From Tomitella gaofuii (GTDB lineage Bacteria > Actinomycetota > Actinomycetes > Mycobacteriales > Mycobacteriaceae), in NCBI RefSeq assembly GCF_014126825.1, contig NZ_CP059900.1:1116001-1180000 (forward strand): a stretch of 64,000 nt of DNA, written 5' to 3'. This document shows, one piece after another, positions 1 to 64,000 of this stretch. The first letter of the stretch is position 1; each line of letters opens with the position of its first letter. The position numbers and the translations under genes are program-made. The notes under the pieces were generated by a model. The model was not told the DNA's origin. It made no database searches and saw only the letters and a program-made list of their open reading frames with translations.

Positions 1-118
1 CAACCGACCCGAAGATGCGCGGATTGGTGGCCCGGTACCGCTCCAGCACCGCGAGAATATCGGCCCGGCGACCCTCGAGGATGGTGCGTCGCGCCGACGC
101 ATCGCTGACCGTGCTCAT
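1..118 (-). CDS. MNT-family nucleotidyltransferase, N-terminal part (cut by window edge)
   Basis: Only the first 39 codons are present; the gene runs off the left edge. It starts at an ATG at 118 on the minus strand. The visible N-terminus has a basic helical stretch followed by RIFGSV, the start of the GS motif that opens the active site of minimal nucleotidyltransferases (family knowledge). Such proteins are often antitoxins of HEPN/MNT pairs or small regulatory nucleotidyltransferases; the partner, if any, would lie beyond the edge. Function is inferred from one motif only. Confidence 0.6.
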   Translation of the reverse strand, partial: MSTVSDASARRTILEGRRADILAVLERYRATNPRIFGSV

Positions 119-159
119 ACGTCCACGCTACCGACTTTCGCGGGGGCCGGGCCCGATCC

Positions 160-225
160 GAGCACGGCGTGCGTTGCCGACCGGCGTGTCGGCCCGGCGT
201 GTCGCGGGAGGCGGTGCTCGGATCG
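160..225. repeat. Degenerate copy (A) of the 65-bp intergenic hairpin repeat
   Basis: It begins GAGCAC and ends GGTGCTCGGATCG, like the three better copies at 10042, 11253 and 14742, and has nearly the same length (66 bp). The internal palindrome differs. It lies directly downstream of the stop of the decarboxylase-family gene at 240. Membership in the family is an inference from the ends and the placement. Confidence 0.4.
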
Positions 226-239
226 GGGGGGGCGGGCGG

Positions 240-815
240 TCAGGCGTCGTCGGCCCAGGGAACCCGGCATGCGTCGGTGCTGAATCCCTGCTCGTGGATG
301 CCGAGCGCCGAGTTCATGCGGGCCCGCGAGTTCTCCAGTGCGATCTGGTAGGTGAGCTCCACCAGGCCGTCGCGGCCGAAGCGGGTCTCAAGGTCGGCCA
401 CCTGCTCGTCGGTGACGGCGGTGGCGACGTCGCCGGTCATAGCGTCGGCGTAGGCGATGGCGGCGCGCTCGTCGTCGGAGTAGAGCGGCGAGGTGGCGTA
501 GTCGGCGATGTGGGCCAGGCGTTCGGTGTCGAGGCCGGCCAGGCGCTGTTCCATGGTGCCGAAGTCGACGCACCAGCTGCAGCCGATGGTCCAGGCGGTG
601 CGGTAGACGGCGATGTCGCGGATGTTCGCGGGCAGCCGCTTGGACGCCTGCTGGGCCAGCATCTCGTGCACGGTGCTGGTGCGAGCGATGCCCGGGTGGT
701 GCAGGGAGACGGAGAGCGGTTCGGGTACCTCCCCGTACATGCGGGCCGCGATGCGGTAGGCGAGCTTGGCGACGGGGCCGGCCTGGGCGGGGGTGACGGC
801 GGGGATGCGTGGCAT
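240..815 (-). CDS. Carboxymuconolactone decarboxylase family protein (AhpD-like fold)
   Basis: This 191-aa protein carries the family's signature redox pair C79-S-W-C82 (GCSWCVDFG) in the middle of an all-helical sequence, followed by acidic and His residues. Members use the CxxC thiols as alkylhydroperoxidase-type reductants or act on lactones; the substrate cannot be told from sequence. Start is the ATG at 815. It is a single minus-strand gene with no obvious partner. The next upstream stretch (816-1181) has no gene. Confidence 0.8.
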   Translation of the reverse strand: MPRIPAVTPAQAGPVAKLAYRIAARMYGEVPEPLSVSLHHPGIARTSTVHEMLAQQASKRLPANIRDIAVYRTAWTIGCSWCVDFGTMEQRLAGLDTERLAHIADYATSPLYSDDERAAIAYADAMTGDVATAVTDEQVADLETRFGRDGLVELTYQIALENSRARMNSALGIHEQGFSTDACRVPWADDA

Positions 816-1181
816 GCTCGTGCTCCTTGGCGTGGGGCCCTTGTTGTGGGCCGTCTACCTGTGAGACGAGGCGGCGGGACGGAATGTGACCGTCGGGCCT
901 GTGGCACTCCGTGCTCGTGGCGATCCGGGGCCGGCGGGGTCTGCGGACCAGCGAGCCGGCGCGGCTGTACTTCCTGTCGCAGGCACTTCGGCGAGGACGG
1001 CAGTATTCTGTTGGATGTGCCGTGCGAAGAGCCGCCGTTGTCGGTGCGGCAGTGCGGAAGCAGGCGCGACACCGTGTGCGGCCGATGATGGTCGCACACG
1101 GCGGTCGTCAGGGGCCTGCGCCCCGCCCCCCGGTGGCTGCCAGTATCAGTGGCAGCCACTGGGCGGGTAAGTAGGCGATGG
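816..1181. other. Intergenic region without a convincing gene
   Basis: About 366 bp lie between the decarboxylase-family gene and the 3' end of the interrupted secreted-protein gene. Several open frames cross it, but none has a good ribosome binding site or a protein-like composition. It presumably holds the promoter of the decarboxylase-family gene. No repeat or RNA structure was recognised. Confidence 0.5.
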
Positions 1182-1796
1182 TTATGCGCCCACCTGGGGA
1201 TGTGAGCCGTCATCCAGGTCGAGTTGCAGGGTCGTGGTCGCCAGTGCAGTGTCGGAATCTGGGCACGACAGTGACCCGCTCTTCGTGGACGTGAACTCCA
1301 CGCCGGAAGCGTTGACCGCAGCGGCCTTGCCAGTCGCATTGTCGTAGGCGACGGGGCCCACATCGCTCTGGTGAACGGCCAGGGTGCAGGTGCCCGTCGC
1401 GTCAGATGCCACCGCGGTGATTCCGCCATCGGGAATCGACAGAGTCCCCTGCGGGCTACCGCCGTTGTAGTCGACGCTGAGTGTGGCGTCATCGTTGACC
1501 GTCACCGTGGTGGGCACGGTCCCGTCCAGGTAGCAGTACGAGATGTTGATCGCGTTCTGCTGCAGGGTGATGGTGTCGTCGCCGGCGGCGGTTGGCGTGT
1601 TGCCCTCGGCCTCGAACGTGTAGCAGTCGAGGGTGTGCCCGTTGGTGGCGAGATGCAGCGCCGGTGTTGACGTGCCCGTCGCGGTGACGTGTTCCCCTCC
1701 GTGCGGTGTGATCGTCGTCGCGGATGCGACGCCCTGCCCTGCGATCGCCAGCCCTGCGGCGGCGGCGATCACGATTGCGCTGCGAGCGCGGAATCT
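1182..1796 (-). pseudogene. Secreted protein gene interrupted by an ISL3 element (3' fragment, 204 of 208 codons)
   Basis: Joining this fragment to 3270-3281 across the IS, with one target copy removed, restores an uninterrupted 208-codon frame. It starts MPESRFRARSA, then has a hydrophobic core and an AxA-type signal peptidase site (GQGVASA). The mature part is Thr/Asp/Ser-rich with four cysteines (DCYTF, SYCYL, GTCTL, LSCPD), suggesting two disulfides in a beta-rich exported protein. No family was recognised. It was the last gene of the envelope operon, 39 bp after the 321-aa secreted protein gene. The fragment could still start at a GTG at 1772, but without the charged n-region of its signal peptide. 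Confidence 0.85.
1789..1796. repeat. Target-site duplication, left copy
   Basis: CGGAATCT abuts the left inverted repeat of the IS and recurs exactly at 3262-3269 on the other side. An 8-bp duplication is the size expected for ISL3-family transposition. Confidence 0.95.
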
Positions 1797-1822
1797 GGCT
1801 CTTCGAGGTTGAGCGGGCTGTC
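1797..1822. repeat. IS terminal inverted repeat, left
   Basis: A 26-bp sequence identical to the reverse complement of 3236-3261. The transposase stop codon (1821-1823) overlaps its inner edge. Confidence 0.95.
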
Positions 1823-3137
1823 AGCATGAGAACTGGTGTGCGGCAGCCCGCTGTCGACGGGTGCAGTGGAATCGTATCCGGCGGCGGGAGTTCTCCGTGT
1901 TCCGGAATCCGCACGCAGACCGCTTGACGGCCTTGACCAGCCTGTTGTAGCCCTCGGTGCCGGCGTTGGTGATGCCCGTTTCCAGGAACGCGTTGATCTG
2001 CGGCCACCACGTGTCCACCGTGGTCGCGAGCGTGACCAGCTCCGGGAGCTGCGAGTCCGCGCACCAGAGGAAGAACCTGTGCAGCCGGTGACGAACCAGG
2101 TGCGGGTCTCCGCCGGCCTCCACGGTCTCCAGCAGCCGGCGCAGCTGCTCTTTCGCGATGTAGGCCATCAGGATCCGGTGCGACGGATCCTCGTCGATCA
2201 TCGCGTTCCACATTCGCGCAAAGCTCTTGTCCGACAATCGTTCCCGCGCGGTCAGGAGCCGTTTCCTGTTGGCCCACTCGGGGTCGGCCTTCCCGCCGCG
2301 GCGGTCCTTGAGTTCCCAGGTGACCTTCCTGCGAACCTGGGTGACCGCGTCGTTGGCGAGCTTGACCAGGTGGAAACGATCGACCACCAGCGTCGCGTTC
2401 GGCAGCAGCCCCGGCGTGCGGACCGCCTTGGCGTAGACACCGGCCGGGTCGATCGCGACGTACCAGGCGCCCGCCCGGAATGCCGGGGGCTGGGCCTCGA
2501 GCCAGGCGACGACCGCCGCCGCGGTGCGCCCCTCGGTCTGCCCGAGCAGCCCCTGACTGCCGCCGAGATCGACGAACCCGGTGTCCCACGGGTCGACACG
2601 CACCCACTTACCCGTCGCTGGGCACCGCTGCCACCGCGGCTTGCCCCGCCGCGTTTCGTCGATGCCCAGCACCCGCACCGGCGCCGGCTCCGTCAAGAGC
2701 GCGTCGGCGTGGTCGATGAACGCCTGATGCGCCGTCGGCCAGGACACACCGAACCCGGCGGCGACTTCGGCGACCGACCGTGCGGCGTCGCCGATCGCCG
2801 CACCGATCCGGCTGCGCAGTCGGCCGGTGACCCGGGCCCGCGCCGGGATCTGCCCTATCGCCTCGGTGAAGGTTGCACGATCGCAGCCGGTCTCTCGACA
2901 TCGCCACCGAGACTTGTTCCACCGCACCATAATTCGGTCGTCGCCGTAGGGGAGGTCTTTCGGCCAGGTGACTGCGGCGCCTTTGCGGGAAGTCGACGCC
3001 ACCCCGCAGTTCGGGCAGACGCGCGCACCGTCGTCGTCGGTGACCACGTCGACGATTCTGGTGCCGTCGTCGAGATGATGAACGTCGATGACCCGCAGCC
3101 CCGGTAGCCCGAACAGTGTTGTCGTAGCATCGTCCAT
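1821..3137 (-). CDS. ISL3-family transposase
   Basis: A full-length 438-aa transposase. The N-terminal zinc-binding segment has C41, C44, C80 and C85 (CPNCG ... CRETGC), followed by a helix-turn-helix region near 110-145. The catalytic DDE triad is visible as D160 (VLGIDE), D230 (VAIDPAG) and E395 (GTEGYNRLVKAVKR), the last in the ISL3-typical context of a C-terminal tyrosine/asparagine motif. The start ATG at 3137 has a strong AGGAGGG ribosome binding site. No frameshift or missing catalytic residue is seen, so the enzyme should be active. Confidence 0.95.
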   Translation of the reverse strand: MDDATTTLFGLPGLRVIDVHHLDDGTRIVDVVTDDDGARVCPNCGVASTSRKGAAVTWPKDLPYGDDRIMVRWNKSRWRCRETGCDRATFTEAIGQIPARARVTGRLRSRIGAAIGDAARSVAEVAAGFGVSWPTAHQAFIDHADALLTEPAPVRVLGIDETRRGKPRWQRCPATGKWVRVDPWDTGFVDLGGSQGLLGQTEGRTAAAVVAWLEAQPPAFRAGAWYVAIDPAGVYAKAVRTPGLLPNATLVVDRFHLVKLANDAVTQVRRKVTWELKDRRGGKADPEWANRKRLLTARERLSDKSFARMWNAMIDEDPSHRILMAYIAKEQLRRLLETVEAGGDPHLVRHRLHRFFLWCADSQLPELVTLATTVDTWWPQINAFLETGITNAGTEGYNRLVKAVKRSACGFRNTENSRRRIRFHCTRRQRAAAHQFSC

Positions 3138-3235
3138 GCCCTTGGCCCTCCTGGGATCCGATTGCTTCGCAACAACCAGATTTCAGGAGGCCAGGGGCTT
3201 TGGCATGTCAGACACGCCAAACGGCATCAGGCCAG

Positions 3236-3261
3236 GACAGCCCGCTCAACCTCGAAGAGCC
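3236..3261. repeat. IS terminal inverted repeat, right
   Basis: A 26-bp perfect inverted copy of 1797-1822. Confidence 0.95.
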
Positions 3262-3281
3262 CGGAATCTACTCTCTGGCAT
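3262..3281 (-). pseudogene. 5' fragment of the interrupted secreted protein gene, with right target duplication
   Basis: Positions 3262-3269 repeat CGGAATCT. Codons M-P-E-S are read from the ATG at 3281 to 3270 and then run into the duplication. An AGGAG ribosome binding site lies about 6 nt upstream of the ATG (minus strand), confirming this as the original start. The separated remainder is at 1182-1796. Confidence 0.85.
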
Positions 3282-3320
3282 GAGAGCTCCTATCATCTTC
3301 TGTGGGTTGGTAGCCGCATG

Positions 3321-4286
3321 TCACGGCTCTAGCGTGGTGCCCTTCCAGGCAGCCACATCCTTTGGGGCGGCGGTGTACACGTCGTGGCTCACGGTGAGCG
3401 AGTTGTTTCCGCTCGGGGACGGAGCCTGCGCGCGCGCGTTGACCAGCCCATTGAGGCTTCCGAACAATCCGCAGCCTGTTGCGCCGGGAACCGCGAACTG
3501 ATTGTCGCCGCCGATGGTGTTGCCGATGTAGCCCCCGGGGATTCCTGCGGGGGCGTCAGGGTACTTATCGGCGACCGACGTCCATTCCTGCTGCGATGTG
3601 TCCGTGGTGCGGATTCTGAGGGTGATTGGGTCATCCTCGGATCCGAGATAGCAGTTGTCGCCGAGAAGCGGATTGGAGAGCTTGATGCGCACGGGCAGAT
3701 CGATCGACAGGGAGAGCAGCGAGTTGCCGTCTGGCGTGACATCAGGCATTCCCACGGGATCCACGGTTGCCTGGACACTCGTCAGGCCAAAGTTTTCTGC
3801 TGACGACGTGCCGATAGCTCCGCCGGGCACGGGCAGACTCCGGTAGAACACCCCGTACTTAGTGCCCGGGGCGGGAATGAATTCTGCGTCAGTAGTGGGG
3901 AATCCTTGTTCGTTGAGAACAGGCTTTGCGCCGCCACTGATGCGCAAGCTCCCGTCGGGGATGGGGACCGTGAATCCCCCGATCTGCATCGTGCCGCTTC
4001 GGACGACGTCCTCGATGCAGGTGCCGAACGCGATCGTCCCAGCCGGTCCGCCCCACGCGGTTGTGGCCGCCGTATCGCAGTTGTCCCAGAACGAGAAAGT
4101 CAAGGGGCCGTTCGCATCGGCGCTTGCCACCGACGCGCTCAACCCGCCGCTCCCGGACGATCCGCCCGAGTCGCTGGAGAGTTCCGAGCTGGGTGCCGCG
4201 CCGGCGAGTCCGCTGCCGACGAGCGCGACGGACGCGCCCACCGCGGTGGCGGTGCCGAGCACTCGGCGCATGGTCTTGGTCTTCAT
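3321..4286 (-). CDS. Secreted four-cysteine protein of the envelope operon, function unknown
   Basis: The 321-aa product has a clear signal peptide (basic MKTKTMRR, hydrophobic core, cleavage near GLAGA-AP). A Ser/Gly-rich linker (about 35-50) and a beta-strand-rich domain with four cysteines (WDNCDT, FGTCIE, GDNCYL, ATGCGL) follow. I recognise no named family. It does not resemble MspA, but exported, all-beta and Cys-paired is compatible with an outer-envelope protein. ATG at 4286 has an AAAGGAA ribosome binding site. It is the third gene of the operon that begins with the two small peptides, and its stop is 39 bp before the start of the IS-interrupted gene. Confidence 0.75.
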   Translation of the reverse strand: MKTKTMRRVLGTATAVGASVALVGSGLAGAAPSSELSSDSGGSSGSGGLSASVASADANGPLTFSFWDNCDTAATTAWGGPAGTIAFGTCIEDVVRSGTMQIGGFTVPIPDGSLRISGGAKPVLNEQGFPTTDAEFIPAPGTKYGVFYRSLPVPGGAIGTSSAENFGLTSVQATVDPVGMPDVTPDGNSLLSLSIDLPVRIKLSNPLLGDNCYLGSEDDPITLRIRTTDTSQQEWTSVADKYPDAPAGIPGGYIGNTIGGDNQFAVPGATGCGLFGSLNGLVNARAQAPSPSGNNSLTVSHDVYTAAPKDVAAWKGTTLEP

Positions 4287-4349
4287 GGGGTTCCTTTCCC
4301 GTGGGGATGGGTGTGTGATGCGGCGCCGCGCACTGCGGCGAGCCGCGGC

Positions 4350-4484
4350 TTACTCGAACGAACCGGCGGTGAGGTCCTCCACCGACCAGGTTTCGATCTT
4401 CCAGAAGTCGGCGGAATCGCTGGTGGAGCCGGCGACGATCGCTTTCAGCAGCGTGCCGATGACGGCGGGCAGGTTACTGCTCAT
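4350..4484 (-). CDS. 44-aa signal-less peptide, possible channel-forming envelope peptide
   Basis: A short gene supported by an AGGAAGG ribosome binding site and its tandem position between the 54-aa peptide and the secreted protein gene. The sequence MSSNLPAVIGTLLKAIVAGS forms a hydrophobic/amphipathic helix, then a Ser/Asp/Trp-rich acidic tail ends in Phe-Glu. There is no signal peptide. Size, lack of a leader and pairing recall the PorA/PorH peptides (45 and 57 aa) of Corynebacterium mycomembrane channels. I see no direct sequence identity, so this is an analogy, not an assignment. Confidence 0.55.
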   Translation of the reverse strand: MSSNLPAVIGTLLKAIVAGSTSDSADFWKIETWSVEDLTAGSFE

Positions 4485-4547
4485 GAACGGGCCTTCCTGA
4501 GTGTGGAGGGGTGATGTCCGGGCGATTCCCGAACGGCGAGGTGGGGG

Positions 4548-4712
4548 TCACGCGTTGGCCAGGCTGCCGTCGGCGAATGTCTGGCTGGCGGTATCGATGT
4601 CCCCCAACGCGGCGGACGCCGGATCGACCGAGGCGAACGCCCGCAGAATCCCGATGAAGGGAACCGCGGTGATGGAATTCGCCATCACGTAGAGCAGAGT
4701 TTTCGAACCCAT
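4548..4712 (-). CDS. 54-aa signal-less peptide, first gene of the envelope operon
   Basis: The ATG at 4712 follows an AAAGGAAAA ribosome binding site of the same type used by the two downstream genes. The peptide has a hydrophobic, helix-prone first half (KTLLYVMANSITAVPFIGIL) and an Ala/Asp/Ser-rich acidic second half ending in ANA. There are no Cys residues and no cleavage site. It is separated from the 44-aa gene by 63 bp. The two peptides plus two secreted proteins form one minus-strand unit read from about 4900. Role unknown; PorA/PorH-like channel pairing is one hypothesis. Confidence 0.5.
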   Translation of the reverse strand: MGSKTLLYVMANSITAVPFIGILRAFASVDPASAALGDIDTASQTFADGSLANA

Positions 4713-4912
4713 GGTTTTCCTTTCGTGCGCAGGGCACGCCGAATAACCGGCGGACCGGTGCGGAATATGTGAATGGGTCGGTCGCGGGTGAAGGTGGCCG
4801 CGGCAGTCATCAGGGAAGGCGGTTCAGCCGGGATCTCCGGCGCGGCTACAGGTTGTGAGCCGCATAGCACCCCCAGCGGTTCAATGTGTCGAATCTCACT
4901 CCCTACGGCGGG

Positions 4913-4941
4913 ACCCTACTTCGGGGTAGTGACGAAGTCAA
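4913..4941 (-). promoter_or_regulatory. Candidate promoter of the envelope operon
   Basis: On the minus strand a TTGACT -35 (4941-4936) and a TAGGGT -10 (4918-4913) are spaced by 17 bp, a good match to SigA-type promoters. It would give a leader of about 195 nt before the 54-aa gene. No open frame in that leader has a ribosome binding site. Confidence 0.5.
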
Positions 4942-5001
4942 TCGGTTTGAGGGAAGTCAGGCCGATTTTTTACGAGGCGGTTACGCAGGGTCAGCGGAGG
5001 C

Positions 5002-5895
5002 CTACGGGTTCCCGGTCGCGCGGGTGACGATCCTCCGCCGTGCTGCACGCCCGGCCCGGGTCGGCACCAGCGGATACACGTGGCACGCACCGGCGGCCAC
5101 CTGCAGGTCCAGTGGTGTCTCGGCGTCCCGACACTTGCGCGCCAGGATGGGCGCGTCCGCGTAGGTGATGTCGAAGGTCCCGTAGTAGGCGTCGATCGGT
5201 GGCAGGCCGGCCATGCTGCCGAGGACGGGACTCAGGCGCGGATCGTCGGGATCGGCTCCGCCGGCCCACTCCCGTCCGGCGACGAGCGCCCCCGCCTTGC
5301 CCAGCCAGGGGTCGTATACCTCGATGGCGTCGATCTCCGGGTTCCGGCAGGCGATGTCCAGCCACGGCGCGATGAGGGTGAGCGCGCGTGGCAGCGGACG
5401 CGCGGAATCCCGGAGTGTCTGGGCAAAGCCCAGGGCTAGCCCGCCGCCGGCGGAATCGCCCATGATCGTCGGCTCGGAGGCGTCGGCGGCCAGGTCCGCA
5501 TACAGAGCGTCGAGCATCGCGTACGCCTCGGTGAATGTGTGCTGCGGGGCCAGGCCGTACAGCGGCACGTGCACCGTTGCACCGGCCCGGGCGAGCATCC
5601 CGATCAGCGTCCAATGCTGCGAGGCGATCTCGTTGACGTACGCGCCGCCGTGCAGATACAGCACGACGGAGTCCGCCGTCCCGGAGCCCGTCGCCCCCGT
5701 GCGCGGCGCGACGGTGACGTGTCGGAACCCCTCGACGGCGTGCTCGGCGACCGCGCATCGCCTGCGCAATCGTCGCGGCGGCCCCGCGTCGGCCTTGGGC
5801 TGCTGCAGGTGCCGGGCGTAGCGCTCGGCGTCGGAGTAGAGGGTCTTGCGGGTGCGGCGCAGGTAGGCGGCGACGATCGCCGTATCGATGCCCAT
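5002..5895 (-). CDS. Alpha/beta hydrolase of the hormone-sensitive lipase family (acetyl hydrolase/esterase)
   Basis: The 297-aa enzyme shows the HSL oxyanion-hole motif H82-GGAY, the nucleophile elbow G146-D-S148-A-G, and a likely catalytic Asp (FDITYAD, about 242-247) and His272 (ACHVYPL). This class hydrolyses short-chain esters or acylated small molecules; the substrate is unknown. The ATG at 5895 has a GGAGGG ribosome binding site. An in-frame extension to 6213 exists but crosses GC-rich sequence with no start signal and is not supported. No signal peptide, so probably cytoplasmic. It is divergent from the small genes at 6003. Confidence 0.85.
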   Translation of the reverse strand: MGIDTAIVAAYLRRTRKTLYSDAERYARHLQQPKADAGPPRRLRRRCAVAEHAVEGFRHVTVAPRTGATGSGTADSVVLYLHGGAYVNEIASQHWTLIGMLARAGATVHVPLYGLAPQHTFTEAYAMLDALYADLAADASEPTIMGDSAGGGLALGFAQTLRDSARPLPRALTLIAPWLDIACRNPEIDAIEVYDPWLGKAGALVAGREWAGGADPDDPRLSPVLGSMAGLPPIDAYYGTFDITYADAPILARKCRDAETPLDLQVAAGACHVYPLVPTRAGRAARRRIVTRATGNP

Positions 5896-6002
5896 GGCGC
5901 CCTCCGGTCGGTCGTGGTCTGCGCGCAGTCTATGGCGGGGGAATCGTCTGCGGTGGTTGTCGTAGCGCCGCGTTACCGTGCGTGTGTACGGGAGGGGGCT
6001 CC

Positions 6003-6295
6003 ATGACGGTGCAGGCGTGGGTGACGGTGATCGTGGGGTGGTCGGGTTCGGCGGCGTGATCGTGACCCTGTGGCAGAAGGATCGTGCCGATCGGCGGGCG
6101 GAATTGTGGCGGCGGCTCACGAGGGCGTTCGAGCAGGCAGCGTATGGCGGCGGTCCTGCGGCGGAACTCGGTGTCAAGGCTGTCGGCGTCATCAGCCGTT
6201 CGCGCCTTGCCACCCGTGAGGAGGCGGCGTTGGTCGTGGCATTTCTCAGGGCGACGCTTCCGCGCCGGGCGGATAATGAGCGGGGAGCGAGGTGA
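6003..6295 (+). CDS. Small membrane-anchored protein, reading frame needs a -1 shift
   Basis: The ATG at 6003 has an excellent GGGAGGGGG ribosome binding site, but its frame stops after 18 codons. A -1 shift at the G run 6035-6038 joins a hydrophobic N-terminus (MTVQAWVTVIVG-VVGFGGVIVTL) to a basic helical tail (WQKDRADRRAELWRR) that stays open to 6295. The product would be about 97 aa with one transmembrane helix. Without the shift, the only start in the long frame is a weak GTG at 5978. Either a sequencing error, a mutation or programmed slippage fits. The stop overlaps the next start (GTGA). Function unknown. Confidence 0.5.
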
Positions 6296-6486
6296 GTCGA
6301 GTGGTGGACGAGAAGCGCGGGCCTGCGGCGTGGAGTCTGGAGACCAGGCGTTTGGCGGCGCAGATCCTGCTGCGCGAAGAGAAGAAGCTGGGGCTGGTCT
6401 CCGAAGACTGGGTCCGGCGTATCGCCGCGGGGGAAGAGCTGCGTGAGGCCGAGGCCGTGGCCGGGAGGTCCGGGACGCTGGGCTGA
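6292..6486 (+). CDS. 64-aa hypothetical protein, translationally coupled to the preceding gene
   Basis: GTG start at 6292 overlaps the upstream TGA by GTGA, with GGGGAG about 6 nt before it. The product is charged and helical (LETRRLAAQILLREEKKLGLVSEDWVRR), with no membrane segment or Cys. No family recognised. Coupling suggests the two small proteins act together. Confidence 0.5.
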   Translation: MSRVVDEKRGPAAWSLETRRLAAQILLREEKKLGLVSEDWVRRIAAGEELREAEAVAGRSGTLG

Positions 6487-6539
6487 TCGGTGCTCGTGCA
6501 GGGGGTGCGTCTTGACCTCTGCGGGCGGTCGGCGCTAGA

Positions 6540-6568
6540 TTGGTTGTATCGAAAGAATGTTCTATATC
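6540..6568 (+). promoter_or_regulatory. LexA (SOS) box within the dnaE2 promoter
   Basis: TCGAAAGAATGTTCTA (6549-6564) matches the mycobacterial LexA consensus TCGAACNNNNGTTCGA at 10 of 12 defined positions. It sits inside a plausible promoter: TTGGTT at 6540-6545 and TATATC at 6563-6568, 17 bp apart. LexA bound here would block RNA polymerase. The site is about 85 bp before the dnaE2 ATG, as expected for a DNA-damage-induced polymerase. Confidence 0.8.
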
Positions 6569-6648
6569 TGCTGAGTGCCGCTGTGCCTTCCCCACGGCGG
6601 CGTGCCCCGGGCGTTCGGGGCGGTCGGTCATGCCGGGAAGGGGCTGTC

Positions 6649-9600
6649 ATGGGGTGGGGCGGAGGCTGGAGCAGCGGCCCGCCGAGCTGGTCGGAGATGG
6701 AGCGCGTGCTCTCCGGCCGCCCAGCGCCGGAATCGTCGCGGCGGGGCGCGGGTGAGCAGCCCGCGCGCAGGTCCGAGTTTCCCGGCGACGGCAACGACAG
6801 CCCCGCCTGGTCCCGCACACGCGCCCCGTACCTGCCACCGGACACGGCACGGCAGAGCACCCGCACCCCTTACGCCGAGCTGCACGCGCACTCCGCGTTC
6901 AGCTTCCTCGACGGGGCCAGCCCGCCGGAGGAACTCGTCGAGGAGGCGGCGCGTCTGGGGCTGGAGGCAGTGGCGCTCACCGACCACGACGGGCTCTACG
7001 GCGTCGTCCGTTTCGCCGAGGCCGCCGCCGAGCTGGGCGTGCGCACCGTCTTCGGAGCCGAGCTGGGCCTGGACGCGGCGGACGAACGTGCCGGGGCCGA
7101 CGGCGGACCGGATCCCGACGCCACCCACCTGCTGGTGCTCGCCCGCGGCCAGGAAGGCTACCGGCGCCTGTCCCGCGAGATCGCCGCCGCGCACCTGGCC
7201 GGCGGGCAGAAGGGGCGCCCGCACTTCGACCTCGACGCCCTCGCCGGCGCCGCGGGCGGGCACTGGCAGATACTCACCGGTTGCCGCAAAGGCCACGTGC
7301 GCAGGGCTCTCGCCTCCAGCCCCGACCCGGACACGGCGCTGGCCGCCGCCGACGCCGCGTTGGGCGGGCTGGCCGAGCGTTTCGGACGCGAACGCGTCAC
7401 CGTCGAACTCACCCGCAACGGCGGCCCGCGGGACGACGAATTGTGCGAGGCGCTCGCCACGCTGGCCCGCCGCCACCGCCTCGACACCGTCGCCACCACC
7501 GCCGCCCACGCCGCCGCACCCCGGCGCCGGCGCCTCGCGATGGCCATGTCCGCGGTCCGCGCGCGCCGCAGCCTGGACGACGCGGCCGGCTGGCTCCCCG
7601 CGGTGGGCGGCGCACACCTGCGCTCGGGCGACGAGATGGCCGTGCTGTTCGACCGCTACCCGGATGCGGTGGCCCGGGCGGCGGAGCTGGGGCGCGAGTG
7701 CGCCTTCGACCTGCGGCTCATCGCCCCCCGGCTGCCCCCGTTCGACGTGCCCGCAGGGCACACCGAAGCCACCTGGCTGCGCGAGCTGACCCTGCGCGGC
7801 GCCGCCCGCCGCTACGGCGGCCCCGCGCGCAACCCGGCGGCGTACCGGCAGATCGAACACGAACTGGCCGTGATCGAGCAGCTCGACTTCCCCGGATACT
7901 TCCTGGTGGTGCACGACATCGTCGACTTCTGCCGGCGCAGCGGCATCCTGTGCCAGGGGCGCGGCTCGGCGGCCAACTCCGCGGTGTGCTTCGCGCTGGG
8001 CATCACCTCGGTGGACGCGGTGAGCGCGGGGCTGCTGTTCGAGCGGTTCCTCTCGCCCGAGCGCGACGGCCCGCCCGACATCGACGTCGACATCGAATCC
8101 GACCGCCGCGAAGAGGCCATCCAATACGTCTACCGCAAGCACGGCCGCGACCACGCGGCCCAGGTGGCCAACGTCATCACCTACCGTCGGCGCTCGGCGG
8201 TACGCGACATGGCGCGGGCGCTCGGCTTCTCCCAGGGGCAGCAGGACGCGTGGAGCAAACAGGTGCGCGGATGGGGAAGGCTGTCGCAGGACCAGGGCCT
8301 GCGCGCCGATACCGACATCCCCGGCGCAGTGCTGGACCTGGCCGAACAGATCGAGGACTACCCCCGCCACCTGGGCATCCACTCCGGCGGCATGGTCATC
8401 TGCGACCGCCCCGTCGCCGACGTGTGCCCCGTCGAATGGGCGCGCATGGAAGGGCGCACCGTGCTGCAGTGGGACAAGGACGACTGCGCCGCGGTGGGCC
8501 TGGTCAAGTTCGACCTGCTGGGGCTCGGCATGCTCTCCGCGCTGCATTACGCCATCGACCTGGTGGCCGAGCACAAGGGCGTCCACGTGGACCTGGCGCA
8601 GCTGGACCTGGCGGAGGAGGCCGTCTACGCGATGCTCCGGCGGGCCGACTCGGTGGGCGTGTTCCAGGTGGAATCCCGGGCACAGATGGCCACGCTGCCC
8701 CGGCTCAAACCCCGCACCTTCTACGACCTGGTGGTGGAGGTGGCGCTCATCCGGCCCGGGCCCATCCAGGGCGGCTCCGTGCACCCGTATATACGGAGGC
8801 GTAACGGCGAGGAGGCGGTGACCTACGAGCATCCCGCCATGGAGAACGCGCTGGCCCGCACCCTCGGCATCCCCTTGTTCCAGGAGCAGCTCATGCAGCT
8901 GGCCGTGGACGTCGCCGGGTTCACCGCCGCCGAGGCCGACCAACTGCGCCGCGCCATGGGCTCCAAACGCTCGCCGGAGAAGATGGAGCGGCTGCGCGGA
9001 CGCTTCTACGAGGGCATGCGGCGGCTGCACGACATCACCGGCGACAAGGCCGATCGCATCTTCGAAAAGGTCTGCGCCTTCGCCGATTTCGGCTTTCCCG
9101 AGAGCCACTCGCAGTCGTTCGCGGCCATCGTCTACTACTCGGCCTGGTTCAAGCTGCACCACCCGGCCGCCTTCTGCGCCGCGCTGCTGCGGGCCCAGCC
9201 GATGGGCTTCTACTCGCCGCAGTCCCTCGTCGCCGACGCCCGTCGGCACGGCGTCGCGGTGCACGGGGTGGACATCAACGCGTCCGGCGTCGAGGCGGGG
9301 CTCGAGGACGCGGGGCGGGACGTGCGCCTGGGGCTCGGAGCCGTGCGCGGGCTGGGGGAGAACAAGGCCGAGGAGATCGTGGCGGCCCGGCCGGACGGCG
9401 GGTTCGCGTCGATGACCGACCTCACCGGGCGGGTGGAACTGTCCACGGCGCAGGTGGAGGCGCTGGCCACCGCGGGGGCGTTCGGGTGCCTGGGACTGGG
9501 GCGCCGCGACGCGCTGTGGTCGGCGGGCGCGGCCGCGGCGGAACGGCCCGGGCGGCTCCCCGGCTTGGGCACCGTGGCGGTGGCGCCCTCGCTGCCCGGC

Positions 9601-10014
9601 ATGAGCCGGCTCGAACTCGCCGCCTCCGACGTGTGGGCCACCGGCATCTCACCCGACAGCTACCCCACGGAGTTCATCCGCACGTGGCTGGACGAGCGCG
9701 GCGTGGTGCCGGCATCGGGGCTGCTCACGGTGCCCGACGGCGACCGGGTGCTGGTGGGCGGGGCCGTCACCCACCGCCAACGGCCCGCCACCGCGGGCGG
9801 CGTCACCTTCCTCAACCTCGAGGACGAGACCGGCATGGTCAACGTGGTCTGCTCGGCGGGGCTGTGGGCGCGGCACCGCCGGCTCGCCGTCACCGCGACG
9901 GCCCTGGTGGTGCGGGGCACGGTGCAGAACGCCTCCGGCGCGGTGACGGTGGTGGCCGACCGGCTCGAACCGCTGGACCTGCGGATCGCCGCGCGGTCAC
10001 GCGACTTCCGGTAG
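6649..10014 (+). CDS. dnaE2: Error-prone DNA polymerase DnaE2 (translesion synthesis)
   Basis: A 1121-aa C-family polymerase. It starts with the DnaE2-typical MGWGGG...WSEMERVLSGRP segment, then the PHP domain (LHAHSAFSFLDG from residue 78, TDHDGLYG), the polymerase core with PDIDVDIE near 478-485 carrying the catalytic aspartates, the helix-hairpin-helix region, and an OB fold (FLNLEDETGMVNVV) at the C-terminus. The ATG at 6649 is chosen over the upstream ATG-less extension because of the GGGAAGGGG ribosome binding site and homologous N-termini. DnaE2 acts with ImuA'/ImuB in SOS mutagenesis; those partners are not in this window. The LexA box upstream supports SOS induction. Confidence 0.95.
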   Translation: MGWGGGWSSGPPSWSEMERVLSGRPAPESSRRGAGEQPARRSEFPGDGNDSPAWSRTRAPYLPPDTARQSTRTPYAELHAHSAFSFLDGASPPEELVEEAARLGLEAVALTDHDGLYGVVRFAEAAAELGVRTVFGAELGLDAADERAGADGGPDPDATHLLVLARGQEGYRRLSREIAAAHLAGGQKGRPHFDLDALAGAAGGHWQILTGCRKGHVRRALASSPDPDTALAAADAALGGLAERFGRERVTVELTRNGGPRDDELCEALATLARRHRLDTVATTAAHAAAPRRRRLAMAMSAVRARRSLDDAAGWLPAVGGAHLRSGDEMAVLFDRYPDAVARAAELGRECAFDLRLIAPRLPPFDVPAGHTEATWLRELTLRGAARRYGGPARNPAAYRQIEHELAVIEQLDFPGYFLVVHDIVDFCRRSGILCQGRGSAANSAVCFALGITSVDAVSAGLLFERFLSPERDGPPDIDVDIESDRREEAIQYVYRKHGRDHAAQVANVITYRRRSAVRDMARALGFSQGQQDAWSKQVRGWGRLSQDQGLRADTDIPGAVLDLAEQIEDYPRHLGIHSGGMVICDRPVADVCPVEWARMEGRTVLQWDKDDCAAVGLVKFDLLGLGMLSALHYAIDLVAEHKGVHVDLAQLDLAEEAVYAMLRRADSVGVFQVESRAQMATLPRLKPRTFYDLVVEVALIRPGPIQGGSVHPYIRRRNGEEAVTYEHPAMENALARTLGIPLFQEQLMQLAVDVAGFTAAEADQLRRAMGSKRSPEKMERLRGRFYEGMRRLHDITGDKADRIFEKVCAFADFGFPESHSQSFAAIVYYSAWFKLHHPAAFCAALLRAQPMGFYSPQSLVADARRHGVAVHGVDINASGVEAGLEDAGRDVRLGLGAVRGLGENKAEEIVAARPDGGFASMTDLTGRVELSTAQVEALATAGAFGCLGLGRRDALWSAGAAAAERPGRLPGLGTVAVAPSLPGMSRLELAASDVWATGISPDSYPTEFIRTWLDERGVVPASGLLTVPDGDRVLVGGAVTHRQRPATAGGVTFLNLEDETGMVNVVCSAGLWARHRRLAVTATALVVRGTVQNASGAVTVVADRLEPLDLRIAARSRDFR

Positions 10015-10041
10015 GGGTGCGGGGACAGTCTTGCGCATTCC

Positions 10042-10106
10042 GAGCGCCGTTTCCACCGGATCGGCCGGGAACAGGCGCTCGGGCGGTGCAGGAGGCGCTC
10101 GGACCG
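10042..10106. repeat. 65-bp intergenic hairpin repeat, copy B
   Basis: It consists of a 39-nt imperfect palindrome (GAGCGCCGTTTCC ... GGGAACAGGCGCTC), a GGGCGGTGCAGG spacer and a third GGCGCTCGGACCG arm. It lies 28 bp after the dnaE2 stop and before the convergent lipase gene, so a bidirectional terminator role is plausible. Only about five of 65 positions differ from copy C. Confidence 0.8.
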
Positions 10107-10133
10107 TGCCAGGCCGGTTGCGGCGCCCGCCCG

Positions 10134-11141
10134 TCAGTGCACCCAGGGGGCGAACGGCGCCTGGTAGAAGCACGGCACCGGCTGCGCGTGCGCGGGGTCG
10201 AGGGCGTTGAGGACGAACAGCCACGACCGCTCGTTGTAGAGGGTGGAGATGTGCTCCGAGTGGTCCGCGGCGCACGCGTCCTGCAACAGGATGTTCGTGA
10301 CATCACCGCCGCGGTAGAACTGCTGGTCATACGGGGTCACCACCTCGTCGTACCGGGTGATGATGCTGTAGACGTGCACCCCGTCGATGCCCGTGGGCCG
10401 CCCGGACGGGTACACCTGCCGCATCAGCGGCGAGCCCACCGCCTGCTGGGTGAGTGCGGGTGTCGCCTGCGCCAGGCTGCCGTACACCGCCGGGCCCAGC
10501 AGCGGGATCAGCGACCGCAGATACACCACCTCGCTCATCGTCGTGCCAGTGGACGGCGAGATCCCCACCTTGGTGTGCACCTTCGCGGCGCCGCCGAGTT
10601 GCGTGAGGTAGTAGTCCGGCAGGATGCCGCCGCCCTGCGAATGCCCCACCAGGTCCACCTGCTCGGCGCCGGTGGCGGCCAGTACGCGGTCGACGGTGTC
10701 CGACAACGTCCGCGCCGAGGTCGGGATGTCGGCCAGCCCCTGGATCGGGATCTCCGAAATCCACTCGGGGTTGCCGTAATTGAAGGTGAACACGCAGTAG
10801 CCCGCGTTCTTCAGCAGCGGCGCGCCCGCCTGCCACGCGAGCGCCTGATTGGTGCCGGTGGGATTGACCAGCACCACGGGGTGGGGATGCGCGGCGGACG
10901 GGCGGCAGTTCCAGTCGTTCGCACCTGGCGGCGGGGTCTCGGGGAAGACGCCGGCGCGCACGCCGGCCGAGATGTCGAACGGCACCGGCAGCGGGCCATC
11001 CGTCGGGCTCTGCGCCGCGGCGGGGGAGGCGGTGCCGAGTGACAGCGCCAGTACCAGCGTCAAGGCCAGGGACAGCGCCAGGCCGAAGGCCAGGGCCGCT
11101 CTCGTGCCGGCCGCCCGTGCCGTCAACCGTGCTTGCGCCAT
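10134..11141 (-). CDS. Secreted lipase (class 2 alpha/beta lipase)
   Basis: The 335-aa protein has a long Ala/Leu-rich signal peptide ending AAAQS (about residue 44). The mature enzyme has the nucleophile motif GHSQGG (Ser near 166), preceded by strands typical of EstB/LipA-like triacylglycerol lipases (VVLVNPTGTN, VFTFNYGNPEW). Cysteines in NWNCRPS, AGYCVF, DACAAD and VPCFY could form disulfides after export. The ATG at 11141 has a GGGGAG ribosome binding site. The longer frame to 11393 has no start support. The gene is bracketed by two near-identical 65-bp hairpin repeats. Confidence 0.85.
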   Translation of the reverse strand: MAQARLTARAAGTRAALAFGLALSLALTLVLALSLGTASPAAAQSPTDGPLPVPFDISAGVRAGVFPETPPPGANDWNCRPSAAHPHPVVLVNPTGTNQALAWQAGAPLLKNAGYCVFTFNYGNPEWISEIPIQGLADIPTSARTLSDTVDRVLAATGAEQVDLVGHSQGGGILPDYYLTQLGGAAKVHTKVGISPSTGTTMSEVVYLRSLIPLLGPAVYGSLAQATPALTQQAVGSPLMRQVYPSGRPTGIDGVHVYSIITRYDEVVTPYDQQFYRGGDVTNILLQDACAADHSEHISTLYNERSWLFVLNALDPAHAQPVPCFYQAPFAPWVH

Positions 11142-11252
11142 GTGCTGCTCCCCGCCCCTCGATAGCTGTATCCCGGAGTCTCGCAGACGGGTGTCCATTG
11201 CGCGTGCGTTTCGGGGAGAGCACTGCGGTCCGGGGCGCCTTCTGTTGATATC

Positions 11253-11317
11253 GAGCACCGTTTCCACCGGGCCGGCCGGGAACAGGCGCTCGGGCGGTGC
11301 AGGAAGTGCTCGGACCG
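11253..11317. repeat. 65-bp intergenic hairpin repeat, copy C
   Basis: Same architecture and length as copy B. It begins GAGCACCGTTTCC and ends AAGTGCTCGGACCG. It lies 42 bp beyond the stop of the GAF-domain regulator (minus strand) and upstream of the lipase start. Confidence 0.8.
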
Positions 11318-11358
11318 GGCGGGCCGGACCCTCCGAGGGCCGGGCGCCGGCCCCGACG

Positions 11359-12639
11359 TCAGTACCGCGACCCCGCCAGCGCCCCGCGCACACCGGGGCA
11401 GGCCACGCGCTGCACGAACGGCGAGTCCGCCGCCCGCCCCGCCCCGGCCGGATCCAGCGTGAGCTCCACGGAGTCGGCCAGCCGGTAGGGCCTGCTCAGC
11501 ACGATGCCGCCGAGCACCCGCCGCAATCGCGAGACTTCCGCGCGCACGGTGACGAGGTGCTCGGCGTCGCCGAAGAGATCGCGGCTCAACTGTGCGGCGC
11601 CCATGCCGTCCGGCCTGCGGGCGTAGAGCAGCAGAAGGATTTCGGCGTGCCGCGCGGTGAGCACCGCGGCACCGGCATCGGCCCGGCCGCCGCCGGAGAC
11701 CGTGGGCTCGGCCGTGAGAGTCACCGTGAGGGCGATCCGCGCGGAACTCCCCGTCGGGCGGATCAGCCAGCCGCCCGCCACCTGCTCGGCCCCGCACATT
11801 CCCATGCCCGGCACCTGCATCGGCTTGTCGGGGTGGGGGACCGGCACCCTTCCGCCGATGACGACGCCGTCCGACTGCGCTACCCAGCCTTCCGTGTCTA
11901 CCAGCAAGGCGGGCCCGGACCTGCCGGCGAGCGCGGCGGCGGCCGACGACCGCAGCTGCTCCAGCCGCTGCTCGTGGTGGCGCCACAGCTGGGACTCGGC
12001 CATGCGCACCGCCGTCTCCACCAGTGCCACCACGGTGGGATGCAGTGTCATCGCGGGGCCGGACACGTCGACCACCCCCAGCAGCCGGCCGGTGCGCGGG
12101 TCGTGGATGGGGGAGGCGGTGCAGTACCAGGGGTGCTGGGACTGCTCGAAGTGCTCGGCGGAGAACAACTGCACGGGTGCGGCCTCGGTGAGGGCGGTGC
12201 CGATGGCGTTGGTGCCCACCCGCTGCTCGGTCCATTCGGCGCCCTCGGCGAAGCCCAGCCGGTCGGCGTGCCGGCGCACCGTGGCCGAGCCTGAGCGCCA
12301 GAGGATCACGCCGTCCGCGTCGGCCACCACCAGCAGCATGTGCGACGCGTCCGCGATGGCCTCGATCACCTGGCGCAGCTCGCCGATGACGTACCGCAAC
12401 GCGCTGGCGCCCCGCCGCCTTTCGAGCTCGGACGGGTCGGCCAGTAGTCGGTGTGCGGCGGAGTCGGCGGTGCGGCCGGCCTCGAGCATCCTCGACCAGG
12501 AGCGGGCGACGACGGCGCGCGGCGCGTCGGAGGGAGCCGCCCCGCTGAGGACGGCGTCATGCACCCGGGCCAGCCGGTGCGCGTACCGGGGCAGGTCGGT
12601 GCCGGGCTGCACCGCGCTGAAACCGCCCATGCCCATCAT
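11359..12639 (-). CDS. GAF-domain transcriptional regulator (AcoR-like N-terminus), probable regulator of the adjacent monooxygenase
   Basis: About 426 aa. A GAF sensor domain spans roughly 75-220 (LVVADADGVILWRSG, RVGTNAIGTAL, QHPWYCTASPIHDPRTGRLLGVVDVSG, as in AcoR-type activators). It lacks the sigma54 AAA domain; the C-terminus has a winged-helix-like segment (TARHAEILLLLYARRPDGMGAAQLSRDLFG ... VRAEVSRLRRVLG, here cited as two motifs). The GAF pocket probably senses a small metabolite. It is divergent from the FAD monooxygenase, the usual arrangement for a local regulator. The start is uncertain: ATG at 12639 or 12636, or a TTG at 12684. Confidence 0.75.
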   Translation of the reverse strand: MMGMGGFSAVQPGTDLPRYAHRLARVHDAVLSGAAPSDAPRAVVARSWSRMLEAGRTADSAAHRLLADPSELERRRGASALRYVIGELRQVIEAIADASHMLLVVADADGVILWRSGSATVRRHADRLGFAEGAEWTEQRVGTNAIGTALTEAAPVQLFSAEHFEQSQHPWYCTASPIHDPRTGRLLGVVDVSGPAMTLHPTVVALVETAVRMAESQLWRHHEQRLEQLRSSAAAALAGRSGPALLVDTEGWVAQSDGVVIGGRVPVPHPDKPMQVPGMGMCGAEQVAGGWLIRPTGSSARIALTVTLTAEPTVSGGGRADAGAAVLTARHAEILLLLYARRPDGMGAAQLSRDLFGDAEHLVTVRAEVSRLRRVLGGIVLSRPYRLADSVELTLDPAGAGRAADSPFVQRVACPGVRGALAGSRY

Positions 12640-12830
12640 CCCGTCGCCGCGCCGAGCCTGCACAAGAGAAGCCTGTGCCTGCAAACCCCGTGTCCTGGAC
12701 CACAGTCATATGCGATTGTCCGGCGCGGGGCGATCCTCGTGCAACCCCGTGCAACCGTTGCCGCGACGCAGCCGTCGGAGTGTGCTGTGGGTCACAGAAG
12801 ATCACCGCCCGCGACCCGAAGGGGACGATC
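12640..12830. promoter_or_regulatory. Divergent promoter region of regulator and monooxygenase
   Basis: This 191-bp region must drive both genes. It has a direct repeat GTGCAACC (near 12748 and 12758) and the half-palindrome TGTGGGTCACA near 12784, which could serve as operators. No promoter hexamers stand out clearly. Confidence 0.35.
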
Positions 12831-14696
12831 ATGACCGAGATGCTCACCCGGCCGGAACACCAGCTTCAGCCCACCGCGCCGGCCACCCCGCAGCAGCGCG
12901 TCGACGCCTGGCTCGCCGCGTTCGAGGCGGCGCTCGCGGAGCGGGACATCGCACGCGCCGCCGGCATGTTCGCCGTCGACGGCCACTGGCGCGACCTCGT
13001 CGCCTTCACCTGGAACCTCAAGACCGTCGAGGGCCGCGGGCAGATCGCCGACATGCTCACCGCCCGCCTGGACGGCACGGACCCGTCGGGGCTGCGCACC
13101 TTCGAGTCGCCGGAGGCCGCCGACGGCGTGCTCACCGCGTGGATCACCTTCGAGACGGCCACCGGTCGGTGCGAGGGGCACCTGCGGCTGCGGATGGACG
13201 ACGCCGATGGCGCCGACGGCACCACCGACCAGGCGTGGACCCTGCTCACGACCCTGCAGGAGCTCAAGGGCCACGAGGAGAGCCAGGGCGCCGACCGCCC
13301 GATGGGGGCCAAGCATGGCGCCGACAAGCGCCGGCTGAGCTGGGCGGAGGAGAAGGAGATCGAGGAGCGCGACCTGGGCTACGCGGTCCAGCCGTACGTG
13401 CTCATCGTCGGCGGCGGACAGGGCGGCATCGCACTGGGCGCCCGCATGCGCCAGCTGGGGGTTCCGGCGATCGTCATCGACTCGCACGCGCGCCCCGGCG
13501 ACCAGTGGCGCGGCCGCTACAAGTCGCTGTGCCTGCACGACCCGGTCTGGTACGACCACCTGCCGTACCTGCCGTTCCCGTCGAACTGGCCGGTGTTCGC
13601 CCCCAAGGACAAGATCGGCGACTGGCTGGAGATGTACACCAAGGTCATGGAGGTGCCGTACTGGTGCTCCACCACCGCCACGTCGGCGCGCTACGACGAC
13701 GAGGCCGGCGAGTGGGTGGTGCACGTGGAGCGCGACGGCCGGCCGCTGACCCTGCGCCCGAAGCACCTGGTGATGGCGACGGGCATGTCCGGCAAGCCCA
13801 ACGTTCCGCAGTTCCCGGGGGCCGAGCGGTTCCGCGGCGACCAGCACCACTCGTCCCGGCATCCGGGGCCCGACCAGTACGCCGGCAAGCGGGTCGTCGT
13901 GATCGGCGCCAACAACTCGGCGCACGACATCTGCGGGGCGCTGTGGGAGAACGACGTGGACGTGACGATGGTGCAGCGCTCGTCCACGCACATCGTCAAG
14001 TCGGATTCGCTGATGGAGCTGGGGCTGGGCGACCTGTACTCGGAGCGCGCGGTGGCGGCGGGCATGACCACGCACAAGGCCGACCTCACCTTCGCGTCGA
14101 TGCCGTACCACATCATGCACGAGTTCCAGATCCCCGTGTACGACAAGATCCGCGAGCGCGACGCCGACTTCTACGCGCGGCTGGAGAAGGCCGGCTTCGC
14201 GCACGACTGGGGCGACGACGGCTCCGGGCTGTTCATGAAGTACCTGCGCCGCGGGTCCGGGTACTACATCGACGTCGGCGCCGCCGAGCTGGTGGCGAGC
14301 GGCGACATCAAGCTGGCCCGCGGCGGCGTCCGCGAGATCACCGAGGACTCGGTGATCCTCGACGACGGCACCGAGCTGCCCGCGGACGTCATCGTCTACG
14401 CCACCGGGTACGGCTCGATGAACGGGTGGGTGGCCGACCTCATCGACCAGGCCACCGCCGACAAGGTCGGCAAGGTGTGGGGCCTCGGTTCGGACACCAC
14501 CAAGGACCCGGGCCCATGGGAGGGCGAGCAGCGCAACATGTGGAAGCCGACCCAGCAGGAGAACCTGTGGTTCCACGGCGGCAACCTGCACCAGTCACGC
14601 CACTACTCGCTGTACCTGGCCCTGCAGCTCAAGGCGCGCTACGAGGGGATCGACACGCCCGTCTACGGGCTGCAGGAGGTGCACCACCTGAGCTGA
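12831..14696 (+). CDS. FAD/NAD(P)H-dependent monooxygenase with N-terminal NTF2-like domain
   Basis: The 621-aa protein starts with an NTF2/SnoaL-like domain (about 20-130, FEAALAERDIARAAGMFAVDGHWRDLVAFTW). A flavin monooxygenase of the Baeyer-Villiger/FMO superfamily follows: FAD Rossmann motif GGGQGG near 195, NADPH Rossmann motif GANNSA near 359, and the conserved YATGYGS near the end. It should oxygenate an organic substrate using NADPH and O2. The ATG at 12831 is favoured over an upstream frame start. The GAF regulator next door suggests substrate induction. The pair resembles monooxygenase/AcoR-type units of alcohol or ketone catabolism; the exact substrate is not inferable. Confidence 0.85.
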   Translation: MTEMLTRPEHQLQPTAPATPQQRVDAWLAAFEAALAERDIARAAGMFAVDGHWRDLVAFTWNLKTVEGRGQIADMLTARLDGTDPSGLRTFESPEAADGVLTAWITFETATGRCEGHLRLRMDDADGADGTTDQAWTLLTTLQELKGHEESQGADRPMGAKHGADKRRLSWAEEKEIEERDLGYAVQPYVLIVGGGQGGIALGARMRQLGVPAIVIDSHARPGDQWRGRYKSLCLHDPVWYDHLPYLPFPSNWPVFAPKDKIGDWLEMYTKVMEVPYWCSTTATSARYDDEAGEWVVHVERDGRPLTLRPKHLVMATGMSGKPNVPQFPGAERFRGDQHHSSRHPGPDQYAGKRVVVIGANNSAHDICGALWENDVDVTMVQRSSTHIVKSDSLMELGLGDLYSERAVAAGMTTHKADLTFASMPYHIMHEFQIPVYDKIRERDADFYARLEKAGFAHDWGDDGSGLFMKYLRRGSGYYIDVGAAELVASGDIKLARGGVREITEDSVILDDGTELPADVIVYATGYGSMNGWVADLIDQATADKVGKVWGLGSDTTKDPGPWEGEQRNMWKPTQQENLWFHGGNLHQSRHYSLYLALQLKARYEGIDTPVYGLQEVHHLS

Positions 14697-14741
14697 CCGG
14701 CGCCGAGCATCCCCCTCCGAACCGGGCAGACCCGCAAAGCC

Positions 14742-14806
14742 GAGCACCGGTTCCCGCGAGATCCGCGGGAACCGGTGCTCGGGTGTTGTCGGAGGTGCTC
14801 GGACCG
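14742..14806. repeat. 65-bp intergenic hairpin repeat, copy D (perfect 17-bp stem)
   Basis: Positions 14742-14780 form a perfect inverted repeat of two 17-nt arms (GAGCACCGGTTCCCGCG and complement) around AGATC. A spacer and GGTGCTCGGACCG follow. It lies between the convergent monooxygenase and ABC permease genes, a position suited to bidirectional termination. Confidence 0.85.
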
Positions 14807-14827
14807 AGGGGCAGCGCGCCCCGGCCG

Positions 14828-16027
14828 CTACCGCCCCAGCGCCTCCTTCCAGCCCACCACCTTGCCGATGCGCAGGATCGAGCGCTGGTAGATCTTGGCG
14901 GCCACCACCGACAGCGCGCCGATGACGACGAGCATGATCGCGATGGTGCCGACGATCTGGCCGGGCCCGGTCACCCCGGCGGCGATGCGCAGCGGCATGA
15001 GGATCGCGGAGAACGGCGGTATCCAGCTGAGCACCGTGCCCGCCGTGCTGTCCGGATTGTCGACGGTGGAGAACGCGACGATGAACATGGCGACGATGAG
15101 GATCATCAGCGGCATCGCCGTGGAATTGACGTCTTCCTGGCGCGAGACCATCGACCCGGCTGCCGCGTACAGCACCGCGAACAGCGCGTACCCCAGGATG
15201 AACCAGCCGAGCGTGGCCAGCAGCGTGGCCACCGCGGTGCCGGTCACCGTCAGCACCCCGGTGGCGAGGCCCGTGGCGACGCCGGCCACCCCGTAGGCGG
15301 TGAGCTGCATCAGACCGACGGCGCCGATGCCGATGATCTTTCCCCACAGCAGGTGCAGCGGCCGCACGGTCGACAGCAGCAGTTCGACGACGCGGCTGGA
15401 CTTCTCCTCGACCACGCCCATCGCCACGAACATGCCGAAGGTGAGGATCTGCATGTACAGCAGCACCACGGCGGCGATGGACATGGCGATGCGCTGGCCC
15501 TTCTCCGGGTCGGGCGGGTCGAGCGCGTCGACGTGCACGGTGGCGGCGGACACCGCCTGGTCCACCGCGGCCACGTCCACCCCTTGGGCGGCCATGGCCT
15601 GCTGTCGGGCCGCCGAGCTCACGGCGGCCGAGATGACCGTGTGCAGGTCGGTGCTCAGCTCGGACTCCGTGATCGCCGTGACCGAGCCGTCGGCTGCGGG
15701 CAGCAGGGCGGCGTCCACGTCGCCGTCGGACACGGCGGTGCGGGCGGCCTGCTCGTCCGGCAGCCCGCGCACGTCGATCGTCATGGCCATCGCCTGGCCG
15801 GTCGACTCCAACGGCTGGGCCAGGGACTGATCGCCCACGATCCCCACCGTCGCGTCGTTCCCGTCGTCGCCGCCCCCGGAGAACACGGAGTAGGCGATGA
15901 TTCCGCCGATGATGGCGATGAGGATGATGATGTTGCTGATCAGGAAGCTCTTCTTCCGGATCTGCGTGGTGAACTCGCGGCGGGCCACCAGGCCGACGGC
16001 GCGCGTGGGGGAGATGGTGGTCTTCAT
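14828..16027 (-). CDS. ABC-2 type exporter permease (NatB/YhaP-like)
   Basis: 399 aa. The N-terminal basic segment and first transmembrane helix (FLISNIIILIAIIGGIIAYSV) precede a large extracytoplasmic region (about 50-190). A cluster of five further helices follows, with the NatB-typical motif VVEEKSSRVVELLLS between them. It forms the membrane channel partner of the ATPase encoded just upstream; the start ATG overlaps the ATPase stop (ATGA), so the two are translationally coupled. The exported substrate is unknown; NatAB relatives export sodium or small amphiphiles. Confidence 0.88.
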   Translation of the reverse strand: MKTTISPTRAVGLVARREFTTQIRKKSFLISNIIILIAIIGGIIAYSVFSGGGDDGNDATVGIVGDQSLAQPLESTGQAMAMTIDVRGLPDEQAARTAVSDGDVDAALLPAADGSVTAITESELSTDLHTVISAAVSSAARQQAMAAQGVDVAAVDQAVSAATVHVDALDPPDPEKGQRIAMSIAAVVLLYMQILTFGMFVAMGVVEEKSSRVVELLLSTVRPLHLLWGKIIGIGAVGLMQLTAYGVAGVATGLATGVLTVTGTAVATLLATLGWFILGYALFAVLYAAAGSMVSRQEDVNSTAMPLMILIVAMFIVAFSTVDNPDSTAGTVLSWIPPFSAILMPLRIAAGVTGPGQIVGTIAIMLVVIGALSVVAAKIYQRSILRIGKVVGWKEALGR

Positions 16028-16971
16028 GCGGTCACGACCTCTCGGAACAGCTCGGTGAGCGACGGGCGGCGCAGCGTGAATTCGTGCACCGGACCGGTGC
16101 GCAGCGCCGCGGCGAGCACCGCCTGGTCGTCGGCGCCGGGGGTGAGGGTGAGCAGCGTGTGCTCGCCCGACTGTTCCGCCGCAGCGACCCCGGGCACGGC
16201 GGACGCCCACCCGGCGGGCGCCTGCGGGGCGTGCACCACCAGCTGGGCCTCGCCGCGCGCCCGGAGCTCGTCGACGGTGCCGATGGCCCGCATACGCCCA
16301 CCGGCGATGATGCCGACGCGGTGGCAGAGCCGCTCGACCAGCTCGAGCTGGTGGCTGGAGAAGATGACGGGCACCCCGCCCGCGGCCTTCTCGCGCAGGA
16401 CGTCGCTCATGACGTCGACGGCGACGGGGTCGAGGCCGGAGAACGGCTCGTCGAGCACGAGCACGGCCGGATCGTGCACCAGCGCGGCGGCCAGCTGCAC
16501 GCGCTGCTGGTTGCCCAGGCTCAGCGCGTCGACGGTGTCGCCCACCCGGCCGTCGATGCCGAGCCGCTCCGTCCACCGCTGCACCGCGGCGTCGGCGTCG
16601 GCCCTGCTCAGGCCGTGCAGCTGGGCCAAGTAGGCGAGCTGAGCGCCCACCTTCATTTTGGGGTACAGCCCTCTTTCCTCAGGCATGTAGCCGACGGTGC
16701 GGCGCACGTCGAGGTCGACGGGACGGTCGCCGATGCGCACCTCGCCCGCGTCGGCGGCGAGCACGCCGAGGGCGATGCGCATCGTCGTCGTCTTGCCGGC
16801 GCCGTTGCTGCCGACGAATCCGAAGATCTCGCCGGGCTGCACGGTGAAACTCATGTCGTCGAGAGCGCGGACGGTGCCGTAGGACTTCGAGATGCCGTCG
16901 ATGGTCAAGGTCGCGCCGGCATTCCCGTGGTGGCTCGGCGGCGCGATGCCGGAGGAGGTGGACGTGGTCAT
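16024..16971 (-). CDS. ABC transporter ATP-binding subunit (NatA-like)
   Basis: 315 aa with Walker A GSNGAGKTT at 54-62, the signature region LSLGNQQRVQLA at 150-161 (variant LSLGNQQ for LSGGQ), Walker B VLVLDEPFSGLDP near 170-182 and the switch His (SSHQ). The C-terminal 80 residues form the extension typical of DrrA/NatA ATPases. It is the third gene of an apparent four-gene operon (XRE regulator, membrane protein, ATPase, permease). Confidence 0.9.
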   Translation of the reverse strand: MTTSTSSGIAPPSHHGNAGATLTIDGISKSYGTVRALDDMSFTVQPGEIFGFVGSNGAGKTTTMRIALGVLAADAGEVRIGDRPVDLDVRRTVGYMPEERGLYPKMKVGAQLAYLAQLHGLSRADADAAVQRWTERLGIDGRVGDTVDALSLGNQQRVQLAAALVHDPAVLVLDEPFSGLDPVAVDVMSDVLREKAAGGVPVIFSSHQLELVERLCHRVGIIAGGRMRAIGTVDELRARGEAQLVVHAPQAPAGWASAVPGVAAAEQSGEHTLLTLTPGADDQAVLAAALRTGPVHEFTLRRPSLTELFREVVTA

Positions 16972-17016
16972 CGGTACTCCAAGTGATGTCCGGGGGTGAC
17001 TGTGCGGGAGGGAAGG

Positions 17017-17559
17017 TCAGCTGTTCGCGTCGTCTTCCGGGTCGGGATCGGGGCGGGACCACGCGAGCATGAGCGTCGGCGATGTCCCGCCGATGAGTAG
17101 CGCGGTGACCACGAGCAGCCCGCCCATGTAGGCGAGTTCGGGCGTGGCGTCGCCGTTGCTGGAGACGAAGATGAGCACGGCCGCGGGAACGAAGGCGGCG
17201 ACCTGCGTGATCGTCAGGCCGATCGAGCGGGCGCTGTTGCGCAGCTGCAGCTCGTATTCGTCGAGCGCATCGCGTGGAGCGTCGCCTTGGCGGCCGGAGA
17301 CGATCTGCACCATCGTCCACAGAACGAGCATGAGCACGGTCGCGCCCAGCCACGCCCAGTATGCGGCGGTGATCTCCCAATAGGTGAGGACGGCGATGAC
17401 GATCATCGCCGTGTAGAGCGTGCACAATAGGGCGACGAGCGTGCGGCGCGCCGGGCGTGTCCGCAGCCCCGGCATCCACGTGCTGTGTCGCTGCTGTTGT
17501 TCGAGAAATCTGCGGGTGCGGTAGGCCTGATAGCGCTCGACGACGCCGAAGTCAGACAT
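17017..17559 (-). CDS. Four-helix membrane protein of the XRE/ABC operon, unknown function
   Basis: 180 aa with two hydrophobic helix pairs (LVALLCTLYTAMIVIAVLTYW and WLGATVLMLVLWTMVQI; ITQVAAFVPAAVLIFV and MGGLLVVTALLIGG) separated by a charged cytoplasmic loop, and an acidic tail. Small membrane proteins coupled to an XRE regulator are a recurrent two-gene unit. The ATG at 17559 overlaps the regulator's stop; an alternative GTG at 17568 is three codons longer. The next gene begins 45 bp downstream. Confidence 0.7.
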   Translation of the reverse strand: MSDFGVVERYQAYRTRRFLEQQQRHSTWMPGLRTRPARRTLVALLCTLYTAMIVIAVLTYWEITAAYWAWLGATVLMLVLWTMVQIVSGRQGDAPRDALDEYELQLRNSARSIGLTITQVAAFVPAAVLIFVSSNGDATPELAYMGGLLVVTALLIGGTSPTLMLAWSRPDPDPEDDANS

Positions 17560-17866
17560 GATGGTCACCGCCTTCTGGGCCGGATCCGCCGGTCCGGCCT
17601 GTCTGTGGTGGGGGCAGGAGGCTCTGCGCGAGCGGCGCGAACTCCGTGCGGGAGAACACCGCCTCGACAGGCAGTGCGAAGACCTCGCAGATGCGCAGCG
17701 CCAAGTCCAGGCTGGGGTAGTGGTCCCCGCGTTCCAGTGCGCCGATCGTCTGCGGGTTGACCGAGACCAGCTCAGCGAGCTGCGCGCGCGACATCCGCCT
17801 GTCGGCGCGCAGCACGCCGACTCGGTTGTGGATGGGGAGCGATTGTCCCCTGCGTGCTGCGCTCAC
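17552..17866 (-). CDS. XRE-family helix-turn-helix regulator (Cro/CI type)
   Basis: About 104 aa. The single HTH domain (RVGVLRADRRMSRAQLAELV, then PQTIGALERGDHYPSLDLALRICEVF, quoted as motifs) is followed by the short (P)VEAVFS tail and a Pro/Gly-rich C-terminus. Such compact regulators usually repress their own operon. The start is the GTG at 17866; no ATG is available upstream of the HTH. The stop overlaps the membrane protein start. An AT-rich stretch (TTTATACAAC) just before the GTG may be the promoter, leaving little or no leader. Confidence 0.75.
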   Translation of the reverse strand: MSAARRGQSLPIHNRVGVLRADRRMSRAQLAELVSVNPQTIGALERGDHYPSLDLALRICEVFALPVEAVFSRTEFAPLAQSLLPPPQTGRTGGSGPEGGDHHV

Positions 17867-17936
17867 ATGATGAAGTGTTGTATAAACCCAACGATAACGC
17901 AAGTGGAAACAACATTCCGGTGGATAGACCGCGCGG

Positions 17937-19598
17937 TCAGGCCTCACGCACCCGACCGTCGGAGACCTCCCAGCGGACGGTGGCGTGCACCGCGTCGAGC
18001 ATCCGCCTGTCGTGCGTGACCAGCAGCAGCGTGCCCTCGTAGGCGTCCAGAGCCTGCTCGAGCTGCTCGATCGCGGGCAAGTCGAGGTGGTTGGTGGGTT
18101 CGTCGAGCACCAGCAGGTTGACGCCGCGCGCCTGTAGCAAGGCCAGCGCGGCGCGGGTGCGCTCGCCGGGCGAGAGCGACGCGGCTGCGCGGCCCACGTG
18201 CGCGGCGCGCAGCCCGAACTTGGCCAGCAGCGTGCGCACGTCGGCGTCGGGCCACTCGGGGACGACGGCACCGAACGCCTCCGCCAGCGGCGCGGGCCCC
18301 GTGAAAGCGCCGCGAGCCTGGTCGATCTCGCCCACCCGCACGCCCGAGCCGAGCGCCGCGGTGCCCTCGTCGGAAGCGATCGTCCCCAGCAGCAACCGCA
18401 GCAGCGTCGATTTGCCCGCCCCGTTGGCGCCGGTGATGACGATGCGGTCGCCCCAATTCACCTGCACCGACACCGGTCCCAGGGTGAACCCGCCGCGGCG
18501 CACGACGGCGCCCGACGCGGTGGCGACGACGGTACCGCTGCGGGGAGCGGGAGCGATGGTCATGCGCAGCTCCCACTCCTTGCGCGGCTCCTCCACCACC
18601 TCGAGCCGCTCGATCGCGCGCTGCGTCTGCCGGGCCTTCGCGGCCTGCTTCTCGGACGATTCCGCGCGCAGGCGGCGGCCCATCTTGTCGCTGTCGCCGG
18701 CCTTGCGGCGCGCGTTGCGCACGCCCTGCGACAGCCAGTTGCGCTGCATCTGCGCCCGGTCCTCGAGCCGGGAGCGGGTGTCCGCGTATTCGTCGTAGGC
18801 CTCGCGGGCGTGCCGGCGTGCCACCGCCCGTTCCGCCAGGTACGCCTCGTAGCCGCCGTCGTAGACGTCCACCGACTGCTGGGCCAGGTCCAGCTCCACC
18901 ACCCGGGTGACGGTGCGCGCCAGGAACTCCCGGTCGTGGCTCACCACCGCCAGGCCCACCTGGGCGTCGACGACGAACCGCTCGAGCAGTGCCAGGCCGT
19001 CCAGGTCGAGGTCGTTGGTCGGCTCGTCGAGCAGCAGCAGGTCGTAGCGCGAGAGCAGCAGGGCCGCGAGGGCTGCGCGCGCCGCCTGGCCGCCGGATAA
19101 TCCGGTCATCGGGGCGTCGAGCGGGTCGGCGTCGGCGGTCGGGGCCCGCAGGCCCAGGTCGGCGGCGACGGCCGCGGCGCGCTCGGGCAGGTCGGCGCCG
19201 CCCAGCGCCAGCCAGCGCTCGAGGGCCGGACTGTAGTGGTCCTCGCCGCCGTCGCTCAGCGACTCGGCGGCGGCGTTCATGGCGTCCTCGGCCTCGGCGA
19301 CGCCCGTGCGGCGCGCGAGGAAGCCGAGCACCGTCTCACCCGGGCGGCGCTCGTGTTCCTGCGCGAGGTGGCCGACGGTCGCGCCGGGCGGGGTCAACGT
19401 GACGGTGCCGGCTTCCGTTCCTGCGTTGCCGGTCCGAGCGGCCGCGGCGAGCATCCGCAGCAGCGTCGACTTGCCCGCCCCGTTGGCGCCGACGAGACCC
19501 ACCACGTCGCCGGGGCCCACCGTCAGGTCGAGGCCGGAGAACAGGGTGCGGTCGCCATGTGCGGCGGAGAGGCCGGTGGCCTGCAGGAGTGCGCTCAC
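17937..19598 (-). CDS. ABC-F family ATPase (ribosome-associated, antibiotic-resistance or translation factor type)
   Basis: 553 aa with two nucleotide-binding domains and no membrane segment. The first Walker A is GANGAGKST at 37-45 with signature LSGGQAARAAL and Walker B LLLLDEPTNDLD. The second has GANGAGKST, LSPGERTRAAL and LLVLDEPTNHLD. The linker between the domains is basic and helical (RRKAGDSDKMGRRLRAESSEK), as in ABC-F proteins that reach into the ribosomal E site. It may protect against ribosome-targeting drugs or act as a translation factor. GTG start at 19598. Confidence 0.9.
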   Translation of the reverse strand: MSALLQATGLSAAHGDRTLFSGLDLTVGPGDVVGLVGANGAGKSTLLRMLAAAARTGNAGTEAGTVTLTPPGATVGHLAQEHERRPGETVLGFLARRTGVAEAEDAMNAAAESLSDGGEDHYSPALERWLALGGADLPERAAAVAADLGLRAPTADADPLDAPMTGLSGGQAARAALAALLLSRYDLLLLDEPTNDLDLDGLALLERFVVDAQVGLAVVSHDREFLARTVTRVVELDLAQQSVDVYDGGYEAYLAERAVARRHAREAYDEYADTRSRLEDRAQMQRNWLSQGVRNARRKAGDSDKMGRRLRAESSEKQAAKARQTQRAIERLEVVEEPRKEWELRMTIAPAPRSGTVVATASGAVVRRGGFTLGPVSVQVNWGDRIVITGANGAGKSTLLRLLLGTIASDEGTAALGSGVRVGEIDQARGAFTGPAPLAEAFGAVVPEWPDADVRTLLAKFGLRAAHVGRAAASLSPGERTRAALALLQARGVNLLVLDEPTNHLDLPAIEQLEQALDAYEGTLLLVTHDRRMLDAVHATVRWEVSDGRVREA

Positions 19599-19629
19599 AT
19601 GGACAAGTATGAGCGTGCGGGTCGACGAT

Positions 19630-20094
19630 TCAGACGCCGCCGGGATAGCCCAGCTGTCGCCACGCCTCGTAGCACGCGACGGCCGCCGAGTTCGACAGGT
19701 TCATCGACCGGCGCCCGGGGATCATGGGGATCCGGACGTGCGCGGTGACGTGCGGATCATCGAGTACCTCCTGCGGCAGGCCCGTCGTCTCCGACCCGAA
19801 CAGCAGCACGTCGCCATCACGGTACTCAACCTGCGCGAACGAGGCGGTGGTGTGCGTGGTGAACGCGAAGACCCGCCCCGGGGCGACCGCCGCCCACGCC
19901 GACTCCACGTCGGGGTGCACGAACACCCGGGCCAGGTCGTGGTAGTCGAGCCCGGCCCGGCGCACATGCTTGTCCGACAGGTCGAACCCCATCGGCTCCA
20001 CCAGGTGCAGCTCCGCCCCGGTGCCGGCGACCATGCGGATGGCGTTGCCGGTGTTCGGCGGGATGAGCGGCTGGTGGAACATCACTTTGAGCAC
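19630..20094 (-). CDS. trmL: tRNA (cytidine(34)-2'-O)-methyltransferase TrmL-like (SPOUT)
   Basis: 154 aa from a GTG at 20094, close to the usual 155-160 aa of TrmL. Family motifs are [16 protein letters not shown] at the N-terminus, the SPOUT knot strand [11 protein letters not shown] and [23 protein letters not shown] at the C-terminus, which bind SAM in the deep trefoil knot. It methylates the wobble ribose of certain leucine tRNAs. The frame stays open upstream to 20220, but that part is GC-rich and unlike the family; no strong ribosome binding site marks either start. Confidence 0.85.
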
Positions 20095-20250
20095 GGGGTA
20101 CAGGATGCCACCCGGCGCGGCGGGGGGTGCTCGGCGTCGCGCTCGGAGTGTGAGTGCGATGTCGGCTTCGCGTCCTGATTTCAGGCCCGGAGCGGGCGCG
20201 GCGCGGACTACGGTCGACATACCTGCCGAGACGCTCCAGAAAGGTCAGCG

Positions 20251-21300
20251 ATGTCCGTGCCGCCGCAGCCGCCGCCCGGTCCCGAGCACCCGTACGGTGA
20301 CGGCCCGCCGGACGACGACACCCCCATCGCGTATTCGCAGACCCCGTACGGCCACCCCGGATACGCCCACGACGATCCCACGCAGCAGATCCCGCTGCAG
20401 CGGCCCTACGCGCAGGACCAGGGCTATCCGCAGGAGCAGGCATACGGCTATGGCTATGCCGCGCCGCCTCCACCCCCGCCGCCGAAGAAGCAGTGGCCGT
20501 GGGTGGTCGGCGCCGTCGTGGTGCTGGCGGTGGCGGCTCTCATCGTGGCGCTCGTGGTGGTGCTGATCGGCGACCGCGACACAGCCGACAATGCCGGCGC
20601 CGTCACTGCGCCCGCCCCGGCCACCGGCGAAGCCTCCGCGCCGGACACAGGGGCGGTTCCGACAACGGGAGAGGCCCCCACGCCCAGCGCGGACACCGGC
20701 GTGCTGCCCACGAGCGGAATCTTCAAGGTGGGTTCCGACATCCAGCCCGGCGAGTACGCGGTGTCACCGGCCGACGGTGCGTCGGGTTACTGGGAGCGGC
20801 TGTCGTGCACCACCGGCGCGTTCGAGTGCATCATCGCCAACGACAACGTTTCCGGGCCCGGCTATCTCACGATCCTGCCCGGCGACGTGGCCGTGCGCGT
20901 CGAGCGGCTGCGGCTGGTGCCCACCGGTGCGGCCCCCGCCACGGCCCCGCCGGCGACCACCCCGCCTCCCGCGCGCAGCGGCGATCTGCCCATTGACGGC
21001 CAAGGTTTCGTCGGCCGCGCGTCGGCGCGCTGCAACTCCGACGACCCGGCCGTCGTGGCCGCCCGCACCGGCGGGTCGCTGGTGGTGATCTGCCGGACGG
21101 GCGTCGGTCGGTTCTACTACAAGGGCGTGCGGCTGGAAGACGGCGCGGCGATCGAGATCGATGACCCGGTGCCCTCGGGTTCCGGCTTCACCGCGACCAA
21201 CGACGGGGTGCAGTACGCGATCAGCCCCGGCGCTCTCGTCATCACGCAGGGGCCGACGCGGCTCGCCGACGAGAAGGTGCTGCAGTACCGGGCGCGGTGA
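20251..21300 (+). CDS. Membrane-anchored exported protein with proline-rich cytoplasmic N-terminus
   Basis: 349 aa: residues 1-80 are Pro/Tyr/Gln-rich ([14 protein letters not shown] ... [10 protein letters not shown]). One transmembrane helix follows (about 82-107, [24 protein letters not shown]), then an Ala/Thr/Pro linker and an extracytoplasmic part. That part has a domain [17 protein letters not shown] with Cys pair CTTGAFEC, and a second repeat-like Cys pair (ARCNSDD, VVICRTG). The layout is common among mycobacterial envelope proteins; the KVGxDIxPGxY motif resembles small exported domains of unknown function. ATG at 20251 with an AGAAAGG ribosome binding site. Monocistronic. Confidence 0.75.
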
Positions 21301-21412
21301 CCGCTCCCGCTTCGGCGTCGCGTTCGAACTTCGCACGCGAAGTCGGTCACCCGCGTCCGTCACACCCGCACGGTCCGCCCCGGCGGGCCGGTCGCGGACC
21401 TGCCAGAATGGC

Positions 21413-22267
21413 ATGGTGACTGCGACGACTCTCGACGGCAAGCTGACCCGCGACGAACTCTTCGCCGACCTCACCTCCCGGGTGGCGGCGCTGGCGGCGA
21501 AGGGCATCACGCCCGGCCTGGGCACGATCCTCGTGGGGGACGACCCGGGCTCACACGCCTACGTGCGCGGCAAGCACAACGACTGCGCCAAGGTGGGCAT
21601 CACGTCGCTGCGTCGGGACCTGCCGGCCGACGTCACCCGCGAGCAGCTGCTGGACACCATCGCCGAGCTCAACGCGAACCCCGAGTGCACCGGCTACATC
21701 GTGCAGTTGCCGCTGCCGGGCCACCTCGACGAGAACGAGGCGCTGGAGGCGGTGGACCCGGACAAGGACGCCGACGGCCTGCACCCGATGAACCTCGGCC
21801 GCCTGGTGCTGGGCAAGGAGGCTGCGCTGCCGTGCACCCCGCGGGGGATCCTGCATCTGCTGCGCCGCTACGAGGTGCCGATCGCCGGCGCCCACGTGGT
21901 GGTCGTCGGCCGCGGGGTCACCGTGGGCCGGCCGATCGGGCTGCTGTTCACCCGGCGTACCGAGAACGCCACGGTCACCCTCTGCCACACGGGCACGAAG
22001 GACCTGGCGGCCGAGGTACGGCGCGCGGACATCGTCATCGCCGCGGCCGGGAAGCCCGGACTCGTCACCGCCGACATGGTCAAGCCGGGCGCCGCGGTGC
22101 TCGACGTGGGGGTCACGCGCACGGACGCCGGCCTGGTGGGCGACGTCGACAAGAGCGTGTGGGAGGTGGCCGGTCACGTGTCGCCGAACCCGGGCGGCGT
22201 CGGCCCGCTCACCCGGGCCTTCCTGCTGCAGAATGTGGTCGAGCGTGCCGAACGGGACGCAGGGTAG
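21413..22267 (+). CDS. folD: Bifunctional methylenetetrahydrofolate dehydrogenase/cyclohydrolase FolD
   Basis: 284 aa, the normal length. It shows [32 protein letters not shown] N-terminus (in short motifs: [18 protein letters not shown] with the catalytic Lys), [21 protein letters not shown], the NADP-binding [11 protein letters not shown] and [13 protein letters not shown]. It interconverts 5,10-methylene- and 10-formyl-tetrahydrofolate in the cytoplasm. Start is the ATG at 21413 (next codon GTG is an alternative). The DUF3017 gene follows 45 bp later, an arrangement conserved in Mycobacteriales. Confidence 0.95.
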
Positions 22268-22312
22268 GCCGACCGACGAAGGCCGGGTCGGGAACACAGT
22301 AGGGGACAGCTG

Positions 22313-22678
22313 ATGAGCAAAGCGGGCGACGGGGGAGGTCCGGGAGCGGGCAAGGCCGTGCCCAGCCGCATCGCCGCGCCGACGGGTCCGCCGACGACGC
22401 TCCTCTACCGGCTGCGCACCATCCACCTGCCGCTGATCCTCATCGCCTGCGGCCTGTGCGCGGCGATGGTGCTCGTGGCGATGGACCGGTGGCGCCGCGG
22501 CACCGTACTGTTCGGCCTGGTCACCCTGGTGGCGGCGGCGGTGCGCCTGGTGCTTTCGCCGGAGCGGGTGGGGGTGCTGGCCGTGCGCAGCCGGGGGTTC
22601 GACGTGGCCACGCTGGCCGCGTTCGGCGGGCTGATCATCTGGCTGGGCCTGTCGATCGAGTCGCTGGGCACCGGGTAG
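22313..22678 (+). CDS. DUF3017 family membrane protein
   Basis: 121 aa with a short polar N-terminus and three hydrophobic helices (LPLILIACGLCAAMVLVAM, GTVLFGLVTLVAAAVRLVL, VATLAAFGGLIIWLGLSI). This matches the DUF3017 proteins encoded next to folD in mycobacteria and relatives. Function unknown. ATG at 22313 preceded by GGGGACAG. Confidence 0.8.
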   Translation: MSKAGDGGGPGAGKAVPSRIAAPTGPPTTLLYRLRTIHLPLILIACGLCAAMVLVAMDRWRRGTVLFGLVTLVAAAVRLVLSPERVGVLAVRSRGFDVATLAAFGGLIIWLGLSIESLGTG

Positions 22679-22698
22679 CACGGGCAGCCGTCAGCCGG

Positions 22699-22761
22699 CG
22701 GAGCCGCACGGAACTCCGACGGAGCTGCACGGAATCCCGGCAGGGAAGCGCAGGATCCCGT
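22699..22761. repeat. Three imperfect 21-bp tandem repeats between convergent genes
   Basis: Units start at 22699 (CGGAGCCGCACGGAACTCCG), 22720 (CGGAGCTGCACGGAATCCCG) and 22741 (CAGGGAAGCGCAGGATCCCG). Each can fold into a small hairpin. They fill the space between the DUF3017 and metX stops, so they probably serve as a two-way terminator. Confidence 0.6.
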
Positions 22762-22762
22762 G

Positions 22763-23908
22763 TCAGCGCCGCGCCGTGGCCGCCTTGCGCGCCAGTTCCA
22801 TCGTTTTGCCGATCGCGGCGTCGACCGCGTCGAACTCGATGAGGAACGCGTCGTGCCCGTAGCGGCTCTCGTACTGCAGGAACTCGACGCATCCGGCCAG
22901 ATGCTCGGCGATCTCCGCCTGCAGCCGGAGGGGGTAGAGCCGGTCGGAGTCCCAGCCGGCGACGATAGTGGGGACCGTGCAGCCGGCCAACGCCGCGTGC
23001 ACGCCGCCGCGGTCGCGTCCCACATCGTGCCGATTGAGCGATTCGGTGAGGATCACGTAGCTTCCGGGGTCGAAGCGCCCGACGAACTTGTCCGCCTGGT
23101 ACTCCAGGTAGCTCTGCACCGCGTAGCGGCCGTCCTTGAGCGGGTCCTCGTCCAGCTGGCCCGCGTTGGCGAAGCGCTCGTCCAGTTCGAACTCGGTGCG
23201 GTAGGTCAGGTGGGCGAACCGCCGCGCCAGCTTGAGGCCGGTGTCGGGCCGCAGGCTGGTGCCGTAGAAGTCGCCGCCCTGCCAGTCCGGGTCGCGGCGG
23301 ATGGCCTCGAGCTGGGTGGTCTGCGTGCCGATCTGGTCCGCGGTGGCGCGCGCGCCCACGGCGAGGATCAGCGCGGAATCGACGCGTTCGGGGTAGGTGA
23401 CCTCCCACTCGAGCGCGCGGGCGCCGCCCATGGAGCCGCCCATGACGGAGGCGACCCGGTCGATGCCGAGTTCTTCGAGCGCGCGGGCCTCGGCGCGCAC
23501 CTGGTCGCGGATGGACAGGTACGGGAAGCGCGAGCCCCAGGGGCGCCCGTCCGGCGCGGGGGAGGACGGGCCTGTGCTGCCGTTGCAGCCGCCGAGCGAG
23601 TTGGTGGTGATCACGCACCACTCGTCGGTGTCGAGGGCCAGCCCGGGCCCGATGAGCCCGTTCCACCAGCCCGGCGACGCGTGCCGCTCGTCGGCGGGGC
23701 CGGCGGCGCGGGTGTCCCCGGTCAGCGCGTGCAACGCGAGCACCACATTGTCGCGCGCGGCGTTGAGCTCGCCCCACCGCTGGAACGCGATGGTGACCTG
23801 GGGGAGCCGGACGCCGCAGTCGAGGACCAGCGGTCCGATCTCGACGGCGCCCTGCTGCCCGTCCGGCGACGGAAGCGACGCCTGACGGGCAGGGTGGACC
23901 GTACTCAT
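22763..23908 (-). CDS. metX: Homoserine O-acetyltransferase MetX
   Basis: 381 aa alpha/beta-fold acyltransferase. Visible are the family motifs [11 protein letters not shown], the nucleophile elbow [12 protein letters not shown], and the catalytic Asp ([10 protein letters not shown]) and His (YGHDAFLIE). It acetylates homoserine with acetyl-CoA, giving the substrate for MetY. The ATG at 23908 is only 2 bp after the metY stop, so the genes are cotranscribed and probably coupled; control comes from the SAM-IV riboswitch upstream of metY. Confidence 0.95.
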
Positions 23909-23910
23909 TG

Positions 23911-25233
23911 TCAAGATGCTGCCGCCGCCGCGAAGCCGGTCTCCAGGTCCGCGAGGATGTCGTCGATGCCCTCGATGCCCACGCACAGGCGCACCTGGCC
24001 GGCGTAGACGCCCGCGGCCTCCCGCTCGACCTCGGAAAGCTGCTGGTGCGTCGTCGACCACGGGTGGACCACCAGCGAGCGGACGTCGCCCATGTTGGCC
24101 ACGTGGCTGTGCAGGGTGAGCGCGTCGATGAAGGCGCGCGCGGCCTTCTCGCCGCCGGCGATGTTGAAGGTGAGCACGGCGCCGGTGCCGCGGGGCAGCA
24201 GCTTCGTGCCGCGTTCGTGCCACTGCGACGACGGGAGGCCGGCGTAGGAGACCGACTCGACCTCGCCGCGCGCCTCGAGGAACTCGGCGACGCGCTGCGC
24301 GTTGGCCACGTGCCGTTCCACGCGCAGGCTCAGCGTCTCCAGGCCCTGCGCGGTGAGGAATGCGTTGAACGGCGAGGGGGCGTTGCCCATGTCGCGGAGC
24401 AGCTGCACGCGCGCCTTGAGCGCGAACGCGGGCGCGCCGAGGTCCGCGTAGACGACGCCGTGGTAGCTCTCGTCCGGCTCGGTGAACCCGGGGAACCGGG
24501 GCGTGCCGTCGGACTGCTTGACGGTCCAGTCGAAGTTGCCGCCGTCGACGAGGACGCCGTTGATCGTCGTCCCGTGCCCGCCGAGGTACTTGGTGGCCGA
24601 GTGCACGATCACGTTGGCGCCGTGCTCGAGCGGGTTGAGCAAGTAGGGGGTGGCGATCGTGTTGTCGACGATCAGCGGGACGCCGGCCTCCTGCGCCACG
24701 CCGGAGATGCCGGGCAGGTCGAGGACGTCGCCGCGCGGGTTGCCGATGGTCTCGCCGAACAGTGCCTTGGTGTTGGGCTTGACGGCGGCGCGCCACTGCG
24801 CGATGTCGTCGGGGTCGTCGACGAAGCTCACGTCCACGCCGATCTTGCGCAGCGTGTAGTGGAACAGGTTGAACGTGCCGCCGTAGATGTGCGGGCTGGA
24901 CACGATGTGGTCGCCGGCGCCGGCGATGTTGAGCAGCGCGTACATCGTGGCGGACTGGCCGGAGGACAACAGCAGTGCCGCGACGCCGCCCTCGAGCGCG
25001 GCGATGCGCTGCTCGACCGCGTCGACGGTGGGGTTCATGATGCGCGTGTAGATGTTGCCGGGCTCGGCCAGCGAGAACAGTGCCTCGGCGTGGTCGGTGC
25101 TGTCGAATTGGTACGACGTGGTCTGGTAGATCGGCAGCGCCGTCGCCTTGGTCGTCGGGTCCGGGGTGTGGCCGGCGTGGACCTGTTTGGTCTCGAACGA
25201 CCAGTTCGCGGTGGGATCGGTGTTCTCTGTCAT
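23911..25233 (-). CDS. metY: O-acetylhomoserine sulfhydrylase MetY (PLP enzyme)
   Basis: 440 aa of the Cys/Met metabolism PLP family. Motifs are [32 protein letters not shown], the PLP-binding lysine in [12 protein letters not shown], and [16 protein letters not shown]-type C-terminal segments (here [17 protein letters not shown]). It makes homocysteine from O-acetylhomoserine and sulfide. The start is the ATG at 25233 ([21 protein letters not shown]), which agrees with mycobacterial homologues. The frame is open further upstream through the leader, but that part is Arg/Pro-rich and not protein-like. First gene of metYX. Confidence 0.95.
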
Positions 25234-25378
25234 CGATGTGCTCCAGGGGCTGGTCGCCGCGCGCCCCGGTGGGCGTGCGCGGCGGAGGGCGGATGGCTCC
25301 GGCCGACCCGGGGCGCGTGCCCGCGCGGTGCGCTCCGTGGTCCGGTGGTGCTGTGGTCCGGCGGCGCGCGGTGCCCCT

Positions 25379-25400
25379 GCGGAAGACGGACGCCTTCCGC
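25379..25400 (-). promoter_or_regulatory. Hairpin in the metY leader
   Basis: GCGGAAG and CTTCCGC form a perfect 7-bp stem with an 8-nt loop. It lies between the Cys mini-ORF and metY, where an attenuator or anti-attenuator stem would be expected. No U tract follows, so the role is inferred from position only. Confidence 0.3.
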
Positions 25401-25520
25401 GACGGAGCGTGCGCGGGCTTCGCCGGCGAGGGCGGACGAAGCCGTCGGGCAGGGTGCATCCTGTCGCGGTGCCGGGCATGGCCCGGGACAGCGACGGCGA
25501 TGCGGGGATCGGCACTTCCG

Positions 25521-25538
25521 TCAGCTACGACAACACAT
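25521..25538 (-). CDS. Five-codon leader peptide MCCRS, candidate cysteine-sensing attenuator
   Basis: Downstream of the SAM-IV aptamer the transcript reads GGAGG, 7 nt, then ATG-TGT-TGT-CGT-AGC-TGA. The ideal ribosome binding site and two consecutive Cys codons directly after the start suggest that ribosome stalling at low Cys-tRNA controls metYX. Poly-cysteine short ORFs that act as cysteine-responsive attenuators are known in mycobacteria; here the function is inferred. Too short for a stable product. Confidence 0.55.
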
Positions 25539-25573
25539 GTGTGAACCTCCGTTGGGGCTTACCCCTTTTCTGT

Positions 25574-25593
25574 GGGCCCGCCCCAGCGGGCCC
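25574..25593 (-). terminator. Terminator-like hairpin at the end of the SAM-IV aptamer
   Basis: GGGCCCGC-TGGG-GCGGGCCC is a perfect 8-bp stem whose 5' arm overlaps the last conserved bases of the aptamer (AAGCGCGGG on the minus strand). Formation of one structure may exclude the other. The following sequence (ACAGAAAAGG) lacks a U run, so it may act with Rho or on translation instead. Confidence 0.4.
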
Positions 25594-25768
25594 GCGCTTG
25601 TCGTCCGCGACGGCCGCCTGCCCGGAGGGCGCCACGCCTGCGCGGGGGCAGGCGTGCCGTCGAGGGAAGGCGTCCACGGACGACCTGGTCATCACCCGGG
25701 GCACCCCACCGCGGTTGGAGGGTTGCCGGCCAGCAAGCCGGGGCTTGACGCTGACGCTCATGACCTGA
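25588..25768 (-). promoter_or_regulatory. SAM-IV riboswitch controlling metYX
   Basis: The minus-strand sequence from 25766 matches the known mycobacterial SAM-IV aptamer closely: P1 GGTCAT/ATGACC, the SAM core with AAGCCCCGGCTTGCTGGCC and GGCAACCCTCCAACCGCGG, then GGTGGGGTGCCCCGGG. A P5-like stem GTCGTCCG/CGGACGAC (25684-25677 with 25607-25600) closes a long variable arm, followed by the conserved ACAAGCGCGGG. SAM-IV binds S-adenosylmethionine and turns down methionine synthesis genes in actinobacteria. The position upstream of metY is the same as in M. tuberculosis. Confidence 0.92.
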
Positions 25769-25772
25769 CCCG

Positions 25773-25803
25773 ATCTTAGCCGCATACGCCCCCACGGTTT
25801 CAA
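25773..25803 (-). promoter_or_regulatory. Promoter of the SAM-IV/metYX transcript
   Basis: On the minus strand TTGAAA (25803-25798) and TAAGAT (25778-25773) are separated by 19 bp. The predicted start, about 7 nt downstream, falls at the first base of the aptamer P1 stem. Confidence 0.6.
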
Positions 25804-26013
25804 CTGGTCGGTCCCGGCGGGGGCCGCGGATCCGGAGCGGTTGTAGTCACCGGGACCTGAAGGGGTGCCGGGGGCGCGCTATCGAGTACGCTCGTACTGC
25901 AGAGCGCGAGGTGCGTGCGGCCGGGTGCCGCGACCGTGCCCGCCGTCCCGGTGCTCGATGCGGATTTCGTCACCACGTCACCACATCTGTGACCCGGGGT
26001 ACTAATCTGCACC

Positions 26014-26127
26014 ATGACGGAGTATGTCAGTACGGCCGGTGCCCGAGGGGGCACGTGCGCCGCGCGGTCGCCCTGCAGCCGGCCGACGGGCGTGCATCCA
26101 CAAGATGGGCCGCGCTGCGCGAGTTGA
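26014..26127 (+). CDS. Possible leaderless 37-codon upstream ORF before icd
   Basis: An ATG at 26014 lies 8 nt after a TACTAAT -10-like sequence, so the transcript may start at this codon (leaderless translation is common in mycobacteria). The peptide (MTEYVSTAGARGGTCAARSP...) is Cys/Arg-rich and unlike a folded protein. It ends 29 bp before icd. It may simply be the icd leader; weak evidence. Confidence 0.2.
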   Translation: MTEYVSTAGARGGTCAARSPCSRPTGVHPQDGPRCAS

Positions 26128-26156
26128 ACAGGCTTGTCTAGGAGGACGCGGACCAC

Positions 26157-27380
26157 ATGTCCAAGATCAAGGTCGAGGGAACCGTCGTCGAGCTCGATGG
26201 CGACGAGATGACCCGCATCATCTGGCAGTTCATCAAAGACAAGCTGATCCATCCGTACCTGGATGTGAATCTGGAGTACTACGACCTGGGTGTCGAGCAT
26301 CGCGACGCCACCGACGACCAGGTCACCGTCGACGCGGCCAACGCCATCAAGAAGCACGGCGCCGGCGTCAAGTGCGCCACCATCACGCCCGACGAGGCGC
26401 GAGTGGAGGAGTTCGGCCTCAAGAAGATGTGGCGCTCGCCCAACGGCACCATCCGCAACATCCTCGGCGGCACGATCTTCCGCGCGCCCATCATCATCTC
26501 CAACGTGCCGCGCCTGGTCCCCGGCTGGACCAAGCCCGTGGTGGTCGGCCGCCATGCGTTCGGCGACCAGTACCGCGCCACGGACTTCAAGGTGCCCGGC
26601 GCCGGCACCGTCACCATCACCTACACGCCCGAGGACGGCAGCGAGCCGATCCAGCACGAGGTGTGCAAGATCCCCGAGGACGGCGGCGTCGTCATGGGGA
26701 TGTACAACTACAAGAAGTCCATCCAGGACTTCGCCCGCGCTTCGCTGTCCTACGGGCTGCAGCAGAACTACCCGGTGTACCTGTCGACGAAGAACACGAT
26801 CCTCAAGGCCTACGACGGCATGTTCAAGGACGAGTTCCAGCGCATCTATGAAGAGGAGTTCAAGGCGGAATTCGACGCCGCCGGGCTCACCTACGAGCAC
26901 CGCCTGATCGACGACATGGTCGCCTCCTCGCTCAAGTGGGAGGGCGGCTACGTCTGGGCCTGCAAGAACTACGACGGCGACGTGCAGTCCGACACCGTCG
27001 CCCAGGGCTACGGCTCACTGGGCCTGATGACCTCGGTGCTCATGACGCCGGATGGACGGACGGTGGAGGCCGAGGCCGCGCACGGCACCGTCACCCGCCA
27101 CTACCGGCAGCACCAGCAGGGCAAGCCCACCTCCACCAACCCGATCGCGTCGATCTTCGCGTGGACGCGGGGCCTGGAGCACCGTGGCAAGCTCGACAAC
27201 ACCCCCGACGTGGTGGAGTTCTGCCACCTGCTCGAGGACGTGGTCATCAAGACCGTCGAGAGCGGCAAGATGACCAAGGACCTGTCCCTGCTCGTCGGCG
27301 GCGACCAGGGCTACCTCACCACCGAGGAGTTCCTCGGCGCCCTCGACGACAACCTCCAGGCCGCGAAGGCCCGCGCCTGA
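26157..27380 (+). CDS. icd: NADP-dependent isocitrate dehydrogenase, homodimeric type
   Basis: 407 aa, the length of the eukaryote-like dimeric enzyme (Icd1 of mycobacteria). Landmarks: [15 protein letters not shown] at the N-terminus, [24 protein letters not shown] (substrate-binding Ser/Asn/Arg; quoted as [10 protein letters not shown]), the Asp metal ligands in [12 protein letters not shown] and NYDGDVQSD, and [12 protein letters not shown] for NADP. It converts isocitrate to 2-oxoglutarate with NADPH formation. AGGAGG 11 nt before the ATG. Divergent from metYX as in M. tuberculosis. Confidence 0.96.
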
Positions 27381-27419
27381 CACGGCGCCGCGCGCAGCGG
27401 CGTCCGACGGCGGATATCC

Positions 27420-27445
27420 GGCCGGGGTCCCCACGGGCCCCGGCC
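27420..27445 (+). terminator. Terminator-like hairpin after icd
   Basis: GGCCGGGG and CCCCGGCC form a perfect 8-bp stem with a 10-nt loop, 40 bp after the icd stop. There is no U tract, as is usual for terminators in these high-GC genomes. Confidence 0.45.
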
Positions 27446-27580
27446 GTCGCCGTGCGTGGCGCGTGTCATGCCGGCGGCGGGAATGCGCGCACGCGCGCGC
27501 CCCGTTGACCATGGGGGCCACCGCCGTCCCGTCGGCGACGAGCCACACCGACGATCAACCACCAGGAAGGCGGTGCCCGC

Positions 27581-28789
27581 ATGTCCGTGCGCCTCGCGAT
27601 GACGGCGCTCGCGCTCGGCGGATTCGGCATCGGCACCACCGAGTTCGTGGCGATGGGGCTGCTGCCGCAGATCGCGGACGGCATGGGGGTATCCGAGCCG
27701 GCGGCCGGGCACGTCATCTCCGCCTACGCCCTGGGCGTGGTGGTGGGAGCGCCGGCGATCTCGGCGCTCACCGCGCGCGTGGACCGGCGGCGCCTGCTGG
27801 TGGCGCTCATGGCCGCCTTCACGGTGGGCAACGCCGTCACCGTGCTGGCGCCGAGCATGAACGTGCTCATCGCGTCGCGCTTCCTGGCGGGGCTGCCGCA
27901 CGGCGCGTACTTCGGGGTCGCGTCGCTTGTGGCCGCACGCCTGGCGGGGGCGGGCAGGAGGGCCAAGGCCGTTGCGACGGTCATGCTGGGACTGTCGGTG
28001 GCCAACGTGCTGGGCGTCCCACTCGCCGCGGCGATGGGCCAGCAGCTGGGATGGCGCAGCGCATTCGGCCTGGTGGCGGTGATCGGCCTGGCGACGATGG
28101 CTGCGCTGCTGCGTTGGGTGCCGTTCATGGCGGCGGCGCCGTCATCGAGCCCCCGCGCCGAACTGGGCGCGCTGCGGCGGCCGCAGGTGTGGTTGACGCT
28201 GGCCGTCGGGATGGTCGGCTTCGGCGGCATGTTCGCCGTCTACACCTACATCGCGACCACCCTCACCGACGTCGCCGGCCTATCCTCCGCGCTCGTGCCC
28301 CTCGCGTTGGCGCTCTACGGCCTCGGCATGGTCGCGGGCAACCTCGTCGGCGGGCGGCTGGCCGACCGGGCCCTCATGCCGTCGATGTTCGTGATGCTCG
28401 CGCTCATCGCGGCCGTGATGGGCCTGTTCGTCGTGGCCGCGCACAACCCGGTGACGGCGCTCGCCGCCGTGTTCCTGGTGGGCGCCTCCGGGGCGGCGAT
28501 GGTCCCGGCGCTGCAGACGCGGCTGATGGACGTGGCCGCCGACGCCCAGAACCTGGCTGCGGCACTGAACCATTCTGCGCTCAACGTCGCCAACGCGGGC
28601 GGGGCGTGGCTGGGCGGAGTCGTCATCGCCGCGGGTCTCGGCTACACCGCCCCGGCGGCCGTGGGCGCCGGGCTGGCGGTGGCCGGTCTGCTGATCCTGA
28701 CGGTGAGCGCCGCGGCGCAACGGCGCACCGACGCGGGCAAGGTGCAGGCCGACGCGGACCGGGACGACGCGCCGGTGACGGTGCATTAG
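27581..28789 (+). CDS. MFS transporter, DHA1-type drug/sugar exporter (AraJ/CmlA-like)
   Basis: 402 aa with about 12 transmembrane helices. The N-terminal GGFGIGTTEFVAMGLLPQIA is typical of the arabinose-efflux/Cml group of DHA1 exporters. The loop 2-3 motif appears as LTARVDRRRLL, and GRLADR-type repeat (GGRLADRALMPSM) marks the second half. It probably exports a small molecule by proton antiport. ATG at 27581 with an AGGAAGG ribosome binding site. The exonuclease gene follows 10 bp later, suggesting cotranscription. Confidence 0.88.
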   Translation: MSVRLAMTALALGGFGIGTTEFVAMGLLPQIADGMGVSEPAAGHVISAYALGVVVGAPAISALTARVDRRRLLVALMAAFTVGNAVTVLAPSMNVLIASRFLAGLPHGAYFGVASLVAARLAGAGRRAKAVATVMLGLSVANVLGVPLAAAMGQQLGWRSAFGLVAVIGLATMAALLRWVPFMAAAPSSSPRAELGALRRPQVWLTLAVGMVGFGGMFAVYTYIATTLTDVAGLSSALVPLALALYGLGMVAGNLVGGRLADRALMPSMFVMLALIAAVMGLFVVAAHNPVTALAAVFLVGASGAAMVPALQTRLMDVAADAQNLAAALNHSALNVANAGGAWLGGVVIAAGLGYTAPAAVGAGLAVAGLLILTVSAAAQRRTDAGKVQADADRDDAPVTVH

Positions 28790-28799
28790 CCTTCAGGGC

Positions 28800-29612
28800 G
28801 TGTCGAAGAGCGATCTCACCGTCAGCACCGTCAACATCAACGGCGTCCGCGCCGCCACCAAGAAGGAGCACGGGCTGCTCCACTGGCTGGCCGATACCCG
28901 GGCGGACGTGGTCTGCCTGCAGGAGGTGCGGGCCACCGACGCGCAGCTGCACACCTCGCTGGCTCCGGCCGTCGAGGACGGTTGGCACATCGTCTCCGCC
29001 GAACCGGAGCAGAAGGGCCGCAACGGGGTGGCAATCCTGTCGCGCGTGCCCGCCGACGCACACCGCATCGGTCACGGCGACCCCGAGTTCGCCGCGTCGG
29101 GCCGCTACATCGAAGCGGACTTCGGCGACGTCACCGTCGCGAGCCTGTACCTGCCGTCCGGGGAGACCGACACCCCTCGGCAGGACGAGAAGGAACGGTT
29201 CATGGACTCTTTCGCCGAGCACATGGGGCGCACAGTGGACGCCGGGCGGGCCACGGTGGTGTGCGGCGACTGGAACATCGCCCACACCGAGCGTGACCTG
29301 AAGAACTGGAAGGGCAACAAGAAGTCCTCCGGCTTCCTGCCGAACGAGAGGGCCTGGTTGGACACGATCTTCGCGGACGATTCCGGCTGGGTGGATGTGA
29401 TGCGTGCACTGCACGGCGACGTCGACGGCCCCTACAGCTGGTGGTCATACCGCGGCAAGGCGTTCGACAACGACGCGGGCTGGCGCATCGACTATCACGT
29501 CGCCACGTCCGGGCTCGCGGAATCGGCGACCACGGGGGTGGTCGAGCGCGCCGAAAGCTACGACACCCGCTGGTCCGACCACGCGCCCGTCACCGTCACC
29601 TATGCGCGCTGA
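28800..29612 (+). CDS. xthA: Exodeoxyribonuclease III (AP endonuclease family)
   Basis: 270 aa of the exonuclease-endonuclease-phosphatase fold. The metal and catalytic residues are visible: N in VNINGVRA, E in CLQEVRA, D/N in GDWNIAH, and D/H in WSDHAPV. The family repairs abasic sites and 3'-blocked ends. GTG start at 28800, right after the MFS stop. The 3' end overlaps the start of the secreted RNase gene by 11 bp, so the three genes likely form one transcript. Confidence 0.9.
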   Translation: MSKSDLTVSTVNINGVRAATKKEHGLLHWLADTRADVVCLQEVRATDAQLHTSLAPAVEDGWHIVSAEPEQKGRNGVAILSRVPADAHRIGHGDPEFAASGRYIEADFGDVTVASLYLPSGETDTPRQDEKERFMDSFAEHMGRTVDAGRATVVCGDWNIAHTERDLKNWKGNKKSSGFLPNERAWLDTIFADDSGWVDVMRALHGDVDGPYSWWSYRGKAFDNDAGWRIDYHVATSGLAESATTGVVERAESYDTRWSDHAPVTVTYAR

Positions 29613-30087
29613 GCGGTCCCGGCTGCTGCGGCCCGTTGTGCTGCAGTCCGGCTCACCACGGCCCGGTCGCGTTGCGGCGCTGCTGGTGGCGCTCGTCGCC
29701 GTCGTCGCCGCGCTGCTGGCCGGCTGCGCTCCGGCGGCCCCCGGGAACGGCGCGGCGCCCGGGGCGCATGCCGCGGCCGACGCCGGCAGCCACCCCGCGG
29801 TCCCCGGGGTTCCGGACGCCGCCTGGCGCACCCTCGCTTTCATCGACGCGGGCGACTGGCCGGAGGCGGCCGATGCCCCGGGCACCCGGGGCGGGCAGCG
29901 CTTCGGCAACAGGGAGAAGCGGCTGCCGGAGCGCGACGCCGACGGCGACCGCATCCGGTACCGAGAATGGGACGTCAATCCGAGGAAACCTGGCCAAGGA
30001 CGGGACGCGGAGCGCATAGTCACAGGGGACGAGGGTTCAGCCTGGTACACGGGCGACCACTACGCGACGTTCACGCGTATGCGTTGA
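29602..30087 (+). CDS. Exported lipoprotein ribonuclease of the RNase Sa/N1/T1 family
   Basis: 161 aa. The N-terminus is a lipoprotein signal with lipobox LLAG-C42. The C-terminal 80 residues match RNase Sa: FGNREKRLP, the catalytic Glu in IRYREWDV, Arg in DAERIVTGD and His in WYTGDHYATF. All three catalytic residues are present, so it should cleave RNA after guanosine outside the membrane. It begins inside the end of xthA and is followed 31 bp later by a barstar-family gene, which presumably protects the cytoplasm. Possible roles are phosphate scavenging or contact-dependent antagonism. Confidence 0.85.
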   Translation: MRAERSRLLRPVVLQSGSPRPGRVAALLVALVAVVAALLAGCAPAAPGNGAAPGAHAAADAGSHPAVPGVPDAAWRTLAFIDAGDWPEAADAPGTRGGQRFGNREKRLPERDADGDRIRYREWDVNPRKPGQGRDAERIVTGDEGSAWYTGDHYATFTRMR

Positions 30088-30118
30088 CGGTGGCAGCCCG
30101 CAGGAGAGGTGAGGCGCC

Positions 30119-30598
30119 ATGACCGAGATCGACAAGTTCGCCGCGTCCGGCGGGCGTACGGTCGGGATCGCCCGGCCCGGCGACACCGGGGCGGGGGAGG
30201 TCATCGTGGCCCTCGAGAACGCCGGGTTCGCGGTGAACACCGTCTCGGCCGAGCACATGCACACCGTCGGCGGGGTGTTCGAGGAGTTCTCCGCTGCGCT
30301 CGAGTTCCCCGACTACTTCGGCAACAACAAGGACGCGTTCGACGAGTGCATGCGCGAGCTCGACGAGTTCGTGGGGGAGGCGGCGGGCTACGCCATCGTC
30401 ATCCGGCACGCGTCCGAGCTGCTGGCCGACGAGCCGGACGAACTCGAGTGGTTCGTCGACGCGTTCCAGTTCTACGAAGAGCACTACGGTGACGCCGAGG
30501 TGGAGTTCCGGGTGCTGCTGGTGGTGGCACCCGGAGAGGCGGACGACGTGCAGGAGCAGTGGCGGGACTTCGGCGCGGAGCCGGTGGAACTGGGCTGA
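30119..30598 (+). CDS. Barstar-family ribonuclease inhibitor
   Basis: 159 aa with the barstar signature FPDYFGNNKDAFDECMREL (barstar residues around Asp35/Asp39 that plug the RNase active site). The protein is strongly acidic, as expected for an inhibitor of a basic RNase. ATG at 30119 with an AGGAGAGG ribosome binding site. It directly follows the RNase Sa-like gene, forming a toxin/immunity pair like barnase/barstar. Confidence 0.88.
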   Translation: MTEIDKFAASGGRTVGIARPGDTGAGEVIVALENAGFAVNTVSAEHMHTVGGVFEEFSAALEFPDYFGNNKDAFDECMRELDEFVGEAAGYAIVIRHASELLADEPDELEWFVDAFQFYEEHYGDAEVEFRVLLVVAPGEADDVQEQWRDFGAEPVELG

Positions 30599-30640
30599 GC
30601 TCCGGCGGCCCGGGCGCGGCCTGCGCCGATCCGGCGGCGA

Positions 30641-32267
<1,627 letters not shown>

Positions 32268-32293
32268 CCTCCGCGGGAAAGGAGTTGAGCCGT

Positions 32294-33352
32294 ATGGCCC
32301 GCAGCGGCACTGCGACCGGGAAGACCGACGAGGACAAGGGCCCGTCGTTCCTGGACCGGCGCCGGGCCGCGTGGCCCTGGTTCGACCACGTCATGCGGGC
32401 GGCCGCCCGTTACAAGGACGAGCGCGGCGACCACTACGCCGCCGCCGTCACCTATTTCACCGTGCTGGCGCTGTTTCCGCTGCTGATGGTCGCCTTCGCG
32501 GTGGCCGGGTTCGTGCTCGCCGGCAACGCGGAGCTGCTGGACGAGCTGCGCACGCAGATCACCGACAACGTGCCGGGGTCGATGGGCGGCACGATCAACG
32601 AACTGGTCGACACGGCGATCAACTCCCGTGCGGCGGTGGGCGTGCTCGGCATCCTGGGCGCCCTCTACACCGGGCTCGGCTGGATGGCGCACCTGCGCGC
32701 GGCGCTGACCGAGCAGTGGGAGCAGACAAGCCCGCAGCCGAAGTTCCTCGCCAAGAAGGTCCACGACCTGGGCGCGCTGTGCGGTCTGGGCGCGGCGATG
32801 GTGGTCTCGCTGGGTGTGACCGCGCTGGGATCCGGGGCGCTGGGCAAGAAGGTGCTCGAGTGGTTGCACTTGGACGCAATGCCAGGCGCCGGAGTGCTGC
32901 TGACGGTGGTGTCGGTGCTGGCGGGCGTGGCGGCCTCCTGGGCGCTGTTCACGTGGGTGATCGCCCGGCTGCCGCGGGAGCGCGTGGCGCTGCGCAGCGC
33001 GGCGATGGGCGCCCTGCTGGCGGCGATCGCGTTCGAGGTGTTCAAGCGCGTCGCGGTCGTGTACCTGTCGAACATCGTGCAGGGCCCGGCGGGCGCGACC
33101 TTCGGCCCCATCATCGGCATCATGGTCTTCTCCTACATCACCGCGCGGATCACCCTGTTCGCCACCGCCTTCGCGGCCACCAGCGAGGAGAGCCTGGACC
33201 TGGCGCCGGTGCCGGTGCCCGATCCCGTCATCATCCGGCCGCGAGTGGACGAACGTGAGCCGGGCGCCGGGATCGCAGCGCTCGCGGGCGTGGGCGTGGG
33301 CGCCGCCGCGGGCTGGGGGATCGGGAGGATGGCGCGGGACCGGCGGCGCTGA
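32294..33352 (+). CDS. YihY/BrkB family inner membrane protein
   Basis: 352 aa with about six transmembrane helices. Family motifs include DHYAAAVTYFTVLALFPLLM near the first helix and GPAGATFGPIIGIMVFSYITARITLF in the last third. The family was once called RNase BN; its function is not established, possibly lipid or envelope related. The ATG at 32294 has an AAAGGAG ribosome binding site. It follows trpS, as in mycobacteria (Rv3335c-Rv3336c). Confidence 0.88.
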   Translation: MARSGTATGKTDEDKGPSFLDRRRAAWPWFDHVMRAAARYKDERGDHYAAAVTYFTVLALFPLLMVAFAVAGFVLAGNAELLDELRTQITDNVPGSMGGTINELVDTAINSRAAVGVLGILGALYTGLGWMAHLRAALTEQWEQTSPQPKFLAKKVHDLGALCGLGAAMVVSLGVTALGSGALGKKVLEWLHLDAMPGAGVLLTVVSVLAGVAASWALFTWVIARLPRERVALRSAAMGALLAAIAFEVFKRVAVVYLSNIVQGPAGATFGPIIGIMVFSYITARITLFATAFAATSEESLDLAPVPVPDPVIIRPRVDEREPGAGIAALAGVGVGAAAGWGIGRMARDRRR

Positions 33353-33431
33353 ACGCCCGGACGGGCCCCGCGGAACCGGCCGGGGACTACGCTCGCGGTA
33401 GACGCACGCCGCACCCGTGAAGGAGGACCCG

Positions 33432-36338
33432 ATGGCGAGCCGGATGGACACCGTCGGCCCCTCTGCGGACGTCGTCTCCCGGCTGCGCCGTTCCACCGCG
33501 GCCGACGTCCTCGATGATCCGGCCTCCCTCGCCCTCTACAGTGCCGACGCGTCGAACTACCGCCACGTGCCCACGGCCGTGGTGCTGCCCCGCGGCGAGG
33601 ACGACGTGGCGGCGACCCTGGCGGTCTGCCGCGATCACGCGGTGCCGCTGACCATGCGCGGCGCGGGCACGTCGATCGCGGGGAACTGCCTGGGCGCGGG
33701 CATCGTCATGGACACCTCCCGGTACTTCGACGCGATCGAGGACATCGACACCGCCGCGGCCACGGCGGTGGTGCGGCCGGGCGTGGTCGGCGGCCGCCTG
33801 CGGGAGGCGCTCGCGCCGTCGGGGCTCGCCTTCGCGCCGGACCCGTCGACGATCTCGCGCTGCACCGTGGGCGGGATGATCGGCAATAACTCCTGCGGCT
33901 CCCACTCGGTGGCCTGGGGCAAGACCAGCGAGAACATCCGTGCACTCGAGGTGATGCTCGCCGACGGCACGCGCCTGGAACTGGGGCCCACCACAGCGGA
34001 GCAGATGGCGGCGGCCGCCGCGCGCGGCGGCGCGGCGGGGCGGCTGTACCGCGGGCTGGACGCGTTGACGACGGAGAATCTGGCGGTGCTGAGGACCGAG
34101 CTGGGCCGGTTCCCGCGCCAGGTCAGCGGATACGGCCTGCACGAGCTGCTGCCGGACAACCATCGCAACCTGGCGCGTGCCCTGGTGGGCAGCGAGGGAA
34201 CCTGTGCGGTGGTGCTGCGCGCCACGCTGGACCTGGTGCGGCCGCCCGCGCACCGTGCGCTGCTGGTGCTGGGGTTCGACGGCGACATCGCGTCGGCGCG
34301 GGCGGTGCCGGCGATCCTCGAGCACTCTCCGCTCACAGTGGAAAGCATGGGCCGCAAGCTGTTCGCGGGCGTGCGGCTGCACGGCGCGCGCGCCACCGCT
34401 GCGGATGCGCTGCCGGACACGTCGGACTGGCTGCTGGTGGAAACCGGCGGCGCGACGCCGGAGGACGCCCGCGCGGCCGCCGAGACGCTCGCCAGCGGTA
34501 TCGGGATGCCCGTCGGCTCCGACCGGCGCGCCGTCGTGCTCACCGACCCCGCCCGGCAGAAGGTGGTGTGGTCGCTGCGGGCGGACGGCAGCGGACTGGC
34601 GGCGCGCACGATCGACGGGGACGCGGCCTACCCGGGTTTCGAGGACGCCGCGGTGCCGCCCGAGCGCCTCGCCGACTACCTGACCGACTTTCGCGGGCTG
34701 CTGGGCGAGTACGGCCTGAGCGGCGTGTCCTACGGCCACTACGGCGAGGGCTGCCTGCACATTCGGCTGGACGCGGACCTGTCCACGGCGCCGGGGGTGG
34801 ACCGCTACCGCGCGTTCCTGTTCGACGCGGCGGACGTCGTGGCCCGCTACGGCGGGTCGATCTCCGGGGAGCACGGCGACGGGCAGGCGCGGTCCGAGTT
34901 GCTGCCCCGCGCCTACAGCCCCGAGGTCATCGGTTTGTTCGAGCGGTTCAAGGGTCTGTGGGATCCGGACGGACTTCTCAACCCGGGGATCCTTGTACGC
35001 CCCAAGAAGGTGGACGACGACGTCCGCTGGTTGGAGCTGGGCGTGCGGGAGTGGGACACGGAGTACAGCTATCCCGACGATCGCGGCAGTTTCCGGCAGG
35101 CGGTGAGCAGGTGCCTGGGTATCGGCAAGTGCCGCGTGGAGCACGGCGTCGCGATGTGTCCCAGTTACCAGGTGACCCGCGACGAGAAGCACTCCACGCG
35201 CGGGCGCGCCCGGATGCTGTTCGAGATGCTGCAGGGCGACGTGATCGACGACGGCTGGCGGTCCAAGGAGGTGCTCGGCGCGCTGGACCTGTGCCTGAGC
35301 TGCAAGGCGTGCAAGTCCGACTGCCCGGTGAACGTGGACATGGCCACCTACAAGTCGGAGTTCCTCTACCAGCACTACCGCGGGCGCCTGCGGCCGCGCG
35401 TGCACTACGCGCTGGGTCGGCTGCCGCAGTGGGCGCGCCTGGCTTCGCGGGCGCCCGGGGTGGTCAACGCGCTGTCCGGCGGACGGCTGACGGGGGCGGC
35501 GGCCAAGCGCGCCGCGGGCATCGACGCGCGGCGGGACCTGCCACGCTTCGCGCCGCGCACGCTGCGTCGGCAATGGCGCGACCGGCCGCCGGCGCGGGCC
35601 GCCGCGCGGGGCACGGTGGTGCTGTGGCCGGACACGTTCACGAACCACCTGGATCCGGGCGTGGGCATGGCCGCGGCCGCAGTCCTCGAAGACGCGGGAT
35701 ACCGGGTGGAGTTGCCCGGCGGGCCGGTGTGCTGCGGGCTCACCGCGCTGAGTACGGGGCAGCTGCCGCTGGCGCGCAAGACCGTGCGCAAGAGTCTGGA
35801 CGTGCTGGCGCCGCACCTGGCGGCGGGCGCCCCGGTGATCGGCCTGGAGCCCAGCTGCACGGCGGCGTTGCGCTCCGAGATCACCCGGCTGCTGCCCGAC
35901 GACGACCGCGCCCGCGCGCTGTCGGGTTTGGTGCGTACCTTCGCCGAGCAACTCGTCGACCACACGCCCGGCTGGGAGCCGCCGGCGGAACCGCGGGATG
36001 CGGTGGTGCAGACCCACTGCCACCAGTACGCGGAGCTCGGCGACGACGCGGACCGTGCGTTGATGCGCCGTGCGGGCATCCGGCCGGCGGAGATGAGCCC
36101 GGGCTGCTGCGGGCTGGCCGGCAACTTCGGGTTCGAAGACGGGCACTACGAGGTGTCGATGGCGGTGGCCGAGCAGAACCTGCTGCCCGCGATCCGTTCC
36201 GCCGGCGCGGACCCGCTCGTCATCGCCGACGGATTCAGCTGCCGCACCCAGGCGCGCGACGGCGCGGACGTGCGGGCACGCCACCTCGCGGAGGTGCTCG
36301 CGGAGCGCCTCACCGGGGGTGGCAGCGCCGCCGGGTGA
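33432..36338 (+). CDS. FAD-linked dehydrogenase fused to a 4Fe-4S/CCG-domain oxidoreductase (D-2-hydroxyacid/D-lactate dehydrogenase type)
   Basis: 968 aa joining GlcD-like and GlcF-like parts. Residues about 20-480 form an FAD_binding_4 domain (MRGAGTSIAGNCLG, TVGGMIGNNSCGSHS) and its C-terminal lobe (YGHYGEGCLHIRL, GEHGDGQARSELL). Two ferredoxin-like clusters follow (CRVEHGVAMCPSY; CLSCKACKSDCP), then two CCG domains (GPVCCGLTAL, SPGCCGLAGNFGF). It probably oxidises D-lactate, glycolate or a longer D-2-hydroxyacid and feeds quinones or a cytochrome. ATG at 33432 with AAGGAGG. Its stop is 2 bp from the convergent carboxypeptidase gene. Confidence 0.88.
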   Translation: MASRMDTVGPSADVVSRLRRSTAADVLDDPASLALYSADASNYRHVPTAVVLPRGEDDVAATLAVCRDHAVPLTMRGAGTSIAGNCLGAGIVMDTSRYFDAIEDIDTAAATAVVRPGVVGGRLREALAPSGLAFAPDPSTISRCTVGGMIGNNSCGSHSVAWGKTSENIRALEVMLADGTRLELGPTTAEQMAAAAARGGAAGRLYRGLDALTTENLAVLRTELGRFPRQVSGYGLHELLPDNHRNLARALVGSEGTCAVVLRATLDLVRPPAHRALLVLGFDGDIASARAVPAILEHSPLTVESMGRKLFAGVRLHGARATAADALPDTSDWLLVETGGATPEDARAAAETLASGIGMPVGSDRRAVVLTDPARQKVVWSLRADGSGLAARTIDGDAAYPGFEDAAVPPERLADYLTDFRGLLGEYGLSGVSYGHYGEGCLHIRLDADLSTAPGVDRYRAFLFDAADVVARYGGSISGEHGDGQARSELLPRAYSPEVIGLFERFKGLWDPDGLLNPGILVRPKKVDDDVRWLELGVREWDTEYSYPDDRGSFRQAVSRCLGIGKCRVEHGVAMCPSYQVTRDEKHSTRGRARMLFEMLQGDVIDDGWRSKEVLGALDLCLSCKACKSDCPVNVDMATYKSEFLYQHYRGRLRPRVHYALGRLPQWARLASRAPGVVNALSGGRLTGAAAKRAAGIDARRDLPRFAPRTLRRQWRDRPPARAAARGTVVLWPDTFTNHLDPGVGMAAAAVLEDAGYRVELPGGPVCCGLTALSTGQLPLARKTVRKSLDVLAPHLAAGAPVIGLEPSCTAALRSEITRLLPDDDRARALSGLVRTFAEQLVDHTPGWEPPAEPRDAVVQTHCHQYAELGDDADRALMRRAGIRPAEMSPGCCGLAGNFGFEDGHYEVSMAVAEQNLLPAIRSAGADPLVIADGFSCRTQARDGADVRARHLAEVLAERLTGGGSAAG

Positions 36339-36340
36339 CC

Positions 36341-37864
36341 TCAGCGGCGGCGGCGCAGCAGGCGGATCCCGCCGGCGGCCAGCAGCAGTGCGGCGGCGAC
36401 GACGCCGGTGACCGCCGCGTAGTAGCCGACACCGTGCGCGGACCCGCCCGAGCCCGGCTGCGCGCTCTGCGGGGGCGCCGCGAGCGTCACCGCGCCGTCG
36501 TCTCCGGCCCGGTTCGCGGCGGCGTCTCCGCCGTCGGCCGTCCCGTCCGGGCCCACGGTGCCGGGCTCGACGAGGGTGCCCACCGATTCGCCGGGCGGAA
36601 GGCGGAAGCCGTAGTCGAGCAGCGCGGCGGCCTGCTGCCACGGGTCGGACGGGGTGCGCGTGCCGTCGAGCAGCGTCACCACCAGGCGCCTGCCGTCCCG
36701 CTCGGCTGCGCCGATGAACGTCTGGCCGGCGTCGTCGGTGTACCCGGTCTTGCCGCCCAGCGCGCCCGGATACTGCGACAGCAGCGGGTTGTCGTTGGCG
36801 ATGGCGAAGCCGGGATGGTCCGGCAGGACCACCGGCGCGCCGTCCGGGCCCACCACCGGCGGCAGCAGCCCGGTCGCGGGGTCCGGCTCCGCGTCCGCCA
36901 GCGCGGCGGTCACGGTGTCCGGGTCGGTGGTCTCGAGGCGGATCGGCTCCGTGCCCGCCGCGATGCGGGCCTGCGCGGCGGCGCGTTCCTCGTCGATCTG
37001 CGCCTGCGACTTGGGGTAGCCGGGGAACTCGATCGGCCCGTGCGAGATGAGGTCGGCGAACACCGGGTCCTGCATCGCGTCGCGGAAGAGGAGGGCCAGG
37101 TCGTACGCGGAGGTGGACATGCCCGGACCGTCGAGACCGGACGGGGTGGGGGTGCGGGTGTCGAGTGCGCCGAGGTGCCGGGCGAGCGTGTTCATGGCCG
37201 CCGTGGTGGCCTCCGTGCCGCCCATCCGGTCGGCGAGGACCTGGGCGGCGTCGTTGCCGGAATTCATCATGAGCCCGCGCAGCAGCATGTGCACGGTGTA
37301 CTCGCCTCCGGGGCCGACGCCGACGCGGCTGCCCTCCACGTTCGCCTCGTCCGCGGTGGCGGTGAGCACCGTGTCGAGGTCGAGCTTCTGCAGGGCCAGT
37401 GTGGCCAGGAGGATCTTGATGGTGCTCGCGGGGCGGTGGCGGCCGTGCGGATCCTTCGCGGCGAGGACCTCACCGGTGTCGAGGTCGGCCAGCACCCAGC
37501 CGGACGCCGAGATCCCGTCGGGCAGCGGCGGCGTCCCCGCGGGTTGCACGCTGCCGCACGCGTCGAGCCGCGGGCCGCCGACGGGGTCGTCGGGGACCGG
37601 GAGCGGCGGCGGGGCGGTCTCGCCCGGCTCCGGGACCTCGGAGCTGTCGATCGGCGGCGGCGGGGAGTTCCGGTGTGGGCACGCGTCGGTGTTCGGGGTG
37701 GTGAACACCGGGGCGGGCTCGGCCGTCGCGGTGGGGGCCGAGGGCAACGCACCCGCAGTGACTGTCGCCGCCGCGGGCAAGAGCGCGACCGTCGCGGCGC
37801 ACAGCAGTGCCGCGGCGGCGCGGCGCCGCATGCGCGGGCGGACCGCGGCGTCGCGAAGCGTCAT
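36341..37864 (-). CDS. D-alanyl-D-alanine carboxypeptidase (low-molecular-weight PBP, DacB-like)
   Basis: 507 aa. A signal peptide ([19 protein letters not shown]) leads into a Pro-rich linker, then the S11 peptidase domain with S-x-x-K (PASTIKI), S-x-N (MNSGNDA) and KTG (GGKTGYTD). A C-terminal transmembrane helix and basic tail ([15 protein letters not shown]) anchor it outside the membrane. It trims peptidoglycan stem peptides. The ATG at 37864 overlaps the stop of the upstream hydrolase gene (ATGA). It corresponds in position to mycobacterial dacB1. Confidence 0.92.
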
Positions 37865-38745
37865 GCCGCGGCCAGCTCGGCGATGAATCCGCGCACTGTG
37901 CGTGCCACCAGGTCGGGGTCTTCGAGCATCGGCACGTGCCCCACGTCCGGCAGCAGCAGCCGCTCGGCGGTGTCCGGCAGCTCGTCGAGGAACGCCTGCG
38001 CGTACACGCGCCACGGGATCACCCGGTCCTTGTCGCACAGGACCAGCTGCACCGGCGTGGCCGTGGCGTCCAGCCCCGTGAGCCCGCCGTCACGGGCCGC
38101 CGACCACAGCACCGGCAGTAGCGCGTGCGAGTGGATGGCCGCGTTCAAGGCGCGCTTCGCCGCGTCGAACGGCACCGCCGCCGGGTGCGCGGTCACCACG
38201 GACATGGCGGCCTTCTGGATCCGCCGCACGCCCACTGCCCATGAGGCGAACGGCCGGGCGAGGACCATCAGCGGCGACAGCGCCAGGAACGCCGCGCCCA
38301 GCCGCACCGCGGGAATCGACAGGGTCGTCCACCCGCCGGCCGGGGCGATCGCGGTCACGCTGCGCGCACGGCCCCGCTGTTCGAGCTCGAAGGCGATCCA
38401 GCCGCCCAGTGAATTGCCGACGATGTGGCAGGTGTCCCAGCCGCACTCGTCCAGCACGCGCTCGACGGCGTCCGCCATGTCCTTGGCGCCGGTGCGGCCC
38501 CATCGCGCGTCGGGCCCGCCCCAATGCCCGGGCAGCGTCACCGCGAGGACCTCGTGGTCCACGGCGAGCTGGTCGACGACCTCGGTCCACACCTCGTGCG
38601 TCATGAGGAACGGGTGGATGAGCAGCACCGGCTCGCCGCTGCCGGCGTGGCGGTACGGGCGGGGTGCGCCGTCCGCGCGTCGGGGTACCGGCGTCGTGCC
38701 GCGCGTCGGCTCCCGCCGCCGCGTGGTCGGGTCGTTCGTGCTCAT
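37861..38745 (-). CDS. Alpha/beta hydrolase
   Basis: 294 aa from the ATG at 38745, which has a GAGGAAGAG ribosome binding site; an ATG at 38766 is seven codons longer. The fold is shown by [14 protein letters not shown], the nucleophile elbow GNSLGGWIA (Ser), the Asp region [10 protein letters not shown] and the His of [11 protein letters not shown]. Soluble; the substrate is unknown. It is coupled to the carboxypeptidase gene downstream, so an envelope-related role is possible. Confidence 0.85.
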
Positions 38746-39013
38746 CTCTTCCTCACTGCCGCTCATCGCCGGGACCGTGGAATCGGCCGGGCCCTGCCCG
38801 GATGCGGCCCCTGGGCGTCGGCCGAGTTTACGCTACGAGACTGCCGGATCCGGGGAGGTGAGGGGTCTTCTGCGCCGAAGCGGTCGCCGCGGCGCACCGG
38901 CGGCGGGTAGGGTGCGACGGGTCCGGGCCGCCGCGGGGGCGGGGCTCGGGGACGCGCGATGCACGCAGTCCGGGCCGGGAGAGCCGCGGCCCGCAGGGGG
39001 AGGGGGACGAGTC

Positions 39014-40392
39014 ATGTCAGGACCAGGCCGGCAGGCGGACGCCGGGGCGGGAACGGCGGGGGCCGGGCTTTCGGCGCCCCTCGATTTCGAGGCGTTCGAG
39101 GAGATGAGCCGCTCGCGGCTGCGCTTCTACGCCGAGGAGCTCACTCCCGACGCGGTGTCCGGCAATTCGAACCACTGGACGACGGCGGCGACGGGTCTGT
39201 CCGGGGTGCTCGACAGGCTGCATGCCGCGGTGTCGTCGGTGCCCGAGGCGGAGTTCCGGGGCGCGTTCCCCGAGTCGCTCCGCGACGCGCACCGCGGCTT
39301 CGCGGGCGGTGCCACCAGGCTGGGCGACGCGCTGGGCAGGCCCGCGGGCCGGCTCGACGCGGCGGCGCCCCAGCTGGGCGACGTGCGCACGCGGGTCGCG
39401 GCAGCGCCGGCCGGCGGCGGGTTGCTGCAGGGGTTCCCCTCGCGGTACTTGTTCGCGGAGCCGTCCGCCGAGCTGGCCGCGTTGATGGAGTCGCTGTATG
39501 TGCCGGCGGTGCGGCAGGCGGTGACGGTGGACCCGCTTCCCGGTCCGGATGCCCGCGAGGGTGCCGGAACTTCTGCGGCCGGTGCCGCCGGGGCGGGCGT
39601 CCGCCCGGGAGCCGGGCTTGCGGGAATCGCCGGGTCGGCCGTCGACGCCGGGGCGGGCGGCGACGGACGTCCGGCCTCCGCGCTGCCGGCCGACGACACG
39701 ATCGGTCGTGAAGCCGGCCCCGCGGGGAATGTGGCCGGTGCCGGCGCGGCCGCGCCGGGGACGGAAGGAACGCTCGCGCGCCATGCGGACGGTGCCGCGG
39801 CGGACGGCGCAGTGGCGGCGGACCGGCAGGGGGTCTCCGCCGCGGACGCGGGCGGAGCCCCGTCGACGGCCGCCCCGCCCGGGCCCGGTGCAGCCGTCGA
39901 CGGCGGCACGTCCGGCGGGCATTCCCGCGGTGACGCGGCCGGGCATGGGCCGCCTGCCCACCGCAGTGCCGGCTCACCGGTGGCGGCCGGCGCTCCCGTC
40001 CCCGGCGGCGTGGCGGACCGTCCCCGGGACCGCGGCGCCCACGGTCGCGGGCTCCGGGCTCCGGAGCGGGTGTGCCGGCCGGCGGTCGCGGCGGTGGCGG
40101 TTCCGGCGGCTCGGCGGTGCCCGGCGGGCCGACGCGTGGCGGGCACGTGGCGGGAAGGGCCGCAGCACCGGTCCCGGCCGCCGGGGCTGTTGCGGCGCAG
40201 GAGGCTCCGGGGGGTGGCGTCCGCAGACCGATGGGCCCGGCGATGCTGGGCGGCGCGAGCCGCGGGCGCGGGGGCGACGAGGAGGGGTATGACGCGGCCG
40301 GATTCCTCACCACCGTCGGGCACGGCGACCAGCTGATCGGCGACCTGGGCGCAGTGGTGCACCCGGTGCTCGGGTCCGCGGACGGCGCGTGA
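39014..40392 (+). CDS. Type VII secretion substrate-like (PPE/WXG-like) protein, frame interrupted in an Ala/Gly/Pro-rich linker
   Basis: The ATG at 39014 follows GGGGGAGGGGG. The first 170 residues are helical with a WxG-like turn (SNSNHWTTAATGL; FPESLRDAHRGFAGGATRLGDALG), followed by a long Ala/Gly/Pro linker. The starting frame turns Arg-rich after about 39990 and stops at 40336. A different frame, open from before 40072, gives a convincing C-terminus (RRPMGPAMLGGASRGRGG ... GHGDQLIGDLGAVV) ending at 40392, exactly where the EspG-like gene starts (GTGA). One net -1 shift between 39990 and 40070 is needed. A GC-rich sequencing error or a real frameshift are both possible. Confidence 0.6.
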
Positions 40393-41234
40393 AGCGCACG
40401 CTCACCGGCGAGCAGTTCCGGTACCTGTGGCGGGAGGCCGGCGGCGACGTGGTCAAGCGGCCGCTGCAGGTTCTGGGCTCCGCGCGCACGCGCAGCGAGT
40501 CCGCATCCCGGACCGCGGAGCTCGCCGATTGGTGGCGGTCTCGGCCGGATCCCGCCCTGCTGTCGGCCGTGCGCACCCTGTGTCGTCCGGAGCTGTGGCT
40601 CGAGGCGACGGCCGTGGACGCGTGCGGGCGGCCGTCGCGCGGGCTCGTCGGCATCGCCGCTGCGTGCTCGGTGCTCGTGCTGCAGGATCCGGTGCCGGAG
40701 CCTGCCTGGCGGGTCGCGGAACCGGGCACCGGCGACGCGGGGCCGGTCTGGTCCCGGGAACGGGGAGGCGATTGCCACGTCGAGACGGGCCACGTCGCGC
40801 TGCTGGTCGCGCGGCTATGCGCGGGGCTGCCGCGGTATCCGGCCGGCGGGGGGACCGTGCTGTCGGCCGCGCTGGCCGCCGTCGCCCCCGATCCGGGCGG
40901 CGGTGCGGGCGCGCCCCTGTCCGAGCGTGCGACCACGTCCGACGCCGAGCGTATTCGTGCGCTCGGGGAGGGGCCGCGGACGTGTGAGGCGTACTTTCAG
41001 GTCACCGCGCCGGCGGGCGTCTCGGGTGAGGTCGTGCGGGCCGGACTGGCCTGGCTCGTCGGCCACGACGGCGGCCACGTCCTCGACGGGGACGGGGTCG
41101 GCCACGTCGCCGGTCCCGCGCGGGTCGGCGCGCCCGACAGGACCGTGCGGTCCCGGCCCTGCGGCACCGCCGGGGTCGAGGACGCGGTGCGTGCGCTCCT
41201 CGCGCGGGCGCAGGAGCAGCGGCCGCGGGGGTGA
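40389..41234 (+). CDS. EspG-family type VII (ESX) secretion chaperone-like protein
   Basis: 281 aa. The N-terminus (TLTGEQFRYLWREAGGDVVKRPLQV) matches EspG-type proteins, whose role is to bind the PPE-like substrate and deliver it to the ESX secretion machine. The C-terminal half contains the typical beta segments but is Gly/Ala-rich. GTG start at 40389 overlaps the stop of the substrate-like gene, arguing for coupled synthesis. No ESX core gene (eccB-E, mycP) is in this window, so the pair is an orphan module relying on a distant system. Confidence 0.7.
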   Translation: MKRTLTGEQFRYLWREAGGDVVKRPLQVLGSARTRSESASRTAELADWWRSRPDPALLSAVRTLCRPELWLEATAVDACGRPSRGLVGIAAACSVLVLQDPVPEPAWRVAEPGTGDAGPVWSRERGGDCHVETGHVALLVARLCAGLPRYPAGGGTVLSAALAAVAPDPGGGAGAPLSERATTSDAERIRALGEGPRTCEAYFQVTAPAGVSGEVVRAGLAWLVGHDGGHVLDGDGVGHVAGPARVGAPDRTVRSRPCGTAGVEDAVRALLARAQEQRPRG

Positions 41235-41254
41235 CCGCGCTGGGCATCTCGGCG

Positions 41255-42325
41255 TCAGGCGGCGCCGAGTCCGGCCGCCGCACGCGCGTCGTCGACGAGG
41301 CGCGCGACGGCCACCGCGGCATCGGGCGACCAGCCGAAGGGCATCGGCGCGCCGAAGCGGACCCGCGCCGCGAACCGGGCCAGCTGATGGGTGTAGGTCG
41401 ACGGGCGGGTGAACAACGCCGTCCCGCCGGTGGGGTCCGCCGGCGCCCCGTTACTGTGGACGGCCAGGTCGCCGCCGAGGTGCGGAAGCAGGATCCCCTC
41501 GGCCGTGAGCGTGCCGTCGCGCCCGGCGACGCGGAGCCGGTGCCGCGTCGACGCGGCCGCGATGGACGCGTGCACCTGCGCGTGCGCGCCGCCGGGGTAG
41601 CGCAGCGCCACGGTGACGGACTCGTCGACCGGGGCGCGGCGGCCGTCGGCGGAGCGTCCCACTGCGGCGTGCCGGGCGGACGCCGATTCCACCGTCGGCG
41701 CACCGCCGCCCGCCGCGCCCAGCAGGTGCGCGATCTGCAGCCCGTAGCAGCCGAGGTCCAGCAGCGCGCCGCCGCCGAGCCGCCGGGACCAGCGCGGATC
41801 GTCCGGGCCGGGCGACGGCATCGACAGGTCTACCCGCACCGAGGCGAGCTCCCCCAGCGCGCGTGCGCCGCCGACGGGCGGTGCGGCGAGGTCCCCGATG
41901 CGGTCCCACAGCGGATGGCACAGGTGGTGATACGCCTCGTGCACGATGAGGTCGGCAGGGTGCGCGGCGGACCGGATGCGGGCCGCCTGTTCCGCAGTTG
42001 TCGCCAGCGGCTTCTCGCACAGCACGTGCTTCCCGGCGGCGAGCGCGGCAAGGACCCAGTGCGCGTGCAGCGCCGGGGGCAGCGGGAGATAGACGACGTC
42101 GACGGCGGGGTCCGCGAGGACGTCCTCGTAGGTGGCGTGGACGCGCTCCACACCGCACAGCTCGGCGAAGAACTCCGCGCGCGCCCGGTCGCGGGATGCC
42201 ACGGCCACCAGACGATGCCCCAGTGCCCGGGCGGGCAGCACCACCGCCTCGCCGGTGATCCGGGCGACACCCAGGATGCCGATGCGCAGCGGCGGTGCGG
42301 CAGGGTCGGCGGTCGCCGGCGTCAC
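41255..42325 (-). CDS. Gfo/Idh/MocA family NAD(P)-dependent oxidoreductase
   Basis: 356 aa. The Rossmann N-terminus reads RIGILGVARITGEAV, then VVYLPLPPALH, GKHVLCEKPLA (the EKP motif with catalytic Lys) and a C-terminal domain with GGGALLDLGCYGLQIAHLL. Such enzymes oxidise or reduce sugars, inositols or xenobiotic diols. GTG start at 42325 overlaps the stop of the transporter gene (GTGA), so both belong to one operon. Confidence 0.88.
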   Translation of the reverse strand: MTPATADPAAPPLRIGILGVARITGEAVVLPARALGHRLVAVASRDRARAEFFAELCGVERVHATYEDVLADPAVDVVYLPLPPALHAHWVLAALAAGKHVLCEKPLATTAEQAARIRSAAHPADLIVHEAYHHLCHPLWDRIGDLAAPPVGGARALGELASVRVDLSMPSPGPDDPRWSRRLGGGALLDLGCYGLQIAHLLGAAGGGAPTVESASARHAAVGRSADGRRAPVDESVTVALRYPGGAHAQVHASIAAASTRHRLRVAGRDGTLTAEGILLPHLGGDLAVHSNGAPADPTGGTALFTRPSTYTHQLARFAARVRFGAPMPFGWSPDAAVAVARLVDDARAAAGLGAA

Positions 42326-43464
42326 GGGGCCGGGTCGGGTTCTTCGGGGATGATGTAGGGGCGTTCCGGCTGGGGCGGGACGATCCGCCCCAGGATGAGC
42401 GTGCGGAACAGGTGCACGCACATGCTGATGAACACCGCCGCCCACGCGGCGAGCGCCACCCAGGCCTCGACCTCCGCGATCGTCTGCACCAGCGGAAGGT
42501 CGTCGACGGACTCCGAGCCGAGGAAGTGACTGGCCACCGAGTACATCCCCAGCGGGAAGATGATGCTCCACAGCGTGGCGTCGTACCGCAACGGCAGCCG
42601 GTGGACCACGTGCCGCCAGTAGCCGGCGGCGAGCAGCACCGGGATCAGCCAGGTGCCGAAGACCCAGAAGATCACCGACGTGCCGGCCGCCAGCTCCCGG
42701 ATGGCCCGCACCATGGGCGCGGCGTGGTCGCCGATGAGCACCACCTTGGAGCCGGCCAGGACTGTGATGGCGGTGGCGCCCATCGAGATCCAGTAGGCGG
42801 GCACCGCGTCTTCGGGGCCCAGCGGGTAGAGCATGAGTCGCGCTGCCACCAGCAGCGCGACCCCCGCGTAGAGCACGCATCCGACGGCCCACGAGAACAC
42901 GGCGAGGATGCCGAGCTCGTCCCGGAACGTGGTGACCATGGGCTCGAGCGTGGCCGCGAGCACCGCCAGGGACTGGCCGCCGACCACCCAGATGAACCAC
43001 GTCCCGTTGGCGCCGGGCAGCGTGGGCCGGTGCGACGGGTGCAGCACGGCGGTCCACGGCACGATGTACCCCAGCAGGAACCAACTGACGGCGGTGATCA
43101 CGAGCATCGCGATCCCGAGCCCGCGGTAGTCATCCACCAGCAGCACGGTCCCCAGCACGCCGGAGGCGGCGGTGAAGGTGAAGTAGCCGAAGCCGCGACG
43201 CGGATCCTTGAAGTCGTTGCGGATCGCGGGGCGGTGCCGGGCGATGCGGATCACGGTCAGCGCCGTCAGCAGCACCCAGGAGATGCCGCAGATCGCGGCC
43301 ATCGTCTGCGCCAGCAGGTCCAGCCCGTGGATGCGGATGGCCACCGACACGATGCCCGTCGCCATGGTCAGCGCGAAGTAACCCGGGTTCAGCGTGGACA
43401 CAGCGGAGTCGACCCGCCGGAGGAACGTGCGTGGCGTCAGATGCTCGGGGTCGGTGTCGGTCAC
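42322..43464 (-). CDS. TDT/SLAC1 family transporter (TehA-like)
   Basis: 380 aa with ten predicted helices. The start FLRRVDSAVSTLNPGYFALTMATGIVSVA and the repeated Pro/Trp-containing helices (NGTWFIWVVGGQSLAVLAA, FWVFGTWLIPVLLA) are typical of the tellurite-resistance/dicarboxylate transporter family, whose plant members are anion channels. It may move organic acids or anions. GTG start at 43464; the cupin gene ends 19 bp upstream. Confidence 0.85.
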   Translation of the reverse strand: MTDTDPEHLTPRTFLRRVDSAVSTLNPGYFALTMATGIVSVAIRIHGLDLLAQTMAAICGISWVLLTALTVIRIARHRPAIRNDFKDPRRGFGYFTFTAASGVLGTVLLVDDYRGLGIAMLVITAVSWFLLGYIVPWTAVLHPSHRPTLPGANGTWFIWVVGGQSLAVLAATLEPMVTTFRDELGILAVFSWAVGCVLYAGVALLVAARLMLYPLGPEDAVPAYWISMGATAITVLAGSKVVLIGDHAAPMVRAIRELAAGTSVIFWVFGTWLIPVLLAAGYWRHVVHRLPLRYDATLWSIIFPLGMYSVASHFLGSESVDDLPLVQTIAEVEAWVALAAWAAVFISMCVHLFRTLILGRIVPPQPERPYIIPEEPDPAP

Positions 43465-43483
43465 GGCGCCGGCTCCGGGTCGG

Positions 43484-43813
43484 TCAACTCTTCGCGACAG
43501 TCAACAGGAAGGAGGAGTCCTCCACCGCTGTCACACTGTGGCGTGCCGGCGGAATCACCAGCAGGTCGCCCGTGCGACCTTCCCACGAGTCCTCGGAGGT
43601 GTCGAGCGTGATGCGCCCGGTGAGCACCTGCACCGTCGCCTCGCCCGGGCTTTCGTGCTCGGCGAGCTCGCCGCCGGCCGCGACGACCACGAGGGTCTGC
43701 CGCAGCGTTTTCTCGTGCCCGCCGAAGACGGTGGAGGACGCGACCTTCCGCTCGCTCCCCGCCGCCTTCGCCCGCAACTCGCGCGTCAGCGCCACCAGCG
43801 ACATCTTGTTCAT
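43484..43813 (-). CDS. Small cupin-domain protein
   Basis: 109 aa single-domain cupin. The conserved turn motifs appear as ELAEHESPGEATVQVLTGRITL and GDLLVIPPARHSVTAVEDS. Only some of the usual metal-binding His/Glu residues are kept (H53-x-Glu, H92). Likely cytoplasmic, binding a small ligand. It precedes the transporter/oxidoreductase pair and may belong to that transcript. Confidence 0.8.
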   Translation of the reverse strand: MNKMSLVALTRELRAKAAGSERKVASSTVFGGHEKTLRQTLVVVAAGGELAEHESPGEATVQVLTGRITLDTSEDSWEGRTGDLLVIPPARHSVTAVEDSSFLLTVAKS

Positions 43814-43900
43814 GGGCTCATTGTGTCACCCTGCGCCGCGGGACGGTGGCGTTGCGGCGCGATAGCGCGGAACGACGGCCGTCGAATACGGATGCGCCGC

Positions 43901-46702
<2,802 letters not shown>

Positions 46703-46860
46703 GGCAATCCACCTCTCCAGACGTACTCGTGCGCGGCCGCACGTGCCGGGAGGCACCGGTGCGCCGCCTCTGGCCTCACATTAGCCCTGCCCCGGGGCAT
46801 TCGACCACGGAACAGGGACGCGGGCGCCCCGGAAGCCGCACTGCGTGGCGTGGAAAACAC

Positions 46861-46896
46861 CGCGCGCCCCGCACAGGTACCGGTGCGGGGCGCGCG
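46861..46896 (-). terminator. Strong hairpin between sdhB and acnA
   Basis: CGCGCGCCCCGCAC and its exact complement form a 14-bp stem with an 8-nt loop, about 30 bp beyond the sdhB stop. It probably ends the sdh transcript and separates it from acnA, which would have its own promoter in 46703-46860. Confidence 0.65.
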
Positions 46897-46925
46897 GAGA
46901 GCGTGGGCCGGCGGCGGGCCGGTCG

Positions 46926-47711
46926 TCAGCGGGCGAACAGCAGCGCGCGCTTGACCTCGGCGATCGCCTTGGTGACCTCGATGCCGCGGGGGCATGCCTC
47001 GGTGCAGTTGAACGTGGTGCGGCAACGCCACACGCCGTCGACGTCATTGAGGATGTCGAGCCGCTCGGCGGCGCCTTCGTCGCGGCTGTCGAAGATGAAC
47101 CGGTGCGCATTGACGATGGCGGCGGGGCCGAAGTAGCTGCCCTCGTTCCAGTACACGGGGCACGAGCTGGTGCAGCACGCGCACAGGATGCACTTGGTGG
47201 TGTCGTCGAAGCGGGCGCGGTCGGCCTGCGACTGGACGCGTTCGCGGGTGGGCTCGTTGCCGGACGTGATCAGGTACGGCTTGACCGCGCGGTAGGCGTC
47301 GAAGAACGGCTCCATGTCCACGATCAGGTCCTTGAGGCATGGCAGCCCCTTGAGCGGCTCGATCGTGATCGTCACCGGTTTGCCGTCCTTGGGCAGCATG
47401 TCCTTCATCAGCAGCTTGCAGGCGAGCCTGTTGACGCCGTTGACGCGCATGGCGTCCGAGCCGCACACGCCGTGCGCGCACGAGCGGCGGAACGTCAGCG
47501 ACCCGTCGAGGTACCCCTTCACGTAGAGAAGGAGGTTGAGCAGCCGGTCGGAGGGCAGCGCGGGCACCTGGAAGTTGTCCCAGTGTGCGCCCTTGCCGTC
47601 CTCGGGATTGAAGCGCGCGATCTTGAGGGTGACCATCACCGAACCCTCGGCGGGCTTCGGCAGCTCCGGGTCGCCCTGCGGCGGCGCGGTGATTACGGCG
47701 GTGTCGGCCAT
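46926..47711 (-). CDS. sdhB: Succinate dehydrogenase iron-sulfur subunit
   Basis: 261 aa. The 2Fe-2S motif is SCAHGVCGSDAM plus C in RLACK. The 4Fe-4S and 3Fe-4S motifs are CILCACCTSSCP and CRTTFNC...CPRGI. It transfers electrons from SdhA to the membrane subunits. Start ATG 47711 overlaps the sdhA stop by one base. Last gene of sdhCDAB. Confidence 0.96.
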   Translation of the reverse strand: MADTAVITAPPQGDPELPKPAEGSVMVTLKIARFNPEDGKGAHWDNFQVPALPSDRLLNLLLYVKGYLDGSLTFRRSCAHGVCGSDAMRVNGVNRLACKLLMKDMLPKDGKPVTITIEPLKGLPCLKDLIVDMEPFFDAYRAVKPYLITSGNEPTRERVQSQADRARFDDTTKCILCACCTSSCPVYWNEGSYFGPAAIVNAHRFIFDSRDEGAAERLDILNDVDGVWRCRTTFNCTEACPRGIEVTKAIAEVKRALLFAR

Positions 47712-49483
47712 CAGTACTTACGCTCCATCGGCTCGTAGCGGGTCTGGACAACCGGCTTGTGGCCGAGCCGGATCCCGGAGAGCAGACCCTCGCCCTCCTT
47801 GTAGGCCATGGTGTGCCACATGTAGTTGGCGTCGTCGCGCTTGGGGTAGTCCTCGCGGGCGTGGCCGCCGCGGGTCTCCTTGCGGTTGAGCGCGCCCACC
47901 ACGGTGACCTCCGCCAGCTCGAGCAGGAAGCCCAGCTCGATCGCCTCGAGGAGGTCGCTGTTGAACCGCCGGCCCTTGTCGTGCACCACGATGTGGTTAT
48001 ACCGCTCCTTGAGCGCGCGCACGTCCTTGAGGGCCTGCTCGAGGGTCTCCTCGGTGCGGAACACCTGCGCGTTGGCGTCCATCGTCGCCTGCAGTTCCTT
48101 GCGGATGTCCGCGACGCGCTCGTTGCCGTGGTCGGACAGGATCTGCGCGAGCCAGGCGGTGACCATCCCGGCCGGGTCCTCCGGCAGGTCGACGAAGTCG
48201 TGCGACTGCGCGTACTCGGAGGCGGCGATGCCGGCGCGGCGCCCGAACACGTTGATGTCGAGCAGCGAGTTGGTGCCCAGGCGGTTGGCGCCGTGCACCG
48301 AGACGCACGCGCATTCGCCCGCCGCGTACAGGCCGGGGACGATGTCCTCCTGGTCGTTGCGCAGCACGTTGCCCGTGATGGTGGTGGGGATGCCGCCCAT
48401 CACGTAGTGGCACGTGGGGTAGACGGGCACCGGGTCGGTGACCGGGTCCACGCCCAGGTAGGTGCGCGAGAACTCGGTGATGTCCGGGAGCTTCTCATTG
48501 AGCACGTCCGCGCCGAGGTGGGTCACGTCGAGGAAGACGTAGTCCTTGTGCGGCCCGGCGCCCCGGCCCTCCATCACCTCGAGGACCATCGAGCGCGCGA
48601 CGATGTCGCGCGGCGCGAGGTCCTTGATGGTGGGGGCGTAGCGCTCCATGAAGCGCTCGCCGTCGACGTTGCGGAGGATGCCGCCCTCGCCGCGCACGGC
48701 CTCGGAGATGAGGATGCCCAGCCCGGCCAGGCCCGTCGGGTGGAACTGGTGGAACTCCATGTCCTCCAGCGGCAGGCCCTTGCGGAAGATGATCCCCATG
48801 CCGTCGCCGGTCAGGGTGTGCGCGTTGGACGTGGTCTTGTACATGCGGCCCGACCCGCCGGTGGCGAACACGATGGCCTTGGCCTGGAACACGTGCAGCT
48901 CGCCGGTGGCCAGCTCGTAGGCGACGACGCCGGTGGCGACGGGGCCCTCGTCGGTGTCGGTGAGGCACACGTCGAGCGCGTAGAACTCGTTGAAGAACTC
49001 GACGTCGTGCTTGACGCAGTTCTGGTAGAGCGTCTGCAGGATCATGTGGCCGGTGCGGTCCGCGGCGTAGCAGGCGCGGCGCACCGGCGCCTTGCCGTGG
49101 TCACGGGTGTGCCCGCCGAAGCGGCGCTGGTCGATCCGCCCCTCGGGAGTGCGGTTGAACGGCAGGCCCATCTTCTCCAGGTCCATCACCGCGTCGATGG
49201 CCTCCTTGGCCATGATCTCCGCGGCGTCCTGGTCGACGAGGTAGTCGCCGCCCTTGACCGTGTCGAAGGTGTGCCACTCCCAGTTGTCCTCTTCGACGTT
49301 GGACAGCGCGGCGCACATGCCGCCCTGCGCTGCGCCGGTGTGGGAGCGGGTGGGGTACAGCTTGGTCAGCACCGCGGTGCGGGCCCGCGGTCCGGCCTCG
49401 ATGGCCGCGCGCATGCCGGCGCCGCCTGCGCCGACGATGACCACGTCATAACGGTGTTGATGCAGCTCTTGCGATTCTGGCAT
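47711..49483 (-). CDS. sdhA: Succinate dehydrogenase flavoprotein subunit
   Basis: 590 aa. FAD Rossmann motif VIVGAGGAGMRAA, the covalent FAD histidine H48 in RSHTGAAQGG, and active-site segments EFHQFHPTGLAG, HYVMGGIPT and the Arg/His region GANRLGTNSLLD. It oxidises succinate to fumarate in the TCA cycle at the inner face of the membrane. A leader of 21 bp separates it from sdhD. Confidence 0.97.
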   Translation of the reverse strand: MPESQELHQHRYDVVIVGAGGAGMRAAIEAGPRARTAVLTKLYPTRSHTGAAQGGMCAALSNVEEDNWEWHTFDTVKGGDYLVDQDAAEIMAKEAIDAVMDLEKMGLPFNRTPEGRIDQRRFGGHTRDHGKAPVRRACYAADRTGHMILQTLYQNCVKHDVEFFNEFYALDVCLTDTDEGPVATGVVAYELATGELHVFQAKAIVFATGGSGRMYKTTSNAHTLTGDGMGIIFRKGLPLEDMEFHQFHPTGLAGLGILISEAVRGEGGILRNVDGERFMERYAPTIKDLAPRDIVARSMVLEVMEGRGAGPHKDYVFLDVTHLGADVLNEKLPDITEFSRTYLGVDPVTDPVPVYPTCHYVMGGIPTTITGNVLRNDQEDIVPGLYAAGECACVSVHGANRLGTNSLLDINVFGRRAGIAASEYAQSHDFVDLPEDPAGMVTAWLAQILSDHGNERVADIRKELQATMDANAQVFRTEETLEQALKDVRALKERYNHIVVHDKGRRFNSDLLEAIELGFLLELAEVTVVGALNRKETRGGHAREDYPKRDDANYMWHTMAYKEGEGLLSGIRLGHKPVVQTRYEPMERKY

Positions 49484-49504
49484 GAAGTTTCTGCTCCCCG
49501 GAGG

Positions 49505-49948
49505 TCAGCTGATCTTGATGTTGGGGTCGAACGAGAAGATGACGTAGGTGCCGATCGCCATGATCAGGACCATCGCGACGACGAGGACCGTCGTCAGCCA
49601 GAACCGCGTCGAGTCCTTGCGCGCGTAGTCCGAGATCACCGTGCGCAGGCCGTTGCCGCCGTGCAGCATGGCGAGCCAGAGCATGATCAGGTCCCAGATC
49701 TGCCAGAACGGGTTGGTCCAGCGGTCCGCGACGAAGGCGAAGTTGATGCGATGCACGCCGTCGTCGACCATGAGCATGATCGACAGGTGCGTGAGCACCA
49801 GGATCAGCAGCGCGACGCCGGAGACGCGCATGAACACCCACGCGGCCATCTCGAAGCCGCCGCGGCGGGGCCGGCGGGGCGACCGGGGATTGTCGAGGCT
49901 CGCGGGGCGGTCGTAGGAACGACCCATGATGGGGGCTTCGGCGGTCAT
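49505..49948 (-). CDS. sdhD: Succinate dehydrogenase membrane anchor subunit SdhD
   Basis: 147 aa with three transmembrane helices (AWVFMRVSGVALLILVLTHL, WQIWDLIMLWLAMLHGGNGL, TTVLVVAMVLIMAIGTYVIF). H in LTHLSIM and H in LHGGNG are candidates for heme/quinone contacts. The ATG at 49948 overlaps the sdhC stop. Confidence 0.92.
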   Translation of the reverse strand: MTAEAPIMGRSYDRPASLDNPRSPRRPRRGGFEMAAWVFMRVSGVALLILVLTHLSIMLMVDDGVHRINFAFVADRWTNPFWQIWDLIMLWLAMLHGGNGLRTVISDYARKDSTRFWLTTVLVVAMVLIMAIGTYVIFSFDPNIKIS

Positions 49949-50355
49949 TATGAGATCCCCTTCATGATCTGCTGGATGATGCGGAAGGTGGCCGGGATCA
50001 TCACGACCAGCCAGACGACTCCGACTCCCCAGAGCAGCTGACGCTGGTAGCGGCAGCCCTTGGCCCAGAAGTCGACGAGGATGATGCGGACGCCGTTGAG
50101 GCCGTGGTAGAGCACCACCGCGACGAGCGTGAGCTCCATCAGGGCGACGATCGGGTTCTGGTAGGTGCCGATCACCTCGTTGTAAGCGTCCTGACTGACG
50201 CGCACGAGGGCGGTGTCCAGCACGTGGACGAACAAGAAGAAGAAGGTGGCGACGCCGGTGATCCGGTGCAGGGCCCAGGACCACATTCCGGGATCGCCCC
50301 GGTAAAGGGATCGTGTGCGCTCTCTGGTGAGGGCGACTTCTTGCGTGCTGGTCAT
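49948..50355 (-). CDS. sdhC: Succinate dehydrogenase cytochrome b556 subunit SdhC
   Basis: 135 aa, three helices. RGDPGMWSWALHRITGVATFFFLFVHVLD contains the conserved S/H...R and His typical of heme-binding SdhC (quoted as WALHRITG and LFVHVLD). VVLYHGLNGVRIILVDF follows. First gene of the operon; ATG at 50355. A putative IdeR/DtxR box lies about 190 bp upstream. Confidence 0.92.
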   Translation of the reverse strand: MTSTQEVALTRERTRSLYRGDPGMWSWALHRITGVATFFFLFVHVLDTALVRVSQDAYNEVIGTYQNPIVALMELTLVAVVLYHGLNGVRIILVDFWAKGCRYQRQLLWGVGVVWLVVMIPATFRIIQQIMKGIS

Positions 50356-50546
50356 CGAGTGCTCTGCCTCCAACGTCTGTGGTGATTCGGCGGCCGCGAG
50401 ACGTAGCAGATGCCGTGGGGACGCGGGAGTCCTACCGGCGGGGCCTCGGGGCTCGACGAGAACCTGAACCGACAGATGAACTGTAGACCCAGCGTAGTGA
50501 GGCAACGAATCCGATATACCGGCAACGCGGAGATCCGGCCATTGTC

Positions 50547-50565
50547 TTAGCCCAGGCTAAGCAAA
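50547..50565. promoter_or_regulatory. Candidate IdeR/DtxR iron box between sdhC and cdd
   Basis: TTAGCCCAGGCTAAGCAAA matches the 19-bp consensus TTAGGTTAGGCTAACCTAA at 14 positions, including the central AGGCTAA. It contains the palindrome CTTAGCC-CA-GGCTAAG. It lies in the divergent sdhC/cdd region. Iron control of sdh is known in related actinobacteria, directly or through RipA; here it is inferred. Confidence 0.45.
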
Positions 50566-50619
50566 CTTCGTCGGGGCGTCCGGCGGTCCTGCGCCGCGCT
50601 CCGGGGCGGCGGTGGCACC

Positions 50620-51048
50620 ATGGGTGACGTGGCCGACACGGACTGGAATGACCTGCGCACGCACGCTTTCGCGGCAATGCGGAACGCCTACGCGCCGTAC
50701 TCCGGGTTCGCGGTGGGTGCGGCGGGGCTGACGGCGGACGGCCGGGTGGTCGTCGGCTGCAATGTGGAGAATGTCTCACTGGGGCTCACCGTCTGCGCCG
50801 AGAACGTACTGGTCGGTAACCTGTTCGTCTCCGGGAGCGGTCGGCTGCGCGCGGTGGCGTGCGTGGGCCCCGAGGGCGCCGCGGTCATGCCGTGCGGGCG
50901 GTGCCGGCAGGTGCTGCTGGAGCATGGCGGTCCGGAACTCGCCGTCGACGCCGGCGCGGGGCCGCCGGTGCCGCTCGGCGAGCTGCTCCCGCGCGCGTTC
51001 GGGCCCGGCGAGACGGAATCGGGGGCGGTGCGGCGATGGACCCGGTGA
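50620..51048 (+). CDS. cdd: Cytidine deaminase
   Basis: 142 aa tetrameric-type enzyme. The zinc site is visible as the catalytic C-A-E (TVCAENV) and P-C-G-R-C (MPCGRCRQ). It deaminates cytidine and deoxycytidine to uridine/deoxyuridine for salvage. ATG at 50620. The stop overlaps the deoA start, so the two are coupled. Confidence 0.94.
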   Translation: MGDVADTDWNDLRTHAFAAMRNAYAPYSGFAVGAAGLTADGRVVVGCNVENVSLGLTVCAENVLVGNLFVSGSGRLRAVACVGPEGAAVMPCGRCRQVLLEHGGPELAVDAGAGPPVPLGELLPRAFGPGETESGAVRRWTR

Positions 51049-52358
51049 GCGTCATCGCGCGCAAGCGCGACGGCCACGAGCTCACGGACGCGGAGATCCG
51101 CTGGGCGGTGGGCGCGTACACGGCGGGCGGCTTCGCCGACGTGCAGATGGCCGCACTGCTGATGGCCATCGTGCTGCGGGGGATGACCGACCGGGAGACC
51201 GCGTCGCTCGAGTCGGCGATGCGGGCGAGCGGATCCACTGCGGACCTCTCCGGTCTGCGGCGCGGCGGTGTGCCCCTGCCCACGGTGGACAAGCACTCCA
51301 CCGGCGGGGTGGGCGACAAGATCACGCTGCCGTTGGCGCCGCTCGTCGCGGCCTGCGGCGTCGCGGTGCCCCAGCTCTCCGGGCGCGCGCTGGGGCACAC
51401 CGGCGGGACCCTCGACAAGCTCGAGGCCATCCCGGGGTGGCGGGCCGAGGTGCCCATGCCGGCGATGCGCCGCCAGCTGGAGGACGTCGGGGCCGTGGTG
51501 TGCGCCGCCGGCGCCGGGCTGGTTCCCGCGGACCGCGCGATGTACGCGCTGCGGGACATCACCGGCACCGTCGAATCGATACCGCTTATCGCAGCGTCGA
51601 TCATGAGCAAGAAGCTGGCGGAGGGCGCGGATGCGCTGGTGCTCGACGTCAAAGTGGGCTCCGGCGCCTTCCTGCCCGACGCAGCATCGGCCCGCGCGCT
51701 GGCGGAGACGATGGTGCGCCTGGGCGCCGACGCGGGCGTGCGCACCACGGCGCTGCTCACCGCGATGGACACCCCGCTGGGCAGGACGGTCGGCAATGCG
51801 CTCGAGGTGGCCGAGGCGGTGGAGGTGCTCGCAGGCGGGGGCCCGCCCGACGTCGTGGAGCTGACCACGGCCCTGGCGCGGGAGATGCTCGCCGCCGCGG
51901 GCCTGGACGCGGTGGACCCGGCGGTCCGGCTGGCGGACGGCACGGCGATGGACCGGTGGCGGCGGATGATCGCCGCGCAGGGCGGCGACCCGGATGCTCC
52001 GTTGCCCGTCGCGCGGCACGTCGACACCCTGCGCGCCGAGCCCGGCGTCGCGGGGGTCGTGACCGGGCTGGACGCGCGGGCGGTGGGGGAGGCGGCCCGC
52101 ATCCTCGGCGCCGGCAGGCTCGTCCCGGGCGACGCGGTGGCGGCCGGGGCCGGGATCGAGATCCATGCCCGCCCGGGCGAACCGGTGGCGGCGGGCGGGC
52201 GGCTGCTGTCGCTGCACGCCGACGCCCCGGACCGGATCGCCGCGGCGCGCGAGGCGCTCGCCGGCGCGATCGGCATCCGGCCGGGGCCCGCGGGCGGGGC
52301 GGGATGCCCCGACGACCGCGGCGGGGCCGGGCCGTTGGTGCTGGGCCGGGTGGGCTGA
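51036..52358 (+). CDS. deoA: Thymidine phosphorylase
   Basis: 440 aa. Family motifs: KRDGHELTDAEIRWAV at the start, VDKHSTGGVGDKITL (phosphate/nucleoside-binding), SGRALGHTGGTLDKLEAIPG and KVGSGAF. It splits thymidine/deoxyuridine into base and deoxyribose-1-phosphate. The ATG at 51036 lies 13 bp inside the end of cdd. Confidence 0.95.
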   Translation: MDPVSVIARKRDGHELTDAEIRWAVGAYTAGGFADVQMAALLMAIVLRGMTDRETASLESAMRASGSTADLSGLRRGGVPLPTVDKHSTGGVGDKITLPLAPLVAACGVAVPQLSGRALGHTGGTLDKLEAIPGWRAEVPMPAMRRQLEDVGAVVCAAGAGLVPADRAMYALRDITGTVESIPLIAASIMSKKLAEGADALVLDVKVGSGAFLPDAASARALAETMVRLGADAGVRTTALLTAMDTPLGRTVGNALEVAEAVEVLAGGGPPDVVELTTALAREMLAAAGLDAVDPAVRLADGTAMDRWRRMIAAQGGDPDAPLPVARHVDTLRAEPGVAGVVTGLDARAVGEAARILGAGRLVPGDAVAAGAGIEIHARPGEPVAAGGRLLSLHADAPDRIAAAREALAGAIGIRPGPAGGAGCPDDRGGAGPLVLGRVG

Positions 52359-52503
52359 TCCGATCACGGCGGGTCGGGCGTCCGATTCCGGCGCCGGATA
52401 TGTGTGAATACGGGTATCGTCGAATGTGACCGGGATCTCACGCGCTTCGGTCGTACGGACGGGCCGGGGATCCTCATCGGTGCGCCTGCCGGGAGGTACT
52501 TCT

Positions 52504-53505
52504 ATGACGACACACATGACTGCGCAATCGACGGCCACGCACACCGTCCCGCCTGCGGGTGCGGACGATGTGCCGGACCTGCGCGCGGACTTCGCCACGC
52601 TCCGCGCCGGCGGGCTCAATTGGCAGTCGATGCCGCTGCGCCTGTTCACCAAGGGCACCGCGCATTTCTGGGACCCGCGGACCATCGACTTCTCCCAGGA
52701 CCGCGCGGACTGGGAGGCGATGACCGACGAGCAGCGCCGCAGCGCCACCTACCTGTGCTCGCAGTTCATCGCCGGCGAAGAGGCGGTGACGCAGGACCTG
52801 CAGCCGTTCATGCGCGCCATGGCCGCGGAGGGGCGCTTCGGCGACGAGATGTACTTGACGCAGTTCTGCTTCGAGGAGGCCAAGCACGCGCAGGTGTTCC
52901 GGCTGTGGATGGATGCGGTGGGGCTCGACGGCGACCTGCAGCCGTTCGTCAAGGACAACCCCGGCTATCGTCGTCTGTTCTACTACGAACTGCCGCAGTC
53001 GCTGCGGGCGCTGGAGCAGGACCCGAGCCCGGCCAACCAGATCAAAGCCAGTGTCACCTACAACCACGTGGTGGAGGGCAGCCTGGCGCTCACCGGGTAC
53101 TACGCCTGGCAGAAGGTGTGCAAGGAGAACGGGATCCTGCCGGGGATGCGCGAACTCATCAGCCGCATCAGCCTGGACGAGCGTCGGCACATGGCCTGGG
53201 GCACGTTCACCTGTCGGCGGCACGTGGCCGCGGACGACAGCCTGTGGGAGCTCGTCCAGCAGCGCGTCGCCGAGCTCATGCCGTACGCGATCACGATGAT
53301 CAACTGGGTCAACGAGCAGTTCGACGAGCAGCCGTTCGGGCTCGACCCGGACGAGTTCGTCACCTACGCCGCCGACCGCGCGCAGCGGCGGCTCACCGCC
53401 ATCGAATCCGCCCGCGGGCGCCGCGTCGAGGAGATCGACCTGGACCACGCACCGGAGGCGCTCGAAGACCGTTTCGCGGAAGAGGACGCGGCGGTGCTGG
53501 GGTAG
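52504..53505 (+). CDS. R2-like ligand-binding oxidase (R2lox, Mn/Fe)
   Basis: 333 aa ferritin-like protein. The dinuclear-metal ligands are in [11 protein letters not shown] (Glu), [11 protein letters not shown] (ExxH), [11 protein letters not shown] (Glu) and [11 protein letters not shown] (ExxH). R2lox proteins resemble the R2 subunit of ribonucleotide reductase, but bind a fatty acid-like ligand, carry a Mn/Fe centre and form a Tyr-Val crosslink; their substrate is unknown (M. tuberculosis Rv0233 belongs here). The ATG at 52504 has a GGGAGG ribosome binding site. It sits between deoA and add, which are adjacent in M. tuberculosis, so it is an insertion in the salvage block. Confidence 0.88.
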
Positions 53506-53548
53506 CCGGGTGTGCCGGGACGACGGCGCGCCGCAGTACGGTCGGGGG

Positions 53549-54733
53549 GTGGACACCGCAGTGAACGGCCCGGCCGCGGACCTCGACCCGTCGTGCAGTG
53601 CACCGTCGGACAGTGGTCCGGCGCGTGCCGCCGCCTTCCGCGCGGCGCCCAAGGTGCTCCTGCACGACCACCTCGACGGCGGGCTGCGCCCGCAGACGGT
53701 GCTCGAACTGGCGGACGCGCACGGCTATCGCGGGCTGCCGGCCGCGGACGGTCCGGGGCTGGCACGCTGGTTCCGCTCCGCCGCGGACAGCGGCTCGCTC
53801 GAGCGCTACCTGGAGACGTTCGCGCACACTGTCGGCGTCATGCAGCACCGTGCAGCGCTGGTGCGCGTCGCCCGCGAGTGCGCGGTGGACCTGGCGGACG
53901 ACGGCGTGGTCTACGCGGAGGTCCGTTTCGCGCCGGAGCAGCACCTCGAGGGCGGGCTGAGCCTGGACGAGGTGGTGCAGGCCGTGCTCGACGGGTTCGC
54001 CGAGGGCGCCGACGTGGCCGAGCGGGGCGGGCGCGGGATCAGGATCGGCACGCTGGTCACCGCGATGCGGCACGCGGCGCGGTCACGGGAGATCGCAGAA
54101 CTGGCGGTGCGGTTCCGGGACCGCGGCGTGGTGGGCTTCGACATCGCGGGGGCTGAGGCCGGCAACCCGCCGACCCGCCACCTGGACGCGTTCGAATACA
54201 TGCGGCAGTCCAACGCGCACTTCACCATCCATGCCGGCGAGGCCTTCGGCCTGCCGTCGATCCACGAGGCGATCGCGTTCTGCGGCGCCGACCGCCTGGG
54301 CCACGGCGTGCGCATCACCGACGACATCACCGTGCCCGACGGCGGCATCGTCGACTGGTCCCCGGACGCGCCGCGCGGCAGCAGGCCGACGCTCGGCCGG
54401 GTGGCGAACTATGTGCGCGACAAGCGGATCCCGTTGGAGCTGTGCCCCAGCTCCAATGTGCAGACCGGCGCCGTGGCGAGCCTGGCCGAGCACCCCTTCG
54501 ACCTGCTGGCGCGCCTGCGGTTCCGCGTCACGGTGAACACCGACAACCGGCTTATGAGCGACACGACGATGAGCGGCGAGATGATGAAACTCGTCGACAC
54601 CTTCGGTTATGACTGGGTGGATCTGCAGCGGTTCACCATCAACGCGGCCAAGTCCGCGTTCCTCCCGTTCGATCAGCGGCTGGCGATGATCGACGACGTG
54701 ATCAAGCCGGGCTACGCGGTGCTCTTCGGCTGA
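53549..54733 (+). CDS. add: Adenosine deaminase
   Basis: About 394 aa. Zinc ligands and catalytic residues: LLHDHLDGG (H-x-H), TIHAGEA (His and Glu), GHGVRI, and NTDNR (Asp). It converts adenosine/deoxyadenosine to inosine forms. The start is uncertain: GTG at 53549 is most likely; GTG at 53561 or an upstream frame start near 53510 is possible. Alignable homology begins at [14 protein letters not shown]. Confidence 0.94.
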
Positions 54734-54754
54734 CTGCGGACGCCCGCACAAAGG

Positions 54755-54773
54755 TTCGGATAGGCTACCATTC
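54755..54773 (+). promoter_or_regulatory. Candidate IdeR/DtxR iron box upstream of the VIT-type transporter
   Basis: TTCGGATAGGCTACCATTC matches TTAGGTTAGGCTAACCTAA at 13 of 19 positions, with the core GG-TAGGCTA-C kept. It ends 62 bp before the transporter ATG. Iron-dependent control of an iron/manganese transporter is biologically sensible; binding is not shown. Confidence 0.4.
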
Positions 54774-54835
54774 GTGCTGGTAGTGCAGCCTTTCCTTGCT
54801 GGTGGCGGGTGTGCTGCGCGCCTACGATCGGGTTC

Positions 54836-55576
54836 ATGGAGACCATGACGGGGGAGCCGTCGCAGGCGGCGGTGGCGGGGACCCATCCGGAACCCCACGG
54901 CGGCGCGATCGCGTCGAAACTCAACTGGCTGCGGGCGGGCGTGCTCGGCGCCAACGACGGGATCGTGTCGACGGCCGGGCTCGTCGTGGGCGTGGCGGCG
55001 GCCTCGGCCTCGCGAGACACGCTTCTGACTGCGGGCGTGGCGGGACTCATCGCGGGCGCGGCGTCGATGGCGATGGGCGAGTACGTCTCGGTGAGCACCC
55101 AGCGCGACGCGGAGCGCGCGCTGCTGGCCAAGGAGCGCCAGGAGCTCGCCGACGAGCCGGAGGGCGAGCTGCGCGAGCTCGCCGCCCTCTACCGGGCGAA
55201 GGGCCTCAGCGGCGCGACGGCGCACGCGGTGGCGGTGGAGCTCACCGCGCACGACGCGCTGTCCGCGCACGCCGAGGCCGAGCTGGGAATCGACCCCGAC
55301 CAGCTCGTCTCGCCCTGGCATGCGGCCGCGTCCTCGGCAGTGTCGTTCATCATGGGCGCGCTGCTGCCGCTCATCGCGATCGTCCTTCCGCCGCCGGGCC
55401 TCCGGGTTCCCGTCACCGTTCTCGCGGTGCTGGCGGCACTCGCCCTCACCGGCGCGGTGAGCGCCGCACTCGGCGGCGCCGGCAGGCTGCGCGCGACGGT
55501 GCGCGTGATGTGCGGCGGGGCCGCGGCGATGGCGGTCACCTACGCGGTGGGCGAGGTCATCGGCGCGCTGATGTGA
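54836..55576 (+). CDS. VIT1/CCC1-type iron or manganese transporter
   Basis: 246 aa. Family landmarks are LRAGVLGANDGIVSTAGLVVGVAAA, then AGAASMAMGEYVSVSTQRDAE (Glu-rich metal-binding helix) and four more hydrophobic stretches including FIMGALLPLIAIVL. VIT/CCC1 proteins move Fe2+ or Mn2+ out of the cytoplasm. ATG at 54836; another at 54845. Monocistronic with a possible iron box in its leader. Confidence 0.88.
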   Translation: METMTGEPSQAAVAGTHPEPHGGAIASKLNWLRAGVLGANDGIVSTAGLVVGVAAASASRDTLLTAGVAGLIAGAASMAMGEYVSVSTQRDAERALLAKERQELADEPEGELRELAALYRAKGLSGATAHAVAVELTAHDALSAHAEAELGIDPDQLVSPWHAAASSAVSFIMGALLPLIAIVLPPPGLRVPVTVLAVLAALALTGAVSAALGGAGRLRATVRVMCGGAAAMAVTYAVGEVIGALM

Positions 55577-55622
55577 CGGCGTGACCAGGCGGCTGCGCGA
55601 CGCCGCGTGCGGCCCGGGCGCG

Positions 55623-56891
55623 TCAGGTGTCCGGCTGGACCAGGCGGTCCTCGAAGGCGTGCTCCAGTGCGCGCCATTGGCCTGCCTCGACGGTAAACGG
55701 CGGGTGCGGCATCACGCGGAGCGGATCCGGCTCGCGGATGAACGACACGAGGGCGCCGAGCTCGGTCGAATCGTCGAGGGCCTGCTCCACCGCGTCGTCG
55801 TCGCAGTAGTCGGCGGCGTCCTCGAGCAGCTCGATCGCCAGGTCGAGCTGCTCGGAGTCGACGGCCACCGGGCCGTCGGTGATGTCCTCGACGAGCCCGG
55901 TGAGCACGTACACGTTGTCGTCGGTGATGACGATCTCGAGGTCGCCGCCGGTCGCCGACTGGGCCACAGTGGAATACGTGCTCACCCCGGCCAGGTCGTG
56001 GTCGTGATTGTCCGCCAGGTGCTGGGTCAGCGCCCGCGGCGTGGTGAACACGCGGATGTGTCCGTCGCGGCCGAGGAACACCGGGTCGTCCTGCAGATAG
56101 CAGCGCAGGGTGTAATAGGTGCCGCCGGGGACCACCACCTGGATGGGGTCGATGCCCACGGAGTCCCAGAATGCGTACTCGTCGTCCCCGTCATCATCGT
56201 CACCGCTGTCGTCGTCCCCGGAGCCGTCGGAGTCGAGCAGGTCCAGGTCGTCGTCGGTGTCGAGCTCGTCGTCGTTCTCGACATCGTTCTCGTCGGACGC
56301 CGTCAGCTCGGCCTCTGCGATCTCGAGGGCCGCGGCGTCGACATCGGGGCCGCTGATGACGTCGTCGATCGCGGCGAGGATCGAGTCCCACTCGCCGGCC
56401 AGCAGCCGTCCGATCCGGGCCCACCGCTTGCCGCCGGACCGGCCGTGGAACGGCGCGGTACCGCTGCCGAGCAGGTCCAGCTCCCCGTGTTCTTCCAGGA
56501 AGTCGGTGATGCTGTCGATGTCGCAGACGTCGCCGAGGGCGAAGACCACGCCAAGGGCGTCGTCGAGGAACCGCGTCGACGACAGGGTGGGGTCGCGCTG
56601 CGCCACCGCGGGCACCCGGGTGAGGTCGTAGCGGTCCTCGGGTTCGGGGGTGAGCTCGTCGGCCGACAGCGCCTCGACGATGTGCCAGGACGGGTGGTCG
56701 TACAGGTCATGGTCGTGGTCCGTGCGGATGAACGCGGTGAGCTCGGCGACGGAGTCGAAGCCGAAGACCTCGTCCTCCAGCCCCAGGAACGCCTGCCACT
56801 CGTCCTCGCCGTCGCGCCACCGCGGCGCCCACAGCGTGTAGACGCTGCCGGTGTGAAGGCGCAGTTCGATGGGGACGATGTCACCTGCCAT
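55623..56891 (-). CDS. Acidic Rv3311-like conserved protein (often named primosomal protein)
   Basis: 422 aa. The start MAGDIVPIELRLHTGSVYTLWAPRWRDGEDEWQAFLG closely resembles M. tuberculosis Rv3311 (from memory). An Asp-rich spacer (about 205-240: DDELDTDDDLDLL, GDDDSGDDDDGDDE) separates two related halves, and Asp/Glu are abundant throughout. No enzymatic motif or membrane segment. The label primosomal protein has no clear basis. It lies convergent to the VIT gene and divergent from upp, as in mycobacteria apart from the inserted VIT gene. Confidence 0.75.
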   Translation of the reverse strand: MAGDIVPIELRLHTGSVYTLWAPRWRDGEDEWQAFLGLEDEVFGFDSVAELTAFIRTDHDHDLYDHPSWHIVEALSADELTPEPEDRYDLTRVPAVAQRDPTLSSTRFLDDALGVVFALGDVCDIDSITDFLEEHGELDLLGSGTAPFHGRSGGKRWARIGRLLAGEWDSILAAIDDVISGPDVDAAALEIAEAELTASDENDVENDDELDTDDDLDLLDSDGSGDDDSGDDDDGDDEYAFWDSVGIDPIQVVVPGGTYYTLRCYLQDDPVFLGRDGHIRVFTTPRALTQHLADNHDHDLAGVSTYSTVAQSATGGDLEIVITDDNVYVLTGLVEDITDGPVAVDSEQLDLAIELLEDAADYCDDDAVEQALDDSTELGALVSFIREPDPLRVMPHPPFTVEAGQWRALEHAFEDRLVQPDT

Positions 56892-56963
56892 GGCCGCGAG
56901 CCTATCGACACTATGCGCGTTGCGGAAAGGTTCGTGGCGTGATGGACCGCATAGGCTGCCGGT

Positions 56964-57587
56964 ATGGACATGCTCGTGATCGATCACCCTCTCGTCGCGG
57001 CCAGGCTGGCGGCACTGCGCGACGAGCGCGCCGACAACGCGCGCTTCCGCGCGGTGCTGCGCGATCTCACGACGATGCTCGTCTACGAGGCGTGCCGCGA
57101 CATCGCGGTGACGGAGATCGACGTGCGGACGCCGGTGGCGCCGACGCGCGGTGTGCGCGTGGCGAACCCGCCGCTGCTCGTGCCGGTGCTGCGCGCCGGA
57201 CTGGGCATGGTGGACCAGGCGCAGGCCGTCCTTCCTGAGGCCGATCTGGGCCTGGTGGGCCTGGCGCGCGACGAGTCCACGCACAAGCCGACGGCCTATC
57301 TGGAGTCGCTGCCGGACGATCTGAGCGGGCGCCCGGTACTGGTGCTCGACCCGATGCTGGCCACGGGCGGTTCGATGGTGCACACGGTGGAGCTGCTGCG
57401 GGGCCGGGGCGCGGACGTGGTGACCGTCATCTGCGTGGTGGCCGCGCCGCAGGGCGTCGAGGCGGTGCGGGCGTGCGGCGCGGTGGACCGCCTGGTGATC
57501 GCCGCGCTGGACGAGGGCCTCGACGCCGACGCCTTCATCGTCCCCGGCCTCGGCGATGCGGGGGACCGGCAGTACGGGCCGCGCTGA
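56964..57587 (+). CDS. upp: Uracil phosphoribosyltransferase
   Basis: 207 aa. Typical motifs: [19 protein letters not shown] at the start, [35 protein letters not shown] (PRPP loop) and the uracil-binding C-terminus [16 protein letters not shown]. It makes UMP from uracil and PRPP. ATG at 56964. Confidence 0.96.
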
Positions 57588-57609
57588 GCGGGTCCTGTGC
57601 GGCGCCCGG

Positions 57610-59379
57610 TCAGGGGGTGAGCAGCCGGCGGGCGTCGTCGGCGACGCCGCGCAGCAGCACGTCGGCGTCGGCGCGCCGCGCGGCCAGCGCCTCCATGTCC
57701 AGTGCCCCCGGCTCTGCGGCGGGCAGGAACGCCACTTCGGCGTAGGCCTTGACCGTGGGTTCGGTGCCCGAGGGGCGGATCACCAGGCGCACCGCGGGCC
57801 CGCTCGCGTCGTCGGGCGAGGCGAGGACCAGCGCGTCGGTCCGCAGGGCGTCGTCGCGCCGGGCGAGGTCCTCGCAGTCCACGGCGACGCCGCCGAGACG
57901 GAATGGCGCGTTCCGGCGCAGTCGGCGCATCAGCCGCACGGCATCGTCGGCGGTGTCGGGCCGCACCGAGAACTGGCGCCCGGCGTGCACCCCGAACTCG
58001 CGCGCGAGCCGGTCGAGCTCGCCGGGGATGCTGCGCCCCCCGGCGCGCAGCCGGGCCGCCATGCGGCACAACGCCACCGCCGCGGAGATCCCGTCCTTGT
58101 CGGCCACGGCCTCCGGGTCCACACACATCCCGATCGCCTCCTCATACGCGTAGACGAGCCGGGCTCCGGGCACGTCGTCGGCGGCGCGCACCAGCCATTT
58201 GAAACCCGTGAGCGTCGTGCGGTACCGCGTGCCGTGCGCCGCGGCGATGCGGCCGAGCAGGGTCGACGAGACGACGGTCGTCGCGACGAGCGGTTCCGGG
58301 GCGGTGGTCGATGGCGCGGTCGACTCCGCGCCCGGTCCGGGGGTGCGCAGAATGTGCTCGCCCAGCAATGGGCCGGTCTCGTCGCCGCGCAGCATCCGCC
58401 AGCCGTCGCGGTCCGGTACTCCCAGCGCGCACCGGTCGGCGTCGGGGTCGAGCGCGATCGCCACGTCGGCGTCCACCCGCCGTGCCAGGGCCAGCAGACG
58501 GTCGGTCACCCCGGGCTCCTCGGGGTTGGGCCGCGGCGCGGTGGGGAAATCCGGGTCGGGCGCGAACTGCTCGTCCACCACGTGCACGTCGGCGAATCCC
58601 GCGCGGCGCAGCGCCTCCACAGCCGGCGCGCCGCCCACCCCGTGCACCGGGGTGAGCGCGATGCGCAGCGGACCGGCAGCGCCTGCGCCGCCGAGAACCC
58701 GGGACGCGCGTTGGAGGTAGCTCTCGACGAGTGCGGCGCACCGACGGTCCGGTTCCGCGGAACCGCGGTCCGTGTTCCCTGGCAGGGGTGTGCGCGCGAT
58801 TCCGGCAGCGGGGCCGGCCGCGGCGATGGCCTCCTCGATGGCGCGGTCCGCCGGCGGCACGAGCTGCGCGCCGCCCCGCAGGTACACCTTGTAGCCGTTG
58901 TCGCCCGCCGGGTTGTGGGAGGCGGTGATCTGCACCCCCGCGGCCGCGTCGAGCGCGCGGACGGCGAAGGCGGTGACGGGCGTGGGCAGCGGCTCCGGGA
59001 AGGCCACCACGTCGAACCCGGCGGCGGCCAGCACCTCGGCGGCGGCGCGTGCGAAGACTGCGGAGCCGTGCCGGGCGTCGCACCCCACGACGACCCTCGC
59101 CCGCGATTCGCCGCGGCGGCGCAGGTACGACGCGAGCCCCGCGGTGGCGCGCAGGACCACCGCGGTGTTCATCCCCGCCGGCCCGGCGCGCAGCGGGCCA
59201 CGCAGCCCGGCGGTGCCGAACGCGAGCGGCGCGGCGAACCGTGCGGCGAGCTCGGGCCCGTCCGTCGGGAGCGATCGCAGCGCGGCGCGGTCACGCGGAT
59301 CCGGGTCGCCCGCAATCCATTCCGCGACCTCGTGGGCCAACGGGGCGCTCGGGTTCGACCGGTGTTCGCGGGGCGTCAC
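57610..59379 (-). CDS. pmmB: Phosphomannomutase/phosphopentomutase-type phosphohexomutase (PmmB)
   Basis: 589 aa alpha-D-phosphohexomutase. Catalytic phosphoserine loop [16 protein letters not shown], metal loop [11 protein letters not shown], sugar-binding [12 protein letters not shown] and the phosphate loop [12 protein letters not shown] are all visible. In this operon it may isomerise ribose/deoxyribose-1-phosphate released by PunA/DeoA, although the family name is phosphomannomutase. GTG start at 59379 overlaps the punA stop (GTGA). Confidence 0.92.
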
Positions 59380-60239
59380 AGCGTCGACACCACGTCGCGC
59401 AGCAGGCCGCCCATCCGGCCCGCGGCCGCCGCACCCGCCGCGAGCACCTCCTCGTGGTCCAACGGTTCGCCGGTGATGCCGGCGGCGGCGTTGGTCACCA
59501 TCGACACGCCCAGGACCCGGGCGCCCGCGGCGCGCGCGGCGATCGCCTCGTGCACCGTGGACATGCCGACCAGGTCGGCGCCGAGGGTGCGCAGCATGCG
59601 GATCTCGGCGGGCGTCTCGTAGTGGGGCCCCGGCATGCAGGCGTACACGCCCTCGGCGAGCGTCGGGTCGACGTCGCGGCACAGCGCGCGCAGGGCGGGG
59701 TCATAGGCGTGGGTGAGGTCGACGAACCGCGGGCCGACCAGCGGCGACCGCCCTGTGAGGTTGAGGTGGTCGCTGATGAGCACCGGCTGCCCCACCGTCA
59801 TGTCGCCGCGCAGTCCGCCGGCGGCATTGGTGAGCACCACCGTCCCCGCGCCCGCGGCGCACGCGGCGCGGACGGGGTGGACGACGTGGGCGAGGTCGTG
59901 GCCCTCGTAGGCGTGGGTGCGGCCGAGCATCACCAGGACACGATGCCGCCCCACCGTCGCGGAGACCACGGTGCCGGCGTGCCCCTCGGCGGTGGGCGGG
60001 ACGAAGCCCGGCAGGTCCGCCATGGGTATCGGCGTGCCGGTGTCCGCGCCGCCCAGCAGGCTGTCCACGGCGGGCCGCCAGCCGGAGCCCAGCACCACCG
60101 CCACGTCGTGGCGCCGCACGCCGCTCCGCTCGGCGATGACGGCCGCGGCCTCCGCGGCGATCCGGTCCGGGCCGCCGGCACCGGCCTGCGGTGCGGGAGC
60201 GGGCGTGGGGGCGTCGGCGGGATCGTTCGGCGAAGGCAT
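59376..60239 (-). CDS. punA: Purine nucleoside phosphorylase
   Basis: 287 aa trimeric PNP. Motifs: [12 protein letters not shown] (phosphate), [56 protein letters not shown] and [11 protein letters not shown], with NAAAGI near the end. It splits purine nucleosides to base and (deoxy)ribose-1-phosphate. The first 25 residues are Pro/Ala-rich. ATG at 60239; coupled to pmmB. Confidence 0.95.
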
Positions 60240-60311
60240 GCCCCCATTGTCGCGGTCTCGCGCCCCGCCGTGGGACGCAGGCCGCAGGCAGGCGGTCGCT
60301 ACGATCGACGC

Positions 60312-61082
60312 ATGCCGAACACTGACCAGGATCCGGGCCCGGCCGACGACGCGTCGGGCACGAAGACGCGGCCGATGCCGCTGCTGCAGCGCCGGGGCGA
60401 CGTCTTCGTCCTCTGGCTGGCCGGGGCCGAAGCCCAGGACGACGACGCCCGCTTCCACCCGGACCGGCTCGCGGCGCTGCACGTCGCGCTCGACGAGGTG
60501 GAGGCCGCCGAGGGGCCCGCAGCGTTGGTCACGGCGAACACGGGAAAGTACTACAGCAACGGTCTGGACCTGGAGTACATCCTGCCGCAGATGGACCGGC
60601 TCGACGCATACCTGGACGAGGTGCACGCGCTCTACCACCGCCTGGTCGCGTTTTCCACGCCCACCGTGGCCGCGGTGCAGGGGCACGCGTTCGGCGCCGG
60701 CGCCATGCTGGCCACGGCGCACGACTTCCGTGTGATGCGCGCCGACCGCGGCTTCTACTGCCTGCCGGAGGTCACGCTGCAGATGCCGTTCACCCCGTCG
60801 ATGTCGGCGCTGATGACGCGCAGGCTGCCCGCGCAGGTGGCGCTCGAGGCGATGACCACGGGCCGCCGCTACGGCGGCGGGGACGCGCTGGCCGCGGGCA
60901 TCGTCGACGCCGTGGCGGACGGCTCCGCCTCGGCCGACGCGGTGCTCGACGCGGCGGTGGCGCGGGCGCAAGAGCTCGCCCCGCTGCGCGGACCCAACCT
61001 GGCCGGGATCAAGCGGGGGATCCACGCGGAGCTGCTCGAGGCGCTGGCCCGCAAGACGGTCGGCACGCGGATCGGCGGCTGA
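60312..61082 (+). CDS. Enoyl-CoA hydratase/isomerase family protein
   Basis: 256 aa crotonase fold. [29 protein letters not shown] holds the oxyanion-hole Gly and QGxxxGxG motif; [12 protein letters not shown] is the other oxyanion strand. The usual catalytic Glu pair is not obvious at the typical place ([12 protein letters not shown]), so it may be an isomerase like the eukaryotic ECI2 type. The ATG at 60312 comes 6 nt after TACGAT, so the mRNA may be leaderless. It is followed by the amidohydrolase after 3 bp. Confidence 0.85.
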
Positions 61083-61085
61083 CCG

Positions 61086-62282
61086 ATGGCGGCCGGCGCG
61101 GACTGGTTCGAGGAGTGGCTGGGCGCCCATCGGGACGACCTGACGGCGTGGCGCCGCCACATCCATCGCAACCCCGAGTTGTCCCGCAAGGAGTTCCAGA
61201 CCACCGACTTCGTCGTGGAGCACCTGCGCGCCTCGCGGCTGGACCCGCAGGTGCTGCCCGGCGGCACCGGGCTGGTCTGCGACATCGGCCCGGCGGACGC
61301 CGACGGCAAGCGCATCGCGCTGCGCGCGGACATGGACGCGCTGCCGATGACCGAGACGACCGGACTGCCTTTCGCGTCGCGCAACCCCGGCGCGGCGCAC
61401 GCGTGCGGGCACGACGCGCACACCGCCATCCTGTTGGGCACCGGATTGGCGCTCGCCTCGGCGCCGCAGCTGCAGCAGGGGGTGCGGCTGCTGTTCCAGC
61501 CCGCCGAGGAGGTGATGCCGGGCGGGGCGCTCGACGCCATCGCCGCGGGTGCACTGGGCGGAGTCTCGCGCATCTTCGGGCTGCACTGCGACCCGCACCT
61601 GCGAGTGGGCACCGTGGGCCTGCGGGTGGGGGCGATCACCTCGGCCGCGGACATCGTCGAGGTGCGCCTGAGCTCGCCCGGCGGGCACACGTCGCGCCCG
61701 CACCTCACCGCGGACCTGGTGCACGCGATCGGCCTGCTCATCACCGGCATCCCCAACCTGGTCGGCCGGCGGGTGGACGCGCGGTCGCGCACCGTCGTCA
61801 CGTGGGGCGCGGTCAACGCCGGAGCGGCGCCCAACGCCATTCCGCGCAGCGGCGTGCTGCGCGGCACCGTCCGCACCGGCGACAGGGCCACTTGGCGGCA
61901 GCTGCGCCCGCTTGTCTGCGAGCTGATCCAGGCGCTCGCGGTGCCGACGGGGGTCGAGGTGGAGATCGACTACCGCCAGGGCGTGCCGCCCGTCGTCAAC
62001 GACGAGCACTCGGTGGCGGTGCTGCGGCGCGCGGTCGACGCGATCGGGCCCGACGTGGCGGTGCCCACGCCGCAGTCCAGCGGCGGCGAGGACTTCGCCT
62101 GGTATTTGGAGAAGGTGCCCGGGGCGATGGCCCGCTTGGGGGTGTGGGACGGCGGGCGCAAGGTGGACATCCACCAGCCCGACTTCGACCTGGACGAGCG
62201 CGCACTGGAGGTGGGGGTGCGCACGATGGTCAACCTGGTCGCGCCGCGGGCCAAAGTGCCCTACCAGGAGACGCTGGGGTAG
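61086..62282 (+). CDS. M20D-family amidohydrolase (AmiA/AmiB-like, hippurate or N-acyl amino acid hydrolase)
   Basis: 398 aa. Metal-binding residues are in [50 protein letters not shown] and the C-terminal [10 protein letters not shown] dimerisation domain lies between 185 and 295 ([15 protein letters not shown]). It removes acyl groups from amino acids or peptides. It corresponds in position to M. tuberculosis amiB1/amiA1. ATG at 61086. Confidence 0.92.
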
Positions 62283-62289
62283 CGGGGCC

Positions 62290-62856
62290 CTATTCGGGGC
62301 AGCCCGGGCCCACGTTGCGGCTCTCTCGGGTACGCAGCCCGCGCACGTAGTGCGCCGGCGCGCCGGCGGCCTCGGCGGCGTCCGCGATCACGCCGAGGTA
62401 GCGCGCCGACGGCAGTCCGCCCTCGAACGCGTCCATGACGTACAGCCAGGCCAGCAGCGGATCGGTGACCACGGCGGCGGGGTCGGCGTCGAGGAGGGAC
62501 GGCCCGGTGGGGGCCGGGACGGCGGGGGCAGAGCCGTCGCCGGGGGCGCCCGCGCCGGGCGCGGTGCCCTCGGGGTGGATGCGCGCGCGGATCTTGCGGT
62601 GCAGTCCCAGCTCGGCGCCCTCCCAGCGGTCCAACCCTGGGGCGTCGTCCTCGGCGATGTCGTAGAGCACCACGAACACCCGGGAGGCCGGATCCTCGAC
62701 CACGGTGGCCAGGGCGCCCTCCCAGCCCAGGTCGCCGCCGCAGAACGTCAGCCGCCACCCGTAGAGCCAGCCCGTGCCCGCCATCGGCGAATGCGGTGCG
62801 CGGGTGAGCATCTGCTCCGGGTGCATGTTGGACCCGTATGCGGCGTACATCGACAC
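62290..62856 (-). CDS. Gamma-glutamylcyclotransferase-like protein (Rv3304-like)
   Basis: 188 aa. The N-terminal [14 protein letters not shown] is the family's YGS substrate-binding loop; [13 protein letters not shown] and [18 protein letters not shown] follow the same order as mycobacterial Rv3304. A Pro/Ala insert (about 100-130) is longer than usual. GTG at 62856 gives the homologue's N-terminal length; a TATCGT element 6 nt upstream suggests a leaderless mRNA. ATG at 62850 is the alternative. Confidence 0.8.
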
Positions 62857-63132
62857 GTGTCCACGATAGGCGACGCGGCCGTCCGCGCGCGATGTGCACA
62901 CTCTCCGATCCCGGCGGCGGACATGGGCGGGTCGGGCGGCATCACCCGTCCGGGGGAGTCGTGGCCGCGGGGTGTGCGGCGCGCCTCCGCGCGCGGCCGG
63001 GAACCGATAGCGTGGACGTGACGGCGCCGCGACCGGCCGCCCCGGCGGGCTTGATGCGCGCCACCTCGGCCCATGGGCCCACGCGGTCCACGCGACGACG
63101 CGGACCACAGCGACGAACGGAGATCGGCGAGC
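62857..63132. other. Divergent intergenic region before lpdA
   Basis: 276 bp of GC-rich sequence. It contains the presumed promoter of the gamma-glutamylcyclotransferase-like gene at its left edge and the lpdA promoter. No small gene or repeat was recognised. Confidence 0.4.
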
Positions 63133-64000
63133 ATGTACCGGATCGTGATCATCGGCGGCGGACCGGCCGGCTATGAGGCGGCGCTGGTGGCGGCGCAGAA
63201 CGGCGCGGCGGTGACCCTCGTCGACTCCGAGGGGATCGGCGGCGCCGCGGTGCTGGCGGACTGCGTCCCGTCGAAGACGTTCATCGCGTCGACGGGCATG
63301 CGGACGACGCTGCGACGCGCCGACGAGCTGGGCGTGGACATCGACCTGGACCACGCGCACATGAACATGAAGCGCATCAACCGGCGCGTCATCGACCTTG
63401 CCCGCGCGCAGTCGGAGGACATCGCCGCGCGGCTCGAGGAGGAGGGCGTCACCGTCATCGACGGCCGCGCCCGCCTCGCCGACACCGCCGCGGGCTACGC
63501 GTCGCACCGCGTCACCGTGGAGCTGGCCGGCGGCGGCGAGCAGACGCTCACCGCCGACGTCGTCCTCATCGCCACCGGCGCCAACCCCCGGGTGCTGCCG
63601 GGTGCGCAGCCGGACGGCGAGCGCATCCTCACCTGGCGGCAGGTGTACGACCTCGAGGAGCTGCCCTCGCACCTGATCGTCATCGGCTCGGGCGTCACCG
63701 GCGCGGAGTTCGTCTCCGCCTACACCGAGCTGGGCGTCAAGGTCACGCTGGTGTCCAGCCGTGATCGCGTCCTGCCGCACGAGGACGAGGACGCCGCCCT
63801 GGTGCTGGAGGAGGCGCTGGCCGAGCGCGGCGTCAGCATCGTCGCCCACGGGCGTGCGGACCGCATCGACCGCACCGCGGACGGCATCAGCGTGGTGCTC
63901 TCGGACGGGCGCACCGTCGAGGGAAGCCACGCGTTGATGACGGTGGGTTCCGTGCCGAACACCGACGACCTGGGGCTCGACTCCGTGGGCATCGAGCTCG
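63133..64000 (+). CDS. lpdA: NAD(P)H-quinone reductase LpdA, flavoprotein disulfide reductase family (partial, cut by window edge)
   Basis: 289 codons are present. FAD motif IIGGGPAGYEAALVA at the N-terminus, then GIGGAAVLADCVPSKT where true dihydrolipoamide dehydrogenases have a C-x4-C redox pair; the first Cys is replaced by Ala, as in mycobacterial LpdA. ATGANPR and the NAD(P) motif VIGSGVTGAEFVSAYTELG follow. It should reduce quinones rather than lipoamide. The C-terminal dimerisation domain lies beyond 64000. ATG at 63133. Confidence 0.9.
   Translation, partial: MYRIVIIGGGPAGYEAALVAAQNGAAVTLVDSEGIGGAAVLADCVPSKTFIASTGMRTTLRRADELGVDIDLDHAHMNMKRINRRVIDLARAQSEDIAARLEEEGVTVIDGRARLADTAAGYASHRVTVELAGGGEQTLTADVVLIATGANPRVLPGAQPDGERILTWRQVYDLEELPSHLIVIGSGVTGAEFVSAYTELGVKVTLVSSRDRVLPHEDEDAALVLEEALAERGVSIVAHGRADRIDRTADGISVVLSDGRTVEGSHALMTVGSVPNTDDLGLDSVGIEL

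Follow-up and report, generated by a model that had tools for sequence, protein, structure and literature searches.

In Salmonella, the leader of mgtA combines a Mg2+ riboswitch with a proline-rich leader peptide, mgtL, and thus handles two signals, with the involvement of Rho. The polycysteine leaderless short ORFs of Mycobacterium smegmatis are reportedly the subject of Canestrari 2020; their cysteine run is said to mask a downstream ribosome-binding site (RBS), which is unmasked by a ribosome slowed in the cysteine tract. Two NCBIfam families of cysteine-rich leader peptides, Ms4527A and Ms5788A, are presumably linked to these ORFs. Excerpts of PMC9031893 describe leaderless M. smegmatis ORFs with contiguous cysteine codons, which control the genes downstream of them by way of a ribosome speed that depends on cysteine. 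In actinobacterial cys and cbs operons, leader ORFs with cysteine codons come without a conserved terminator hairpin, and Rho was proposed to act at these cysteine leaders, a proposal called rather weak in the same source (PMC1262725, excerpts). Riboswitch leaders of Mycobacterium tuberculosis with upstream ORFs (uORFs) and Rho-dependent termination have also been described (PMC12810186 and PMC11260477, excerpts), and the SAM-I riboswitch on the met operon of Xanthomonas also senses uncharged initiator tRNA (PMC7270179, excerpts).

We analyzed a stretch of 64,000 nt of the Tomitella gaofuii genome, hereafter the window, in which the leader of metYX contains a SAM-IV riboswitch followed in series by a uORF with cysteine codons. 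This arrangement is a real and conserved device. Its features, listed in the direction of transcription, are as follows.

25773..25803, minus strand: candidate promoter, TTGAAA (25803-25798), 19 nt, TAAGAT (25778-25773), read from the sequence, directly 5' of the aptamer.
25592..25765, minus strand: SAM-IV aptamer with an enlarged P5 (25684-25600), from cmscan and the sequence of the P5 arms and of the CAAGCGCGG end.
25574..25593, minus strand: hairpin H1, GGGCCCGC-TGGG-GCGGGCCC, between the aptamer and the uORF, from an alignment of 26 leaders.
25554..25565, minus strand: small hairpin H2, GGGG-TAAG-CCCC, just 5' of the Shine-Dalgarno (SD) sequence of the uORF, from the sequence.
25546..25550, minus strand: SD sequence GGAGG of the mini-ORF, from the sequence, unchanged in three Tomitella genomes.
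25521..25538, minus strand: mini-ORF (the uORF), ATG TGT TGT CGT AGC TGA, encoding MCCRS*, 7 nt after GGAGG, from the sequence.
25234..25520, minus strand: spacer of 287 nt between the uORF stop and the metY start, with C > G, a candidate region for Rho loading or RBS masking.
25416..25443, minus strand: spacer hairpin GGCTTCG ... CGAAGCC, kept in three Tomitella genomes (by eye).
23911..25233, minus strand: metY, bifunctional O-acetylhomoserine/O-acetylserine (OAH/OAS) sulfhydrylase family (NCBIfam NF005872, 776.8 bits, cut-off 703).
22763..23908, minus strand: metX, homoserine O-acetyltransferase (NCBIfam NF047917, 562.6 bits for 22766-23869, cut-off 475).

Both genes start with ATG on the minus strand, metY at 25233 and metX at 23908, and the MetY protein of the window shares 98% identity with its T. 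cavernea counterpart. The initial annotation had read this leader as a SAM-IV aptamer followed by GGAGG, 7 nt, MCCRS* and metYX. The coordinates read from the sequence confirmed this layout, and cmscan matched RF00634 at 25765-25645 (minus strand) with 96.5 bits against a gathering threshold of 38, which places the aptamer in the family; it is the single match at that threshold within the window. The match stops early at 25645 because P5 is enlarged in this strain. Beyond that end, the conserved 3' motif of the aptamer, CAAGCGCGG, lies at 25600-25592, and P5 is closed by pairing of GTCGTCCG with CGGACGAC (25684-25677 with 25607-25600). The P5 loop of the window aptamer holds approximately 69 nt of extra sequence (25676-25608).

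Across Tomitella genomes, the TAAGAT box of the candidate promoter was found in 5 of 5 and the TTGAAA box in 3 of 5; a sigma-70 scan that allowed spacers of 16-18 nt did not report this candidate, whose spacer is 19 nt. In the alignment of 26 leaders, 94% of the H1 cells are paired and one pair is changed on both sides (U-A, U-G, C-G). When compared with shuffles, the covariation score of H1 was reached by 9 of 500, and its count of doubly changed pairs by 60 of 500. Inspection by eye revealed an H1-like hairpin in those short leaders that were inspected as well, and counterparts of H2 at the same place in relatives, in the form of GGG-loop-CCC or CAGG-GAAA-CCTG. The pattern GGAGG-N7-ATGTGYTGY occurs once in the whole 4.35-Mb genome. 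Furthermore, from the SD through the stop codon and 7 nt beyond, 37 of 37 nt are identical among three Tomitella genomes, while the remainder of the leader drifts.

Like mgtA, metYX thus carries an aptamer and a codon-biased, putatively amino-acid-sensing mini-ORF in the 5' leader of one operon, with a different ligand and a different amino acid. Both modules are known singly and pairs of riboswitch and leader peptide are known elsewhere, as at mgtA; the pairing of SAM and cysteine at metYX was not found among the literature matches listed (the best 11-20 of up to 1,204 per search), none of which dealt in its title or abstract opening with a cysteine uORF behind SAM-IV. The metY uORF may already be mentioned in Canestrari 2020, D'Halluin 2023 or Weinberg 2008. 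With typical SAM-IV riboswitches (RF00634) the leader shares the aptamer, but the first RBS downstream is that of the uORF instead of that of the metabolic gene, and SAM-IV occurs elsewhere without a two-cysteine uORF in 41 of 41 short metY leaders and in 79 of the 80 other copies examined. The polycysteine ORFs of M. smegmatis, which belong to the same bacterial order, are likewise short ORFs with contiguous cysteine codons that act on a downstream gene (PMC9031893 and PMC9094748, excerpts), and MCCRS* has such contiguous codons upstream of sulfur-metabolism genes, metYX. In contrast to these leaderless ORFs, the metY uORF is preceded by an SD of its own and follows a riboswitch; being SD-led, it would work like that family without being filed in it. 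The metE and ppe2 B12 riboswitches and the pe20 Mbox of M. tuberculosis offer the same combination of a riboswitch, a translational expression platform, a uORF and Rho-dependent termination, but the word cysteine is absent from the texts of PMC11260477 and PMC12810186. The Xanthomonas SAM-I riboswitch likewise belongs to a met operon and takes in a second signal linked to translation, except that the tRNA binds the expression platform directly (PMC7270179, excerpts). The cys and cbs leaders differ from the metYX uORF by cysteine codons located near the stop, by the operons they precede and by the lack of any mention of a riboswitch in the excerpts of PMC1262725.

We gathered 190 metY loci from several sets (80 named loci plus 30 and 80 others) and detected aptamers before metY with a covariance model based on 23 SAM-IV hits. 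A regular-expression finder over-matched (168 of 190), and all counts given here are those of the covariance model, which located SAM-IV at 143 of the 190 loci. Because the genome sets overlap, the 143 leaders collapsed to 131 distinct aptamer-to-metY spacers, 90 of them long (≥70 nt) and 41 short (<70 nt), a border chosen after the lengths were known. When SD-led ORFs were scored for cysteines within their first eight residues, 78 of the 90 long leaders contained a cysteine uORF, with at least two cysteines in 64 and one in 14. The other 12 consist of 2 leaders with an SD-led ORF devoid of cysteine and 10 without an SD-led ORF; by eye, at least L066, L059, L099 and L040 among them can be read as containing short ORFs with cysteine. 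None of the 41 short leaders, which offer no room for one, has a uORF with any cysteine.

Dinucleotide shuffling of the 90 long spacers over 100 rounds produced a mean of 0.17 two-cysteine uORFs (maximum of 2) compared to 51 in the real spacers. The scan started 14 nt into each real or shuffled spacer and early uORFs fell outside of it, hence 51 instead of 64; among multiple SD-led ORFs in one leader, that with the most cysteines was counted, for real and shuffled spacers equally. In the genus-coded set, 16 of the 33 genera with SAM-IV before metY have a two-cysteine uORF and 19 have at least one cysteine. The alignment of metY leaders across genera, which the initial annotation had proposed as a check, therefore came out in its favor, with the ORF, its SD and in-frame cysteine codons recurring in 19 of 33 genera. 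Any lone ORF of five codons is weak evidence, and an accidental ORF in a GC-rich leader or an annotation artefact would be an obvious explanation for a single locus. However, an accidental ORF is expected to fail to recur, and its presence in 78 of 90 long leaders, set against the shuffles and the other SAM-IV copies, contradicts chance, which we consider extremely improbable.

The uORF peptides read MCCRS, MCCSS and MCRDC in Tomitella; MCCCRR, MCCSPP, MCSCHE, MCRTCR and MMCCCCRR in Rhodococcus, Prescottella and Aldersonia; MCCCRSPFAFR and MCCCCCSSSR in Nocardia; MCMCP and MCCCP in some mycobacteria; and MCHCR and MCRCC in metagenome bins and one further genome. Cysteine stays while the neighboring residues change, which indicates that the codons are kept, and not one fixed RNA word. 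TGT or TGC triplets number 185 in frame versus 9 and 3 in the two other frames. The uORF is 5-6 codons long in 53 of 78 leaders, and 157 of the 184 cysteines counted lie at codons 2-4. Furthermore, 167 cysteine codons of the uORFs are TGT and 17 are TGC (91% TGT), compared with 5 TGT and 131 TGC (4% TGT) in the genes of the window, represented by 26 ORFs accepted as genes by length and base composition. A one-cysteine variant, MSRCR*, follows a GGAGG SD at L190, L193 and L196 (g20) and at L195, L197 and L198 (g24), while L189 (g20) encodes MCRCC*; a possible reading of these variants is a weaker sensor or ongoing decay.

Such a strong preference for UGU would also be expected if UGU mattered as a rare and slow codon and not as a cysteine sensor, the translated uORF relaying the SAM signal alone, and a relay from riboswitch to uORF has been described for the pe20 Mbox of M. 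tuberculosis (PMC12810186, excerpts). Yet other rare codons would be equally suitable, and it is cysteine that is kept among varying neighbors. Moreover, cysteine-rich uORFs also precede metY where SAM-IV is missing, in at least 6 of the 47 aptamer-less loci, as noticed by inspection. All four metY loci of g27 (L159, L163, L170 and L173) lack SAM-IV and have a leaderless-looking GTG ORF that ends with CICGCPGR*, CMCGCPAG*, CICGCPAS* or CICGCPAR*; an NCBIfam scan of one of these peptides returned no match. L044, from a Rhodococcus bin, has MRCCRR* before a metY without SAM-IV, and the peptide of L216 resembles the Ms4527A family of cysteine leaders with a score below the cut-off. No cysteine uORF was visible by eye in most other SAM-IV-less metY copies that were printed. 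Given g27, L044 and L216, cysteine uORFs are a recurrent arrangement upstream of metY, whether SAM-IV is present or not, and we consider a relay of SAM alone to be improbable.

A quick tree of 101 MetY proteins requires 7 changes to account for which aptamer-bearing leaders have the uORF and which lack it. All 5 Tomitella rows have the uORF, as does every aptamer-bearing row in the two clades containing the named Rhodococcus and Nocardia rows (20 and 17). Its distribution in the mycobacterial clade is patchy, and the leader of the Gordonia row (L109) is short. The design is probably ancient in Mycobacteriales and was probably lost where the spacer shortened; in g27, SAM-IV would have disappeared from metY with a cysteine uORF left in place.

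Many related genomes hold several SAM-IV copies. At least 150 SAM-IV places were listed in these genomes, 92 of the listed ones not at metY, and we fetched 80 of these 92. A single one of the 80 (L303) has a two-cysteine SD-led uORF behind the aptamer; this absence may in part reflect a lack of room, since many non-metY copies have a gene start close behind the aptamer. L303 (G025) has SAM-IV and an MCRCW... ORF 5' of a metX-like gene, with an apparent remnant of a metY start between them (by eye), as would be expected after loss of metY from metYX. The pattern GGAGG-N4-9-ATGTGYTGY was found at 63 places across 101 genomes. Sixteen of these places read ATGTGTTGT, and 15 of the 16 precede metY; at the sixteenth, in G116, the frame continues into a longer ORF. 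The rule of an SD-led ORF with two cysteines gave 0 of 18 Mbox loci, and the cysteine uORF as a general companion of riboswitches was thus rejected.

The CAAG motif is seen in 39 of the 43 short-leader rows, and in these 39 metY starts 47-79 nt after the start of that motif. The uORF start follows the same point by 45-64 nt in 49 of the 78 uORF leaders, by 23-30 nt in another 22 and by 70-110 nt in the other 7; in the window it does so by 62 nt. Therefore, the uORF mostly occupies the place that the metY start has in short leaders, or one closer to the aptamer, and the SAM-IV platform probably gates initiation at the uORF. Action of the platform on the RBS of the uORF is the simplest reading of this placement, and a probable one. 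A single conserved pairing partner for the uORF SD was not found, as the partners vary between leaders.

No terminator-like site was found in 25150-25900, and a transcription attenuator of the trp/his type was rejected on this ground. Of the dual leader envisioned by the initial annotation, the aptamer with its conserved cysteine mini-ORF holds and the hairpin attenuator with a terminator is not supported: besides the missing terminator, the hairpin at 25379-25400 is present in the window, but the two closest Tomitella genomes do not clearly preserve it, with a weaker form in G004 and a different one in G003 (by eye). In the hairpin at 25443-25416, a U-A pair is replaced by C-G in G003, and G004 has a G-U pair (by eye). 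Since it is kept with a compensatory change, a structural step may also be possible in Tomitella.

The C-G skew of the post-uORF stretch was positive in 66 of 66 leaders, those of the 78 uORF leaders with a stretch of at least 30 nt, with a mean of 0.32 and a value of 0.16 in the window. For comparison, the 140 nt preceding each of 26 window genes, a sample that includes coding stretches, gave -0.02 (s.d. 0.12); short spacers have C at 0.352 and G at 0.310. A C-rich spacer without an intrinsic terminator favors Rho or RBS masking over an attenuator of the trp type, and its fit to Rho loading is only suggestive. The same spacer would suit polarity of the opposite sign, in which ribosomes stalled at the cysteine codons leave transcription uncoupled from translation and thereby favor Rho-dependent termination, so that low cysteine lowers metYX and spares sulfide. 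However, the M. smegmatis precedent reportedly runs the other way, and a MetY of a family named bifunctional OAH/OAS sulfhydrylase could itself make cysteine, which leaves this opposite sign unlikely.

Pairing of the uORF with the whole post-uORF region gave no signal (mean z of approximately 0, 0 of 78 below -2). The second way in which the spacer could act is a translational attenuation in which the cysteine run pairs with the RBS region of metY and a slowed ribosome frees it, SAM-IV acting separately. In its favor, the predicted duplex of the uORF with its own metY start region averaged -11.9, compared to -10.1 with start regions of short leaders and -9.9 with shuffled ones. However, start regions of other uORF leaders pair nearly as well (-11.5), and the own pairing beat the mean of its own shuffles in 52 of 78 leaders; pairing with the metY start is weak and barely exceeds that with the regions of other uORF leaders. 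Masking the uORF was predicted to open the metY start region with a mean gain of 0.68 kcal/mol, against -0.05 for the control (paired test in the 68 of 78 leaders with control footprints, p = 0.006, the leaders not being independent). This small mean covers gains above 1 kcal/mol in 21 of 78 leaders, with large ones at L126 and L138 (g21), L158 (g25) and some Nocardia loci, and gains of at most 0.3 kcal/mol in the four Tomitella rows shown. These predictions lend modest overall support to the idea that the uORF directly masks the metY start, and good support in a few lineages, the Tomitella rows shown not being among them. As the principal mechanism, translational attenuation seems to us rather doubtful, albeit less so than an effect of the opposite sign.

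We consider it likely that the leader has two inputs, with SAM gating initiation at the uORF, charged tRNA-Cys setting the dwell time of ribosomes on it, and occupancy of the uORF deciding the expression of metYX. This reading builds on what was observed of the uORF leader: its parts, their conservation and placement, its codon bias and its specificity for metY. The SAM-IV aptamer and its expression platform would control the access of ribosomes to the first SD 3' of the aptamer, that of the uORF, which SAM would presumably shut. On the tandem rare UGU codons, the dwell time would depend on charged tRNA-Cys, and a shortage of cysteine would be expected to stall ribosomes there. Occupancy of the uORF would thus be the product of SAM-gated initiation and cysteine-set dwell. 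It would limit Rho-dependent termination in the C-rich spacer and thereby, as a presumed last step, allow expression of metY; in some lineages, it may also prevent pairing of the uORF with the metY start region. With 287 nt between the uORF and metY in the window, this link is the weakest step. Under the sign that we assume, expression of metYX is expected to peak at low levels of both SAM and cysteine. Cysteine is a sensible input because MetY belongs to the bifunctional OAH/OAS sulfhydrylase family, and as such an enzyme plausibly makes both homocysteine and cysteine, low cysteine should raise metY. More tentatively, and with slightly more doubt than belief, we propose that two end products are combined into one readout through the occupancy of a five-codon ORF, the target of the SAM-IV platform having switched from the gene to the uORF.

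Such a leader would be a device of natural origin that reads two signals where the syntheses of methionine and cysteine branch. It comes with built-in natural controls, namely the short metY leaders, the other SAM-IV copies and metY without SAM-IV, and makes the balance of sulfur between methionine and cysteine in actinobacteria accessible to reporter tests at the RNA level. It also warns that a riboswitch can in fact act on five-codon ORFs, which are below the usual annotation length.

Three SAM-IV copies away from metY, at L266 (G092), L286 (G125) and L296 (G015), are followed by a different and longer leader peptide with cysteine near its end. The L296 peptide matches NCBIfam NF042934 with 32.8 bits (cut-off 27), the L286 peptide ends with ...TRRRHVDMMRVCSAACRGRVAH* and precedes a gene that resembles an ABC substrate-binding gene (by eye), and the L266 peptide, MATTFYAVRRFTIDYGRLRTTCS*, has no NCBIfam match. 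At the Mbox loci L341, L342, L344, L352, L356, L357 and L358 of relatives, we observed SD-led uORFs that often have an acidic or serine-containing start followed by spaced prolines, such as MSISDSPYP, MKPGDSPYP, MPDGDHPPS and MTTVDDPPS. These proline-spaced uORFs are reminiscent of the enterobacterial MgtL leader and, by analogy, might possibly be a second Mg2+ sensor behind the riboswitch.
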